From Ceratodon purpureus (taxonomy: Eukaryota; Streptophyta; Bryopsida; Pseudoditrichales; Ditrichaceae), in NCBI GenBank assembly GCA_014871385.1, contig CM026428.1, positions 5,869,471 to 5,933,470 on the forward strand: 64,000 nt of DNA, in the 5' to 3' direction. The position numbers were made by a program, and so were the translations under genes. This document shows positions 1 through 64,000 of the stretch, one piece after another. Under the pieces are notes generated by a model, which was not told the origin of the DNA, searched no databases, and was given only the letters and a program-made list of their open reading frames with translations. The first letter of the stretch is position 1. Each line of letters starts with the position of its first letter.

Positions 1-330
1 TAGTTGGAATTGTAAATTAGAACGTCACACACAACAAATTTAATTTAATAAGCTCTGATGTAGAAAGTACAGGTCTAGTTTGAGATTAGACAAAAACGCT
101 ACCACTCGCGATAATAACAGTGTATCAGCTTGTAAGTTCCTATTTCTATTCTAATTATTTATTTCTCCAATTTTGCTTTTTGTTTTAGCTCTTGTACACA
201 ACGTATGGGCTGGTGCCGGAATATGACATGTTTATTTCAATGTCCAGCATATATTAAATTCAATTCTAGGGTTTGAAATTTATAGTATCATTCAATACAT
301 GTCTAATACCGATATCCTGATTATCAACAG

Positions 331-2898
331 ACAATGTGAGTCGTGCAACAGTCGACAACAGTGATGCACAAGGATCGAGGCCGAGTACTGGAAACTGCTC
401 GAATAGGAGACAGAGTGGAAGTAATACAAACTCTATGGGGGAACAGAGGCAGAGAAAAAGGAAAGTTCAAGACCCTTCGCAGGTGCACGGCATGAAACGG
501 TGGAGCGCTTTCTATGAGCTCCCTTACTGGGAGGTATGTATCTACGGCCGTTTCTAACTCTGCGAATAGCCTTGCTGCACTTCGATGATATCTTGTTCAT
601 ATTTGGCTTTCAGTTTGATAGCAAGTACATAGTTGCTAGCATACAAAGTTACAAATGACCGTTCAATACGGAATCCTGTATTTTTTATTTTCCCTTACCG
701 GATGCATTTGTTACGGAGTTTCGATCTTCACTCTGTGATGTCGGCTGAAAAAGCGTCGCGACAGATGATTATCTTGTTACTCTTGTGCTCTGAATGCGAA
801 GTTCTATGTGTTGCTAACAATCACAGATATTGTAATATTTTGACTAGGAATCTGATACTTTTCAATGGTTTGGAAATTGCAGCACTTGGAGATACGAAAT
901 TCTTTGGATATCATGCATTGTGAGAAAAATTTTGCAGAGAATGTCTTGAAGACCATCTGTGGAGCATTTGAGAAGGACAGCGTGAAAGTTCGGCGGGATA
1001 TGCAGCGAGAAGGTATTCGGAGGCATCTATGGATGACGGAGGATCCGAATAATCCTATGCGTATGTTGAAACCAGCTGCAAATTACGTGCTCAAACCGGA
1101 TGAGTTTGACATATTCTGCAGTAGGTTGGAGAGCCTTAAGATGCCATCAGGATACTGTTCCGAAAACATGGGGACCAACATAAGGAACAGAAAATTCGGA
1201 GCTTTAAAATCCCATGACTACCACATTCTCATTCAAACTCTTATCCCTCTGGCTCTTAGAGGTTTAATGGAACCTACTACTAGGATGGCTATCATGCGAG
1301 CGTGCAGAATATTTCGAAGGTTATGTTGTAAAGTGTGGGACCCTGCGCAGGCAGATAATCTCCGGGAGGATGTTGCTATTACCATGTGTCTGATGGAGAT
1401 AACTTTCCCATTGACATTTTTCGATATAATGTCCCATTTGCCTTTTCACTTGGTGGAGGAATTAATTATCTTAGGTCCCACACAGGTTCGGTGGATGTAT
1501 CCAGTGGAAAGGACTATGATGACTTTGAAGAATCACGTAAAAAATCGAGCTAGGCCTGAAGCCTCAATTGCCCACGGATATCTTCTGGACGAGACGATGG
1601 GATTTGCAACTTCATATATGCATGGTTATGACGTTGTGAGACGCAGGGTGTGGGACGCAGACCCCGAAGATTGCGCTGAGTATGAGGTTCTTGAGGGAGC
1701 TGCGGTTGATATCACTCTAACTCGTGCTGAGCGGGACTCAGCACACAAGTATGTGTTGCGCAATTCCACTCTGACAGCCTCATACTACAGGTGAAGTATT
1801 CTCAAACCTCCGCTTATAAATTTTTAGACCATATTCACATCTATAGTTCCTGCTTGATAGTATGTCATTCAATTTTCATAACATAATTTGCATTTTTTTA
1901 TTCCAATTTGAATTAGTTCACTGCTTTAATCAAATTAGATATATAATGTGGCTACGTTTTTATATGTTAGGAGGTTTGTACTTATCTCATTTCTGATTTG
2001 GGTGACTTTGTAAGAATGTACTGATCTGACGCTTTACTTGTTTATCCGGTGCCCGGTAACGCTCAGTGAATGGGAAGCTGAGTTCGAAAGCAGTGGCGGT
2101 GCAATTGGTCCGATAGAGCTTTGGTTGAAAAACAAAGTTCATTCTGCTGATTTGGATATGTCCGACCCTAACGAGTCAGACACGGTGCTCCTTTCTAATC
2201 CACCTTCACTGAGGTGCAAAAGATATGCGCGCATGAAGGCTTACGGAAATCACTGGCGCGTTGATGATGACTACTCAAGATCATTACATACAGTTGATTA
2301 CGGAGTAGCGTGTTTTGAAGTGAATGAGCAATCCATGGGCTCAGGAAAGGATTATGTTGGGGTGCTAGAAGATATACTGCTCTTAGACTACGGGAAACTA
2401 AATACTCCGATTACACTTTTCTCATGTCAATGGAAGAAAAGATACGATGCTCGTAGAAGAAACACTTACATACGAGACGATGATGGATTTCTTGTGGTTA
2501 ATTTTAGAAATAATGTTTCTAAAGCAGTGGACTGTTATGTTTTCCCCAGCCAGTGCACGCAGGTCTTCTTTTCAGACGACGATACACGTCCAGTCGAGTC
2601 CAATTGGAAAGTTGTTCTTCGGAAAGAAGCACGCTCTAGACGAAAAATGGAGGAGGACGACGATTTGTTTATATCAACTAACGTTGAAACAGCAGGAATG
2701 ATGCCGAGCTATTCACTGCGCGAGCATCCACAAGAACCAGACTTGACAGGAGCTATTCTTGTGAACGACATCGACAATGCCATTGCATTGCAGGGATTCG
2801 AGAAGGAAAGGAGACGACCACTGCGTCAAAGACCGCGAATACAAACTGATGTACAGGCTAAAAAAAAAAGAAAACGAAAAAGCAGCCCTCTGAATTAG
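331..2898 (+). CDS. CACTA (En/Spm) Tnp2-type transposase, 5' part missing
   Basis: Three exons join in frame: about 331-533, 883-1790 and 2067-2898. The introns 534-882 and 1791-2066 are GT-AG, phase 0 and phase 2. The first exon ends in a Tnp2-like stretch (HGMKRWSAFYELPYWE) that continues after the intron with LDIMHCEKNFAENV, the HNLDVMHIEKN-type signature of CACTA Tnp2 transposases. About 1215-1660 matches the DUF4218 pattern (LKSHDYHILIQ, RWMYPVERTMMTLK, NRARPEASIAHGY). About 2370-2640 resembles DUF4216 (GVLEDILLLDYG, DDDGFLVVNF, WKVVLR). The protein ends in a basic KKKRKRK tail. The upstream catalytic transposase_21 portion is not seen; an acceptor at 329-330 suggests earlier exons lie outside the window, or the copy is 5'-truncated. 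Tnp2 binds CACTA element ends and cuts them. The element termini were not located. Confidence 0.85.
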
Positions 2899-4182
2899 AA
2901 GAGGTAATGGACATCATCCCTTTAGAATTTGAAATTTTTAGGGGGTTGACGGATAATGGGAGGTCTGAATTCAGCGACTATTTTGTATTCTTGTATTCAA
3001 ATTATTGCTGTGCCCAGATGAAACTTGGCCTGAATTACTATTCTCTGCGGTCATGATTTGAGTAGGTATGCAAAAGTATAACAACAAGAGAGGTAAAAAC
3101 ATATTAAATACTTTTTAAAAACTTTTTGATCTGATAGCTGTAGGAATGAACAAGTACCCTCTTAGACTGTGAGATAAGTCCAGGATTTTTCCACAAATGT
3201 GAACATAAAATACGAATAAGTGGAGTATGAAGATAATTAGTACTAACAATAACAAGTTATCACATCATCGTCGTTGTTTTGAATGGTCTCTTCCAGAAAT
3301 CCATGATAGTATGTGTAGAAATAATAAGTGGACTCTGCGAAACTATGAACTCTAAAATTATTCATTTAAATTCAAGTATGTTTTGCACATCCGATTACAC
3401 AAGTGAAAACGTGATTCTCAGTACATTTGGCCTTAAATTGAGATCAAGGTAGCTCAATTAGTATTTATGTTAACACATTGTAAGCATATATTGTATGGCT
3501 TTCGGTTAATATCGAACAATTTTAGGTTAATTGAAATTATTAATCAGTACCTTCAATATTTTACGTCTTAATGATACATCACAACTCCCATGGTTTAATT
3601 TCAACATATCTTCTATGATTTCCCTAATTAATATTTGATGCGATATAATGATCACCAATAACATGATTGAAAAGTTTCATTCAGAGACATAGTAGAAACC
3701 AGCGGTGATGTAACAATGAGTGAAATGATTCCGACTTTACAATGTGTATGAAGAAGTGCAATCAATAGCTTTGATTAGTTGCTGCTGAATAAATACTTCT
3801 AGTATTGTACGTCTAATTCATGACGAATGTACATAACGATTTGACAAGGTTAGAAGTATCATGATGCTGAAGGCAGTAAGCTGTCAATATAATCACTATG
3901 CACTTAGCAATAATGATGTATACAACATTGGTGAGGGGAACACACTAATTCCTTATCAACTTGATTTGACGTCTTGCTGGATTGCGCAGTTGATGATCAG
4001 AAGTACATTACAGTAAAGAACCCCCCGTGACCGTGGAGAGATGGTTTATGGAGAAAGAGCATTGTAGAAGTAGTTTCCTCTGCCGTGGACTTCGTCTTGG
4101 CAGACGTACATTGTTTCCATTCACTGTTTTATTTCTTTCCTCCAAGCATTGTTCTCTCGTTCAGATCTAGTATTCCCCTACC
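2899..4182. other. AT-rich stretch without a recognisable gene
   Basis: No long ORF or familiar motif is visible on either strand. It lies between the Tnp2-like gene and the acidic gene at 4261 and is probably internal to the same CACTA-derived block. Confidence 0.5.
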
Positions 4183-4260
4183 GTGCTAGAAGCTCCAGAC
4201 ACACGACACGGAAGTGTGCTCAGCAATCCGAAGTATTTGCAACAGTGTTTTCGCTTGAAG

Positions 4261-5666
4261 ATGTCGACCCCAAACATACACTGGACTTCATCGCCATTTC
4301 ACGTTCGAGTCAGTAGCCCTGAAGGTGAAGAGCATCACTTTTATATTCCTTTTCATGAAGTCGTTGTAACGCTGATTAAGTATATTTTTGTCCTTTCATT
4401 TCTTTTAGAGACAAAAATAAACCGTCTGTTCTGGTTCCGGCAGGAAACTTACAATTGGCATTAACCTATTTAATACATTCTAGGGTCGGAGGATAAAGAA
4501 AACAATGGAAACGGAGCATTTTCAAGCGGAGCGGACACAAACTCGACGGCAAGCTTGTCTGCGTCAGGTAAATTGTCAACAAGTATAGTTTTCTGTTTAT
4601 TGTCTGCTTATATGAGGTTTGTTATTGAAAATTTAGTTACAGACTCAAAATTTGTGCATTTCGAGGAAAACGTAGCTGACGTTGACAACTTCCTGATGAA
4701 GAACACTTCAATATCACAGATGAGGACCAGGAAAAGGAAGGGGAGCAACATGTTTCTCGGAGTACTCTGCCGAACCTACTCAGTGCTTCGAGTGGGACAG
4801 GAGAGGAAGAAGAAGTTTTGGCAGGAGAAGAAGCGCTAGATGACGCTGGAATGATCTACTCGTCTGGCGTAGAGGATTTTGTCACTGGAGACGAACGATT
4901 ACAGCACCTTTTTGAAGGCGACGATGAAATTCCAGACGAAGTATTCTTTGACTCGGACACTAATGTAACTACCACCGAAGAAGAAGAAGATAACAGTGGA
5001 GGCAGCCGTGATCCATGGAGCAGTAGCGACCCGTCATCTTACTCCATTTCTTTCACCAGTACCGAGGACATTATATCCACAGGACTCACTAGCACTGAAG
5101 CAACTGACGTTGGAGCTGATGATGTACAAGCTCAGTCCGCAAACGTTCCAACAGCGGTAATCTGTTTGAGTGATGACGACATTAATGATCCCGATATGTA
5201 CGAGAACCCTGCATGGTTGAAAAGTGGACGGCCAATGCCAACAGCAAATGAAACAACAGACGTTAGCCGTTGTGAAGGTAGTACCAGTGAAGCGAACGAA
5301 GCCAACGAGGGGAATCGTGATCCGAGAAGCATTATTAATTTGAAGAATCCTCCGTTGTATACTCCTCTTCAAAAATGGGAATACACACATGGTTTACCTA
5401 TTGAAGGAGTCACAGATGTTCAGAAGTGGGTTGCGGAGGTGGGTTTGCAGGATTATGACGTAGTAGTTGAGAACCCCAGAAAGAAGTTGAAAACAAACAA
5501 TGACACTGAGACACAGAAGTATGGGAGTTCTTCACGAGCTGACTATGAAGCTCTGGTTGCAAGCTTAGATGCAGCTGCTGCTGTTCCTCAAGTCAACAAT
5601 GACAAGGATGGTAAAAAAGAAGACACGACTGCTAAAGGGAAGGAGAAGGAAGATGATAACGTGTGA
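4261..5666 (+). pseudogene. Acidic protein gene, probably CACTA-associated, with a frameshift
   Basis: I do not recognise the family. A plausible first exon starts at the ATG at 4261 (MSTPNIHWTSSPFHVR...) and runs to a GTAACG donor near 4372. A second exon (about 4484-4567) keeps frame and is basic (GRRIKKTMETEHFQAE). After an acceptor near 4640 the frame reads SKFVHFEENVADVDNF, then the acidic reading shifts by one base near 4690 to PDEEHFNITDEDQEKEG. That frame stays open to 5666, 327 codons of Asp/Glu/Ser-rich protein with a Lys-rich C-terminus. The matching acidic character on both sides of the shift suggests a disabling indel rather than an intron. Position downstream of a Tnp2 gene would fit the second (TnpA-like) CACTA gene, but no homology is visible. 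An unrecognised alternative splice could restore the frame. Confidence 0.45.
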
Positions 5667-6861
5667 AGGATTCGTCATTGAAGGTACAGTTAATGCACCT
5701 TGGAGTTGTGGATTCTTGCATTCTAAATTTTTACTCTTGTATACTTGTTTTTTTGTAAATTAAACTTTGGTGTTGGAGAGCACATTGCTTTTTTCCGGTC
5801 TCTAGAAATTCAGACATGTAGACGAGATCTTTGGATGTGGATGCAATATATAATCGTTGTTTTGAGTATTTTTGTGTGCAATTGGTTGTTTTAACTTTTA
5901 AACAGTCAGTATAAGATATTTTGTTTGTGATGAGAAGTATTGCCTACTGTCCTATTAGACTCAGCATATTAGAGTTATTCAGTGTATATTACCTTGAATG
6001 CTGTGAAATTACAAACCACTAACGCATCCATTTTAACATTTGCTTTTTGCTGTGCAGAGGATTGGGGAGGGTCATGTTAACTATGTATGTATGTCTAATT
6101 TGTTGTTCGATCGGACCTTCAATAATTTTTTGGGTTACTTTGGTTTGTTCTATGAAGGATTAATCATATTTGAATGATAGATGTTTATCCCATGGCCACA
6201 GAACATCGGACAGTGGTAGCCTTGTAATACTCTTTGAATATAGTGACAGAATTTTTGGGATGAATTGTTTTGTCAACTGAATTCAAAACCATTAAATGTA
6301 GGTCATAGGTTCGGGAAGTATAGCTCACAATTAAGTATTTCCTTTTATACTAATACAATATACGTTGAGGACATAGATATTGTTTAAGTGGTGAAGATTT
6401 TTACATTGCGTAACGGCATCGTTAATAGATTGTACTGTCCCGACAGTTGATACATGTATAGCGACACTGTGTTTGTGAATATCCTCTTCATTTACCCCCT
6501 TCTGTTTTTGGATTACGTTAACATTTATTAAATCTCTCTATCTTCATTTTACATTGGTAATTTTGAATGTTATTAATATAATATTTAGAATCAAGGTATG
6601 AGCGTCTATTATATATTAACTACATAATAGGGCTAATGAACTAGAACAGTGGTATGAGAAGAGCCCTATATAACTCGGATGTGACGTGTAAAACACAGGT
6701 GACTGCCAGTGAAATTGAATTCACTGAGTACAACGGCATGTGATGATGTTTTGTTTGGATCCAATTAAACCTGCTTTTGCTGGGTGACATTGTTTAATTT
6801 TTTCATAATTTGTGATTTGATCGTGCATGATCATAACCTGCTGAACTATAAGTGGCGAAAC
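5667..6861. other. Intergenic, nothing recognised
   Basis: AT-rich sequence with scattered stops on both strands. I see no repeat or RNA gene. Confidence 0.5.
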
Positions 6862-7302
6862 ATGGATAGCACAACATCGACCGTCTTTTCTGAAGCTGTC
6901 TCAAGTAAGTGATCATGTGCCTCTACTCTCTCATGTGTTTGTATGATTTCGTACTGGAACTAACTATGATTGATTTCCGTCTAATTGTACACGTCATTAT
7001 TATCATAGTATGATTGACATGCTGATTACTCTAAATCCGTGGCTCTGAAAGTAGACAGATTGATGACTTTGTTTGTAATGATTATTCCAATACTATGATA
7101 TTTTTTATCAGATTATGCTGTGGAAGATCTCAACACAGCACTACATGTCGCAGCAGTCATATTAGTCGTGTATAATGGGATAAGCCTAGACTACAAATCA
7201 GTAGAAACGAGGACAGAAGTGACACAAAGGGGGGCTAATTGCGGCTTCTTCATGAGTATTGTTAACATTGTCGGAACTTGGATTATACTAAACGGTTGTT
7301 GA
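6862..7302 (+). CDS. Possible small two-exon gene, 77 residues, unknown
   Basis: An ATG at 6862 opens MDSTTSTVFSEAVS and is followed by a consensus GTAAGT donor at 6905. An acceptor at 7110-7111 rejoins in phase (exon 2, 7112-7302) and runs 63 codons to a stop. The joined product would have two hydrophobic stretches, around TALHVAAVILVVYNGISL and FFMSIVNIVGTWIIL, hinting at a small membrane protein. No family is recognised. The model rests only on splice consensus and phase. The exons could equally belong to a longer, degenerate transposon gene. Confidence 0.25.
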
Positions 7303-7612
7303 GGTTGTTTTGCTGGCGGAGACACTGGTTCACATATGCAAGACTGTCGCAGAAATCTGTAAGAACGACAGAATGCACGATCTTCGTTCACCGTAGTATG
7401 TTTCTTTTCTCAGAGCGCTATTAGTGTTGCACCGAATCAGATACCTCCCTCTTTTAACTTGCAACGATAGTTAGGACATTCTCTGGAAGAAACTCTTGCG
7501 ATCGAGCGACCCTGTATCAGGTATATTCGGAGCAAACTCTCTTTGGGTTATATGTTGTTATCTGCTTTCGTTGTTTACCTGCGTTATAATCTAATTGATA
7601 TTGTGTTACAGA

Positions 7613-8122
7613 ATGGCGTCTTGGGAAACAGTGATACGCGACGGAGTCATAACGCGTCTCCTTACGCAAATGACCCAACCTAAGAACGAATGGGATGCTC
7701 CACCGCGCATGGCAGGAGAACTGTTTCCACGGCAACAGTGCACAATACTTGAAGTCGAAAACATCCGACTTGCATCTGCGATGTGGAGAGAGGTTGTGGA
7801 CAGCAGCGCGGAGTGGGCGGCGGTGCGTTTGGCGAGGTTTGATTTCGCAAATGAAGTGGGCGTTCCATGGGAACCTTTTCCGCAATACGAACTGGATGTT
7901 TTCTTGATCAACTGGGGCTTTTTGGGTGAGTCCTGGAAAATGAATACTCCAATTACCTCTCGACATCTACGACTGGACCCGATAGGAGCTCTTACTTGTG
8001 TGGATCTGGACGTGCTACGACGCCTTTTACAAAATCCCGACAATACTCGCATATGCGTCGCGGAGGGAGAACTGCTGGAACCTTCCTTGGATATATGGGT
8101 CTCTCCCCGTCATCGACTGTAG
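7613..8122 (+). CDS. Hypothetical protein ORF, 169 residues
   Basis: The ORF starts at the ATG at 7613, immediately after a TTACAG acceptor-like sequence, so it may be a first coding exon or an internal exon. It encodes MASWETVIRDGVITRLLTQM..., is mixed charged and Trp-rich, and ends SPRHRL. No family, signal peptide or membrane segment is recognised. Codon use looks more protein-like than the surrounding AT-rich DNA. It lies in the transposon-rich left part of the window and may be transposon cargo or a degraded host gene. Confidence 0.35.
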   Translation: MASWETVIRDGVITRLLTQMTQPKNEWDAPPRMAGELFPRQQCTILEVENIRLASAMWREVVDSSAEWAAVRLARFDFANEVGVPWEPFPQYELDVFLINWGFLGESWKMNTPITSRHLRLDPIGALTCVDLDVLRRLLQNPDNTRICVAEGELLEPSLDIWVSPRHRL

Positions 8123-10094
8123 ACTTGGTTGAGATCCGTTTCTACTTCGTTCAGTTAGTACCCTCAAAACTTAAGTACCGCCGTATGTCCTTAAGTAATA
8201 ATCCGTTCCCGACCTTAGTTTTGTGGTACACGCAATGTCTTTATTCTATTATTGACCATATTTTGTGATCTGTCTGGCAGAGTGAATATGGAGACTTCAA
8301 CCACGCGACTACTGTACCAGGGAACGTGATTCGGATGTTTTCGCTGTTTGGCATATCTCGCCACATGGACAAATGAAGTGGGGTCGTTGTTTTGATCAAC
8401 AATGCTTGTGTTCCCAACGTGGATCAGTGTACAAGTGTTTTTTTTTGAACAATTACATGACTTGATTGTTGAAAACATTTCATTTTGTATTGTGTTCCTT
8501 CCCAGTCTTAACAGTTGAAGTCCTTGTAATTTTCTACTTTTTTTTCTGGATACATGGAATCGGAGCTATTAGAACCGCGGTTGAAGAGGATGTTAATGTA
8601 CAATGCAGTTGTCGTAATTTCATCAATGAGTGCACTCTGAGAGAATATGGAACTTAGACACATGCCTTCGGATATTGTGAATCAATTGTGAACATGATTT
8701 TACATACTATACATATAATAATATGTTCAAAGTTTAAGAGAAACACCAGTATTCAGTGTCTTGTAAACTTCCGCATGTCGTTAAAATTGAAACAGACAAC
8801 ATGAACTAGGTCAGAAATTTTCCGGGTTTTTTAACGTAAACAAAGCGGTACCATGTTATTTTAGCAGATGGTTTTTGTTGTTTCACCAGTTTATTATTTA
8901 CTTCTATAATATCCATTGCTCCTGCAGGTGTAGTCTGGTGCGTATCCTCGTAGTGTATCGTTTTATCTGAAATCTGTGACAACGTTACATGTGTTAGAGC
9001 TCCTGTTGGCTGTGATATAATCTACGGGTAAAAATTACATGTTATAAAACGGAACTGGACAAGGGACTCTACGAATGCATAATGTGTTCTTTTCTAAAGT
9101 AGAGTCTGATAATTTATTTGTGTTTTTGTTTAACTGAGGTAGTAAAGTTAGTTTCATATTACTCGCACTGACTTTCAGTGCCTGCCGTAGAAGACAAAAA
9201 TCAAGATCTCCCAGAGTTCTACTTCTGTGCGAGTATACTTAAATTAACTATGTGTGAGACAGTGTTTTTCTCCAACAAACTGTGGACGTTATTTCCAATG
9301 CAGAGGTATATATATTTTCGGCAAGAATGGTGTCCTGCTGATATGGCGTGGCTCTGTTTTATCTTGGTAGTCTGTTCTGGTTGTACGGTTGCAGCATTAT
9401 CTTCTGTGAGACTGATGAAGATTAAAGACACAAGTGCGACCTACTATTCCTTTTCCAGTAAGTGACCATCCCGTTTTGTCATCGTCTCTGTGTGGCTTTG
9501 TAAATGATTTAATTTCATTCACACCTTGATCTGCATGTGTATTGGTTTTTCAATAAACTAACATATCAAAATACGACTAATGCCCCTGACAGGCATCTGT
9601 GCAGATGGAGACTGGGGGAAAGCGGGCTTGTTACTAAATCCACATACATCATTGATTTCTGATCGTCCTCGAGACGACTCTAGTAGGTATTTTTTTTCCC
9701 CCGAAATTGCAATGCACGAAAAAATATGCATATGTCATGTTAGGATATGCAAATAGAATATTTAAATTGGGTTTACTAAACAGATCATAGTGCGCGCAAA
9801 AGTTGTGCATACAGAATAGAATAAGTAGCTATAATTCAATGATATCCATTAATGTTATGTTCAGGAATTGATAGAGATAAACAAACTTAGAGGTCCAAAG
9901 TTTACACAATCTCAGCCAAAGTGCAAACACGACAGTAAAATAGCGTCGGAGGTCAATCTGAAGTCGTTGATGACCCTACAACCCGTCTAGTTAAGAAACA
10001 GACACATATAAAGTCTACTGACATTGGATATGGCGAGGAAACAATCATAGTTTTGTCGAGGACTAGGAAACAACAACTAGGAACAGTTATGCAT
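8123..10094. other. Intergenic, no supported gene
   Basis: Short ORFs only. A 95-residue ORF at 9178-9465 follows a CAG acceptor-like site but shows no family features, so I do not call it. Confidence 0.4.
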
Positions 10095-10580
10095 CTATCC
10101 TTGTTTGCTAATTTGTGGTCTGTTGCTTGTCCACACCCGAGCCAACTCTATAATCGGTTGGTAGCAGTCCTCCCTGGTAATCTGCTCGATGGCCTGAAGA
10201 CTCTCAAGCTCCGCCTCAGAAACACGGATCAAGTGTCGAAGAGTCTCAAGTCGACGGTGTCCACGGTACCAACGGTTGAATGCTCCCTCTTTCTCCTGCC
10301 TCGCGTTGATGACATCATCCAGTTGCCTCCCCAACCTCCTGTCGACATCAATGACACCACGTCTGTAACGAGTTGGAGCAAACATTTGGAGGAGGTTACC
10401 AAGAACATCTAACTCATTCTCATACTCCTCCTGCGCATCCCGTAATGCTTCGTGGAGGATAGGTTCCTCTGCCTCTAGCAATTGTAGCTCGAACCTCATG
10501 TTGTTAAGTTCTAATCTAACTACAAAGGTCCCTGTCTCAGCGTGGAGAAGGCGCTCGACACAGTTCACCAACTCGTCCAT
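10095..10580 (-). CDS. Hypothetical coiled-coil protein, 161 residues
   Basis: A single uninterrupted reading frame starts at ATG 10580 (MDELVNCVERLLHAETG) and ends at 10095. The protein is rich in Glu, Leu and Arg with heptad-like spacing, for example LEAEEPILHEALRDAQEEYE and later RRLETLRHLIRVSEAELESL, so it is probably largely helical or coiled-coil. No signal peptide, membrane span or named domain is visible. The local base composition is less AT-rich than its flanks, which supports coding. It may be transposon cargo; the function is unknown. Confidence 0.5.
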   Translation of the reverse strand: MDELVNCVERLLHAETGTFVVRLELNNMRFELQLLEAEEPILHEALRDAQEEYENELDVLGNLLQMFAPTRYRRGVIDVDRRLGRQLDDVINARQEKEGAFNRWYRGHRRLETLRHLIRVSEAELESLQAIEQITREDCYQPIIELARVWTSNRPQISKQG

Positions 10581-11355
10581 CTTGCATTCACCCCTGACTC
10601 TGCTCTGATTCTGGGCTAAGTTCTTACAGTGGCGGCATTGTTATAAACGAGGGAATACTGGTACGATTTTGAATGGAAAATTGGTGCATGGCCAGCAAGA
10701 AGAGAAAAGAAAGTCCTAACAAACTTCTTCACTCGTATCTCAAGTGGACTGGTAGTTCAACATAACCTACCCATGTTGACACATACGCCTAGTTCATAGT
10801 GTTCATCATACTTTACATGCATGAAAAGATTGATGGACTAATGATCTGTTCATTGCATGTGTCAGCAAGAGGTAGTTCGCGCTGTTTTGGACTCTACGAG
10901 TAGTCACCTGAGAGAGTATAAAAATCCTCCTCGACAAAGCAGAGACGAAGAGGAGAAGAGCTATTGTACATTATCTTCGAGATTCTGATAACTGTTTCGA
11001 AGGAACGGACAGCAAGGTCAGGGTGATTTAGCTTAACGAGTTCAGAGTTCCTATTGCATAGTTGTGGAAGATGATCATGTCAAAACAGACTTGTGGTTCT
11101 CATGATCTGGACAAATTTACATTTGTTTGGTTGGACGCACAATTGATTGTAAAACGCATGGTCTGCGAGATGTAGGACTCCATTGGAGAAGATCGGTTGT
11201 TGAGCAATGATATTTTCTGCATCCATACTTATTAATGTTGAAATGTTAGACACTTGAAACTAGACCTGTAGATTGAACGGGAATCTAGTCACAAAATAGT
11301 ACATAATGATTCGAAGTTTGCTTTTTTCCAGGTACAAGGAGTACGTTTTTTAACG
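10581..11355. other. Intergenic, possible leader of the BRCT-like gene
   Basis: No gene is seen. A CAG acceptor-like site at about 11330 just upstream of the next ATG suggests that the following gene has an upstream non-coding exon here. Confidence 0.35.
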
Positions 11356-12259
11356 ATGTCCGTAGAACCAGTGAAGAACTCTTTGGAAAACCAGGCCTCT
11401 CCAGAGAATCCTGATTCCAATAATGAAGTAGGCAATAGCACGAAGCAAAAGAGAGAGGTTAGTACACAGGTGTCTGCGGGTGGAGAGAGAAGGAGGAGGA
11501 AGTGTAAGAAGGTGAAGCTTTCTGATCTGAGGCGGTGGGAGCGTTTGCAAGCAGGCTGCTTGGAATTAATGCAAGAGTTAGATGACCTCGGAAAAGAAAT
11601 GGAGGAAGAGCACCTCCGCAGGAACTGGTTTACAGGGGTCCGCGTCCTTCTAAACCGACCCATTCACTCTATGTGAGTTGAAATAAATACATTGCTAAGT
11701 TATGCTAATATCTGAGTCATCACAGCTTTTTATTGTAGTGTTTTGAGTCACAGACGGTTAATATTCTGAACTTCACCATTTTTGACATGGGTTCTGTGGT
11801 CATCTTATCTTCAGAAATCCAGATTCTCAAACTATCGCGTCTCTAACTTTACGAAGACTACTAATATCCGCTGAGTTGCTCGGAGCTACTGAAGCAGAAA
11901 ACATCTTCGACAAGGTGACGCATATAATTGTTTACCATAGAGATGGGCAGGAGATTCCGCAAAAGAATATTATCCGCAGGTACTTTTCCTTTCGACACTG
12001 ATTTCTCTTTTGAGCCTTACAGAATTGCGTTGGAGTTTGATTACACAGAGTTCTACAAAGTTTGATATTATTTCTGAAGTTTACAGTGTGTTCAAAAACG
12101 TGCAGCTTAGGAGGTCAGGCCGAGCAGGACATGGTTACATTCTCGCAATTCCTCAATCCCGGAGGTGCAACTATCAACGTAGTCTATCATGATTGGCTGG
12201 TAGACTGTCTCCAAAATGGTAGAATACTCCCAATAGCGGATTACAGGGCACTGAAATGA
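11356..12259 (+). CDS. Small BRCT-domain-like protein, 211 residues
   Basis: Three exons, 11356-11672, 11815-11979 and 12106-12259, join through GT-AG introns (GTGAGT and GTACTT donors) and give one open frame of 212 codons. The N-terminal ~100 residues are charged and basic (ERRRRKCKKVKLSDLRRWERL), with a helical Glu-rich stretch. The C-terminal ~110 residues read like a BRCT domain: a THIIVYHRDGQE strand, then INVVYHDWLVDCLQNGRILP with the Trp and following Cys that mark the BRCT third helix, and a final ADYRALK. BRCT domains mediate protein contacts in DNA repair proteins such as DNA ligase IV and XRCC1. No catalytic domain is attached, so this could be a stand-alone adaptor or a captured fragment of a repair gene. 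The BRCT assignment is by eye. Confidence 0.55.
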
Positions 12260-13911
12260 AACACGCATTTTTGGACAGTGGTAACCTTCGTTTATGTGCT
12301 TAGAAACTTCTTTGTCTGTAGATCATAGTACTGTGCATAGTTCAGGAAAAACATAGTCAAGTCATTGTGAATTTAGGCTCCATGTTATGGATCATTCACA
12401 ATTGATCCATGACACAGTTATGGTCATGTTAGAGGTGTGCTATCCCCATAAATTTCATCGATTTTGAATTTCAATGGTGCTGAAGAAACTGTTCTTCAAT
12501 ACATCCAGTTTTTTCTTTTCCCTTCTTTTTTATTTTTTTATTTTTTTATTTAATGTATTTGCTTTACAAAATGTGAAGGGCTTTTAACAATGCTTGAACA
12601 ACTCTTCATACATCTGATTAGGAGAATGCTCCATTTTGGCATGTGATTGGCATGTAAAGATGTTTTGTTTGAATAAAAAAAACAACTTAGCACATGTGTG
12701 GAATTTTTGGAGTGACTATATTTGTTGCAATAGTTTCTAGCATCTATTTTGGAAACAAATAGATTGGTACATGTATTTTTAAGATCATAAAGTAAGAGAT
12801 CATATATTTTAGGTACGTAAGGTAAAAGATAAATCCATAAAGTAAAAGATATGTGTTAGTATTCCCTAAGTATTGCCAGAAAGTATGCTCCCGAACCGTT
12901 CATACTTTTCAAGGTTTGACGGTACTAGCAATAATACCAATCAAGTACTCCTATCTAGTCTGATCCTATGCACAAATAAAAGCTACACTGAGAAATAAAG
13001 AGAAGGAAAGTAAATGCAAGGGAAGGGAGTTGCTGTTTTGGGGTCGTTGCGCTCTGCTTCATCTTCCATGCGTTTGCCCCGCCATACTGTTTGCCATTCT
13101 TCTTAGTATGAACTCTCCATCTCCGCGCACCACTTCCGTCACCGCAGCGCTCTGTCAGCGCCCGCTCGCGAGGACGGTCTGAAGTTTTTCACGCTTCCAC
13201 AATCTTCCCGAGCAAGTTGCTTGTCGTCGTCGTGTGTTGCCTCCTTGCAACACACCTGCGTGTGACCTCCGAGCGCAGCACCGAGATCCGCCGCTCCAAA
13301 CAAACAGGTAAGAAACCAATAGGTACTCAGCCCTTCATCTCTTCATTTCCTCCATTAGGGTTTCCTCCTGTCTGTCAGTGACATATCCACTTCAAATTGC
13401 CGTTGTTCTTGCTGATGCTGTATCATTGTCCCAGTGATGCTTCCTGAGTGTGCCGGTCATCTCCTGCATCTTCCGGTTGTGATGTCGGACCTTTCATTGT
13501 ACTCATGACAGTGTGTCACCTCGCTCTCACTTCTGCTGTCTATTGTAATAATGGTTGGGGCTGACATAATTGTTGTAATCCCCTGATCCGATGGCCATGA
13601 TGAAGAAAAGAGTTGCCAAAACTGTCTCCCCAGTCGCTTGTCTCATATTTCGGCTGTGTTATACTATGGATTTCCCAATCATTCCGAATCCTGTCGAATC
13701 CAATCACATCGATTCTACTTCCCTCCCCTTGATGCTCCTGTTGTCCCTTCCTTCCTTCCTTGTTAGTTCCGCTCCATCTCTGCATAAATCTCTGAGGAGA
13801 ATTGGTCTTCATCATCCTTTTTCCCTTTGTTGTTGATGCGCATTGTTCCTTCCTTCCGATTACTCTTCCTTCTTTGCTTGATTCTCCTCTATTTCCCTTC
13901 CCGCTTGAATC
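12260..13911. other. Intergenic region and probable leader of the 13912 ORF
   Basis: A T-rich low-complexity tract lies at about 12509-12555. From about 13020 the composition becomes GC-richer, and a consensus splice donor (CAG/GTAAGA) sits at 13308, which looks like a 5'-UTR exon-intron boundary for a transcript reading into the ORF at 13912. Confidence 0.4.
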
Positions 13912-14547
13912 ATGGAGAGTGAGCGAACCTTGTTGCTGCGCTGGTTGACCATGGTGTTTATTCAGCAGGCGAATACCGGGCTGAAATATCCGGACATTCC
14001 TGCATTGGCCAAACTGTTGTGTTTCACTAACACATTTGATTTTGACGAGGCTTGTTCGCAGGATGTCGATGCCCTGGAAGCAATCTCCGGCCTGTCATTT
14101 ACTGAGTATCTGCGGAACTCGTACATTCCCGCCCGAAACATTGGAGCCACAGCCTTACATCCGATCGAGTTGAGTGACACCACAGAGGGTCCCGCCGAGA
14201 AAGAAGAAGAAGGAGACGCCGATTCGGGTGCATTCTGTAAGTGCGTTGCAACGGCCCCAGCAAGAGCAATCTCCAACCCCTCGGAGTCCCTGGAAAATCA
14301 TGTATCCAATGAGGCAAACGATGGCTCCGCATCCGCAGTATCCAATGAGGCAAACGATGGCTCCGCATCCGCAGAAGAAACCAACTCCTCGAGCGGGGGC
14401 GTTCCTTCCGGCTCTCCATACCGCATAGATGGTGTTCGTATCTGTCGAGACCGCGGATATTACTCTTCGTCTTCAGGGGGGTCCAGCAAGAACAGCGCCG
14501 AGAAGTCCTTCACCACCCGCGAAGACAGTCCTGGGCAAACTTTCTAG
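13912..14547 (+). CDS. Hypothetical Ser/Glu-rich protein, 211 residues
   Basis: The ORF starts at ATG 13912 (MESERTLLLRWLTMVFIQQAN) and ends at 14547. The first ~90 residues look globular (hydrophobic helices, ALAKLLCFTNTFDFDEA, SGLSFTEYLRNSYIP). The remainder is a disordered, Ser/Gly/Glu-rich tail. Within the tail a perfect in-frame 36-bp tandem duplication encodes VSNEANDGSASA twice. No family is recognised. A GC-rich upstream region with a splice donor at 13308 suggests a spliced 5' leader. I chose this ATG because it is the first in the frame after in-frame stops upstream. Confidence 0.5.
   Translation: MESERTLLLRWLTMVFIQQANTGLKYPDIPALAKLLCFTNTFDFDEACSQDVDALEAISGLSFTEYLRNSYIPARNIGATALHPIELSDTTEGPAEKEEEGDADSGAFCKCVATAPARAISNPSESLENHVSNEANDGSASAVSNEANDGSASAEETNSSSGGVPSGSPYRIDGVRICRDRGYYSSSSGGSSKNSAEKSFTTREDSPGQTF
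14302..14373 (+). repeat. Perfect 36-bp tandem duplication inside the 13912 ORF
   Basis: Bases 14302-14337 and 14338-14373 are identical. The unit is a multiple of three and adds 12 residues (VSNEANDGSASA). The absence of any difference between the copies implies a recent slippage or duplication event. Confidence 0.95.
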
Positions 14548-17291
14548 CTGAACCACCGGCATGTGTACTGAGAACCCTGGAGCTTCCAACCACTATACCA
14601 TTTCCCCGAGGCCGCGCACCACCACCACACAAGGGAGCCGTCATTACACTCTGTTTCTTTTCCTCGCTCTTTTTTCTCTCTTTTTTTTTAAGAGACAGCG
14701 CTCCCAGAAGTACCAGTGGTAGGCATAGTGTAAATACCGCCATTATAACGGAACACTATCAATAGAAACACGTAGAGGGCGAAACCCTACTTATCAGAGA
14801 ACTAACTTGGGGTGGCTTATTCCCCCCCTAGAAACTCATACTTTGTAAATGTGGTTGCTCACTGTTACCTGGTTGAATGAATTTGGAGATGCTTCCTCTA
14901 TCTTCGCCATATTTCTGAGTATTGTCCTGTTGGTCTGGGCTGTAATTTCCCTCCGCCCTCCCCCCTTGCCTTCCTTCCTGAGTCGATTTGTCGTATGCTT
15001 GGGCTCTTCCTGAGCTTCTATCCTCTATTCCAGTGGAAAATGGAAGTCATTTTCAACAGGAGGTAACATTACTAACTCACTAACCGCAGTGCATTACGTT
15101 TCCACTGAAGCAGAGCCATGGAATCCACAGGAGTACCACTGAATGGAGATTGTGTCGAACAGCTAAGTGAATGACGAGCAAAGGAGGTGTGTCACTTTTT
15201 TTTAACCTGCTTGTATTTCATATTTGTTTGATGTTTAAAATCAAAGGAATACGAAGAATCCACTGAATCATTCACGGGACTAACTTCTAGGGCAACGTTC
15301 TGGTAGAACGATAAGTGAAGAATTAAAGACGAATTTTTGGTCATCTTGATGTTGAAAAGGTCATAGAATGCAACCATATAATTACATTCCTCTGTAGAAG
15401 TTCGCAAGTACCTAGCATTAATCACATTGAATTAGAACCGAAAAAACTACCTTCGACTAGAACCAATTCGGTATTACAAAACCACAGAAGATCATAATTA
15501 CGATAATGGATATGTCTTAGACATGGTAAGAACAGTGTACATAGTGTATCAGAATCCCACACATGTGTAGCAACTTCTTCAAACATTGAGAAAACTGCAT
15601 AGGGTGAAAGCATGCAGATATATTTAGCTACGAGTCTGTGAAATTGAAGAGTGAAATTGTCCGTTATCTATTCACATGTGCTAAAATGAACAAAACGTTT
15701 TAAAGACGGAGGACGCTGTTACACACTTTCCGCAGAAGTGTTTGTATAAAATTAAAGGCCTAAGGTCTCTGAAACCATACAAATGAGATATAGGAGTAAA
15801 CCTAGGTTTTGTCCGATAAATGTCTCAGTAGGGAGATAATAGAAAAATTCAAAACTAACGCACAGTAGAAAAAAGAAACCTAATTCAAAGTACAGAACAA
15901 GAACAAGTAGGTAATTACATTTATACAGAAAGGCAGCATCGAAGTCATGTATATGCTGCAGCCAATGCAAAGGAAACTAACATCTCGTCTGATTTCCTTT
16001 TCTGTTTTCAGATGGTGCTCACCTCGTCCATTGCCCGGACTTACTCCTAAGTATTTGTCTATCTCGTTAGCGGCGCACCTGTGGTGTCAAATTATTGGGC
16101 TCCGGATCGCTTGCAATGCTTGTGGACGCAGGACTGGATCCCTGGCTACTACAAATATTGTCGGAGGGTTTGTAGGAGTGAATCCAGAGACAAGACTCAT
16201 CAGAGGTCTTGTACGAGTAAGACCACGGAGGAATGGGCCCGCTATCTTTGGAAACATCCTCCACAGCGTCATTGTCAATGAGGATTGGGTTTTCAGGAGG
16301 TGTTCCGCTGATGCTCTTCGAATCATGATGAAGACGTAGTAGTCAGTGAAATGAATGCCCGTGTAAAATTTGCATCTTTGATCTCTCAATGATTCTAGTT
16401 TTACGTAGCTGTGTGAACTATTTAGTCAACAGTGCAGTCGGTGTTGTTATGTACAGCCAAGTGATTTGTGAAAACAGTGACGGTAGCACAAAAACAGTAC
16501 CATGTCTATATGTCTAGGATCAATGCAGAAAGAACATGATGTTTCATTGAAGTCGAAACTAAACCAGCATTACATTTTTATAAAATTCAGAACATGCGAC
16601 CATACTTGTCCATATGGGGATTTGCTATGATAGCATCAGAAATGTACAATGGGAGTTAGACCTACGAACTCGATCAGTTCAAAATCAGGTCCGATATAGA
16701 GATTCGGCCCTGCCAATCTTCAGAGAACAGACGTTCTTTAAAATGTCACATGTGATAAATATTTGAAAATCTATCCTTCTGAGAACATAAAGGACTAGCA
16801 GACGGTCACAAACGAGTCATCAACGCCATAGTCTGATTGAATCACAAGCGTTTCCTCAACACGACATCCTTGAAACGCTTAGATTCTGTAATGTAGAAGA
16901 ATATGTGCAGGATCCGAACATTAATCATAGCACCAGAAATGTACTCACAGTGTACGTAACCTGAAATCTTCGAGTAAACGTTGTTGTTCGGAGGTCGTGG
17001 GGTCGAACCCCCGATACGAGAAATGTCAGCATGAAGATAAACATGGGAATACAAACATTCTGAGTGCAAATCTTCTGGGATGTACATCGACGGTGCTTGG
17101 TAAATACCATGAAAAACTTTTGCTGGTGAGCAAAGTTACTGCTCGTCGACGACAAAACTGCCAGAACATGACAACACACTGCAGTTGGTTTCTAAGACAG
17201 ACCACAATGACTTGAGTCATTTCTGGAGTCACAGAAGACAAAAAAGGGACACAGAGTCATTTAAGCACCCCCCCAAAAGACAGTTTTTCTA
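14548..17291. other. Gene-poor interval
   Basis: Short ORFs only. A pyrimidine-rich tract at about 14655-14690 may belong to the 3' end of the preceding transcript. A 130-residue ORF at 15947-16339 has no recognisable features, and I do not call it. Confidence 0.4.
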
Positions 17292-17828
17292 CTAGTGATG
17301 CTCCTGCATATCAAGAATCCAGCAAACCAAAGATGTTTCTTCTTGTTCACTTAAGACGCCTTGCCTCCCCTTTTTCCGCTGCAGAGTTCTACCGTAGATG
17401 TGGTCCCTGAGAGACGACGCAGGAATGTCGAAGTTCCTCGCCACAGTAGAAATTTTGCTCCCAGCATCCACAGCCGCAATTGCTGCTTGCAGCTGAGCGT
17501 CGGTCCAGTTCCCTGTTCGCTTCCGAGGTCTACTGTTCCTCCCGCTTGGCATTGCGAATGGTGACCCGTGGCTGTTTACCTCCACTGCAGGTTCTTCGTC
17601 GCCGTTGCTACCTTGTGGAAATCCGCATGTTGGAGTTAAGTTGGCCGGGGGCTCTTGGACATTTGCAGCCCGAGATCTGATTGCCAATGCTTCGACGCTG
17701 GCAGCGCGAGTCACTGGCCGCCGAAGTGCAGCACTTCCACTGCCGAACCCTGCAGTCACATTCCCTGTTGCAGACACCGGGACCCTGCATGTGTAAGTTT
17801 CTTTTTGCCGATACTTGTATAGCATCAC
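17292..17828 (-). pseudogene. HTH_psq-type transposase-like fragment
   Basis: The minus-strand ORF (reading down from about 17790) ends in a helix-turn-helix of the pipsqueak type: NWTDAQLQAAIAAVDAG, then KISTVARNFDIPASSLRDHI, then a basic YGRTLQRKKGRQGVLS linker and the start of a second helical unit (EQEETSLVCWIL). This order is typical of the DNA-binding N-terminus of pogo/Tigger/CENP-B-like transposases. The frame stops after WILDMQEHH, where intact proteins continue into a second DNA-binding domain and a DDE nuclease, neither of which is present. An upstream Pro/Ala/Ser-rich segment precedes the HTH. The fragment is probably a truncated transposon relic, or a remnant domesticated DNA-binding protein. 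Confidence 0.6.
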
Positions 17829-18011
17829 TCAAGAAGGCTTATCAGTAAGCTTAAGCATGGACTCAATGACGTTTTCCTAGCTTCTGAACTTGCTGCGATC
17901 TAAACTGATCTGTGACTGTCAATGAACTACTGCAGCCACCGGGATGGGCTAGGAGTGCCTTCACCACCTGCTGATTTCGACATCGGAGCATCACTGTAGA
18001 GGCTGATCGTT

Positions 18012-18458
18012 TCAAACATGCTTCTGCGTCGACATTCCTAACGGTGCTTCAAAGCACCAGTGATCCATGACTTCGGATTTCTGCACGGCGTCCAACGTAC
18101 CTGCTGTAGGCGTGAGTAATGCAGCAATGCCTCGCCCGCGCCCTCCCCATTCAGTTGCAGTTGCCCCGACAGGAATATCGGTTCTTCGCCCACCTAATAA
18201 ATCGCTTGCTGTGCCGGTTCTTCTCCATGCACCTGCGTGTAATGCAACAGGGCGTGCAACTCTCTCTACGAGATTTTCCTGACTCTCCTGTGATCCATTG
18301 CAGCCTTCTTCAGATGCGGACCAACCACCCTCCTCTCGAATTCCATAGGTTTGTAGTTCCGGTGCCCATGGCTCTAGCAGTCGAAACCTCCCTCCACAGT
18401 AGGACTCCCTCTGTACTCCTCCGCAGTCCATGATTGTATGTAGAAAATTGACTCTCAA
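18012..18458 (-). other. Possible upstream exon of the HTH_psq relic
   Basis: A 148-residue minus-strand ORF, Gly/Arg/Glu-rich, ends near a GTACGT donor at about 18100 upstream of the HTH_psq ORF. I could not find an acceptor that keeps phase with that ORF, so the join is unproven. The composition is low-complexity and no domain is recognised. Confidence 0.25.
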
Positions 18459-19752
18459 TGTAAATTCGAAACAGAAATTCTAACCGCATACACTTTTACA
18501 ACTCTCCATGGCTAGGCGATCTTGCCTCACCCTCTTATGCAAGGACCTTGGTTTCAAGGCCGTCACTGGATGTTAATAAAAAAGTGCATAGAATCTCACG
18601 TAACCGCCATACTGGTCGCCATATCTGTCTCCACAAATGAGAAAATCCAAAAAGACTGCATCATAAATTGCGTTCATTACCCCTTAAACCAGCGGATAAG
18701 GTTCTATAAACCAACTTCTGAATCACTTAATTATTTTCATGCAATGAAAATATCATCACATATATACCATGATCGATGACATTAATTTCCACACGCATAA
18801 ACACATTATCTCATTACATGACCCACCTATTACCGTCATTTTTTTGAAGATCCCGGTCATGGGACTTAAAGCCACGCTGAACAGTACAAAACTAGGTCAC
18901 GCCCATGGAAACAGTCACGGGTATGGATGCTGCTACCTTATCTATCTGATGGTGTATCTCCTCCAAAACACCATCCAGCTTCCAGGAGTCACATTCTTGT
19001 GGAACGCATGTCACATGTCGCAAGGTACAACAAGCACTGCAGTTCGCAGTTAGAACCGACTCCACATGACTTGACACACAAGGCAACACTTGGCTCTCTC
19101 ATGTCCTCCATCAACCGAATTAGCATATTCCACACCGAACCTTCAATCTCCCAATCACCCTAAACCAACATCTCCCATCCTTCTCACCCCTTTCCCAACC
19201 TAAAATGTACACTCGTCGTGGATACCTTCACCTCTACTTAAGGTGACGGGTTTACACATCTCTCTTTCCGACCAACTCCTCGATACACAAGTAACACACA
19301 CTCAAAACCCGTCACTTACCCTCAATTAGAAATCTAGTGCGGTCGTAGATATTTCCCGCTTTCGATGCAGTGCCAGGTTTACACAACCGTAAAAGAAAAA
19401 CGTACCCAAAAGCGTCATAGCACCCAAAATTAACATTTGATATCGTTTCTAGATTTACGAAACGCAAATGTACATTCTCTCTGAATACCACCCGCTTTAG
19501 CCCCTAGTGACGGCTTTAAGGCATCCGTCCCTAGTGCAACCCCACAGACGCGTACTAAAACCCCTCACTGCAGCCAAAACCAATACCGACAACGAAATGT
19601 AGATTCTGAGCGCTACACTGTACATATGAAGTACATAGTGTTGGGATTGAGTATAGTAACGGGTTTAGATCTTCGTTTAGGTCGAGCTTGTGAAGGACGG
19701 AGGACATGGAAGTGTTTTCGCGAAGTTGTTGTCACGAAGTTTGCAGCTACTT
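18459..19752. other. Intergenic region upstream of the SQS1-like gene
   Basis: C- and A-rich sequence on the + strand with no supported gene. It should contain the promoter of the gene starting at 19814. Confidence 0.4.
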
Positions 19753-19801
19753 GTGAGTGAGAGTGAGAGTGAGAGAGAGAGGGGAGAGAGAAGGAGGAGA
19801 G
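19753..19801 (+). repeat. GA-rich microsatellite in the SQS1-like 5' leader
   Basis: A purine tract of GTGA/GAGA units ends about 12 bases before the start codon at 19814. GA repeats in plant 5' leaders are common and can bind BBR/BPC (GAGA-binding) factors, but no function can be shown here. Confidence 0.7.
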
Positions 19802-19813
19802 CATTGGGGCGGC

Positions 19814-22800
19814 ATGGGAGGACGAGGACGGGGTGGAGGGAGAGGGAGAGGTCGCGGCGGAGGCAGACATGGCGGTCATCATGAGCATGGCGAGGGAAGC
19901 GGAGGTCGAGGGCGAGGCAGGAGCCGTGGCGCGGGTGGAGGGCGAGGTCGGGAGCAAACGCCGTCAGGTTTGGCCAATTCTTCTTCTCGCATGTGGCTTT
20001 GTAGGCAGGACGAGCTTCAGTGGGAGTACAATGTCGTAGGTCCATGTGGAGTTCGTTTTTCTGCTCGGCAGCTTCTCATTTTGGGAGGAGTTTTGGAAGA
20101 TTTTTGGAAGGTTTTTGGAAGATTTTTTCGTTGTTGTTTTAATGAGCTGGGAAGGAGATTGGATTGCAATTGGCTTGGTTTACTGCAGGGTGAGAAAGTT
20201 TTGTATTTGTTTGGTTGATTGAGCAGTGGGAAGGTAGCTAGGGTTTTTGTTTTTGGAAATTGATGTGCTGTTGGCGTGGTCTGCGCAGGGACTGGCTTTG
20301 TTCGTGGAGTAGCTCTCGGTGATTGGGAGAATACTACACCTGATCGACGTCAATGTATGGTTTTAACCTGAGGAGGCTTTCGTTTTGAGGAGTTTTTCTG
20401 GCAGAGTTCTAGAGTCGATCGGAAGATGTTGATCAGTTCATGAAAGGACAATTTATTAGAATTATTATTATGTTTCGTTTTTGTCGTTTGGTATTTTTCT
20501 GGAAGGGCGTTCGTTTGTGATTGCCAGTCGGCAATCAGCTTGGATTGAGTTAGTTGTATTGATGCAGTGATGGTCAAGTAGATTTCGACACCGTTGGTGT
20601 TTTTGTGTCTGCAGTGCCATTTGAGTAGTTTACTCGTTATCTTGCACTGTAGAAGTGCTGAAAGATGTTTTCTTAGTTGTTGGTATCCCTTGGCTGTGGT
20701 GTTGTTTTTCCCTACAGCTAATGGCAGAGGGGGCAGAACACCTGAGGGTCTTGATGCTGGTTCAAGGCATCAAACATCGAGCAGTAGACGGGGCTCTCAA
20801 AACAGGGGCGGGGTGGCGAGACCCGTACAGAACCCCTTCGCTTTTGTTAGCTTTGATTATTCGCAGTTTAACAGGCAGAGGGGAGGTGAAACGAGCAGTG
20901 CAGTGAGTATCTTCTTTAACATCAATGATAAGAAGTTTATTAGAGCAGGGAGTGTTTCATCAATGTATGGACTGTGCAACAATGTCATTGAATATGACAA
21001 TGAGTGTCTGCACCGTCGAATCGTCGATTATTCTTTCGATGGAAGGTTTGAATATTTCAGACAAGGGTCCAATCATGTTTTGCTGCAGACAAGGGTTCAA
21101 TATGCTTTTGCCTTGACCTAGCTTGCTGCATGCTCAATATCCGGTGCCAGTTGTTGAAATGGAGCTGATTTTGTTAATGCAGCATAAAATGCCTCTTCCT
21201 GAGGAGGTGGGCGCAATAGCCTCAGGTGTTAGAGAGGTTGTTGTCCCAGCCGTTGAAGGTCGAGTCGAGGTCTACATGGATCGCAAAGGCACTCTAGAGG
21301 TATCCACATGTATCATTGTTTATTCATGTTGATCTTTGACATTCTTACTATTGCAGCTGATCTGTTGTTTTTCGGTCAGTAGATTTGGGCGGCGTCCAGT
21401 TCTGTACTTTTGTATATTTGTTAATTAACATGACATGTTCTGGACGGCTCTGCAGGCTTTAGATGCACTAGACTTAGAAACAAGGACTACAGGCTTGGGA
21501 TTTGTGGATCAAAAGTCTGCAGACCATACCAGTCTCATGTTCGAAGCAGAGAAATCAGGCAATATTGCTGATTCCGAACTTAATTCCGACGAAGACAGGA
21601 ACGTGGCTGCATTAGAGGCAATGAAGGTTGATATTGATCAGGATAATTGTCTCCATCTGAAGACTTCGGTTGATGATAAGAATTTTAGGTCCACTCCTAG
21701 GAATAAGAAGAATAGAAGAGGAAGCTCTTTCGAAATACCTTCGGTGAAAGAGAAGAATGCTGGATACCTTAGTATTGGGGGTTTAAAAGTGTTTACTGAA
21801 GCGGGGATCACCTATTCCGACGAGAGTGAAGATTTGGGTGAGGAATCTGATGTATGTTTAGAGCTTGATTATGCAAGTGGGAAGAAGCGGAGGAACAAAG
21901 GAAGTAAGAGGTTCACACCGAAGGATAAAGAATCATTGCAATCTTCTGAAGTGAACCAGAGAGGGCAGTGGCTGGAGGACTCTTTCAGCGAATCAGGAGA
22001 AAGTATTGTAGATTCAAGCGATTCAGATTTAGATGACGACTTAGTTGCAGACTATATGGCCAATGTTGAGGGCGCAGAGGAGATGTTGGACGACACTTGG
22101 TTATTAAAAAATAAATTGCACCATGTTGCAGTTGAAGATATGGGTTCTGAAGATTGGGAGGATGAGGATGAGGATAATACAAGTTCTGATGCTAGCGGAA
22201 GTGACAATGATGATTCAAGTGATAGTGCTTGCGCATCTCCTGGTGAGACATCAGTTTCCCAAAAAATGCTTGGTACATATTCTGCTGTGGTCTATACGCA
22301 TTCAGGCTTTATAATCTGGTCTTAACTTGTTTTAGGTGGTGTTATATTAGTGTGAAGTATCTATCTTCGTTGTTTATGGCTGCTTGCCTAATTTCTTTGC
22401 TGATAAGTTCACTCTGGTGATAGCTCCTTTTCGTCCGGGTTCCTTTACTTGAGGACGGTAATAATAATAGTGGAACTGGTCATAATTGCAGAGAAAATGT
22501 GGAGCTTGAAACGACAGAGTAAAGGAAAAGAGTTAATGGACATTGATGATGACGACGAGAATAATTCAGACTCCGAGCTAGAGGATATGGCGGAGAAAAT
22601 GGTATTTGGTGATTCAGGTGTGAGACGTGGGCGGAAGACAAGGACAGCCTCTTTGCTGAAGAAGTTAGAGTTGCAGGATAGTGAGGAAGATTCCGAAGAC
22701 GAAGATGGTCTTGACCAACTCTTTGATCTCATGGAAGATGCAAATTTTATGCCAGGTGGGTAATTACCGCAAGTTATCTGGTGGAAGGTGTCTGCTCACT

Positions 22801-25208
22801 GTTTTGTGAAAACAGACATCCTTGTATTTTGCGGTCAGGTTCTAGACAGTGAAGTAAATTGAACTTGTAGATTGATTGTGTGTTTATGTTGTTGTGGATG
22901 TTTACCTACTTCAGACAAGATCCCCAACATTCCAGGAATAGGAAAGCAGACAAGTGGAAGCATTGGGAAATCGATCGAACCTGTGGCTTGGCCACTGAGT
23001 GTTAACAAATCCAAAAAAAAGTCGAAACGGGCACCTGGTAACAACTCCTTAACCACACCACAATTTGCTTTGCGGTGCTATTGGATTGGGGAGAACATGA
23101 ACAAATATACTTGATAGGACCAGAATTAGATGAGGTTTCATTGACGAGGGTTTTGGATCTGTATTTGGCTTGGTTTTTTTGTCAAATGTAGCTTTAACAA
23201 ACACATGGCATGAACATCACAGGAGAGAAGAAACGCGAACGTAAGGAAATGATTGCTGCAAAGCGACAAGAACGCGCACTACGTCGGGGGCTTGATCTGC
23301 AAGCCGTTAATTCGGTACAGTTTCTGACCTGCTCAATGTTTGATTTGTGATGTGTATACTAAATACTTGTTTCGTCACTTGGATCAATCTGGCAATTGGA
23401 TTCCTGGAGTCTTGCAAAGGATTACATTGTAGACGCAAAGATATACAATTGATATGATCAAACAATCTTCAGCATATGTGAAGTCTTGGTTCACTTAGGC
23501 CATGTAGTATATACACTTAGGTGTTTTCAACAAGCCTTTGTTTTGGAGTGGTTTCATTGTTGTGAGATAGTGTGCTATGGCGTTCTTCATGCATGGTGTA
23601 TTTGTCTAGATCTCATATAGTGCTTGCTTTAATGGGACAGGCATTGGAGGATATTGTTTTGCGTGGCACTGATATATACGCGTTTGCTCCTATGGAAGAT
23701 CGGGACCGCGCTCAGGTGAGAATAATTAAGCATGTCTTCTATTGTGGTCGATGGTCCTAATCGTGGTTTTAACAATCGAGAGGCTTCATGTGTTAGGTAC
23801 TAGAGACCTCGAATTAGACGTAATAACAGTCCGTTGGTTCTACACTTCTCTCTATCCTTAGTATAGATGGATATTGATCATCTTTCTTGCAGTTATTTTG
23901 GTGTTTCTTACTCTCTGGAACGGTAAACAATATTATCTTTAAATGTCTGGCTGTGAGCAGATCCACAAGATGGCAGCAATTTATCGCTTGAAAAGTGGCA
24001 GCCAGGGCTCGGGCAAGAAGAGGTTAGAATGATTTCACTTGATTTATTTTCCTGGACCAAACACGAACGTTTTTTCAAAGTGGATTTATGTCATTTTGTG
24101 CGTTTGTTTTACTCTACTTATATGTTCTCCTCTGTGCTGGTGTTCCAGGTTTACTGTGGTGACTAGAACAAAACATACTAGTCTGCCTACAGGTTCAGAC
24201 AAGTATCGTCTTGCCGCGGTATAGCCTTAGCTTTCTCTTTTTTTGGATGTGAGGACTTTGTAGCCGTATCCAGTTCGATGCATGTGATTTGATGCTTCTT
24301 AACTTCTAAAGACTAAATGTAACTGATAAAATTGTGGTCGAATGTAGATGCTTGACCAAGCAGATGGACATAGCAGCAGGGCACTTACAGGCGAGGATCG
24401 CCGTATGGCCAAGAAGTCTAAAAACGCTGCTCGTCAGGCTTTCATAAGCATGCAGACGCCTACCCCAAAGAGGAATGGCAAGAAACAACAAAAACTTATG
24501 CATGGTGAAGGCTTTATGAAGTTGAAATCCAAGAAAAGTTCATCAGGTATACAGTTTGTTTACCACTGCCAAATGTTTACATGGGGTTGCAACTCTAAAT
24601 AAATCCTATTTGACTTGCATGTTATGCAGTCTGCTAGCTCTATTGTGCTCATGTACTGAATTGCGGATATTTTTAGCAATGTGTTGCGCTCATTTACTAG
24701 GCAGATTTTATAGTAGTTGTGAATATCTGGAACCTTTGCGTGACACCAATGCGCTAACAAAGTACCATTCTCGTGTTTGATAGGTCAAAACTCGACAGAG
24801 AAAAGTGGGGGTAAGAAAATCAGGACCCCTAAATACGCCAACAACCCGATGTCGTTCATTTCGTCAGGAATAATTGGGAATGAAGAAGAATCACCAGTAC
24901 CGGGTTTAAGAACTTCAACTTGTGTTAGCACCGAAATTGAAACCTTCAGCAGGAGTGATAGAGGAGAAGCGTCGACCAGCAGGTCAGCAACCGTAGTCAA
25001 GACGAAAGTGGCAACTACAATGTCCGCAGCAATAGGCACATTCGAGGTTCACACGAAGGGATTTGGTTCACGTATGATGTCAAAAATGGGATTTGTAGAA
25101 GGTCAAGGCCTCGGAAGGGATCGACAAGGAATTTGTAGTCCTTTGGAAGCTGTAAAGCGCGCAAAAAACCTAGGCTTAGGTGCTTATGCACCACCACCAC
25201 CTACCTAG
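19814..25208 (+). CDS. SQS1: R3H + G-patch protein, SQS1/Pfa1-like (850 residues)
   Basis: Twelve exons keep one frame for 851 codons: 19814-19967, 20718-20902, 21183-21299, 21456-22242, 22492-22755, 22915-23037, 23223-23314, 23641-23715, 23961-24022, 24149-24218, 24348-24546 and 24784-25208. The N-terminus is an Arg/Gly-rich RGG segment (GGRGRGGGRGRG). A long acidic middle follows (exons 4-5, for example DSSDSDLDDD and EDWEDEDEDN). Exons 8-10 form an R3H domain with the RxxxH motif in RTKHTSLPTG. The C-terminus has a G-patch (FEVHTKGFGSRMMSKMGF then EGQGLGRDRQGI). Yeast Sqs1/Pfa1 has this same order and stimulates the RNA helicase Prp43 in pre-mRNA splicing and ribosome biogenesis; the plant protein is likely nuclear or nucleolar. 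The 5' exon boundaries are the least certain. Confidence 0.88.
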
Positions 25209-26818
25209 CTTTCTGTTCACGTCAGACATTTTGTTTCAATTGGTGAGTCCTCTTGCTTCTGATATATGTAGGATCCGACGAACATGTGTACATTATTATG
25301 GAGCGAGAACTAGGGTCTAACAGTGGAGAACAAGATTGGCAAGGGAATTCGGGCTCTACATTGGCTACGTTATAGTCATGGTCAATGCACTTCTAGAAAA
25401 ATGTCGCTGACATGTATTATGTCCACTAGGAGACGTGTACAGGGTAACATGTACAGAGTGCCATTTTTTGATTATTATCCCTGCATGAATTATTGCTGAG
25501 GATTTGCCGGGTGGAATCCGAAATTCTGATTCTATCACAGATTACAATCGCTGTTGAAGGATGTGGTTACAGCCTTGACAAATCAAATTATACTCCGGAG
25601 ATGCTTGTATGGTGTACGCTTGTAGCCACTGTCACTTGGTGCTTGATTTGATTATCTCTCCTCTCTCCCATATTTTAAGACCCATATTTAGGAGTAAACT
25701 GGAAGTCACTGTAAAATTTGTCAGCAAATTGAGTATGTTGACTGAATGATTGTCCGAGCACATAGCTTGACTTCAACCTTGAGAAAAAAATGTACACTAT
25801 ATGTGACCATGTAAAAGCATGACTTCAGTGTCAGCACAAAGGCTATTGTCCCCAACTAGTTACAGGCACAACCTTGCCACAACTTCCAACACCAATCAGT
25901 CAAACCGAGAGTTCTTGAAGTAATCTCACGATGACAAATCTCACAATGAAAAATTGAATTGTGAGGACCGAGTCGCCCAGAGCAAGAACACGGCTGGAAC
26001 TTAAATTCAAATTGTACCTTCAAGAGCTGTTACTAAAGTCAGCAAGCGGACGATCCCAAAAAGAAGAGCTCGTTTTTTCTTGCTTCCAACACAAGGATGT
26101 ATTTTTCAGAACTACGGCCACCTTTGGTGTCATTCACTCCACCATTCCTTCAAGCATCCAGACCATCTTTCAAGAGCCTTGTACTTGTACAAAAGCCTCT
26201 AACTGAAGCAACTAAGTGCTTTGGTAGCCACATTTACAAAACGTAACAACTTCCGAGTGTCCACAGAATACACATGAAAGTACACATGTTCTTGACTTAC
26301 GTGGCCCCAAGCTAGTGAGTCAGGACTTTGGACTTGAGACTCAGCTGTGAGTCAGTATGGCTACTCATCCATGTGCTTTTTAAACATCCATAGTTGATCA
26401 TTGCATGTGTTTCGGTCTTTTTAGGAACAGATTATTAGCAACCCAGGATTTGTACACATTTTCAAATGAGGTGGTTTTTTGTAATTATGGGTAAAGTAAC
26501 AATAGAACATGTATATTGTATAGTCTCACATATCAGTGGAGAAGGTGAGCCCTAACATGTGCATTAATGTTTGCTTTGTAGTTTGCAGGATTTATAAGCG
26601 GAGCAAGGAGTGGGCAGTGTAACCATGTCAGTTGCTTTCCCCCTTTCCTTACACAATGTTGTGGACCCTATTGCCAGATGGCAGGAGCTATTAAATATTT
26701 GGCATGAAACATGATTGTGATAAAGTATTCTGATTCCACTGTAAAGTGTAGCTTGAATAATGAGAAAATGCTCAATGGGTGTCAAAGAAACAGTGTCATT
26801 GGTCTGAAGGGATCTGTC
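25209..26818. other. 3' flank of the SQS1-like gene, no gene seen
   Basis: It probably begins with the 3' UTR. Short ORFs only, with no recognisable domain or RNA gene. Confidence 0.45.
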
Positions 26819-27096
26819 TATTTCCCCCCTACGAGCGGTGCAGATGGGGTGGCTCGGGGGGTGGTAGGGGAGGGGGCAAATCTCTGCCCCTATTATTTGC
26901 CTTGAGTGGGGTCCTAGTGATCTCAAGAGGACCTCCAAGGGTAATTTAGGGCCTACGGCCCCAAATGTGTAAAAAAAAAAACCAAGAAAAGACCCCAGGA
27001 CCCCAAAACGGGGAGGGGCAGCAAAATGGAACCCACCGAGCCTAGCAACCGAACCAGCGGTTGTGGTTTGGTTGCACCGCTCGTAGGGGGGAAATA
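26819..27096. mobile_element. 278-bp MITE with 24-bp perfect terminal inverted repeats
   Basis: Bases 26819-26842 and 27073-27096 are exact inverted copies (TATTTCCCCCCTACGAGCGG...). If the outer TA on each side is the target duplication, the element is a TA-inserting (Tc1/mariner-like) MITE with 22-bp TIRs. The interior has no coding capacity and is unusually GC-rich, with a G-quadruplex-type tract near the left end and a poly-A run near 26970. Superfamily assignment is tentative because only the TA supports it. Confidence 0.75.
26846..26876 (+). other. Potential G-quadruplex tract
   Basis: Four G-runs of 4, 6, 4 and 5 bases, at 26846-26849, 26856-26861, 26867-26870 and 26872-26876, are separated by loops of 6, 5 and 1 bases. 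This meets the usual G4 pattern on the + strand within the MITE. Confidence 0.7.
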
Positions 27097-27460
27097 AAGA
27101 GACCCGGTTTGAAGACGTGAGAATGTGAGGACTCAGTACTTTGTTATTATTATTGTCGGTATTTTCGAGATAAATCAATAGGTGGCTGCAATGCTGCATG
27201 GATTGAGAATTATTTGATGATTTTTCACTCTTGAGGTTCTTTAATCATATGAATAATTTACAAGTTGAGTGTACAAGTAATACAACACCATTGAAGTACC
27301 TAGTCATATAATTAAAATTATCACATTCATCTTGAATAAATTTGTGAATGAGGCATGTTTAAATGGATGGTTCTATACATATTTAAATGGCTACATTCTA
27401 GGCGCCTGTAGCTCTACCCACAGAAGAACTAAAAAAATCCCCTAGCAGGTCAGGTACACT

Positions 27461-27671
27461 CATGGTTACCGGAATACAGAGAATATGCTGTATTTGTTCC
27501 AGGAATTTTTCACATACATACAAATTTTTTGTACTTCTAAAGTATTTAGAATATTCTGATGATGGTTATTTACAAGTACATAAAATAATCTGGAAGTACG
27601 TATAAATATAGCCAGAAGTACGTAGCTAAAATTTGCAAATATAGGAATATTCCTGTACTCCGGTAACCTTG
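27461..27671. mobile_element. 211-bp hAT-type MITE with 8-bp target duplication
   Basis: The ends are inverted copies beginning CATGGTTACCGG (left) and, on the reverse strand, CAAGGTTACCGG (right), with similarity continuing to about 20 bases. They are flanked by identical 8-bp direct repeats GGTACACT at 27453-27460 and 27672-27679. An 8-bp duplication and A at position 2 with G at position 5 of the TIR are hallmarks of the hAT superfamily. There is no coding capacity, so this is a non-autonomous copy. Confidence 0.85.
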
Positions 27672-28104
27672 GGTACACTACCCCAAGGTCCCCAACAGTC
27701 CAACATGAATTCCCAGATTTGGGGCAACGTATGAAATATCACATGAGAAATCATAGGTGCAGGAACACCATATTAAAAGAGCAATCACAAGGACAAAGTA
27801 TTGTTTATTAATGATATCCTCAAGGGAAGGAAAACGTGACATCACGGAGAGAACAGTGACGCCGAGTCGTCAGGAGTCAGGACCATGGCCAAGTTATTTT
27901 ATGGCTCACTCCACCGCCATAACGGCACTTCTGGCCAGGCTCTTCCAGCATGCACCACCTCGGTCCTCCATCACTCGCTAACTTAGCTGCAGATGGATCA
28001 TGGAGTGGTCGTTGTGTTGCGCTCCCCTCGTGGTCGAGATGGTGCATCCTGGCTATCGTCACTGTCTCATCATCACAAGTTACAACTACCTCTGATCAAT
28101 GCCT

Positions 28105-28113
28105 CATCAACCC
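28105..28113 (+). repeat. Left 9-bp target-site duplication of the MULE
   Basis: CATCAACCC directly abuts the left TIR and is repeated exactly after the right TIR at 41985-41993. Nine bases is the standard duplication length for Mutator-superfamily insertions. Confidence 0.95.
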
Positions 28114-28356
28114 GGAGAACGCTAAATGCCATGTAGTGGTGGCGGGCCCGGCCGTCGCCCGCCAGCGTGGAAGGCCACGTCGCGTGTCCCGTTTTGCCCG
28201 CGATCGCGCCGAGGTAACTTTTCCTGCGTCACGGAACACTGAGGTCTCCTCCACCCGAGACACTGGGTCGGGGCGTGACACAACGACTTGTGACACTGCC
28301 ACGCTGGCACACCCTAGAACTGACCGGAAAAAAAAAACTCTGTGACGTCACGATGA
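28114..28356 (+). repeat. Left terminal inverted repeat of the MULE (243 bp)
   Basis: It begins GGAGAACGCTAAATG and matches the reverse complement of 41742-41984 at 239 of 243 positions. It is GC-rich over its outer 200 bases and contains one GTGACACT octamer (28290). Its inner end carries the palindrome GTGACGTCAC. Confidence 0.97.
28342..28351. promoter_or_regulatory. GTGACGTCAC palindrome at inner end of left TIR
   Basis: A perfect 10-bp palindrome containing TGACGTCA, the canonical site for plant bZIP (TGA/CRE-type) factors, about 170 bases upstream of the transposase ATG. The same palindrome occurs in the right TIR at 41747-41756, upstream of the divergently placed protease gene. A role as a promoter element or transposase site is inferred. 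Confidence 0.6.
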
Positions 28357-28521
28357 AAAACGACTGTACAACAGAGTCACGATGTCACTACGGCTTCCAT
28401 TCGGACAATTTAGGTCTCAGGGTTTAGGTCGTCTCTTTCGAGGTTTGAATTGCGTCTGTATGTGCTTCTTTGCCCGTTTTCGTAATATGGTTTTGCCTGA
28501 TCTGTGTGCTTGCCGTGTGCA

Positions 28522-31500
28522 ATGGAAGCTGTACCAGAGGTCAGTGTAGGAGGCGAGGAAAAGGTCCGTAGTCAAGGTGATGGTCGTGTGGACTCAGGGA
28601 ACGCCGATATACTGAGACAGCAATTGTCGAGTATTGAAGATCGGGTTCAGTGCCCCCCCCCGGGAGTCTTTGGTCCCCGTGATTTGAAGTGGGAGTTGGA
28701 GTATCGCCCTCCCCGTGGAGAGCACAAGAAGAGCCATGTCGTTCAGCAGTGCTTCATCCCAACTTATAGAGTGGTTGACTTTGTCGATGGCATGCAATGC
28801 GGACGTGAAGGGGCGCAATGCAAGTTCAGGCCTAACAAGGAGAATAGACGACTTAATTTGTCGAAAGGTGGGCCTCGAGCTGCTCTTAATTTCATCAGGT
28901 ATGAAACTTCTTCCCATTGTACGTTTAGTGTTCCTTTCTTACATCTGTAATCGCACCCATGAGACTGCCATGCCATTTCTTCGTTTAATGAAATGGTGTT
29001 TGAAATACTCGTTTTCCCTGTGCTCTGGGGCCGCTGGATGTCTCGCCCGTTTGAAATGTCCGCTTTTAGGGTTCACTGTCACGGGCTACTGCCGATCACT
29101 TGATGCAGTAACGTAAATTGTAGGATGTCACTTCCATTACAATGAAGGAAGAACATAGTCACTACAGAACGATTGGCCACTCACATTCTCATATCGTGTT
29201 GTTATGGTAGATATAAATGCGAGTATGGGCCAAAAGATTACTCAGGAATTGTTAAGCCAATCACGGAGGAATTGCTGGCTAAGCCGAGAAAGAAGCTGCG
29301 AAAGCCCGATGTACCTGCTGAGGGGAATTTGGTTGCGCCCACTAGAAAAGCAAGAGCTAGGCGGACGAAGGCAGCCGAGGGAAGGAAGCCCCCTCGAAGA
29401 TTTAAGTCAAAGACTCCAGCTGCCACTGGCGATGCCATGGACTCGACGGTGGAAAATCCGGTTCAGTCACCGAAGAAACGGAGGGCGAGAAAGAAGAAAG
29501 CATGTACCGTACAAGCTGCTGAGCCAGATGGAGGGAAGGTGGGATGCTGTGCTACCATGCTCCCGGACTTGAACGAGATCCCCATTCCATGCGAGCCCGA
29601 AGTCCCACCTCAGAAGGTCGTTAAGAAACGGGGTCCCAGGAAGAAGAAATCCGACGCACAGGGAGAGCCCGTGGTCGCTGTCTCTACCAGTGTCACAGTA
29701 ACTGGGGTTCAAGGTAAACCTACTAAAGGCCGGGTGTCGAGGAAAAAAAAGGAAACAGTACTTGAAAACGGTGACACTGACCATCACTCTTGTGATTTAG
29801 GGTCACTGTCCGCGCAGTTGGAAAGCGATGCACTGTTGAATACAGGTGGAGGGCCTTCTCTTCGCGGATCCTCCACGGTCTTAGTGGACGATGTGGGCTC
29901 AATTGTTGACCCCCCCGAGTCAACTCCTCCGCCGAGATTGCAGGCTGCAACCACTAGAAAGGCCCGGAAAGTCACCAAGAAGAAGACGGCGGTAAACGTA
30001 GCACTCGAGAATCAAACGCCCCGACTGCTGCCTGAGTGCTTTCTTACAAGTGACTCACAGATGCCTACGGCAGCGGACATTGGTCCGATGCTCTCTGCGC
30101 TCTGTGACACTGCTGGAGGACAGGGTTGTACCGAACATTGTCAGGGAGAGGTAGTGGATCCCGACGAGGCACTCCCTTTCGAGCTCGGCACTGGAAAAGG
30201 TGACTGTACTGCAGGTGCACTACCACGGAAAAAGGGTGTAAGGGACTCAAAAAAAAAATGGGGAGGGTCTATCAAGCGAGGCTGCCTGGCCCAGTTCACT
30301 GTAAAAAGTTTGTTGTACTTACCGCATGTCTCAGAAATCTGTATTATTCAGGAGAAACACGTGAACTCGGACGGCTTGGTAGTGCATGGAGGGATGAAGG
30401 TCGGGGATAGAAGTGCATTCTCAGCACATCTATCACCGGAAATACGCGCATTCGTGGAGGACTGTCTCCGGAGAAAGGATACCGTCAGCCAGATAATGAG
30501 AAAGCACTTGGATATGTTAAAGAAGTACCAGGCTGAGGGCAGGGACATCACCAGGGATTTGCTACTGTCTACGAAAGACATTCGAAACATCTCTGGGAAA
30601 CTCGCACAGGAAACATATATGCTTCACAAGAACGACGCACAGAGCGTCAGAATGTGGGTGCAGAGAAACCCCGAAAAGGTGTTCCATTACACAGAGTCTA
30701 ACAAACATAAACCCGTACCAGTACCTGGTGAATTAAACGGACAGAATATGCCATTTACCATAGGAATACAAACACCGTGGCAGAAGAAGATGATGCTCCA
30801 ACATGGACACCGTGGAGGTATCTCCGTTGATGCCACATTCGGGACTAATGATAAAAAGGTACGCTCTTTACACACCTCAATTAAGTGTTGTCCAGTTCCG
30901 ATCCGCACACTGTCCTCGCTCTTATTAATACTGATCGAAGTTTTTTTCGAAAATGTGACATTGTGACACTGTTCACTGTCCGTGCTTTATGAATCGGTGA
31001 CACTGTCATGGAACTGTACTACGCTGACGGTGTATTCGTTTCTCTGATGTAGTTCCCGTTGTATACACTCATGGTCTTCGATGAGTGGCACAACGGTGTG
31101 CCGGTGGCTTTTATTCTCACGTCCAAGTGTGCGGAGTCAGACTTGAAGCCCTGGATGGTTTCTCTTAACGAAACGATGATAGCCGAGCAGCCAGACTGGA
31201 AACCCTCAGCATTCATAGTGGACTGTGCCCAGGGAGAGATTAATGCAATCAAGTGAGTACCACGTCTATAACCTACCCTGATATGTGCATAATTCCCGTT
31301 GAGTTGACGTCCTCTCGTTTTCAGTGTCACAGTTCTGGTCCGGTAAAGTATGTAGGCCGTTTATACTCAACTCAGTCAATGGTAATGTAACAGCGACACT
31401 TGGCCCGAGACCGCCATTTTCTTGTGCCTCTGGCATGTGCGTCGAGCGTGGCAGAAGAATGCTTGCTACAAGATCGCAGATTTGCCCCGTAGAGCCGCTA

Positions 31501-32549
31501 TCTTGAAGGAATTGGGGATGATGATGTACGACCGCACTTCTCCCCCAGGAGAAGACAGCAAGTCCTGGGCGGAGTTGAAGATCGTGGAATTAGAGAAGAA
31601 ATTCCCACAGGAATCCGAGTTCTGGGAATACATGAAGACTCAATGGCTTGATAAAGTACACATGTGGGTAGTGGGTTATAGGAACTTGTCCTATTGCGGA
31701 CAGGACACAAACGCGGCCATAGAAGGGTACCATGGTTTCACAAAATCAATTTTACGATCCGAGAGAAGCAGGATGACAGGTCGAAGGGTGGACTGGTGTA
31801 TCACTGCATTAACAGAAGACGTCGTTGATCATTACTGGTACAAGGATTTGCGGAAAGAGAAAGGATTTATTGACAACAAGAAATGTCAAGACACAGTGGT
31901 CGATTCTATTCTGAAGGCCCGGGCCATTCCGGATGATGACGTGACATTACCACTACATGAAGGTGACACTGCATTAGTCACGTCCACCGAGCACAGGCAT
32001 CTGCGATACACTGTGCATAATCCTGGATCTGAGTGGGGGATGTGCACCTGTGTTTGGGCGCAGCGTGGCAACATGTGTAAACACGATGTTAAGGTTGTAA
32101 TCATGATGCACCCAGAGATTGCCGAAGGAACCATAGCCCGTTTTTGCGGACGGTTAGCTGGTAACATCAACGGAGGACTACGTCAGCTTCTCACTCCCCA
32201 ACGTGTGCAGCCACTACCAACAGTTCAGATTGAGACACCTTACTCAGCTGCGTGCCCGTCACCTCTGAAGCCAGTGTCACAGAACTTAGAAGAGGTTCTC
32301 AGTCAACAGGTCATACAGCTCGGGGAAGAGGTGAAAGGTGACACTGTTCTCATGGAGCATCTTGTTGCTGAGTTCAATCAGACACTCGGAAAAATTAGAA
32401 GAATGAAGGCGGAAATAAAAGTGGGTGCCTTGCATCCTATGGAAGGGGCGCCCGTGTTTACTCCCGTAGATGACGGTCAGGGTTTTAAATTGGCCAGGAG
32501 GAGAGACTTCCTTGAGAAACCGAAGTCGCATGTCGTCAGACGTCTTTAG
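28522..32549 (+). CDS. MULE transposase with SWIM zinc finger (1126 residues)
   Basis: Exons 28522-28898, 29211-30858, 31053-31252 and 31394-32549 join in phase to 1127 codons without a stop. The catalytic Asp/Asp/Glu set of the MULE nuclease is visible: Asp in SVDATFGTN (about residue 666), Asp in FIVDCAQGEINAI (about 732) and Glu in TNAAIEGYHG (about 852), with the conserved CLWHVRRAW between the last two. A SWIM zinc finger, CTC then CKH (CxCx8CxH, about 959-972), follows. The N-terminal part has Cys-containing segments and long Lys/Arg-rich linkers (KKRRARKKK, KKRGPRKKK). It should bind the TIRs and excise or integrate the element. The last intron's acceptor (31392-31393) was chosen because it alone restores frame to the CLWHVRRAW exon. 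The start at 28522 is the first ATG downstream of the TIR in frame. Confidence 0.9.
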
Positions 32550-32738
32550 GGTGAATATATGTCTTCATCAATATATTACGGGCAGTACTAAAAGCTTCAC
32601 CGGTAAGCTACCTTTAGGGTTCTATATAATAAGAAATGCGAGAAGTGATTCATTCACTTCGAATGAGGGGACGTAGTGTTTTCTTCACAGCACCCACAGT
32701 CGCTTCAGTCATCCGAGGTCGACGGTCGTAACGGAATC

Positions 32739-33155
32739 ATGCGTCGATTCGATTTTGTACTTGTAATCGAGATTTCTGAGGAGGTCCTATGTTTACTCTT
32801 GTCGTGCTGTTTTCTTTGCGCGGTGTTTTTGATTTTCAGAGGAGCTGAGAGATGGGTTTTCTTCACGCGTTCCCCGGCGGCGCACAGAGTGCGATCGATG
32901 AGTACTGGGAGTAGGGCGCTCCGGAATGTGGGTGAGCGTGCGAGGACTCGAGGTTCGAGACGTCTCCACGGAAAACCACCGACGACTCCATCCCACGAGA
33001 AGGTCCACTACGCTTGTCAATGCACCAGTGCTGCTGAAGAAGTAGGGGGGGACGTTGGTGGTGGTGCCCAAGGTGAACTGAACTGGGTCCTGGAGCAATT
33101 CTACGGGGGGCTATGTGAGGAGGAGCTCCACAACATGAGCGCATTCAGTTCGTAG
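32739..33155 (+). CDS. Small ORF in the MULE, 138 residues, unknown
   Basis: It lies 190 bases after the transposase stop. It starts MRRFDFVLVIEI, has one strongly hydrophobic stretch (VLCLLLSCCFLCAVFLIF) that could be a membrane segment, then an Arg/Thr/Ser-rich middle and a Glu-rich end. A TTTTCAG acceptor-like site inside the hydrophobic region suggests the downstream part alone could be an exon. No family is recognised. It may be a third MULE gene or a fortuitous ORF. Confidence 0.3.
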   Translation: MRRFDFVLVIEISEEVLCLLLSCCFLCAVFLIFRGAERWVFFTRSPAAHRVRSMSTGSRALRNVGERARTRGSRRLHGKPPTTPSHEKVHYACQCTSAAEEVGGDVGGGAQGELNWVLEQFYGGLCEEELHNMSAFSS

Positions 33156-35442
33156 AAACGGGAATCCCTGATGACAGGTTATGTTAGGCAGCGCAGGGGT
33201 GCTCTGTTGTATGCTACGTGACACTGAAACGTCTACCGGCCTTTCCTACTTTAAGATATAGCCGGTAGGACAAACTGTGCTTCTTCTGCTTAGGCGTTTG
33301 GAAATATTTCCACGCATATATTGGAGACTCGCTTCGAATACAAGTGTGACACTGCCATTTCCGTAGATGTCGGATTTCATTGTCTACCGCATTTGAGAAA
33401 TTCTTCCCTCCTCCCCACTTAATTTGCACACGCCTCTCGTTGATCACGCCTTGTTCGACGCCTATGTTTATGTAAACGGTATCTGAAACGTCTTGGTCCA
33501 CGACTCACTGTTCAGGGATTCAGTGCCACGGAATGCGTACAGAAGATAGACGGAATGTTTCTAAACTATGGATGTTCTGAACGGATTTACAATGGACTCT
33601 ACGAATCTTACCAGATAAAAGATATCGCAGTTCCATATTCTACCGTACAGAATTATTGTTCATTCATAGTAATTAAAGAATATAAGACTAATCAATATAA
33701 ATTTGTATCATGTAGAGAACATAAAGATAAATATGCCACTTTACCAAAAAAACTAAATGGAATCCTAAATGGGTGTGTTCGAATGTATACGTATTTCTTA
33801 TAACATGGCGAAATATTTCGAGCAGACTACCCGTTCTTGAGAAGGAAATAACTAATATTATGATAATTTTAAGAAAGGTTAGTGACCTAACTTCTATATA
33901 TTAAAGTTTTAAAATTTGTGAAACGATAATATGGGAATACACTTCATTTGTTTATCTATAAAGGTAAGACGATTTTTGATGGAAATTAAAATGGTCTTCT
34001 AAAGAATAGATGACTAAGTAATGTCAATTCGTGGCGTGTATTATAAAAAAAAATAGGTTGCACATTTTTCAAGAATAAAAACTAGTTCCTATCATAAATT
34101 CTTTTATGCTTGTAGGGAAATATTTCAACCACACTACCCTTCGTAGAGAAGGAAAGAACTAAATCTCTAATAATTCTTAGAAAAATTAGTGACCTAAATA
34201 TTAAAGTTATAATTTCTGTGCAAAGATAATCGGGGAATTGACTTCATGACGTTCATGTATAAAGGTATGACGAATTTTGATAGAAATTAAAACAGTATTA
34301 CGATTGAGATACAAGACTGCGCGATAATACTATCGGATAAACTTAGTTATATTCGATAGATTGATAAATGGAATTTTAATAAGATGACCTCTTCCACAAC
34401 TCGAATAATCTAAATATTAAGTGTAGATAACATTCGTATGTAATGGGGGGTAAAGAATTGGAAATTTAGAAATCCTCAAGCGATCTACAAAAGCGGAAGT
34501 AAGTACTCGGGTATTCAATGGAAGAGAAAAATATACTCAAAATATACACAATCGAAGATTAGAATTTATATGAATACAAATACTATACTATAAGAAGGGG
34601 GGGGGGGTGTTCTTATTGTTGGGAAGGGATTGTGTTTAAGTAATATGATAAAGGTTCTTCATATTTTATTGAAGTGGAGAGTGGACCATAAATTTTCAGA
34701 AGAACACATATGAACGGTAATGTAAACGGTGTTAGATAACAGAAAGAGAAGAGAAAGTTTTAAAAAAAGATTAATGGTAAACTTCAGGGATGCATATTCG
34801 GATAAACTCTCGGCAGTAGTTCTTAGTGAACAAAAGGAAAGATCAGCTCGGTATGTGAGGTGCAGCAAAAGTGAAAGGACGCAGACATACTTTTATTTTT
34901 TGAAAAACAATTCACGGGTGGGAGGTGGAGAAGAAACAGAATTTTACTACATATTCAAAGAGAAGAAGACTGTGCTAAAGAATTTGCGGAGATGTGTGGA
35001 GAGTAAGTCAGAACGGTAGTGTAACAGGCGACGGTCTCCTCGTACCCTTAAAATAATTATGATCGTGATACACAGTGTCACACAAGTGACCTCATAACAC
35101 AGTACCATATGAGAAGGGAAGCTTTACTGTGACACTACGAAAGACTCTTGCCATGAACATTTTCGGTAAGCATTAGAAAATTACATATACAGTATCAATA
35201 TTAGATCGGTATAATCCTCATAAAACGAGTCATCGTTATCGTTCCACTGCATATCGGAAGTCCACGGTCGAAGTATGCAGTACCCGTGACACTACGGGAT
35301 GGGTGACTCTCTGAGGTAATGACTGTGTGACACTGTGAAGTCTGGAACACTACTACTCTTGTCTTAACCTTCAACTGTACTGAACTTCCAATAAAGTCTG
35401 CTCTGAAATGATTTGAGGGCAGTTGTCGACTGTACTTCATCG
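33156..35442. other. AT-rich spacer between the two convergent MULE genes
   Basis: It contains no recognisable gene. It holds a diverged internal direct duplication (33810-33993 and 34117-34293), an 11-base G-run at 34597-34607 and six copies of the GTGACACT octamer near its ends (33218, 33346, 35074, 35129, 35286 and 35327). The composition is far more AT-rich than the flanking coding parts, suggesting a separate origin. Confidence 0.6.
33810..34293 (+). repeat. Diverged tandem duplication, ~180-bp units
   Basis: 33810-33993 and 34117-34293 share an ordered series of matches: GAAATATTTC, ACTACCC, GAGAAGGAAA, TTAGTGACCTAA, TATTAAAGTT, TATAAAGGTA and GAAATTAAAA. Substitutions and small indels separate the copies, so this is an old duplication compared with the near-identical TIRs. 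Confidence 0.75.
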
Positions 35443-38400
35443 TCAGTCGTTCTCGAAGCTGAGTTCGTCCTCATCTGAGTCGCCTGGCTTCAGAAGCCCT
35501 TCACCTGAAACACACATGGGAGCCCTATATCGAGCATCACGGCGAGATACATCAAGCTCACGGCCTAGCAATGCCAAAATCTGGATGTTAATGTCTTTGG
35601 CCTTGAATCGCTCCAGTAACTTCGTCTTCAGGCGTGCCTCTCTGTCATCTGCATCAAGAGCATGGAACTGAAGTACAGTCGATGTTAGCAAGAGTAATAA
35701 ATAGAGCCATGATCAAAAACAGAAAAAACAGCGACTACGTGTAGCAAATAGAAGTATAATGAGGGTGCACCACCTTCAAGTACAGTAGAGCATTGCGGAC
35801 TGTATGGTGCCCACATTCGTAGTTGCCAGGCTGCTGACTCACTTCTTCCTCCACCACTGGTACATCGTAAGATTGGACTCCTCGTAAGCATTGCCAACCC
35901 CTGCATATACTCTTCACGAACTCTGCATCCAATCCCTTTGGACGGTGACACTCGGCCTTTTTGTAAGAGTCGAAGTGTATCACTTTATCATATTGGAAAA
36001 CCAGTAAGGACCAATGGTCGTGAGCAACCCACGGGACAAGGATCTCCTTCACCTGGTGGATTTGAACAGGAGTAGGTGGCTGCAAGAACGTCCTCGCCCA
36101 TTTCTCCAAGGTAGTGCTTCCTTTGATGAGGCTCTGTAGACAGGAACTCACACGAGAGGTAACAAATAGTATTTCGTGGCGGCGTATGCTAGGGTACTGG
36201 AAATACAACCTAGACATAACAAAGTCTACTACGTCATTTCCAAGGCGGGTGCGTACCCGCTTGAGATCATGGATGGCTTTAAACCTAACCTCCAGCTCTT
36301 TCCCTTTCTCATTGAAGAATACCACTGCCTCTGCTCCGTCTTTCTTGGCTTCACAACCGGGCAGTACCATGAGGAGCTTGTCTATGTGTAGGTAATTGAA
36401 TGCCTGGGGGATATTCATAACACCTACATCGCCGATTGGAACAAGAGAGTAGTCCGGCCATGGTTCTGTCGTTGATCCATAGAGTCGTTTTGGCGACATA
36501 GGAGCACTACCCCAGGATGGCACTGGGGTAACAGATGGGACTTGGGAGTCTGCTGCATGTGAGAGAATCTGCAAGGCGGGGGCATGATCTCCTTCGCTGA
36601 CTCCGTCTTCTTCGAAGAGCTTGCTTAAGTTCCGGACTGTCGATATGTCGTCGAGAGACCCTGATCCAATGCTCACGGATGTTACAATTGAAATCCCTTT
36701 GTAAGGTGTCTGTAGCGATTCAGCACCTGGTTCCTTCACCCATTGTCCGAAGCTAGGATCCTGTGAGAATGTTCCGCTTGCCAATCCCATATCGTGACCC
36801 GAGTGTGCTGTGTTCTGGAACTGGCTCAGAGTGAGGAGGGAGTCCGTTGTTGGTGATTCCTGTTCAGCCATTAGTTCTTTCATCTCGGGGAACACAGGTG
36901 GGGGTGCTTCTCCAAGTGTTGACTGGCCTTGAGTGCTGAGTCCAGATCCCACCTCAAACCCGACTTCAGCGACTGGATCCTGTAGTGCCTCCGAATAGGG
37001 ATCACTAATGACCACTTCACCATGTATGTCCTCCTTAATCTCCAAAGCCGGTAACGTGTCCGTGGTCATCCCCTTCGTGACACTACAGTAGTCCAATGTC
37101 ACATTCTCGATTTCGTCATGTCCCGGATTCAGGCCTTCAAATCGAACGTCCCCCTCAGCCCCGGGTGTCTCTGTTCCATCCGCCGTCACACTTTCGTCTG
37201 ACCCCCCCGGATGTGCGTCATGGTGTGCTTCCAGTTGTGGTTCCGCTGCCTCGCACCGAGTATGTACATCGTTCACTTTGCCAATTTCGCACTCCTTAGT
37301 AAGTGCGACCTTCCCCTCCTCCGTCAGGCCACTCTGTCCTGCGGGCCCCAATCTATCCTGCCCCATATCCTCGGCAACCCCAGTAACGCCACGCACCTCT
37401 TCTGGATTATTATCATCCACTGTAGCATCTGTGACACTAACCACACTCTGTTGTGACACTGAAACCGTAGTGACAGGAGCAGAGTCCAGAACCACCCCGT
37501 CGAGTCCTGTCAGTGTCACAGGTTCTACATGCTCCCCTACAACATGAAGCTCCACACTGTTGAGAGTGGTCGACTCGTGGGGCTGCGGTTTCTCCATCAT
37601 GAATGTCGAGTTCCTGCTCATTGGATTAGACATTGCTGGTACCTCCTGGTTTCTCCCCCCCATGGTCACGCACACTCTCCAGTGGTAGTCGTCTTCGACC
37701 TCTGTCGCCACTCCTACATCCTGCACCAAACTCCTAATTTTTAGCTGAAGTGCACCTACTCTAGGGGTCCAATTAGGAGTATCAGCCGTTGGCACGAACC
37801 CGGCGTCGTGCTCTTCCCGAATACGGAGAGTCTGCGACCAGATCCTCAAATGTTCAGACCAGTCCGCGTGGTCCACTGTCTCCCACGCCCCAATGAACTC
37901 TAGCGGCTGGCAAACTGCAAATTCCTGTAAAGCCCTCAACTGCACTGACCGGATCCACTTCAAGACGACTTCAATAACATCTTCACCTCGACTGTCTGCC
38001 ACGTCACGGATGTGTTTACCGACAGTATCCCTCAAGGAATCACCCAATGAGAACGCCAGATTCGCGTAATGGTAGGCTCCTTCATAGATGAACATAGTGA
38101 GAGCCTTTTGTAGCTTCCACGGTTCCTTGCATTCCCCCCGAATGACGCCCTCATGCAATCCATACGTCGGACATGCAAGCTGCCTGTACAGCCCGTACTC
38201 GTTACGGAATAATGTTCTGAAGACATACAGTAGAGGTTCGGGCACCTCTCTTTCAGTCCGTATCGATTGTAGGACGGCCCTAACTTCTTTAGCCTCCGCC
38301 ACTGTAGCAAAACATAGTCATTTACAAATCAGTCGTACACTGTAGGAATGTAGCATTTCAGAAATTATAACAATCATTATGAAAACTTCAAGTTAGCCCA

Positions 38401-40635
38401 CGTAAGGAAGGTTACCATCATGTCGCCAAGGTAAGGGGGGTAGCCTCCGCAATAAGTCGTCGTCCTCGCAACATATCCGCCAAATAGGGCACCACCCCCA
38501 TACCACCTCTTCCACTAGCCGCCCATTCTTAGTTCTGAAATCGTTTCTGCCTCTTCGAATCAGATCTTCTTTCCTCTCGTACAAGGCAGCCTCGTACCGT
38601 TTCAACTCCTCCTGAAATGCCGCATAGTCGAATGTCCACTGTACGTATACTTTCAGCGCCTCCAGATCTTCGTACGGCACATCATTCTCAACGCTTTGCA
38701 CCAAGGAATCTATAGAGGAGGTCACTGCTTCTACTATCTCGACAGGGAGAGGGTTCGCCTTGTCACCCTGCACATTACAAGACGCATGGTCTGTCACATC
38801 CCTAGATCGTGGCACTGCTCTGGACCAAGAATAACTCTTCCTCAAAACTGTGACACAGAATTCAACGACCGAATACATAACGTGACACAGAACCGTAGGT
38901 TTAGCTAGAAGGGAAATACCTTTCTGCGTATCCACCAGTACGCACACCTCATCAACTTATCCTTAAAGTCATCTGTCTTCACAACGGTAGTCCAACGTTC
39001 CACGAAATCCTGCCCGCTTTTACACTGCCAACTCCATGGCAGCGTAACCTGCCCCTCGAATTGGCGGAGGAGATACAGTGGAGGCATTATCGGCTTCGAC
39101 GGGCAAAGTGGCTCGATGAAATCCTTCTCAGCTCCTCCGATATTTCGAAGAAAACGGTCCACGTGTGAGTTCTCTAGCTGAGATAACAGTCTGGATCTCT
39201 CCCTAAAGCGCTCCTCCAATTCAGGGTGGAAAGTTAATGGCAAGGGAGTACCCTTCCCGTCGGCCCAGAAATCATGTAGACGCCCGTTCCCTCTCCACTC
39301 GTCCTTGGTTATGACCATCGCCGGGAGTCTCTCCTCCACCAACTCAGGCGAAGTGGGATCCGTCTTGTTGAGCCCGCAAGTGGGAACAGTGTCACTGACA
39401 TCCATCGCCAGGGGACTGTGACACTGCATAGATTGCAAGGCAGTGTTACAAGTTCCCTGGAAATTCAATCCCACAGGTATTCCAGCCGCCATCGAAGTAC
39501 ACCCGTTACAGTCAACATTAATACTAGAAGCTGGGACCTCATCAGCAAATGTCACAGTCTTAGTTTTTTTAACTACGTGACCTACAACTCGTGAACCCCT
39601 AAATATCGGCAACCTAAACCTATCCCGAAGCAAGGATATGGCCCTCTCTTTACTGTCTAGGGGATCCTTGAAGATAGTACGTACCTCCATAGCTGTATCG
39701 AGTCTATCAGACGACTCTTCGATGACCCTACACGGGGGCGGTGGCCTAACAGAGACGTGGAAAGTAGCGTCTTCCGGGTCAGCCTTTCGCTTCTTGAGCC
39801 CGGTGGTCCCTGCTCTTGTTATCCGTTGGCCAGCAATGTCTCCAAGTACTACGACCTCTTGCACGGGATGGCGGTCGTTCTTCAATTTTTTCACTGCCTC
39901 AATGTGCGCCACCATATCAGTCTGAACTGTCTTCTTCTTTACCGAGCCAACATCTGTTGCTGTCACATCCTTCCGCCCAGGGTAGGCCGGTCCAGGACTG
40001 CCTTTTCGCTTCTGCTTGGTTGCAGGACCATTGCTTGGCTTATCCTTCTTCCCCTGCTTTTTTTCAGATGTCTTCTTAGGCGGAGCTTCCTTCCAGAACA
40101 GGTCGGCGGGTGGTAAGGTGGCTGAGGGAGTCTGACCAGTACGAGAGGGCGCTCCGTCTTTGTAGTCGTCGTCCTCGAATAACTCCTCTTCGCCTATATC
40201 TTCATTGAAGCCCTTCGCAGTCGCGTCCTCAACGACCGCCCGTGGATCAGCTGAGTCCAGTGTCACAGAGTCACAAGTGACTGATCCTCTCCCACCGACA
40301 ACGACACCGACCTTAGATAGGACCTCGATCTTCTTACCCTCTCCTTGTTTGAGGTCAGGATATGGGAGGAGAAGCGCACTTCTACCGTCCGGATACCTCG
40401 CCTGTGGACAGCCTTCGACAAACCTATGACGGTTTAGCATCATTTTATTGGAGAAATGATTAGAACTGCAGTGGATGCAAACGAAGAATTTACGAGCTGA
40501 TCCCGGCTTCTTCTCCCCCTTGCACATGGTCGCGAACTCCACCAGCAGATCCCTCACTCGCTCCTCGCTCGGGTAAGTAACATTATATTCCTTCCCGTAT
40601 AATACCACTCTCAGTGTCACTGGTTCGGGGGCCAT
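35443..40635 (-). CDS. MULE-borne Ulp1-like (C48) cysteine protease protein, ~1600 residues
   Basis: Minus-strand exons: A 40635-38920 (start at MAPEPVTLRVV is provisional; the frame is open further upstream with a Cys-rich CVGGC...CVLCGADC segment), B ending 38416, C 38301-35774 and D 35667-35443. B-C and C-D join in phase. The A-B acceptor is unresolved; one at about 38836 would keep frame but is weak. Exon A has a C2HC-like zinc motif (FVCIHC...HRFVEGC) and Lys-rich disordered sequence. The end of exon C carries the Ulp1 fold with all catalytic positions: His in DHWSLLVF, Asp in HFDSYK, Gln in QQPGNYECG and Cys in the same motif. C48 proteases remove SUMO or similar modifiers. In a transposon this could counter SUMO-dependent silencing or process transposition proteins; both roles are inference. 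Confidence 0.8.
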
Positions 40636-41204
40636 GTCTTCAGGTCTGTAGATATTACAGTCTGCCCCACATAAGACACAACGGGTGTCTCCCCAAGTGA
40701 TGAACCTGAATGTATTTCTCCAGCCTATCACAGAACCGCACCCTCCAACACAGAACACAACTCTGAGGTACCAATCCTCCTCTCGAAAAAGAACCTGGTC
40801 TCTACAGTCAGAATACAACCGCACACGCACGGTGAGAATGTAATGCGCAAAGGCCGCTTAGACGCAGAGTGGACAAATTAACCCTAAACCAAATCCCTAA
40901 AACTAACAGAACGGTATGCACATTGTGTAGGAAATTAGGAGATCATCGCAGAGTCTGGACTGTCCACAATGCAAACCCTAAACATACAATGTAAGTACTC
41001 TTTCGTGACTAACGTAGTGTCACACCCAAAACACCCTATAATTGCAGCCAAATCGTGCGACTAACTCGGAGAAGCCACGGCTTTGCAATGGCGGAATTGT
41101 GGCGACAGATGTAGCAAGACTGGAGAAATTCAATGACGAAGAATGCGTTGGACAGGAAAGGGTAGAAGTAGTTACAAAGAAAACATGCGTTGCTCACCTC
41201 GGTA

Positions 41205-41278
41205 TGGCCCAGTAGCGGAATGGAGACTTTGAAGCTCCGTTGGCGTCGCTCCTTCGGATAACTCTGAGGTTCGAAATC
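41205..41278 (+). other. tRNA-like Pol III box A/box B pair inside the MULE
   Basis: TGGCCCAGTAGCGG at 41205-41218 resembles an internal A box, and GGTTCGAAATC at 41268-41278 is a near-consensus B box in a T-arm that can pair (TGAGG TTCGAAA TCTCA). The spacing is about 60 bases. The flanks do not form an acceptor stem, and the D stem has a mismatch, so this is not a functional tRNA. A decayed tRNA or the head of a SINE is likelier; a short A-run at 41332-41339 might be the tail. No flanking duplication was found. Confidence 0.4.
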
Positions 41279-41741
41279 TCAAAAACAGAACCTCCCATTG
41301 TTCCGACACGATAAAAGCACGAGCAGGAAGGCAAAAAAACAACGACCTAATTCAAGGGTGAAGTATTCTTACCAGCGCCAGCTGAAATAATGCGCCCACG
41401 ACGGTGCCTCCTCCTGAAGACGTCGCCGCCGCGCTCGATGGGGGGAGTTAATTCGAAGGTCCAGCTTGAAGTCATTGCGCATTTAATTTCGCAATTGAGT
41501 GCACCGATGATGTGACGCATTGCACTCCTAAAGACAAAGGGTGCCATAAATCTCCAAAGAACACAAAACCCAACTGCAAAAGACAGACACACTGAACCCT
41601 AAGCTAACAAAACTGAAATGCTTACGACGATGCATGCCCCACATTGCGTCCGAATTTCTGAAACCCAATCAATCCGAAACACTAGACCAGAAAACCCTAA
41701 ATGATTCTGCGCCAACGGGGACGAAGGTCTACAAAATGACA

Positions 41742-41984
41742 TCATCGTGACGTCACAGAGTTTTTTTTTTCCGGTCAGTTCTGGGGTGTGCCAGCGTGGC
41801 AGTGTCACAAGTCGTTGTGTCACGCCCCGACCCAGTGTCTCGGGTGGAAGAGACCTCAGTGTTCCGTGACGCGGGAAAAGTTACCTCGGCGCGATCGCGG
41901 GCAAAACGGGACACGCGACGTGGCCTTCCACGCTGGCGGGCGACGGCCGGGCCCGCCACCACTACATGACATTTAGCGTTCTCC
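41742..41984 (-). repeat. Right terminal inverted repeat of the MULE (243 bp)
   Basis: It is the reverse complement of 28114-28356 with four mismatches. It includes the GTGACGTCAC palindrome (41747-41756) and one AGTGTCAC octamer (41801). Confidence 0.97.
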
Positions 41985-41993
41985 CATCAACCC
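41985..41993 (+). repeat. Right 9-bp target-site duplication of the MULE
   Basis: CATCAACCC, identical to 28105-28113, immediately outside the right TIR. Confidence 0.95.
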
Positions 41994-43350
41994 CAGTTCG
42001 TTTCATTCCAACTCCTCCAGACCAATTAAGGTAGAACCATCTAAAACCGACCAGTTAAGGTTTGAGCATGTGTTTTTGAGGCGACGAATTTGATGAGGAT
42101 TTTTCCCCTGTGGAGACATAAGCTTATTCTTGAATGCAAAAGAGTTTGGAATTTTACACCCAATATTGAAATAGTTACAAATTTTTTCAGTGAAAAGTTG
42201 AAAACCACCCATAACTTTAAACTAATATGTAGGCCCACCTAAAAGCGACCACCATAACACCAAAACTTGATCACCAGAATATTTCCATATAATTCCCTTT
42301 CTACCAATCATGCTTGATACTTTCTTCTAGATCTCTCAAGATTTTAGATCTCACAGAAGGTTGGAATTGGAGAAGACTACTGATCAGTTCTGGGTCCCCG
42401 GTCGGAAATGGGTGGTTCTACCTTAGAGTCTGTCTTTGTAAGAAAGTATTAATGTGCGCTCTACAGGTTGGTGATTTTATTTATTTAGTTTATTTTTTTG
42501 AGGAAAATGAACGAATTTCATTGCAGAAGAAGAAAAACAACATGCCCGCATCGGACAATCTTGGTGACCCTTTCTGTTGAACATATTCTTCACTGATGCT
42601 TGTCTTTACGCCAGAAGTCGTCTTCCAGTTTAGTAGCAGTAATGCCAAACAGGCTTTTGCTCACGCTGATCTTTAAGGTAAACCAATCCATGTCCATCCA
42701 TTCAAGGGATTGAATAGTTACTATTAATAAAAACACGTTCTTTTTTAATTAGATCTCATCAGCATAAGAAAGAGTATTTTAATGCATTTCATAACATGCT
42801 TTTTCAACATCTCATGAACAAGTTAAAATCTTCTAAAGTCTCTACTCCATGCATGTCTAATTCTGGTCATAGACTTTCATGTTTAGTCAATGCACATTCT
42901 TGTCGACGTTATCTAATAGTCTCCCCAAGATTTTCTTACACTTGGCCGGGGCGGAACCAGGCATGGGCCCAGGAATAGGCTGGTGTACCGGAAGCTAAAG
43001 TTCTCCTCATTTCTGTACCAGATGCATGGTGTTGTATCATGGAACAGGTGAAGGTAGGGACCTAGAACATAGACTTTGGCACACATGCAGATCAGAGCTG
43101 GAAATGATGAAGCTTGTACGAGGTTCCCATTTCAACAAGATGGTCAAACACAATGAGAATACCATGATTCTCTGCCTGCTGCATTTGCTCTATGCAGGCA
43201 GAGCTTGCAGCTCCAGAGATGGCTGAAATCAGTCATGTATTGATCCAAGTTGTGAGATTTTGATCTCTTGTTGAGGTTCCATAGACAGGAGTAGACTGGA
43301 GGATTCATCAAGCTAGCTGGATCTGTGTATATACCGCTGGTTTTTCTAGA
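41994..43350. other. Intergenic region upstream of the LRR gene
   Basis: No gene is supported. It should contain the promoter and 5' leader of the LRR receptor-like gene. Without the MULE this region would adjoin the DNA at 28104. Confidence 0.45.
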
Positions 43351-46300
43351 ATGAATCTCTGGGTTCGAGAACCGACTTCGGTATCATGGCCTTTGTTTTT
43401 GTTTCTGCCGATGGTGATGATCATTTGCACGGGGAGAGTCATTGCGTTCGAGGAATGGAGTCTGCCTGGTGGTGATCCTTTCCATCCTTGTAGCTTGGAG
43501 AAGTGGATTGATGTGGCTTCTGCAAATGGTCGGAGTTCGAGCATAGTTCGGCAGCAGCGTTGTGTGATGGAGAGACTTTGGCGAGGTTATGATAAGGTTG
43601 CGTTTCCTTCAATTCCAGCGGTGAGGTCGTCAGAAGGGGAAGCTTATGGTTACAGTCCACGCGGTCGGAGGCTTGCTGGTGTGAATAACACAGCTGTGGC
43701 GGAAGATGTTGCGGCGTTGCTTGCCTTCAAGGCAGCTCTAGGAACAGATGCACAGAACAGGTTGGTTAACTGGACGGTGGCGGGGAACAACGTCGGTGAG
43801 CATTGCTTGACATGGGTGGGAGTGGGATGCAACTCTGAGCTACGTGTGGTAACCCTAAACCTGACAAACCAGCGTTTGAGTGGAGGCATTTCTCCCATGA
43901 TTGGTAATTTGACGGAGTTGTCGTACTTGGATCTCTCCTGGAATGGTTTTAGCGGTGCCATTCCGCAGCAGATGGTGAACTGCCAGAAGCTTCTTGTTGT
44001 AGACTTGCGAAAGAATACGCTGGGGGGTGGTATTCCCGAAGAGATTGCTGAGCTTTCTTTGCTGGAACAACTGGTTCTTACAGACAACAACCTGGTGGGA
44101 GATATTCCTCTTGCACTCACCAAGCTGAAGCAGCTTCGAGTGCTCGACTTACAGAATAATACATTCACGGGTAAGGGCTTACAACGCTGTGCTGGAATAC
44201 TCTTTCTATCCAGGTCTTGACTAAGGTTAGCGTCGAGAGTATATGGGATTGTTAGATCAGTGCAAATGCAGGTTGAGTTGCTCTGGCCTACTTGCTTGTA
44301 CCTTCTCCCGTGAATTTTTGAACTCCAGAAGATTGAGGGAAGTTTGTCCAGAAGTGGAGCTGAAATGGGTAAACGTGAGAATTGTTGTGTGCAGGTCGAA
44401 TTCCAAGCGAGTTCGAGTTGCTGCAGAACTTGACATGGTTGAATTTAGCAGGCAACCAACTGAATGAATCCATACCCTCCGAGCTGGGCAACATGAGAAA
44501 CCTGGAAGTCCTGGACCTTCGTGACAATTCTCTTACAGGGTACATCCCAATTGATTTGAAGAACTGCATTTCATTGACTCATTTATACCTCAGTGGCAAC
44601 AGACTTACAGGGCCGGTACATGCAGAATTTGCCGCGTTGGCTCAATTGCGAGTTATGTATTTAGGAGACAATTTACTCTCAGGCAAGATCCCCCCTCAGA
44701 TGGGAAACTTAGGCAACTTGGAAGACTTGAGACTCAACAAGAATTTACTATCAGGTAGCATTCCGGGCGAATTGCGAAACTGCACCAACATGACTAATTT
44801 ATACTTAGGTGACAACAACCTTACAGGACGATTACCTTCTGTGCTGGGAGATTTAGCCCAATTACAAGTCCTATCCTTTGGAAACAACCATCTGTCTGGC
44901 AAGATTCCTGAAGGCCTAGGGAATTGTTCATCTCTGATACAACTCAATCTGACCTTCAACGACTTCTCTGGCTCCATACCAACTTCCTTAGGCAACCTAC
45001 CCAATCTTACATTCCTGTTCCTCAACAACAACCATCTCACAGGCTCTATCACTCCAGGGCGTTACAAGAGCGTGACCGTCTCGGCTCTTTCATACAACAA
45101 CCTCTCAGGAAGTATACCTGACAATGTTGGTGAATGGACAAACATCCAGCTTCTAGACTTATCAGCCAACAACCTCACCGGTGAAATTCCTCCCTCCCTC
45201 GCCAACCTCACCCAGTTAATCACTCTTGACCTTGCCTCCAACAAGCTAGAAGGCAAACTGGAATCCATCCTGCCAATCTTCAAGGGGAGCAAATTCTTCG
45301 GAGTTTTCAGCTTGCAACGCAACCAAATATCTGGATCTCTAGATCTCGTGAACTTCAACGACTTCCCTTATCTCCGTTTCTTCTCGGCCTCATACAACAG
45401 AATCACAGGCACTCTTCCCTCATCTCTTGGAAACACTCTTCTCTATCTAGAAACCTTAGACTTGTCCCACAATTACCTCTCAGGCAGCCTCCCTCCGAAC
45501 ATCAACAGCACCAACCTGCCTTACCTCCGCATCTTCAGCCTTGCAGTGAACAACATTTCAGGTCCCATTCCACCATGGATGGGGTACCTGAAAACTCTCC
45601 ACATCCTCCAACTCTCGGAGAACCACTTCTCCAGCTCCATCCCCGAAGAGATCAGCCACATGGACGGATTAAAAGTACTAGTCCCAGGTATTCCTTTCCT
45701 GACCCCTTTCAAGCCAACCAAGTTACTCGACCTGAACCTCCGAGGACAGGATGCTTCATACGACTACAACGCCCTGGATTACGTCTCACATCTAGACTTC
45801 TCCTACAACTCCCTCTCCGGCACCATTCCTGTAGCACTCACCCAGTTGGTGGCCTTGAAGTACCTCTACTTGTCGGACAATAATCTCGAAGGAGAGATTC
45901 CTACAGGTCTCGGCGCCTTGCAAATCCTCGAAGTCATGGAACTCTCACACAACAACCTCACCGGTGTTATACCTTCCGATCTGGCGACTATCCCATCCTT
46001 GAACTACTTCAACGTTTCCTACAACAACCTGGAGGGGAAAATACCTTCAGGTGGTCAGTTTGATACTTTCACAAATCCTTTATTCTTCCTGCCTGGAAAC
46101 GATGGACTCTGCGGTGCTGTCGTCGGTCGGAAATGCAATTCAACCTCAAACCTTCAAGGCTCAGAGGATGCAGATATTCGGGACTGGATCCATGATAATA
46201 TAGCTTTGGGAGGGTTTTTCGTGGGCTTCGGAGTGGCGATGCTGTCAATGGGCATGACCATTGCATTGTGGCCTCCGGCAAAGAGATTAGTGTTTCGGAA

Positions 46301-46376
46301 AAAGCCTGATGATTTCCCATTTTTGATCGGTTCAGATGGGTTGCTTGTAGCAAGGACTGAGTTATTACGGAGGTAA
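43351..46376 (+). CDS. Leucine-rich-repeat receptor-like protein (933 residues)
   Basis: Two exons, 43351-44170 and 44395-46376, join in phase 1 within an LRR (NTFTG/RIPSEF). The order is: signal peptide-like hydrophobic stretch (about residues 13-30), an unusually long ~85-residue spacer, an LRRNT cap (DVAALLAFKAALG...), then some 25 plant-type repeats (LxxLxLxxNxLxGxIP). A non-LRR island follows around TPFKPTKLLDLNLRGQDASY, then the last repeats, a single membrane span near residues 879-899 (GGFFVGFGVAMLSMGMTIAL), and a ~34-residue cytoplasmic tail with no kinase. This is the receptor-like protein (RLP) layout: plasma-membrane ectodomain receptors for peptides, cell-wall or microbial ligands that signal through partner kinases. 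The stop codon overlaps a consensus splice donor (GAG/GTAAGT). Splicing to an acceptor at 46439 would only swap the end to a few residues (LREK). Confidence 0.9.
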
Positions 46377-47502
46377 GTATGCAACAATTTTTTAATTTTT
46401 TTTCTGACAGATGATTGAGTCAGTTTTCTAATTATTCTAGATTACGAGAGAAATGACATGGGCGATGAATCAGAGTTGCCCTTGAGATCAGGTGTAGGCC
46501 ATTTTGTAAAATTTGCAAGGACAGTGGTCACCTTCTAATTGACCTCCAAGCTTAACCATATTGTTATCGAACTCTCTTGAACAAGTGGCTATCGAGAGTG
46601 AACACACATTCTAATTTCTTCGATGTCCATGTATTGATCTTTGTATGAACTGGCTTCATGAGGTTAGTGCGTTAAACACTTGAGAGGTCTTAGTTTTCAG
46701 GACACAGCAGCATCAGAGAATTGAGGTACTTAAACATGTTTCGAGTTCTTTCCAAGGAGACAAACATTTTTCAGTTATTCCACCAGGTATTTCTTCCTGA
46801 AATTCTTTTAATTCCATAGTCAATATCGCCTATCAGATTCGAAAAAGCAGAGCAAATGCGACAAGAAGCACCACATCTAAATTTAATTGGCTTGTGAGAA
46901 TCAGCTATCTAAGAATTTATCTTTATGTATCCCTTCATGTTGCTGACGTATAGGAGCAATGCGTTGATACATGTTTGTGCACATGAGAACATCACGTGTA
47001 CAATGAAGGGATAAAATCTAAATCTTTCTATTTCAGACTCAGAATGACTAGGAAGAAATCTTTGACAAGTGCAACACAATTTCACACGAAACAGTTTGAT
47101 AGAGGAATGAAAGAGAGGAATGTTGAGAGAGGAGAGCATATAACGCATGGCAGTTTCAGAATAAATGAGTAAGCAATGTGTTACAACTTGGCTCCTGATT
47201 ACAAGGAAAAATAGTCTGAAAAAACAAGACAGGGCTATAAAACCTTTCAATGAAAATTCTGAACTTCTGTACCAGCCAAGGCAGTTCCTGATAAAGTCAA
47301 GACTGACAACCCTATATATGCCACCGATGCGATCCTCCAGATGCCAATATGGTGATGAGTTTATTCCATTCTTCTAACTCTCCGGAGTCAAGCATTGGCA
47401 TAGTACACTATCGTTCGCATTTCGTCATTAACATCGAAGTGTATCACAATATGCAAGCTCTAGACACTTAAGTACCGCAACACCGATGCCACAGCAAGGC
47501 TC
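46377..47502. other. Convergent intergenic region
   Basis: It separates the 3' ends of the LRR gene (+) and the TM9 gene (-) and should hold both 3' UTRs. No further gene is seen. Confidence 0.5.
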
Positions 47503-50500
47503 TCATTCGCATTTGATAGACTGGTAAATGTGGCGAACAAACAAGTAAGAGGCGCGGAATCCAACGCTACCCAACATGAGGAAGAAGCCGAAGCAGATGC
47601 AGGCCATGTAACCAAAGAAGAAAGATGTCTGCATAAAGCCACTCATGTCTGACCGCGCATAATAATAGTAAAAGCAGTATCCGAAAATGAAGACTCCAGT
47701 TGAACCTCCACATAAGACGGCTCTGCACGAAACAAAGTCACACCGACATCCACAATTTGAGAATACTTGAAAGAGACCAAAAAAGAGATACCGTAAGGCG
47801 TACATATCCATTACAATGGCATCATTAATTCACCTAGAGTTTTAAAATAGTGTTCCGACAATCCAACAGAGTCAGGCTCATACCTCCACCACCATTCATG
47901 GTCTTCAACAGCAAGCTGGAAGTAGGTCAATGCAATGGTAATAAAAGCTGTCACGATGATCAGGATGATGAATACAATGAAGAGAATGCTGTAGATTGTG
48001 TACACCTTATGGCCCCACACACTGGCAAAAATATAGTACAGCTCGATATAAATGGCACTGAATGGCAAGAACCCAGCCATAGCCATCTGTGGAACAGTTG
48101 AGCGATACCAAGGCAGAGGCGGAATTTCTCTCGGAAATTTGGTTGTCCTGCAAGGTGCTTGAAATTCAGCCTTGCTGTTTTTCCCAGCAATCCCGCCCAA
48201 GACCAGCAGGGGAGCGGTGATAATCGTCCAGATCAGGATGATGACCACAATCGTACCGAATGGGAGGGCTGCGGTAGCATTGTAAAAAATAGCAACTGTA
48301 TTCAAGAAAGAAAATGTGAGGAACAAAGGCCCGCAGAATAACGCTCCAGTGTAGAGAATATTTCTAACCTGCAGAGAGACCCCAGGAACAACACCAAAAA
48401 GAGTCAGAAAGGTTGAACGAAAATTGACCAGCTGATAGAATACATCGAAACTTTCTTGATCTCGTGTACAATCATTTGCAAGATGATGGCATCAAACAAA
48501 CCAACTGAACCGAAGTGGTGGGAGTAAATTCTCTATCATCAACACACGGAAGGACATTCCCAAATTTAGCTTAGCCAGAACCAGAAGCGGATAGTTGGCT
48601 TGTACGCAGATAGGTAGACTTACCCAGTTTGTTCCCTCAAATTGCTTGTAGAAAGAGGCTGCTGTATACCCAGCAATTCCTGATGTCAGAGCGTATATGA
48701 TAACAAGCGCAGTGTAGAGAGATCCGCGATTGTATGGGTAGAAAACCCCAACCAAAGATAGCATGAAGATGAAAATGGCCCTGGAAGAAACAAAATACAG
48801 ACCTGTCTGAGCACATATCTTCAAACATACATGCTGTATGATATCTTACGGTAGATAAGAGGCCAGAATAAACAGAAAGGACCTGATGGACTATTTGACT
48901 TTCAAGAAGCAGTACATAAAAGAGAAAAGAAGAAAAGAATTACAGTGGCCCTAGAAACGTGAACAGAAAAGCAAGGAACCTTACAATGCAAGGAGCTGAG
49001 TTCCACTCCCAAGAACAGCACAAAAGAGAGACTTGTACGGTGGGAATCTGAACACATCCCCATGAATGTACTTCCACCCTGTCTCTTCTTGCTCCTCCGC
49101 AGCTTCTTCATCTCGAGAATACCTGGCCGATTAATAATGATGCACAAAACGTATTGATAAGATCTCCAGGTGTGTCAAATACTACATAAAATGCTAACAA
49201 GAAGATTCTATCAACTAGAAGATGGCAATGTTCTGTAGAGGGTACAAAAAGTCTGGTCAAGATTGCTTACTTGATGAAGTCATTCTTTAGTACACGCATC
49301 AGAATGGTAGCAAGGAATCCAGTGAGGAGGAGGACGGTCACACATGAGTTGATGATTGAGAACCAGTGGATCTCAAGGTACTGGGGCAGGAATGAATATT
49401 TAGAGTACTTTTCCATGCGCTGGGCATATGACTTGTCCGTTTCCTTCCATTTCGCAGAATAGGTGAACTTCACAGCCTGCTCCTTATCTTCGGTAATATC
49501 CACAAAGGAGAGAGAATCATAACCAATATTGACCTCGATCACTCGATCTTTGTTATACAGAATGTCGAAATGAACATGAGTGAAAAGGTAATATTTCGTA
49601 TCCTTTCCAGTCGGTTCTGTCTTGCCAACAAATCCCCAGATGGGCAAGTCATCATAATACATCTGGAAATAGTAGTCATTCTTCACAGCATCTCGAAACT
49701 TTGTAACTTCACCCTTTGTAAGCGTTTTCTCACAAAGAGTGACCATTTCCTTGTTATCCTTAAACTTCAATTCGTACAAAGCCTCCACCAAACGATCCCC
49801 ATTTAGAACCTCTCCAAGAGCTTCCCTCTTTTCAGTGACGTGACCTGCAAAGTAGAAGATGTCAGCAATTTGAAGTTTTACTGCATGTCAGTGTGATGAC
49901 ACCTAAAAACAAAACATCACCTACAAGAAAAATATCAAGGAGAGAACTAACCACCGCTAGATTGTAAATGCCCACAAATGAAATGCACAGCTTTGCAACA
50001 AGAGCAAGTGAAAGAGGACAAATGTACAAACCTTTAGGATGGCAGAAAGGCAGATCAAAATACATGTATGTCTCACTGCAATTACATAAAAGTGCGTCAG
50101 AACAGCACCATCATTTTCAAACGCTTGCTTCACCGCCATGTTCTAAAGTTGCCAAACTAGAAAACAGTGGTAAGTAAAGAGTACTAAGCAAACTAAACAA
50201 CATACCAACTCTAATTCTAGACCATTGACATCTAAAATTGAACTAAGCAACCATCTTCGGTCACACACAAGCATCAAATGAGTCAAAAGTTTTGGATTTA
50301 TCTGCATGCTGACGACTAACAAACTGAAAGCTTAAGTAAACAGGTGAGAAGCGGCAAAAATGCTTGTTCGAAGCCTAATATGAAATTTCCATTTACAAGA
50401 CTAATAGATATTTCCGAAACTTCAAACAGCCGTAATGACGCACAGAACAACGCCTCAAAAGCCTATTTCATATTGAATTTCTTGGGGGTATGTGACCCAT

Positions 50501-51548
50501 CAAGCTACTCCCACTAGAGTGGGATGCATGTTCGAAAATAGATTCATACGCAATCGCTAGCAGCTTCAAATCTACATAAAACTATATTAGAAATAAAAGA
50601 TAGTCCGTGCAAGCAAGCCTCGAAAAGATGTTGAGAAGACGTTACAAGTTCTATAAAAAAGCAGAATAATTTGTTTCCATTTCTTTGCAAGTACACACTT
50701 TCTTGAACACACCTTACAGACCAAATTTAGCATATAGAGAGGTGTAGCACTGGATCGAGAACATATTTTGACAATAAAATTCTTCACCCTTATTCATCCT
50801 ACAACAAATCTACACGCAGCGAATACCGCAGCCAAAATAGCTCGCCCTGAACAGTATTCTACCTACATTTCCTAAAAAGCACCATGTACCGCAATGCAAG
50901 CCTAAGAACACAACACTCCTACAAACGAAGACTAACTACCAGGTCACGCAGTAAAACTAAAGAACCACAACAGAGCCCTGACTCCGCAGCAATTTTTTAA
51001 AGACGATCTGCGTCCTAGGCTACACGCTTCACTCAAAATTCATCACCTGAGAATTATACTCTGCACTGGCTAGATACGAAAAAAGAGCCACCATCACACA
51101 CCCCTAACTCGGTTCCAATATCCAGACTAACAAAATCTAAACTCAATCATAACCCGCTCACCAAAACAAAAGATCAAACTCCGCCGAATTGCCATATACT
51201 ACATTCCAACTACGTGCATTGTCCAGCCGCTTGCCTCCCCTCAAAAACCAACAAATAACAAGAAAAGACCATAAACCACTACAAGCGATCCTCCACGGCC
51301 ATTACCACTCAAAAACCTACCACAACTCCAAACACACCAACCAAGAGCGAGCCATCTCCGCCTAACCTGGGGTTATGAAACGGTCCGACTTTGTTCGCGT
51401 ACAGCGGCACGTAATCTCCCGCGGCGTACTTATGGTTAGAAGCGGTAGCATCAACCCCCAGTCCTCCAAACAAACACACCACCACAACCGCCAGCACCAC
51501 CGCCACCGCCATCGCCATCCCGCGACGATCACCTCCCCGCCGCGCCAT
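47503..51548 (-). CDS. TMN: TM9/nonaspanin (endomembrane protein, 599 residues)
   Basis: Seven exons join in phase to 600 codons: 51548-51367, 50075-50032, 49844-49271, 49122-48985, 48780-48624, 48368-47884 and 47722-47503. A signal peptide ([17 protein letters not shown] region) leads into the TM9 lumenal domain (NKVGPFHNP, then [11 protein letters not shown]). Hallmark family segments follow: [61 protein letters not shown] and [15 protein letters not shown]. Nine hydrophobic spans occupy exons 3-7. The C-terminus SIKCE fits the KxD/E Golgi-retention (COPI) signal known in plant TM9 proteins. TM9 proteins act in Golgi/endosome sorting of membrane proteins. The length is typical (about 590-660). 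An in-frame ATG 48 bases upstream is possible, but the chosen one puts the signal peptide near the N-terminus. Confidence 0.96.
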
Positions 51549-53237
51549 CGCAGAACTCCCCCCGCAAATCAACCTCGTCGTCAAACCCCGGCGCACCCGA
51601 GCGCTCCAAACCCTAGCGCTCGCTCACTAAGCTCCGGCACGGCGCGGAAACGTGATCCGGCGGACTCCACTGCGACATCCCAGAGGTAGACGCCGCTCCT
51701 GTCCGTGAGCTCCGCCGTGAGAGCTCCGATCGGCCGTGACGCCCCGTCCCCGACCTCTGCGAAACCTGGAACTGTGCTCAGCGCAGACGCGAGCCTTCCA
51801 TCGTCTCCGCGATTGCCTTCGATCGCCTCCGCGAGCGCTTCTTCTGCTCCTTCGCTCGCTGCGACTTTCCTCGCCCGTCTCGCAGCCAAGGCTCTCTGCT
51901 CGAACTCCAAATCTAATCAAGGATTACATCTAAACGGCGCAATCATGTACTCTCTGCTTAGAACAACTTTAGATGTACCGATAAGGAACAGTTTTACTCT
52001 AGACATGAATGACTTTCCTCACCCGTCTCGCAGCCAAGTCGAACTCTACCCTCAGCTCGAAATGTACTTGAGTAGTACATGGCAAGAGGATGAGTCATGT
52101 ACTTCTCTGGTATATGAGAACAACATGTAACTTTCTGGTACATCTGAGCGCTTTCGTTCTGAAGGGTTTCTTCGTTAGCTTCATGCTTTCTGTCCAGGTG
52201 TGAAAATGTACTTTCAGTTTACATTTGAAGGGGAAAGTTATGAGGATGTGGTATGTGCAAAAAGGCTACATTTAAAATGGATTGCGCGAACGCTGCTCTG
52301 CGAAAGCTTTCTCAGGGTTATGATATACCTGTCTGGTACATGGAACTTTGATATGGATCTTACGACTGGGTGGATAGGAGTGTGAGGTGTAGCCATTTTG
52401 TACATTCTGTTGATGAAGGGTGTCGGCAAGAAGGGGTGGAGTGTAATGAATAGGTACATGTTTGGGCTGTAGGCTTGGGCTCCTGTACGTGCCGGAAAGA
52501 TTTCGACGGTATGGGGTTCCATAATGGAGAGTTGAAGGGAAAGCACTGTTGCTGTGGGAAGATCGTGCCTCATGTGCTCCTTTTGTACAGGTTGACTGGG
52601 TTTGGGACACTGTACTGCTGTAGACCGTACTAGGATCATTACTAGGTTATCAGAATTTTTTTACATATTTTATTGAAAGTGGAGAGGAGAAATTCATTTA
52701 TGTTTCTAAATTTCTTAAAAAAATCTGAAATTACTACAATTTGGAACATAATTACCTCTTATTGATGATTGCAAATTCAAAACCTACCTTAGGTATGACA
52801 AATAGTATAATTAAACAAATATGGTGTATAATTAAGTTTCATATGCTATACTTAAAGCGGAAATCCAGAGTGCGTGCAGACCTTGAGCTACTTAGGATTA
52901 CTCTATTTGGAGGTCAAAAGAAGTTTGACTACTTCTTTGATTGTAAGGTGGAGAGATATGAGAGATATGAGAAAGGTGGAGAGCCCTCACATGATTAGGG
53001 TTACAAATGACATAGGCCCATTGCCGCTTTGAATACCCGTACCCTAGTTTAACACTTTCTTATGTCCTTGCATTGAATCATTTTCTTAGAAAACATCATA
53101 CATTTTCCAAAAAAAAAAAAAAACATTCTTAATGGTCGTTGTAAAGTGGTAACAACTTGAATATGTGGTAATGAGCTGTAAAATCTGAATGAATCTAAAG
53201 GTTGGAAAGTCAATATCTAGAATACAGTACTGTAAAT
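51549..53237. other. TM9 promoter side and GTAC-rich intergenic DNA
   Basis: 51550-51900 is GC-rich and probably the TM9 5' leader and promoter. A 109-codon minus-strand ORF there lacks an ATG. A 28-bp segment at 51863-51890 is repeated with one mismatch at 52011-52038. From 51947 to 52630 the tetramer GTAC occurs 15 times. No other gene is seen. Confidence 0.5.
51863..52038 (+). repeat. 28-bp direct repeat in the TM9 upstream region
   Basis: 51863-51890 (GACTTTCCTCGCCCGTCTCG...) and 52011-52038 are identical except for one base (G/A). The copies are 148 bases apart, suggesting a local duplication of upstream sequence. Confidence 0.85.
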
Positions 53238-53648
53238 TAAGGTAGAGGGTTGTATTCCCGAGCGGGTTGCAATCTCGACCCCTACTGATTGGGGAAGGGG
53301 TGTCAGGAACCAACTAGCCTTGCTTGAGAAAGTAACCAAGAGGGTTCTAATTACGTTCATACTTGGGAAAACTGAAAGTTTATGATTGGTTCTTATTGGG
53401 TGCCAAAGTGTTCTATTTTCAGAATCCAACCGCTCATGAATGTAGGACTCTAGTGAATGGTTAATGGCCACTCTATGCCTTCAGACTCAAAAATTCATAG
53501 AAAATTGTAGAAATGCTCAAAAATTTAATTTTTTGGGGGGATGCCTTTGCAATAGCTTTGCGGAGCATCCAAAAATATTAAAAAAAATCTTTCACAAGTC
53601 TAAGTATGCAAATCTGAAATTCAGTCGGGAATACAACCCTCTACCTTA
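53238..53648 (-). mobile_element. 411-bp MITE, copy A, perfect 24-bp TIRs
   Basis: 53238-53261 (TAAGGTAGAGGGTTGTATTC...) is an exact inverted copy of 53625-53648. The interior has no coding capacity. It is related along its length to copy B at 53766-54179 but in the opposite orientation; shared inner blocks include GGATGC...GCAAT...AGC, TTTCACAAGT and AACCGCTCATG. The target duplication is unclear (TTA or TA). Confidence 0.8.
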
Positions 53649-53765
53649 CATGGGTCAAATGTTGTATCAGCACCAGTAGACTGTGTGTACTCCATTCATC
53701 CCTCAACACACAATACTGTAGGTGTAAGTTTACACAAGTGTGCACAATCATACTATTAATTAAAT

Positions 53766-54179
53766 AAGGTAGTGGGACCAATTCCCGACTGAATTTCAGG
53801 TTTGCATACTTAAACTTGTGAAAGAATTTTTTTATAATTTTTGGATGCTCTGCAAAGCTATTGCAAAAAATACTTGAGTATTTCTATAATTTACTATGAT
53901 TTTTTAAGTCTGAAGGCTTAGAGTAGTCAATAACCATCAATAACCAAGGCTTAGAGTAGTCAATAACCGCTCATAGAGTCTTGGTTTTCATGAGAGGTTG
54001 GATTCTTGAAATAGAGAGCTTCTACCAATCAAAACCAATCAAAAGTTCTCAATTTTCCCAAGCATGGACATAAATAGAACACTCTTGGAAACTTTCTAAA
54101 ACCAGGGTGTTTTTGACACCCATCCCCAAACAGTAGAGTGCAAGAATACGACCCGCGCGGGAATCGGTCCCTCCACCTT
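53766..54179 (+). mobile_element. ~414-bp MITE, copy B, inverted relative to copy A
   Basis: It begins AAGGTAGTGGGACCAATTCC and ends with the imperfect inverted counterpart (GGAATCGGTCCCTCCACCTT). It runs antiparallel to copy A through the same inner blocks, and the two copies lie 117 bases apart. It contains an internal 23-bp direct repeat (53913-53935 and 53946-53968). It is more diverged at its ends than copy A, so it is probably older. Confidence 0.75.
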
Positions 54180-54858
54180 GTGGTAAATACAGATGCAAGA
54201 GGTTTATTTCTTGCATTACAATGGTGACAACCTCACAGTTTTCCATGTCTTGACATTTATAAAACACCTCCATGCAATTACTGTGGATTCACACTTGAGG
54301 GCTCTACCTTCGAGAAATGATGAAGTACTCTACGGTAAAGATATAATCGAGGACAATACTGAGGAGGTAAAACTATTGTGAGTTGGAAATACCGTACTGT
54401 AGCCAACTTGAAACCTGCAAAATGGGAGAATTTCTTCAAATTTTGTATGACTTACTTTCACAGTAGTAGAGAACAGCTTCCTTTTGAATTACTACATCAC
54501 TTTCACTGAATTGTGTAGATCACAGCCAATGGCTTGTTTCACATGATGGCTGGTAACAAGTTACAAGTGGATCCACAAAATCCAAACCGGTTACCCAAGT
54601 CAATGAAACTCCCATTTCACAAAGAGTGAAATGTCATAACGCCTTTGGTACAATTGATATTATCCTTCACATGGAGGAAGAGATAAGATTTGAGGTTTGG
54701 TTTCGTGGTGAAGTGGAAGCTTACGCTCAGATGACAAGACTCACACTAGAGCTAAACTACTGTTGGCAACGTCTAATTGCAACTGAAAAAATGAAACGAG
54801 GTCGTTCTATCCTGATGTGTGAAAATGTTAGCCAAATAATAATAATACTTCGGCAGAA
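54180..54858. other. Short intergenic stretch 3' of the MYB gene
   Basis: No gene is supported. It probably includes the MYB 3' UTR on the minus strand. Confidence 0.4.
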
Positions 54859-57800
54859 TCACGTCGCAACATCTTGTGCCATCTGCGAGTCATGTGAGTT
54901 GATATTCTCGACGACTTTGTTAACTTCATTGTGGACCTCGTCTAGGATGTCCTTGGTGAAGCAGATGGTTGGAGTGTCATCAACTTCCATGTTCTGATCT
55001 GTTGCGTCCTTTTTATCATGTGTGGGATCTGTCAAACAAAGATCACTGGTATTAACTTCAGCACCAGTCTGCACAACGGCAGGCAATGGTCCCACTGTTT
55101 TGGTCGACAAGTCACAAGCAGCGGTCTTCTTTTGAATATATTCTCTCAGCAGACTGGGCCGAAGCTGTCCATGCCGATCCTGTTTTAGTTTTACACACCA
55201 CATAAAATGCGTTCTGAGCTGCACGGTCGGGAATTCAAGGTCTAAAATCAATCAAGAGTGGGTGTAATAGCTATGTAAAGAGAAGGTGGGAGTGAATAAA
55301 AGTGAACCTTCTTACGCAGCGCTGCATGCCAATGGTTCTTGATGCTGTTGTCAGTTCTTCCTGGCAGCATCTGCATCGATCAGGATGCAAACGAAAAAGT
55401 ATGAAATAATTACGCTTGAAATTAACAATGCAGCAACGACTGGTTAGTGGACAATGCCTGCAGCCAACCTGGCCTTGCATTACTGGCAGCTGGTTCGTGC
55501 ATTGGTTGAGATTACAAGCACCCTCGTTCACCATAGATTAAGTGTGTACACACTGCGCTTGCTAATCTTGTTGAATCATTAGGACATGAATGAATAAGCA
55601 TGCATTAGCTGGAAGACCTTTAAACTAGACTAAGAGCATTCAGTAAAGCAAATGCTAATCCTGACTTGACTTATCCAAAATGCAACCAAAACCATACATG
55701 TAGTACTGTGTCAGTTTGCTCTCCAGTGTCTTACCAGGCATAATGGCCAGTGTGCAGGTCACGCATGCTTGTAAGTAAACTGCTACGCTAACGCAATGTT
55801 TTCAGATGAGAATTCACACAACATGGTACCTGTGCCCCCATCAGTGCAAGTGGAGAATTTTGTCTCCAAGGCTCTCGAAACATTGATTCAAGATTAATAA
55901 GCATAGCAAACTACACAGATCTCTAACTTTAGCCCACACACTACAATTAATCGACATCCGTCAAACCGACCTTCTAAAGGCACAACAACTTCCACGTATC
56001 CAACTAGTCAAAGTTCAACCTCCATTCTAAAGCACACCAATCGTAGTGTCACCAAATTCATATCCATCGGTGTCCACCTTGCCATGGAATCGAAGGTAGC
56101 AACTCGGGCTACTGTAAAATAATACATCCATGCAATTCAATGATTTGCTACAACACCACGCGGATGCCAAAAGAGCAAGAAGGCATACCTTTGCAATGGC
56201 AGACCATCTGTTCCCAAAGGTTGAATGCGCGTGAACAAGAAGCTCTTCTTCCTCAGTAGTCCATCCCTCCTTGCGTATATCCGGCTGCAAGTGGTTCACC
56301 CATCGTTCTCTACATTGTTTTCCGGAGCGGTCTGTTTATTCCATGTCGCCAATAACGAGGGTTTGAGCGATATATTCCTCGGTTAGTGAATATAACAATC
56401 AACTCATGATGATCGTCTCATAACACCCATGGCAAGATGTCTTGTTCGGTCTACAAGTAAGGCTTACTGGTCATAATTGGCTTTCAGGGATAACAAAACT
56501 GCGAGATTTATGTGAGGAAGAGACAGTAACGATACTCACTTGCCATGAACGTCGATATAAGGGACCAGCGCCGAGATCCATAACGCTTAACCAATTTACT
56601 CAGAACCCTATCCTCCGCAGCGCCCCATTGTCCCTTCACTCCAGGTTGCCGTTGAGTCGCGCTGGTCCTGTCCACCGGCACTAAATGTACCTCATGAATG
56701 CCATTGGGTGGTACACAGGGCGCTGTTGGATTCGGGAAATCAAGCGCTTGGTGACCACATAGTGCAAGAGCACCAACTGGCATTTTAAGTGGATGCCTTG
56801 CAATCACATATTGACTGTTTCTCCTCATCAACACATGTTGATCCTGACCAAGCAGGTTACAAAACTCAGGTGGTGGGCTCCTGCCACCTCCGTAACAACC
56901 ACCCTGATGAGAGGAGTACACCACACCTGCAGATTCTGACGGCCCGCGCGTAGCAGACTCCGGAGTCCTGACTTGTTCATGCCCTTGCATTCTACAGTCC
57001 AGGGGTTCCTTGGACACAGCATCTGGTGTATGCGCAGGCAAAGAGGGGGCATGAGAGGGCGATATGAGTTTCGATGTGATGAAGCTTGGGCAACCCTCAG
57101 AAATGAAGCTATTTAAAACGTACCGTTGGTAGAGGCAGTCACGTTCTCAGCTAAACTTGAATTCATTCCAGAGCTAGATCCGGGACAGCTTTCGGACGGT
57201 TCGAGCCTCGTTCCAGCTTCTGTTGGTGTAGGAGCGCTGATCCTCGCATCAGAAAAAGGGCCCTTTGGGTCATTCTCGGAGCTTTCGTCTCGCCTTGTGA
57301 TCACTTCGTCACTGCTCACCGACTGGCCAGGTTGGGATCCCGACAAACTCGTAGCATGTTGAGTGGTAGCTAAAAAGGATGGCTTCGGATACTGGACGTG
57401 ACAACCAGGGCTACTCTTTGTGTTGTGGATGACTGGCCGTAAGAAATGAGAGTCGTAGGAGGACATACAGCTGAAAGCACTCTGGGCTGAAAGCTGGAAA
57501 GGAGAGCTGGAACTTGGTAAGGACGTGCTCGAGCTGGACTCTCGCAAGGAGTTGAATAGGTCGGGCAATGTGGAGGAGGCTGAAGGTAGTGGAAAAGGAG
57601 TAGAAATGACTTGAGTGGCAGCTGGTGTAGGGGTTTGCTGTAAACATCGAGGTTGGTAACCTGAGGACGCTCCCACTTGACCCCACATACCAGCAACTGG
57701 CTGTAAGCCATTCCACTGCGGAGCTCCGTAGCCATCTGTAACACCAGGATCAACATTTACAAGCTGGCAGGTCATGGCAGGCACTAAGGAACTGCAAGCA

Positions 57801-58741
57801 ATACGTGGATAGTGATGTTGGGGACACTCATCCATACAGTAGCTCTCCTGTGAATTTAGAGGACCGCCTGAATTGGGTGCATGAAAGAGCCTTTGACTGG
57901 GCGATGCATAATTGAACTGAGTCTGTTCAGAACCTGATTGCGCCTTCTCAGGATCTCGAGTGCAGTTTTCTTCTAATCCTCCATCACCTTGGTGGGGCTG
58001 CGCATTTACACTTTTGCTTAGCGATCCAGTACTTGGGGGCCTCATGCCAGAATCACCACAGCTCGGGTATGCTCCAAAATTGTTGACAACTCGAGGTTGA
58101 AAAATTGAGGCCCCGGGAAGGTAATTCATAGGCACTGAGTGAGGGTTTAATGCCTGTGATCTGTTCAGTAGGTGAGGAGGGACTTCAGACCGATGCAGGC
58201 CGACCAACTTCGACTGTTCGTCTTTGAAATATGCCATGTTCTGAGCGTGCATATCGTGAGCCTCTGAACCATGCTGAGTCACTTGCATGAACTGATGGGG
58301 ATACTGGCACCGATACTGATGTTGTTGGGGGGCTTGCTCGGAATGTTGCCTTGGAAGCTGTTTGTAAAAGGCACCCAGCTGATTGACATATTCAAAAATC
58401 GAATTCACATTTGATCCCTGGTTGCTACACTGGCCAGGAGCACCCTCGTTCATTTCTTTCGGCATTGTACACGGTGCAGCAGCATAACCAAGGTTTGATG
58501 GCCACTGCCATGCCAACATATGCATAGCTGCTGCTGGAAAGTGGGAAAAGAAAGTGTCGTCAAATTGCCCATATTGAAGCTGCTGCAAGTGGGGCGGCAG
58601 GTGATTCTCCGTGAAGGTACAGCACGAGGGGAAGTTATAACCTACTGGATCTGGTGATTGTTTTTTTGATTGTTCCCCTTGGTGAAGACACGCTGCAATT
58701 TCATCTACCTTCACAGATCCAGCGCCTCCATCGCTTGCCAT
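54859..58741 (-). CDS. R2R3-MYB transcription factor, long N-terminal region (893 residues)
   Basis: Five exons keep frame for 894 codons: 58741-57124, 57022-56540, 56331-56189, 55370-55316 and 55241-54859. The first ~665 residues are Gln/Ser/Pro/His-rich and disordered, likely regulatory. R2 (KGQWGAAEDRVLSKLVKRYG...RRWSLI...GKQCRERW) and R3 (EGWTTEEEELLVHAHSTFG...NRWSAIAK, MLPGRTDNSIKNHW) occupy about 667-767. All three Trp of R2 and three aromatic positions of R3 are present, including Trp at the R3 first position, as in the MYB98/MYB115/MYB118 group. A C-terminal ~125-residue tail with SLLREYIQKKT follows. Introns split R2 before NRSGKQ and R3 before MLPGR. Exon 4's donor was chosen at 55315 because it keeps frame with exon 5. 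It is a nuclear DNA-binding regulator; targets are unknown. Confidence 0.92.
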
Positions 58742-61700
58742 CCCACTCTTTGCCACCAAGCCTTCCAAGGCAGGGAAAAATGACAAGATTGATAAGCTTA
58801 ATCAAATAAGCTCAAACTGTTGCACAAGGCAAGGTCATGGCGTATCTTCCTGTCACCCAGTAGGCCCACTTACACCAAAATTTCTGAAAGTCTCCACCTG
58901 CTGCGGTAAACGGAAAACCCTTGACGACCATGGTTTCTGGATAAGTCCCACCTGCACCGACAATGAATTGCCGTCAATCTTCATAACTAGCTGTCGGAGA
59001 GAACTCATTTGCAGTAAACTGGCGTGTCTCCACATGCAGGATTTTTAAAGGCGCCTCTTAGAGTCGTAGAAAACGTGAGCAACGATCACCTTATGACCTC
59101 AATCATATCATTTTCTTCATTTCGGGTCTCCAGCACTTGCTTGCATAAAACTAGCCTGCACACCGCAACATGATTTTAATGTAATGTTAACATACGTTCC
59201 AATAATTTGCTATTCAAGCATACTGTAAAGAGTAAGAACAATACCAGCTGCAGGCGCTAAAATCACCTGAAAATCCCGACGTGGGGCGCTGTTGATCCTC
59301 GCTTAGGACTATTACGCAGTAACGGTGGAGACCTGAAGACTGGATCAGCGTCACCATACATAATCTTCTTTAATATACTCAGGCAGGTAATGCAGCTTTC
59401 ATGATTCCGAATACCTCCCACTTCGCATCCAGAACGATGCTACGCACCAAGAATTTGCTCCCTCAAGCATCTTATTAAACTTCCACGCTATGGCAACTGG
59501 AACTCCTCTACACGAAGTGGCATCTAGCTACAAGGACGAACCAAATTAGCCGACACTCTCTTCTCCAAAGTCTAGCTACAAGCTAAGCCATGACAGGTTT
59601 CCCTGTCCAAAAAGCTGACCCTGACCTTTCGAGGCCCGCTGTATCAAGTCTCGTGAACTGTTGAGTGAAAGGCCGATGACGTGATTGGTGAAGGTGCACT
59701 TCACTGTATCGAGTAGCTTAGCTGTACCGTTGCAGATATTTAATCAAACTGCAACGAAATCGTTCATTAAGAGTGGAGAATACAGCTCGAAATACGACGA
59801 AGTGGGGGAAAGGGTCAGAAGTGGGAGAAGAAGAGTGGGCTTGTAGATTTGCAAATGCGCTTTAAGAGCATGTACCGATACACATTCCCAGGACTCCAAG
59901 CGTTGGAACAACTGCTGGCAGTTAGCCGAAGCTGACCCTTTCCCGTATCATCCGTCCACCTCCAATCTGCCGTTATCTAGCCCGCCTACTTACGGCACAG
60001 GACACTTCTGTACCGATATATCCGTGTTATAGCCTCACCGCTGACACAAGCCCATTCGACCTGCTGCAAATCTTTGCCGTTCTTTCATTGAATCCGCTCC
60101 ATCCTTTTAACCACCGCACAACGTTAGCCACCGGCAAACTTGGAAATGAATGTCCTTAACAGGAAGGGTAACGGACCTCTTAAACATCCGTTAGCAAACT
60201 GCAGCGAGGAGGCATCAGCTGGAAATAACACATTCACGGGAATGTAGTGGGTGCGTTGTGTGGATTTAACGGTACGCTGCTCAATCCCCTCATCAGTTGA
60301 TAGCGCAAGCACTTACAAGGCTGATTGCTGTGAGGGTTGGAAACAGCGTGCGCCGCTTGACACCCACTTCTATCTTCAACCGACGCTCTCTCCCTCCCAG
60401 CTCCGTGATGCCTTGAGACTCAGCTTCATCTATACGCTGTCGTATACACGGCTGCAAAAGTTCGATTCCAAAAGTAACATCAGAGCTACAACTACCATGG
60501 CAAGCCTCTTCCTCACTGCCTCTGCGACACCTTATCCCGAAAGTCGCAACACCTCCAATCCGTCGTTCTCATTATTAAGTGGCGAGGTGCATGGATGCAA
60601 CTGAACATAGCAAATTGCATAACGGAACAGTACACAGTATTGTGGATTCTGCAGATGGAAGTTGTTATGCCTGCGTCGGGGAGGTCTCACGGTTCTCAAC
60701 AAAGGTTTCATCACTCATGCCTGGAGTCAAAGGCAGTTCTAAGCTCCACCTGCAGCAAAACCAACTGCTATAGTTTGCTCTGTCTCCAAAATACTCGTAA
60801 CTCAGTCTGCAAATGTCATCAGAACCTTGTCCAAATTACAACTAATAGGGAGAGTTTTCTCACTTCAGCCTGGTTTCTCGGAAAGGCATTTTCATATAAA
60901 ATCGCAGATCATTTTCTGCTTCCCTTGCTGTCCATTCAGCATGCCAGCAAGAACCTTCATTTCTTGTAAATCCCAGCTTCTTCAAAATAACGAAAATCCA
61001 CAACACTTCTGGCAAACCTGCGGGTTGAAGTAGAAACCGCTGTTAGACATCAGTGCCAGTTCTGGACCCGTCATAAAAGCAAACACGACAATCTATCCTG
61101 ATTCATAACAGAAGAAAGTGCTTCCACATGGAGTGTCCATTTTCTGACTTCAGCTTTACTGTGATGCGAGAAGTGATCCATGTCTTGAACTGCTCATCCA
61201 GCTATGTTCAATCGAAAAAACAACGGTGCATCACACATGTGATCGTTTATAGCCAAATGAACAAAATGATAATATAAGAGGTGGAATGAGGGTATTAGAA
61301 AAAGAAAATTCCGTAAATCGCGTTTGTTACAACTGCAGGCTTTGGTATACCTGACCGATCAAGATCAAAGTATCGGAGACTGTCAGTAATAGAGGTCATT
61401 CACAGGCTTAAAATCCACAATCGTCAAATAGAACAGATTACGTACTCACCCAAAGCCGCGAAGTCTAGAAGATGCTCGCAATCCATTTTCACGACACTGA
61501 GCAAGTATACAATTGATCACAAAGACACGGGTCCAAGAACACGGAAATTCATAAAACATATCCATGCACCGTAGGAGCTGAAAATGAAACCTGATTTCCT
61601 ATCCAAAGACAGCACTAAGAGTTACAACAACGTTGCCAGAATTTGCAACGATCCGTAACAGCATGGCAATCACCCCACGGACGACCGTACCGTCAACTCA

Positions 61701-61964
61701 TTCTGATACTCAAGAATAGAATTCCTAAAAATCTGAAAACAGGCCATGATAAGCTCGTAATCATGATGATAAAAATCGACATATCAATTTCAGCAGTGGA
61801 TAGCTCAGACTGGGTCATAATCCAGAGGAATAATAGACGACAGTCTCAGCAAATTGAGAGAGTCGATGACAAATCAAGCTGTTTTCATCTAGCAATATTT
61901 GCTGAAAATTATAATGATAATCTGCTTAACAAGAATTGTACCGTTGTTGAACGCTAGAGGAATG
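58742..61964. other. Upstream region of the MYB gene and 3' flank of RRP36
   Basis: About 3.2 kb without a supported gene. The frame upstream of the MYB ATG is open to about 58786, so a spliced 5' leader is likely. Several short ORFs at 60250-61030 have no recognisable features. Confidence 0.45.
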
Positions 61965-63961
61965 TTACACTTGTGGCCGTCTATATGGTATAAATCTATG
62001 ATCCTTGGCGGAATTCTTTTTCCGCCGCTTTTCCATAAATTTGTCGAGCTTTCCACTCGCCTGCAAGACAACACACCCTCGACCATGAGACCACACGTCT
62101 GACGACAACAGTACGCACAATTCAAAGACTCGGCAACGATTTTACTAAAGGAAATGGGGTAAAGTAGTACCTTGAGCTCTTGATACTTCTCAACAAGCTC
62201 TTCTTTCTTTTGCTCAGCTGCATCAAAGGAGCAAATTTGAGATATTAGTAACACGAACAAAGTTGGTCCAATAAAAACAAATTCTTAGCATCTCGACTGA
62301 GAAGAAAGAAAACCTGTCACACATCTTCGACGTGATCCTTTCACAACATAGAATTATGAGCAAGGTCTTACATTTTTTCGGATAAAAGGGTTTCTTCCCC
62401 TGCTTAACAGCCTCTCTTTCTTTACTCCCATGCTGTGCGGCTGCCTCTGCCCGCTTTCGTCGCTGCTGCTCTTCTCTCAGCTCCCTATCCTGTATCGTTC
62501 ATCAACTAAACAGTAAGTAACAATACGTGAAAAGAATCGTCATCCTAAACTAGTCATAAAGCATCTTCAGTGATCTGTTCCAAAAATATATTTCAAGATG
62601 TAACGAAAGGTGAAACGCACAACAACAACTACAAAATTGATGATATTATTATTATTATTATTAATAAAAAAATTAACAAAACTTATAATCAATTCACTAC
62701 ATAAATTGATGATGTTTGTTCAAACTAGTTAAGGCCAATAGAAACACTTCTATAACACACAACCGAATTCCTTAATACTCCTCTTCAGTGATTGCACTAC
62801 GTTCGTAAGGCAAGGTTGGACTGGAGTTCAGAAACATACTATCCACTCGAGGCGTTTTTTTGCCTCTTCCGTATCACCACTACCTTTAGCCAACTCCTTT
62901 TTTAGCCTCTGTACGAAACACAGACGGGAAACCATGTTACCTAACTGAGAATAAACAAGAATCGACTCAAAACGCAGAAAATCAGGTAAATCCAAAAAGA
63001 CATGTTTCCGTTCGGCTTCAAACTAATCACATTGTGTTACTTAAGATTCATAAGACGAGAACAGAAAAATATGACTCTTTGTAGAATTTAACAGCGAATT
63101 TCACATGTTACACACCTGACGCTCAGCAGGAAGTTCTTCATCGTAAATAAAACTGTATGATTTCTTGAACCTGCACTCCAATAGCATGAATACCTAAATA
63201 AGAAAAACTGAAATAAGTCTAAAATACAGAAGCAGTTGAATGTATAAAGACTACTACATCGCTGGGGACGTAGCCAAGTAAGACCATACAAAGACCATTG
63301 TCTTAAAACCATTCCTGTGAGCGACTTAATGTTTGATTCTCTCCTCCTGCGTCAGTCTAATGTTTGCCTCCCAACTTTCTGGTAACAAGACGAGATAATT
63401 ACTACGATATAGGTGTTAAATGACACAATTAAGCGGAAACATCTTCTAAACGCTTACTCAACAAACAACAGTACCTAGATTCATCGAATTTTCCACACAA
63501 CGACTCGAATCGAGGGTCTCGAACCTCCTGCATTCAAAACAAGAGACGTAATGCTTCAGCACAGTGCATGCTTACACAAAGAGAGCTCAACCTCAATCTT
63601 CCGGAGTTTGACTGTGAAAATTCAACGAACTACAATGAAGCCATAATCGCAAAAGGACGACACAAGTGCATGCTGAGATGAGCTTTGGCCACTTCAGGTG
63701 AAAAGAATTGAATTGCTATCAAAACCTGAAGCTACGTCAGTTACAAAACACTGAAAGTATTCACAAAACAAAGTTAATCCATTGCGTACATCCTCTAAAA
63801 GCTAAACCTAAGCACGTCGAGAGTTGAACGTCAACCTATCGAGAAACTTTATCTGAGAAACTGTGCTGAAAGCATAAAGGAATATAATGCTTACCCGTTT
63901 GGGTGCCTGAATAACCTCTCGAAAACGCGGCACTGGTTTCTTACTGGTGATCTCCATCGGC
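61965..63961 (-). CDS. RRP36: RRP36-like rRNA-processing protein, 5' end beyond the window
   Basis: Seven exons join in phase: 63961-63895, 63527-63475, 63170-63116, 62908-62840, 62489-62372, 62217-62171 and 62060-61965 (stop). The visible 167 residues contain the signature order of the RRP36 (DUF947) family: SKKPVPRFREVI, then EVRDPRFESLCGKFDES, FKKSYSFIYDEELPAERQ, AKKRLEWI, EQQRRKRAEAAAQ, GKKPFYPKK, KYQELKASGKLDKFMEKRRKKN and DHRFIPYRR. RRP36 is a nucleolar component of the SSU processome needed for early 18S pre-rRNA cleavages. An acceptor immediately precedes 63961 and the frame continues upstream of the first visible Met, so that Met (63957) is probably internal and further exons lie to the right. 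Confidence 0.93.
62644..62664 (+). repeat. (ATT)n microsatellite in an RRP36 intron
   Basis: About seven ATT units within the intron between exons 62908-62840 and 62489-62372. Confidence 0.85.
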
Positions 63962-64000
63962 CTGCAAAATTCACGAGTCACTCAAAGGCCAGAAAGACCA

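Follow-up and report, generated by a model that had tools for sequence, protein, structure and literature searches.

Introduction

In Spm or Ac, subterminal motifs are transposase sites used in synapsis and excision, and known transposase-site arrays of this subterminal kind sit at the ends of the element. The sites of En/Spm TnpA are 12-bp long, subterminal, and clustered near the ends. MuDR/MURA of maize belongs to the Mutator-like transposons (MULEs) and has long TIRs and a 9-bp TSD; the MURA site lies in the TIR, and we know of no element-wide array of MuDR/MURA sites. TnpA and MURA are reported to reduce methylation, TnpA along with activation of the element and MURA at the TIR (PMC10398659). 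In the VANDAL MULEs of Arabidopsis, VANC21 binds a 9-bp motif, YAGTATTAY, the VANC6 motifs are AGTTGTCC/AGTTGTAC, and motif density matters (PMC5735166). Some VANC genes contain a Ulp1 domain, and the KIU carriers, found in flowering plants, are described as MULEs of the non-TIR type (PMC13317346). VANC-type systems still pose the question of how a transposon protein finds a long target specifically while sparing the host. A 2022 paper in EMBO J is said to deal with VANC evolution.

The locus considered here is a 13,871-bp cut-and-paste MULE of the moss Ceratodon purpureus, located in a 64,000-nt window, i.e., the whole stretch of DNA that was analyzed. It carries the octamer GTGACACT/AGTGTCAC throughout its length, and the closest precedents for this array are the Arabidopsis VANC motifs and Spm TnpA. 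The proposal of an undescribed system, made in an earlier note on this DNA, was too strong, as the VANC motifs offer a precedent close in function (PMC5735166), although arrangement and evolution differ. Both systems have a short CpG-free word that is repeated in one MULE family, while a related family has another word. In VANC, density separates self from chance sites (PMC5735166), and the same idea is proposed for the octamer. However, VANC motifs are portrayed there as mainly noncoding, fast-diverging tandem repeats, whereas the octamers are single and dispersed, with 15 of 27 in coding ORFs, and the word persists in copies down to ~54% nucleotide identity; the window element also has long TIRs, and DUF1985 was not found in its second gene. 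Compared with known arrays, this one is scattered instead of arranged in tandem, has the same density in exons as elsewhere, and is deeply conserved. Anti-silencing by the octamer element is a candidate role.

With En/Spm TnpA the octamer element shares a repeated short word and, as we propose for the octamer, an element-encoded reader countering methylation (PMC10398659), but Spm belongs to the CACTA superfamily and its sites are clustered at the ends, whereas the octamer element is a MULE and its sites span the element. Like Kaonashi/KIU MULEs it has an additional gene carrying a Ulp1/C48-like domain, but the KIU carriers are described as non-TIR elements of flowering plants (PMC13317346), in contrast to a moss element with 243-bp TIRs. 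MuDR/MURA resembles it as a MULE with long TIRs and a 9-bp TSD. Among the matches listed in literature searches with the octamer string, no title was about transposons. A search for a moss MULE with Ulp1 gave no match, and searches for dispersed transposase sites in connection with moss or anti-silencing, for internal transposase binding sites, and for Ceratodon with Mutator gave nothing on the octamer system among the matches listed.

Results

The element occupies positions 28114..41984, both bounds being exact, between two 9-bp TSDs, CATCAACCC, read from the sequence at 28105..28113 (left) and 41985..41993 (right). The left TIR of 243 bp (28114..28356, + strand) pairs with the right TIR (41742..41984, − strand), matching that arm to 98%, and the TIRs start with GGAGAACGC. 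The spliced window transposase matched PF10551 (MULE transposase; E = 6.2e-14, 52.7 bits, cut-off 27.6). With PF10551, the 9-bp TSD and long TIRs, the element has the features of a MULE of the TIR type. It was compared with four other full copies (c3, c11, c1, and c6), whose TIRs are 241–317 bp in length; by eye, the 9-bp TSD is present in all five, the window element (W) included. Transposase copies of the octamer family number more than 100 in the genome and show graded divergence.

The transposase gene lies on the + strand. Exon 1 (28522..28898) was modeled by eye. Exon 2 (29211..30858) includes a C..C..H..H region, split by a Lys/Arg-rich insertion, which we take by eye to be a putative DNA-binding region; it is without a Pfam match. 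Exon 3 (31053..31252) contains part of the MULE DDE domain, with PF10551 matched on the spliced protein. Exon 4 (31394..32549) shows by eye a SWIM-like C-x-C..CKHD motif that had no Pfam match in the window transposase protein. The second gene, on the − strand, consists of a 5' segment (38905..40857) with a zinc-finger-like CIHC-x(n)-H-x5-C pattern, present in three of the five elements (W, c11, and c1), a middle segment (38393..38956), and a 3' segment (35735..38317) with a Ulp1/C48-like domain (DHW...D...QPGNYECG). Because these segments are stop-to-stop ORFs, their exon limits are approximate. The Ulp1/C48-like domain matched PF02902 under the Pfam cut-off (E = 0.071) and SENP8 with an E-value of 0.0096, and the H-D-C protease-type residues are kept in all five copies, a weak but consistent indication that the second gene carries a putative Ulp1-like protease domain. 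A search of the window second-gene ORFs for DUF1985 (the VANC domain) with a limit of E = 1 gave no match.

On both strands, 27 exact octamer sites were found within 28114–41984 and a single one, at 56045, in the remaining 50,129 bp of the window, every position agreeing with the earlier note. No other octamer is as common in the element. Dinucleotide shuffles of the element (n = 200) gave a mean of 0.68 and a maximum of 4, and the 15 octamers of the coding ORFs compare with a mean of 1.83 and a maximum of 6 in synonymous-codon shuffles (1000 trials), both controls thus falling far below the observed counts. The density is similar across the element, the coding ORFs being about as dense, and the TIRs hold only two of the 27. 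Eight of the coding sites are in the sense and seven in the antisense orientation, and they are read as GDT, CDT, SVT, VTL, and ECH, as had been stated; being in several frames and on both strands, they do not derive from a protein repeat. The intervals are Poisson-like (CV 1.01), which argues against the spacing code that had also been suggested. The extended form is C-Y-GTGACACT-R, and in a comparison that left out the final 275 bp (right TIR) of all elements, the flanks had no more in common than about two bases to one side of the word and one to the other. Genome-wide, the octamer (14,080 counts) is hardly commoner than its reversed control word (14,012); what is unusual is its clustering alone.

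For the conservation of single sites, 31 copies were collected and six were removed because their identity to a retained copy was 97% or more, leaving 25; the counts below refer to the other copies among these and are not independent events, because the copies are related to each other. The TIR sites are 28290..28297 (+) and 41801..41808 (−). Transposase exon 2 contains 29689..29696 (−, SVT), 29771..29778 (+, GDT), and 30104..30111 (+, CDT; kept in 19/24), the introns contain 30963..30970 (+; 1/24), 30997..31004 (+; 10/23), and 31323..31330 (−; 8/24), and exon 4 contains 31963..31970 (+, GDT; 20/24), 32273..32280 (−; 14/24), and 32338..32345 (+, GDT; 12/24). Between the genes lie 33218..33225 (+; 11/23), 33346..33353 (+; 1/19), 35074..35081 (−), 35129..35136 (+), 35286..35293 (+; common to c11), and 35327..35334 (+). 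The second gene holds 35945..35952 (+, ECH; c11), 37077..37084 (+; c11), 37431..37438 (+), 37453..37460 (+; c11), 37512..37519 (−; common to c1), 39388..39395 (−), 39418..39425 (+; c11), 40259..40266 (−; c11), and 40613..40620 (−; c11 and c1), while 41016..41023 (−) lies upstream of it, outside the coding ORFs. Seven of the nine sites tested were kept in 8–20 of 23–24 other copies, against averages of 0–13% for flanking 8-mers; the sites at 30963 and 33346 were poorly kept and are lineage-specific. Hence, at most tested sites the octamers outlast their flanks and do not mutate at the rate of neighboring bases.

The five full elements contain 27, 20, 32, 28, and 16 octamers, in comparison to shuffle means of 0.46–0.68, and all five have octamers in their TIRs, four of them two. 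When gaplessly aligned sites were scored, 18 of 26 were kept between W and c11 (8-mer background 11.9%), while W (27 sites) and c1 (28 sites) had only five in common, an approximate figure as their alignment is only ~50% identical. The number of sites is thus held while their positions turn over. In the diverged copy c3, blastn aligned five stretches to the window, four of them inside transposase exons.

Within codons, a constraint at the DNA level was seen. The commonest-codon fraction was 0.93 in 13 octamer codons, compared with 0.59 in 174 other codons that encode these amino acids (p = 5.6e-8); a fourteenth octamer codon (Pro at 32271) had been dropped because it did not pass the filter of 75% amino-acid conservation. 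When the 31941 site, picked for its conservation, was left out, the fractions were 0.92 in 11 and 0.59 in 173 (p = 7.9e-7). Twenty noncoding 8-mers were kept in 20% or more of the copies, and 14 of these were octamers, overlapped an octamer, or belonged to the one-mismatch form GTGACATT. Copies with an intact transposase exon 4 (n = 16) had 9.4 octamers per ~4.1 kb and broken ones (n = 14) 6.8 (p = 0.0055). The shuffle and codon controls, the site conservation, and the synonymous constraint together bear out the view that the octamer is a real DNA motif, under selection and element-wide. The earlier note had named two outcomes that would refute it, similar counts in a shuffled-codon control and octamer sites mutating as fast as neighboring bases; both were looked for, and neither was seen.

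A related MULE clade in the same genome has its own word, TGATGGGTATT, with 14–20 copies in each of five loci, and contains no octamer array. Its arrays lie on both sides of the transposase gene, and in all five loci their orientation is strictly inward. No comparable dispersed word was found in five more distant MULE loci, and two further PF10551 loci (L058 and L059), tried for a third word family, both fall in the TGATGGGTATT clade.

Discussion

On balance, we lean towards reading the octamers as a selected, element-wide array of predicted binding sites for a self-recognizing, element-encoded protein, with anti-silencing as the most likely purpose. GTGACACT would act as a double-stranded DNA recognition word, maintained by selection on transposon copies, and would mark the entire element for a sequence-specific protein that binds it and is presumably made by the element itself. 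The candidate reader is the product of the second gene, with its zinc-finger-like motif and Ulp1/C48-like domain, or the transposase. Many sites over 12–16 kb would let the reader single out its own family from the thousands of scattered genomic octamers, as in each element of the family dozens lie only a few kb apart at most. Binding along the element may open chromatin or strip methylation and thereby keep the two genes and the ends active, and the TIR octamers could additionally aid transposition. Among the functions put forward earlier, self-recognition and silencing escape fit best as candidate roles, while a spacing code does not.

The word could instead be a transposase binding site for synapsis and excision, with internal copies that raise occupancy or control transcription and no anti-silencing, which we regard as rather unlikely. 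The TIR octamers of all five elements, the polar TGATGGGTATT arrays around the related transposase gene, and the c3 stretches that fall mostly in transposase exons would suit such a role. Nevertheless, the density is similar element-wide, the internal exon sites are under synonymous constraint, and end cleavage does not require such internal sites. A host DNA-binding protein, e.g., a transcription, replication, or chromatin factor, whose sites the element accumulated, seems improbable: any element could make use of a host factor, whereas the related clade uses another word, the five distant MULE loci have none comparable, and the octamer hardly exceeds the control word genome-wide. On the other hand, a short motif with random spacing has the look of host factor sites, and the element-encoded reader is itself only a candidate.

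Very improbable, in our view, is a function of the word in RNA, such as splicing, export, or small-RNA evasion. The internal sites of c3 agree with it, being sense to the nearer gene, but the coding sites of the window are almost evenly divided between the strands, which leaves a strict sense-strand RNA motif unsupported, and sites occur also in the TIRs and the spacer. That composition, codon bias, peptide repeats, or tandem duplication created the array is hardly credible; no support for such an artefact was found, and the shuffle and codon controls, the different reading frames, the little shared flank, and the conservation all speak against it.

Tentatively, the preferred reading of predicted binding sites for an element-encoded protein may be extended to a self-recognition code unlike VANC, maybe of separate origin: an octamer password through the whole element, coding sequence included, with protein and password long held together and a related clade with another password. 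This we consider possible rather than probable. If this holds, word density serves anti-silencing or self-recognition outside the flowering plants as well, and such a system can limit which codons are used. The family offers a clean case, with an exact word, more than 100 graded copies, controls in the form of broken copies, and a related clade whose word is different, and it shows DNA-level selection on synonymous codons within a transposase gene.

The CpG o/e of the five octamer elements is 0.82–0.90. As an argument for octamer function this is weak, because the value is low in the TGATGGGTATT clade (0.36 and 0.56 in two loci) and 0.86 in one distant MULE. As to polarity, the internal octamers of c3 (n = 16) run 8 plus and then 8 minus. 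Inward polarity is clear in c3 and nearly so in c6; as a general rule it fails in W, c11, and c1, where orientations are mixed, though it is strict in the five loci of the related clade, and there the polarity around the transposase gene also suits a transposase site.

Octamer distribution and element structure

The octamer GTGACACT, counted on both strands, occurs 28 times in the window. Twenty-seven of these copies lie within 28114-41984, the extent of a Mutator-like transposon (MULE) of 13,871 bp, here called W, and the sole copy in the remaining 50,129 bp is at 56045. The earlier note had proposed an element-wide array, and its 27 positions and the outside copy all proved exact. Dinucleotide shuffles of W (n = 200) gave a mean of 0.68 octamers and a maximum of 4. 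The shuffled-codon control that it had named also upheld the proposal: the coding ORFs hold 15 octamers, whereas 1000 synonymous-codon shuffles averaged 1.83 and never exceeded 6, with the reservation that the exon limits of the second gene are approximate and a few of its nine octamers could be intronic. Coding ORFs carry 15 octamers in 8.42 kb and the rest of W 12 in 5.45 kb; the distances between sites appear random (CV 1.01). The AT-rich spacer between the two genes (33400-35070) is devoid of the octamer, forms the second-longest inter-site gap and may be a nested insertion.

W has terminal inverted repeats (TIRs) of 243 bp starting with GGAGAACGC and a 9-bp target-site duplication, CATCAACCC. 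The spliced transposase of 1,126 aa, from an exon model drawn by eye, matches PF10551 at 6.2e-14. A Lys/Arg-rich insertion, encoded at 29211-30858, separates the two halves of its putative DNA-binding zinc site and carries the repeated peptides KKRRARKKK and KKRGPRKKK, which we take to be AT-hook-like. The second gene, on the minus strand, contains a zinc-finger-like CIHC...H...C, found by pattern search in 3 of 5 elements. Its C-terminal domain resembles SENP8/Ulp1 (phmmer against PDB, E = 0.0096); against Pfam C48 it reached only E = 0.071, below the cut-off. Each of the five copies read has H, D and C residues of the protease type.

The family in the genome

Transposase exon 4 gave 107 scored genome matches of 69-100% protein identity, out of 831 first-look candidates, and the TIR-end pattern occurs 187 times versus 0 for its control. 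By-eye counting placed 61 of the 107 on contig C6 (110.5 Mb, ~30% of the assembly), which carries many copies with stop codons and is possibly the moss sex chromosome.

W and four other full elements, c3, c11, c1 and c6, hold 27, 20, 32, 28 and 16 octamers, respectively, compared with shuffle means of 0.46-0.68. Among octamers, GTGACACT ranks first in W, c3 and c11 and third in c1, behind two AT-repeat words; c6 has it level with AAAAAAAA as the commonest. Pooled, with the right TIR of each element left out, the five hold 114 octamers versus 3.2 expected, with a flank preference for C at -2, T/C at -1 and G/A directly after. Two one-mismatch words, GTGACATT and GTGACACA, occur 25 times each, 6-7 fold above expectation; a few more reach 3-4 fold, and most show little excess. 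The telobox-like word AACCCTAA is likewise overrepresented in these elements (23 versus 1.3 expected).

Conservation and turnover of sites

The transposase region (~4.1 kb) was aligned for 31 copies, 25 after removal of near-duplicates. The nine W sites in this region were kept in 19/24, 1/24, 10/23, 8/24, 20/24, 14/24, 12/24, 11/23 and 1/19 other copies, and adjoining 8-mers had an average retention of 0-13%. The claim that sites outlast their neighbouring bases thus held for seven of the nine, kept in 8-20 of 23-24 copies; the two kept in one copy each are therefore confined to close relatives. A further site, at 31941, is missing from W and present in 27 of the 31 copies. Twenty noncoding 8-mers are retained in 20% or more of the copies. 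Fourteen of them are octamers, overlap an octamer or belong to the one-mismatch form GTGACATT; a telobox-like word and a splice-acceptor word are among the remaining six.

Within octamers, the commonest codon averages 0.93 (13 codons); among 174 codons outside them that encode the same amino acids it averages 0.59 (p = 5.6e-8). This set contains the 31941 site, chosen for being conserved; without it the values are 0.92 (11 codons) and 0.59 (173; p = 7.9e-7). The copies are related, yet octamer and control codons were taken from one and the same set of copies. The Gly codon at 32337 varies freely despite lying in an octamer. Synonymous codons in octamers are nearly invariant, and therefore selection acts on the DNA letters, beyond the protein alone.

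W and c11 (66.8% identical) have 18 of 26 testable W sites in common over an 8-mer background of ~12%, and c3 and c6 have 14 of 20 c3 sites in common (background 35%). W and c1 have approximately 5 of 26 (background 1.8%), in an alignment only ~50% identical, while their totals are still 27 and 28. Across the 31 copies octamers fall at 39 alignment positions, a few of which may be one site misaligned. Site number is therefore maintained while positions turn over, as with transcription-factor sites. Octamers number 9.4 per ~4.1 kb in copies whose exon 4 is intact (n = 16) versus 6.8 in those with stops (n = 14; p = 0.0055).

Other MULE loci

The comparison set comprised ten PF10551 loci of 6.5-7 kb, L053 (adjoining L047) and two 3-kb loci. 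Of the ten, five fall into a related clade. In tblastx, L047 and L048 align with the five elements in segments at 24-65% amino-acid identity (best E 1e-50 to 1e-68), and L054, L056 and L057 were placed with them by match to L047. GTGACACT is absent from all five. They have their own word type, TGATGGGTATT, at 14-20 per locus, in two clusters, one on each side of the transposase gene, that always point inward; the spacing is often ~46 bp. The two 3-kb loci also belong to this clade, with four such words each. L053 holds two octamers in DNA of uncertain membership.

For L049, L050, L051, L052 and L055, tblastx found no match to any of the five elements. Two of these loci, L050 and L051, are more distant MULEs, not unrelated ones, because they weakly match the related clade (short stretches at 27-45%, E = 3e-7 and 7e-7). 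Octamers in these five loci number 2, 0, 0, 0 and 1, and their top-word counts revealed no dispersed word of a comparable kind: the commonest non-simple words in L049, L051 and L055 have 5 or 6 copies, that of L050 has 12 at or adjoining the terminal repeats, and that of L052 has 8, 7 of them belonging to a 19-bp tandem repeat.

Possible mechanism

A reader of double-stranded DNA that would score the element along its full length fits best. This putative reader is more likely encoded by the element than a host factor, because the related clade has a word of its own and no comparable one is seen in the more distant MULEs. Genome-wide the octamer shows hardly any excess (14,080 versus 14,012 for the reversed control), and among the first 100 sites listed (~2.96 Mb of contig C1) 28 are inside element c1 and 72 in the remainder; thus high local density would mark self. 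Such a distinction is reported, in an excerpt of PMC5735166, for VANC21, one of the anti-silencing proteins of Arabidopsis VANDAL MULEs.

Anti-silencing is favoured as the putative purpose, because of the precedents of VANC, TnpA of En/Spm and MURA of maize MuDR (excerpt of PMC10398659), and because some VANC genes carry an Ulp1 domain (excerpt of PMC13317346). It is also favoured, weakly, by CpG o/e, which is 0.82-0.90 in the five elements versus 0.67-0.75 in the window flanks. Other MULE loci gave 0.36-0.64 in six of seven measured and 0.86 in the seventh, and the low values of the related clade count against the argument in its simple form.

VANC motifs are described in the excerpt of PMC5735166 as lying in noncoding tandem repeats and diverging fast. 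In contrast, the octamers are single, about equally dense inside and outside coding ORFs, and persist in copies down to ~54% nucleotide identity; moreover, the VANC domain DUF1985 had no match in the second-gene ORFs of the window at E up to 1. The octamer system would therefore be VANC-like in its working at most, and we do not claim VANC membership.

Contig C1 opens with five octamers ~381 bp apart (2403-3933), an arrangement that suggests a subtelomeric tandem repeat holding the word by chance.
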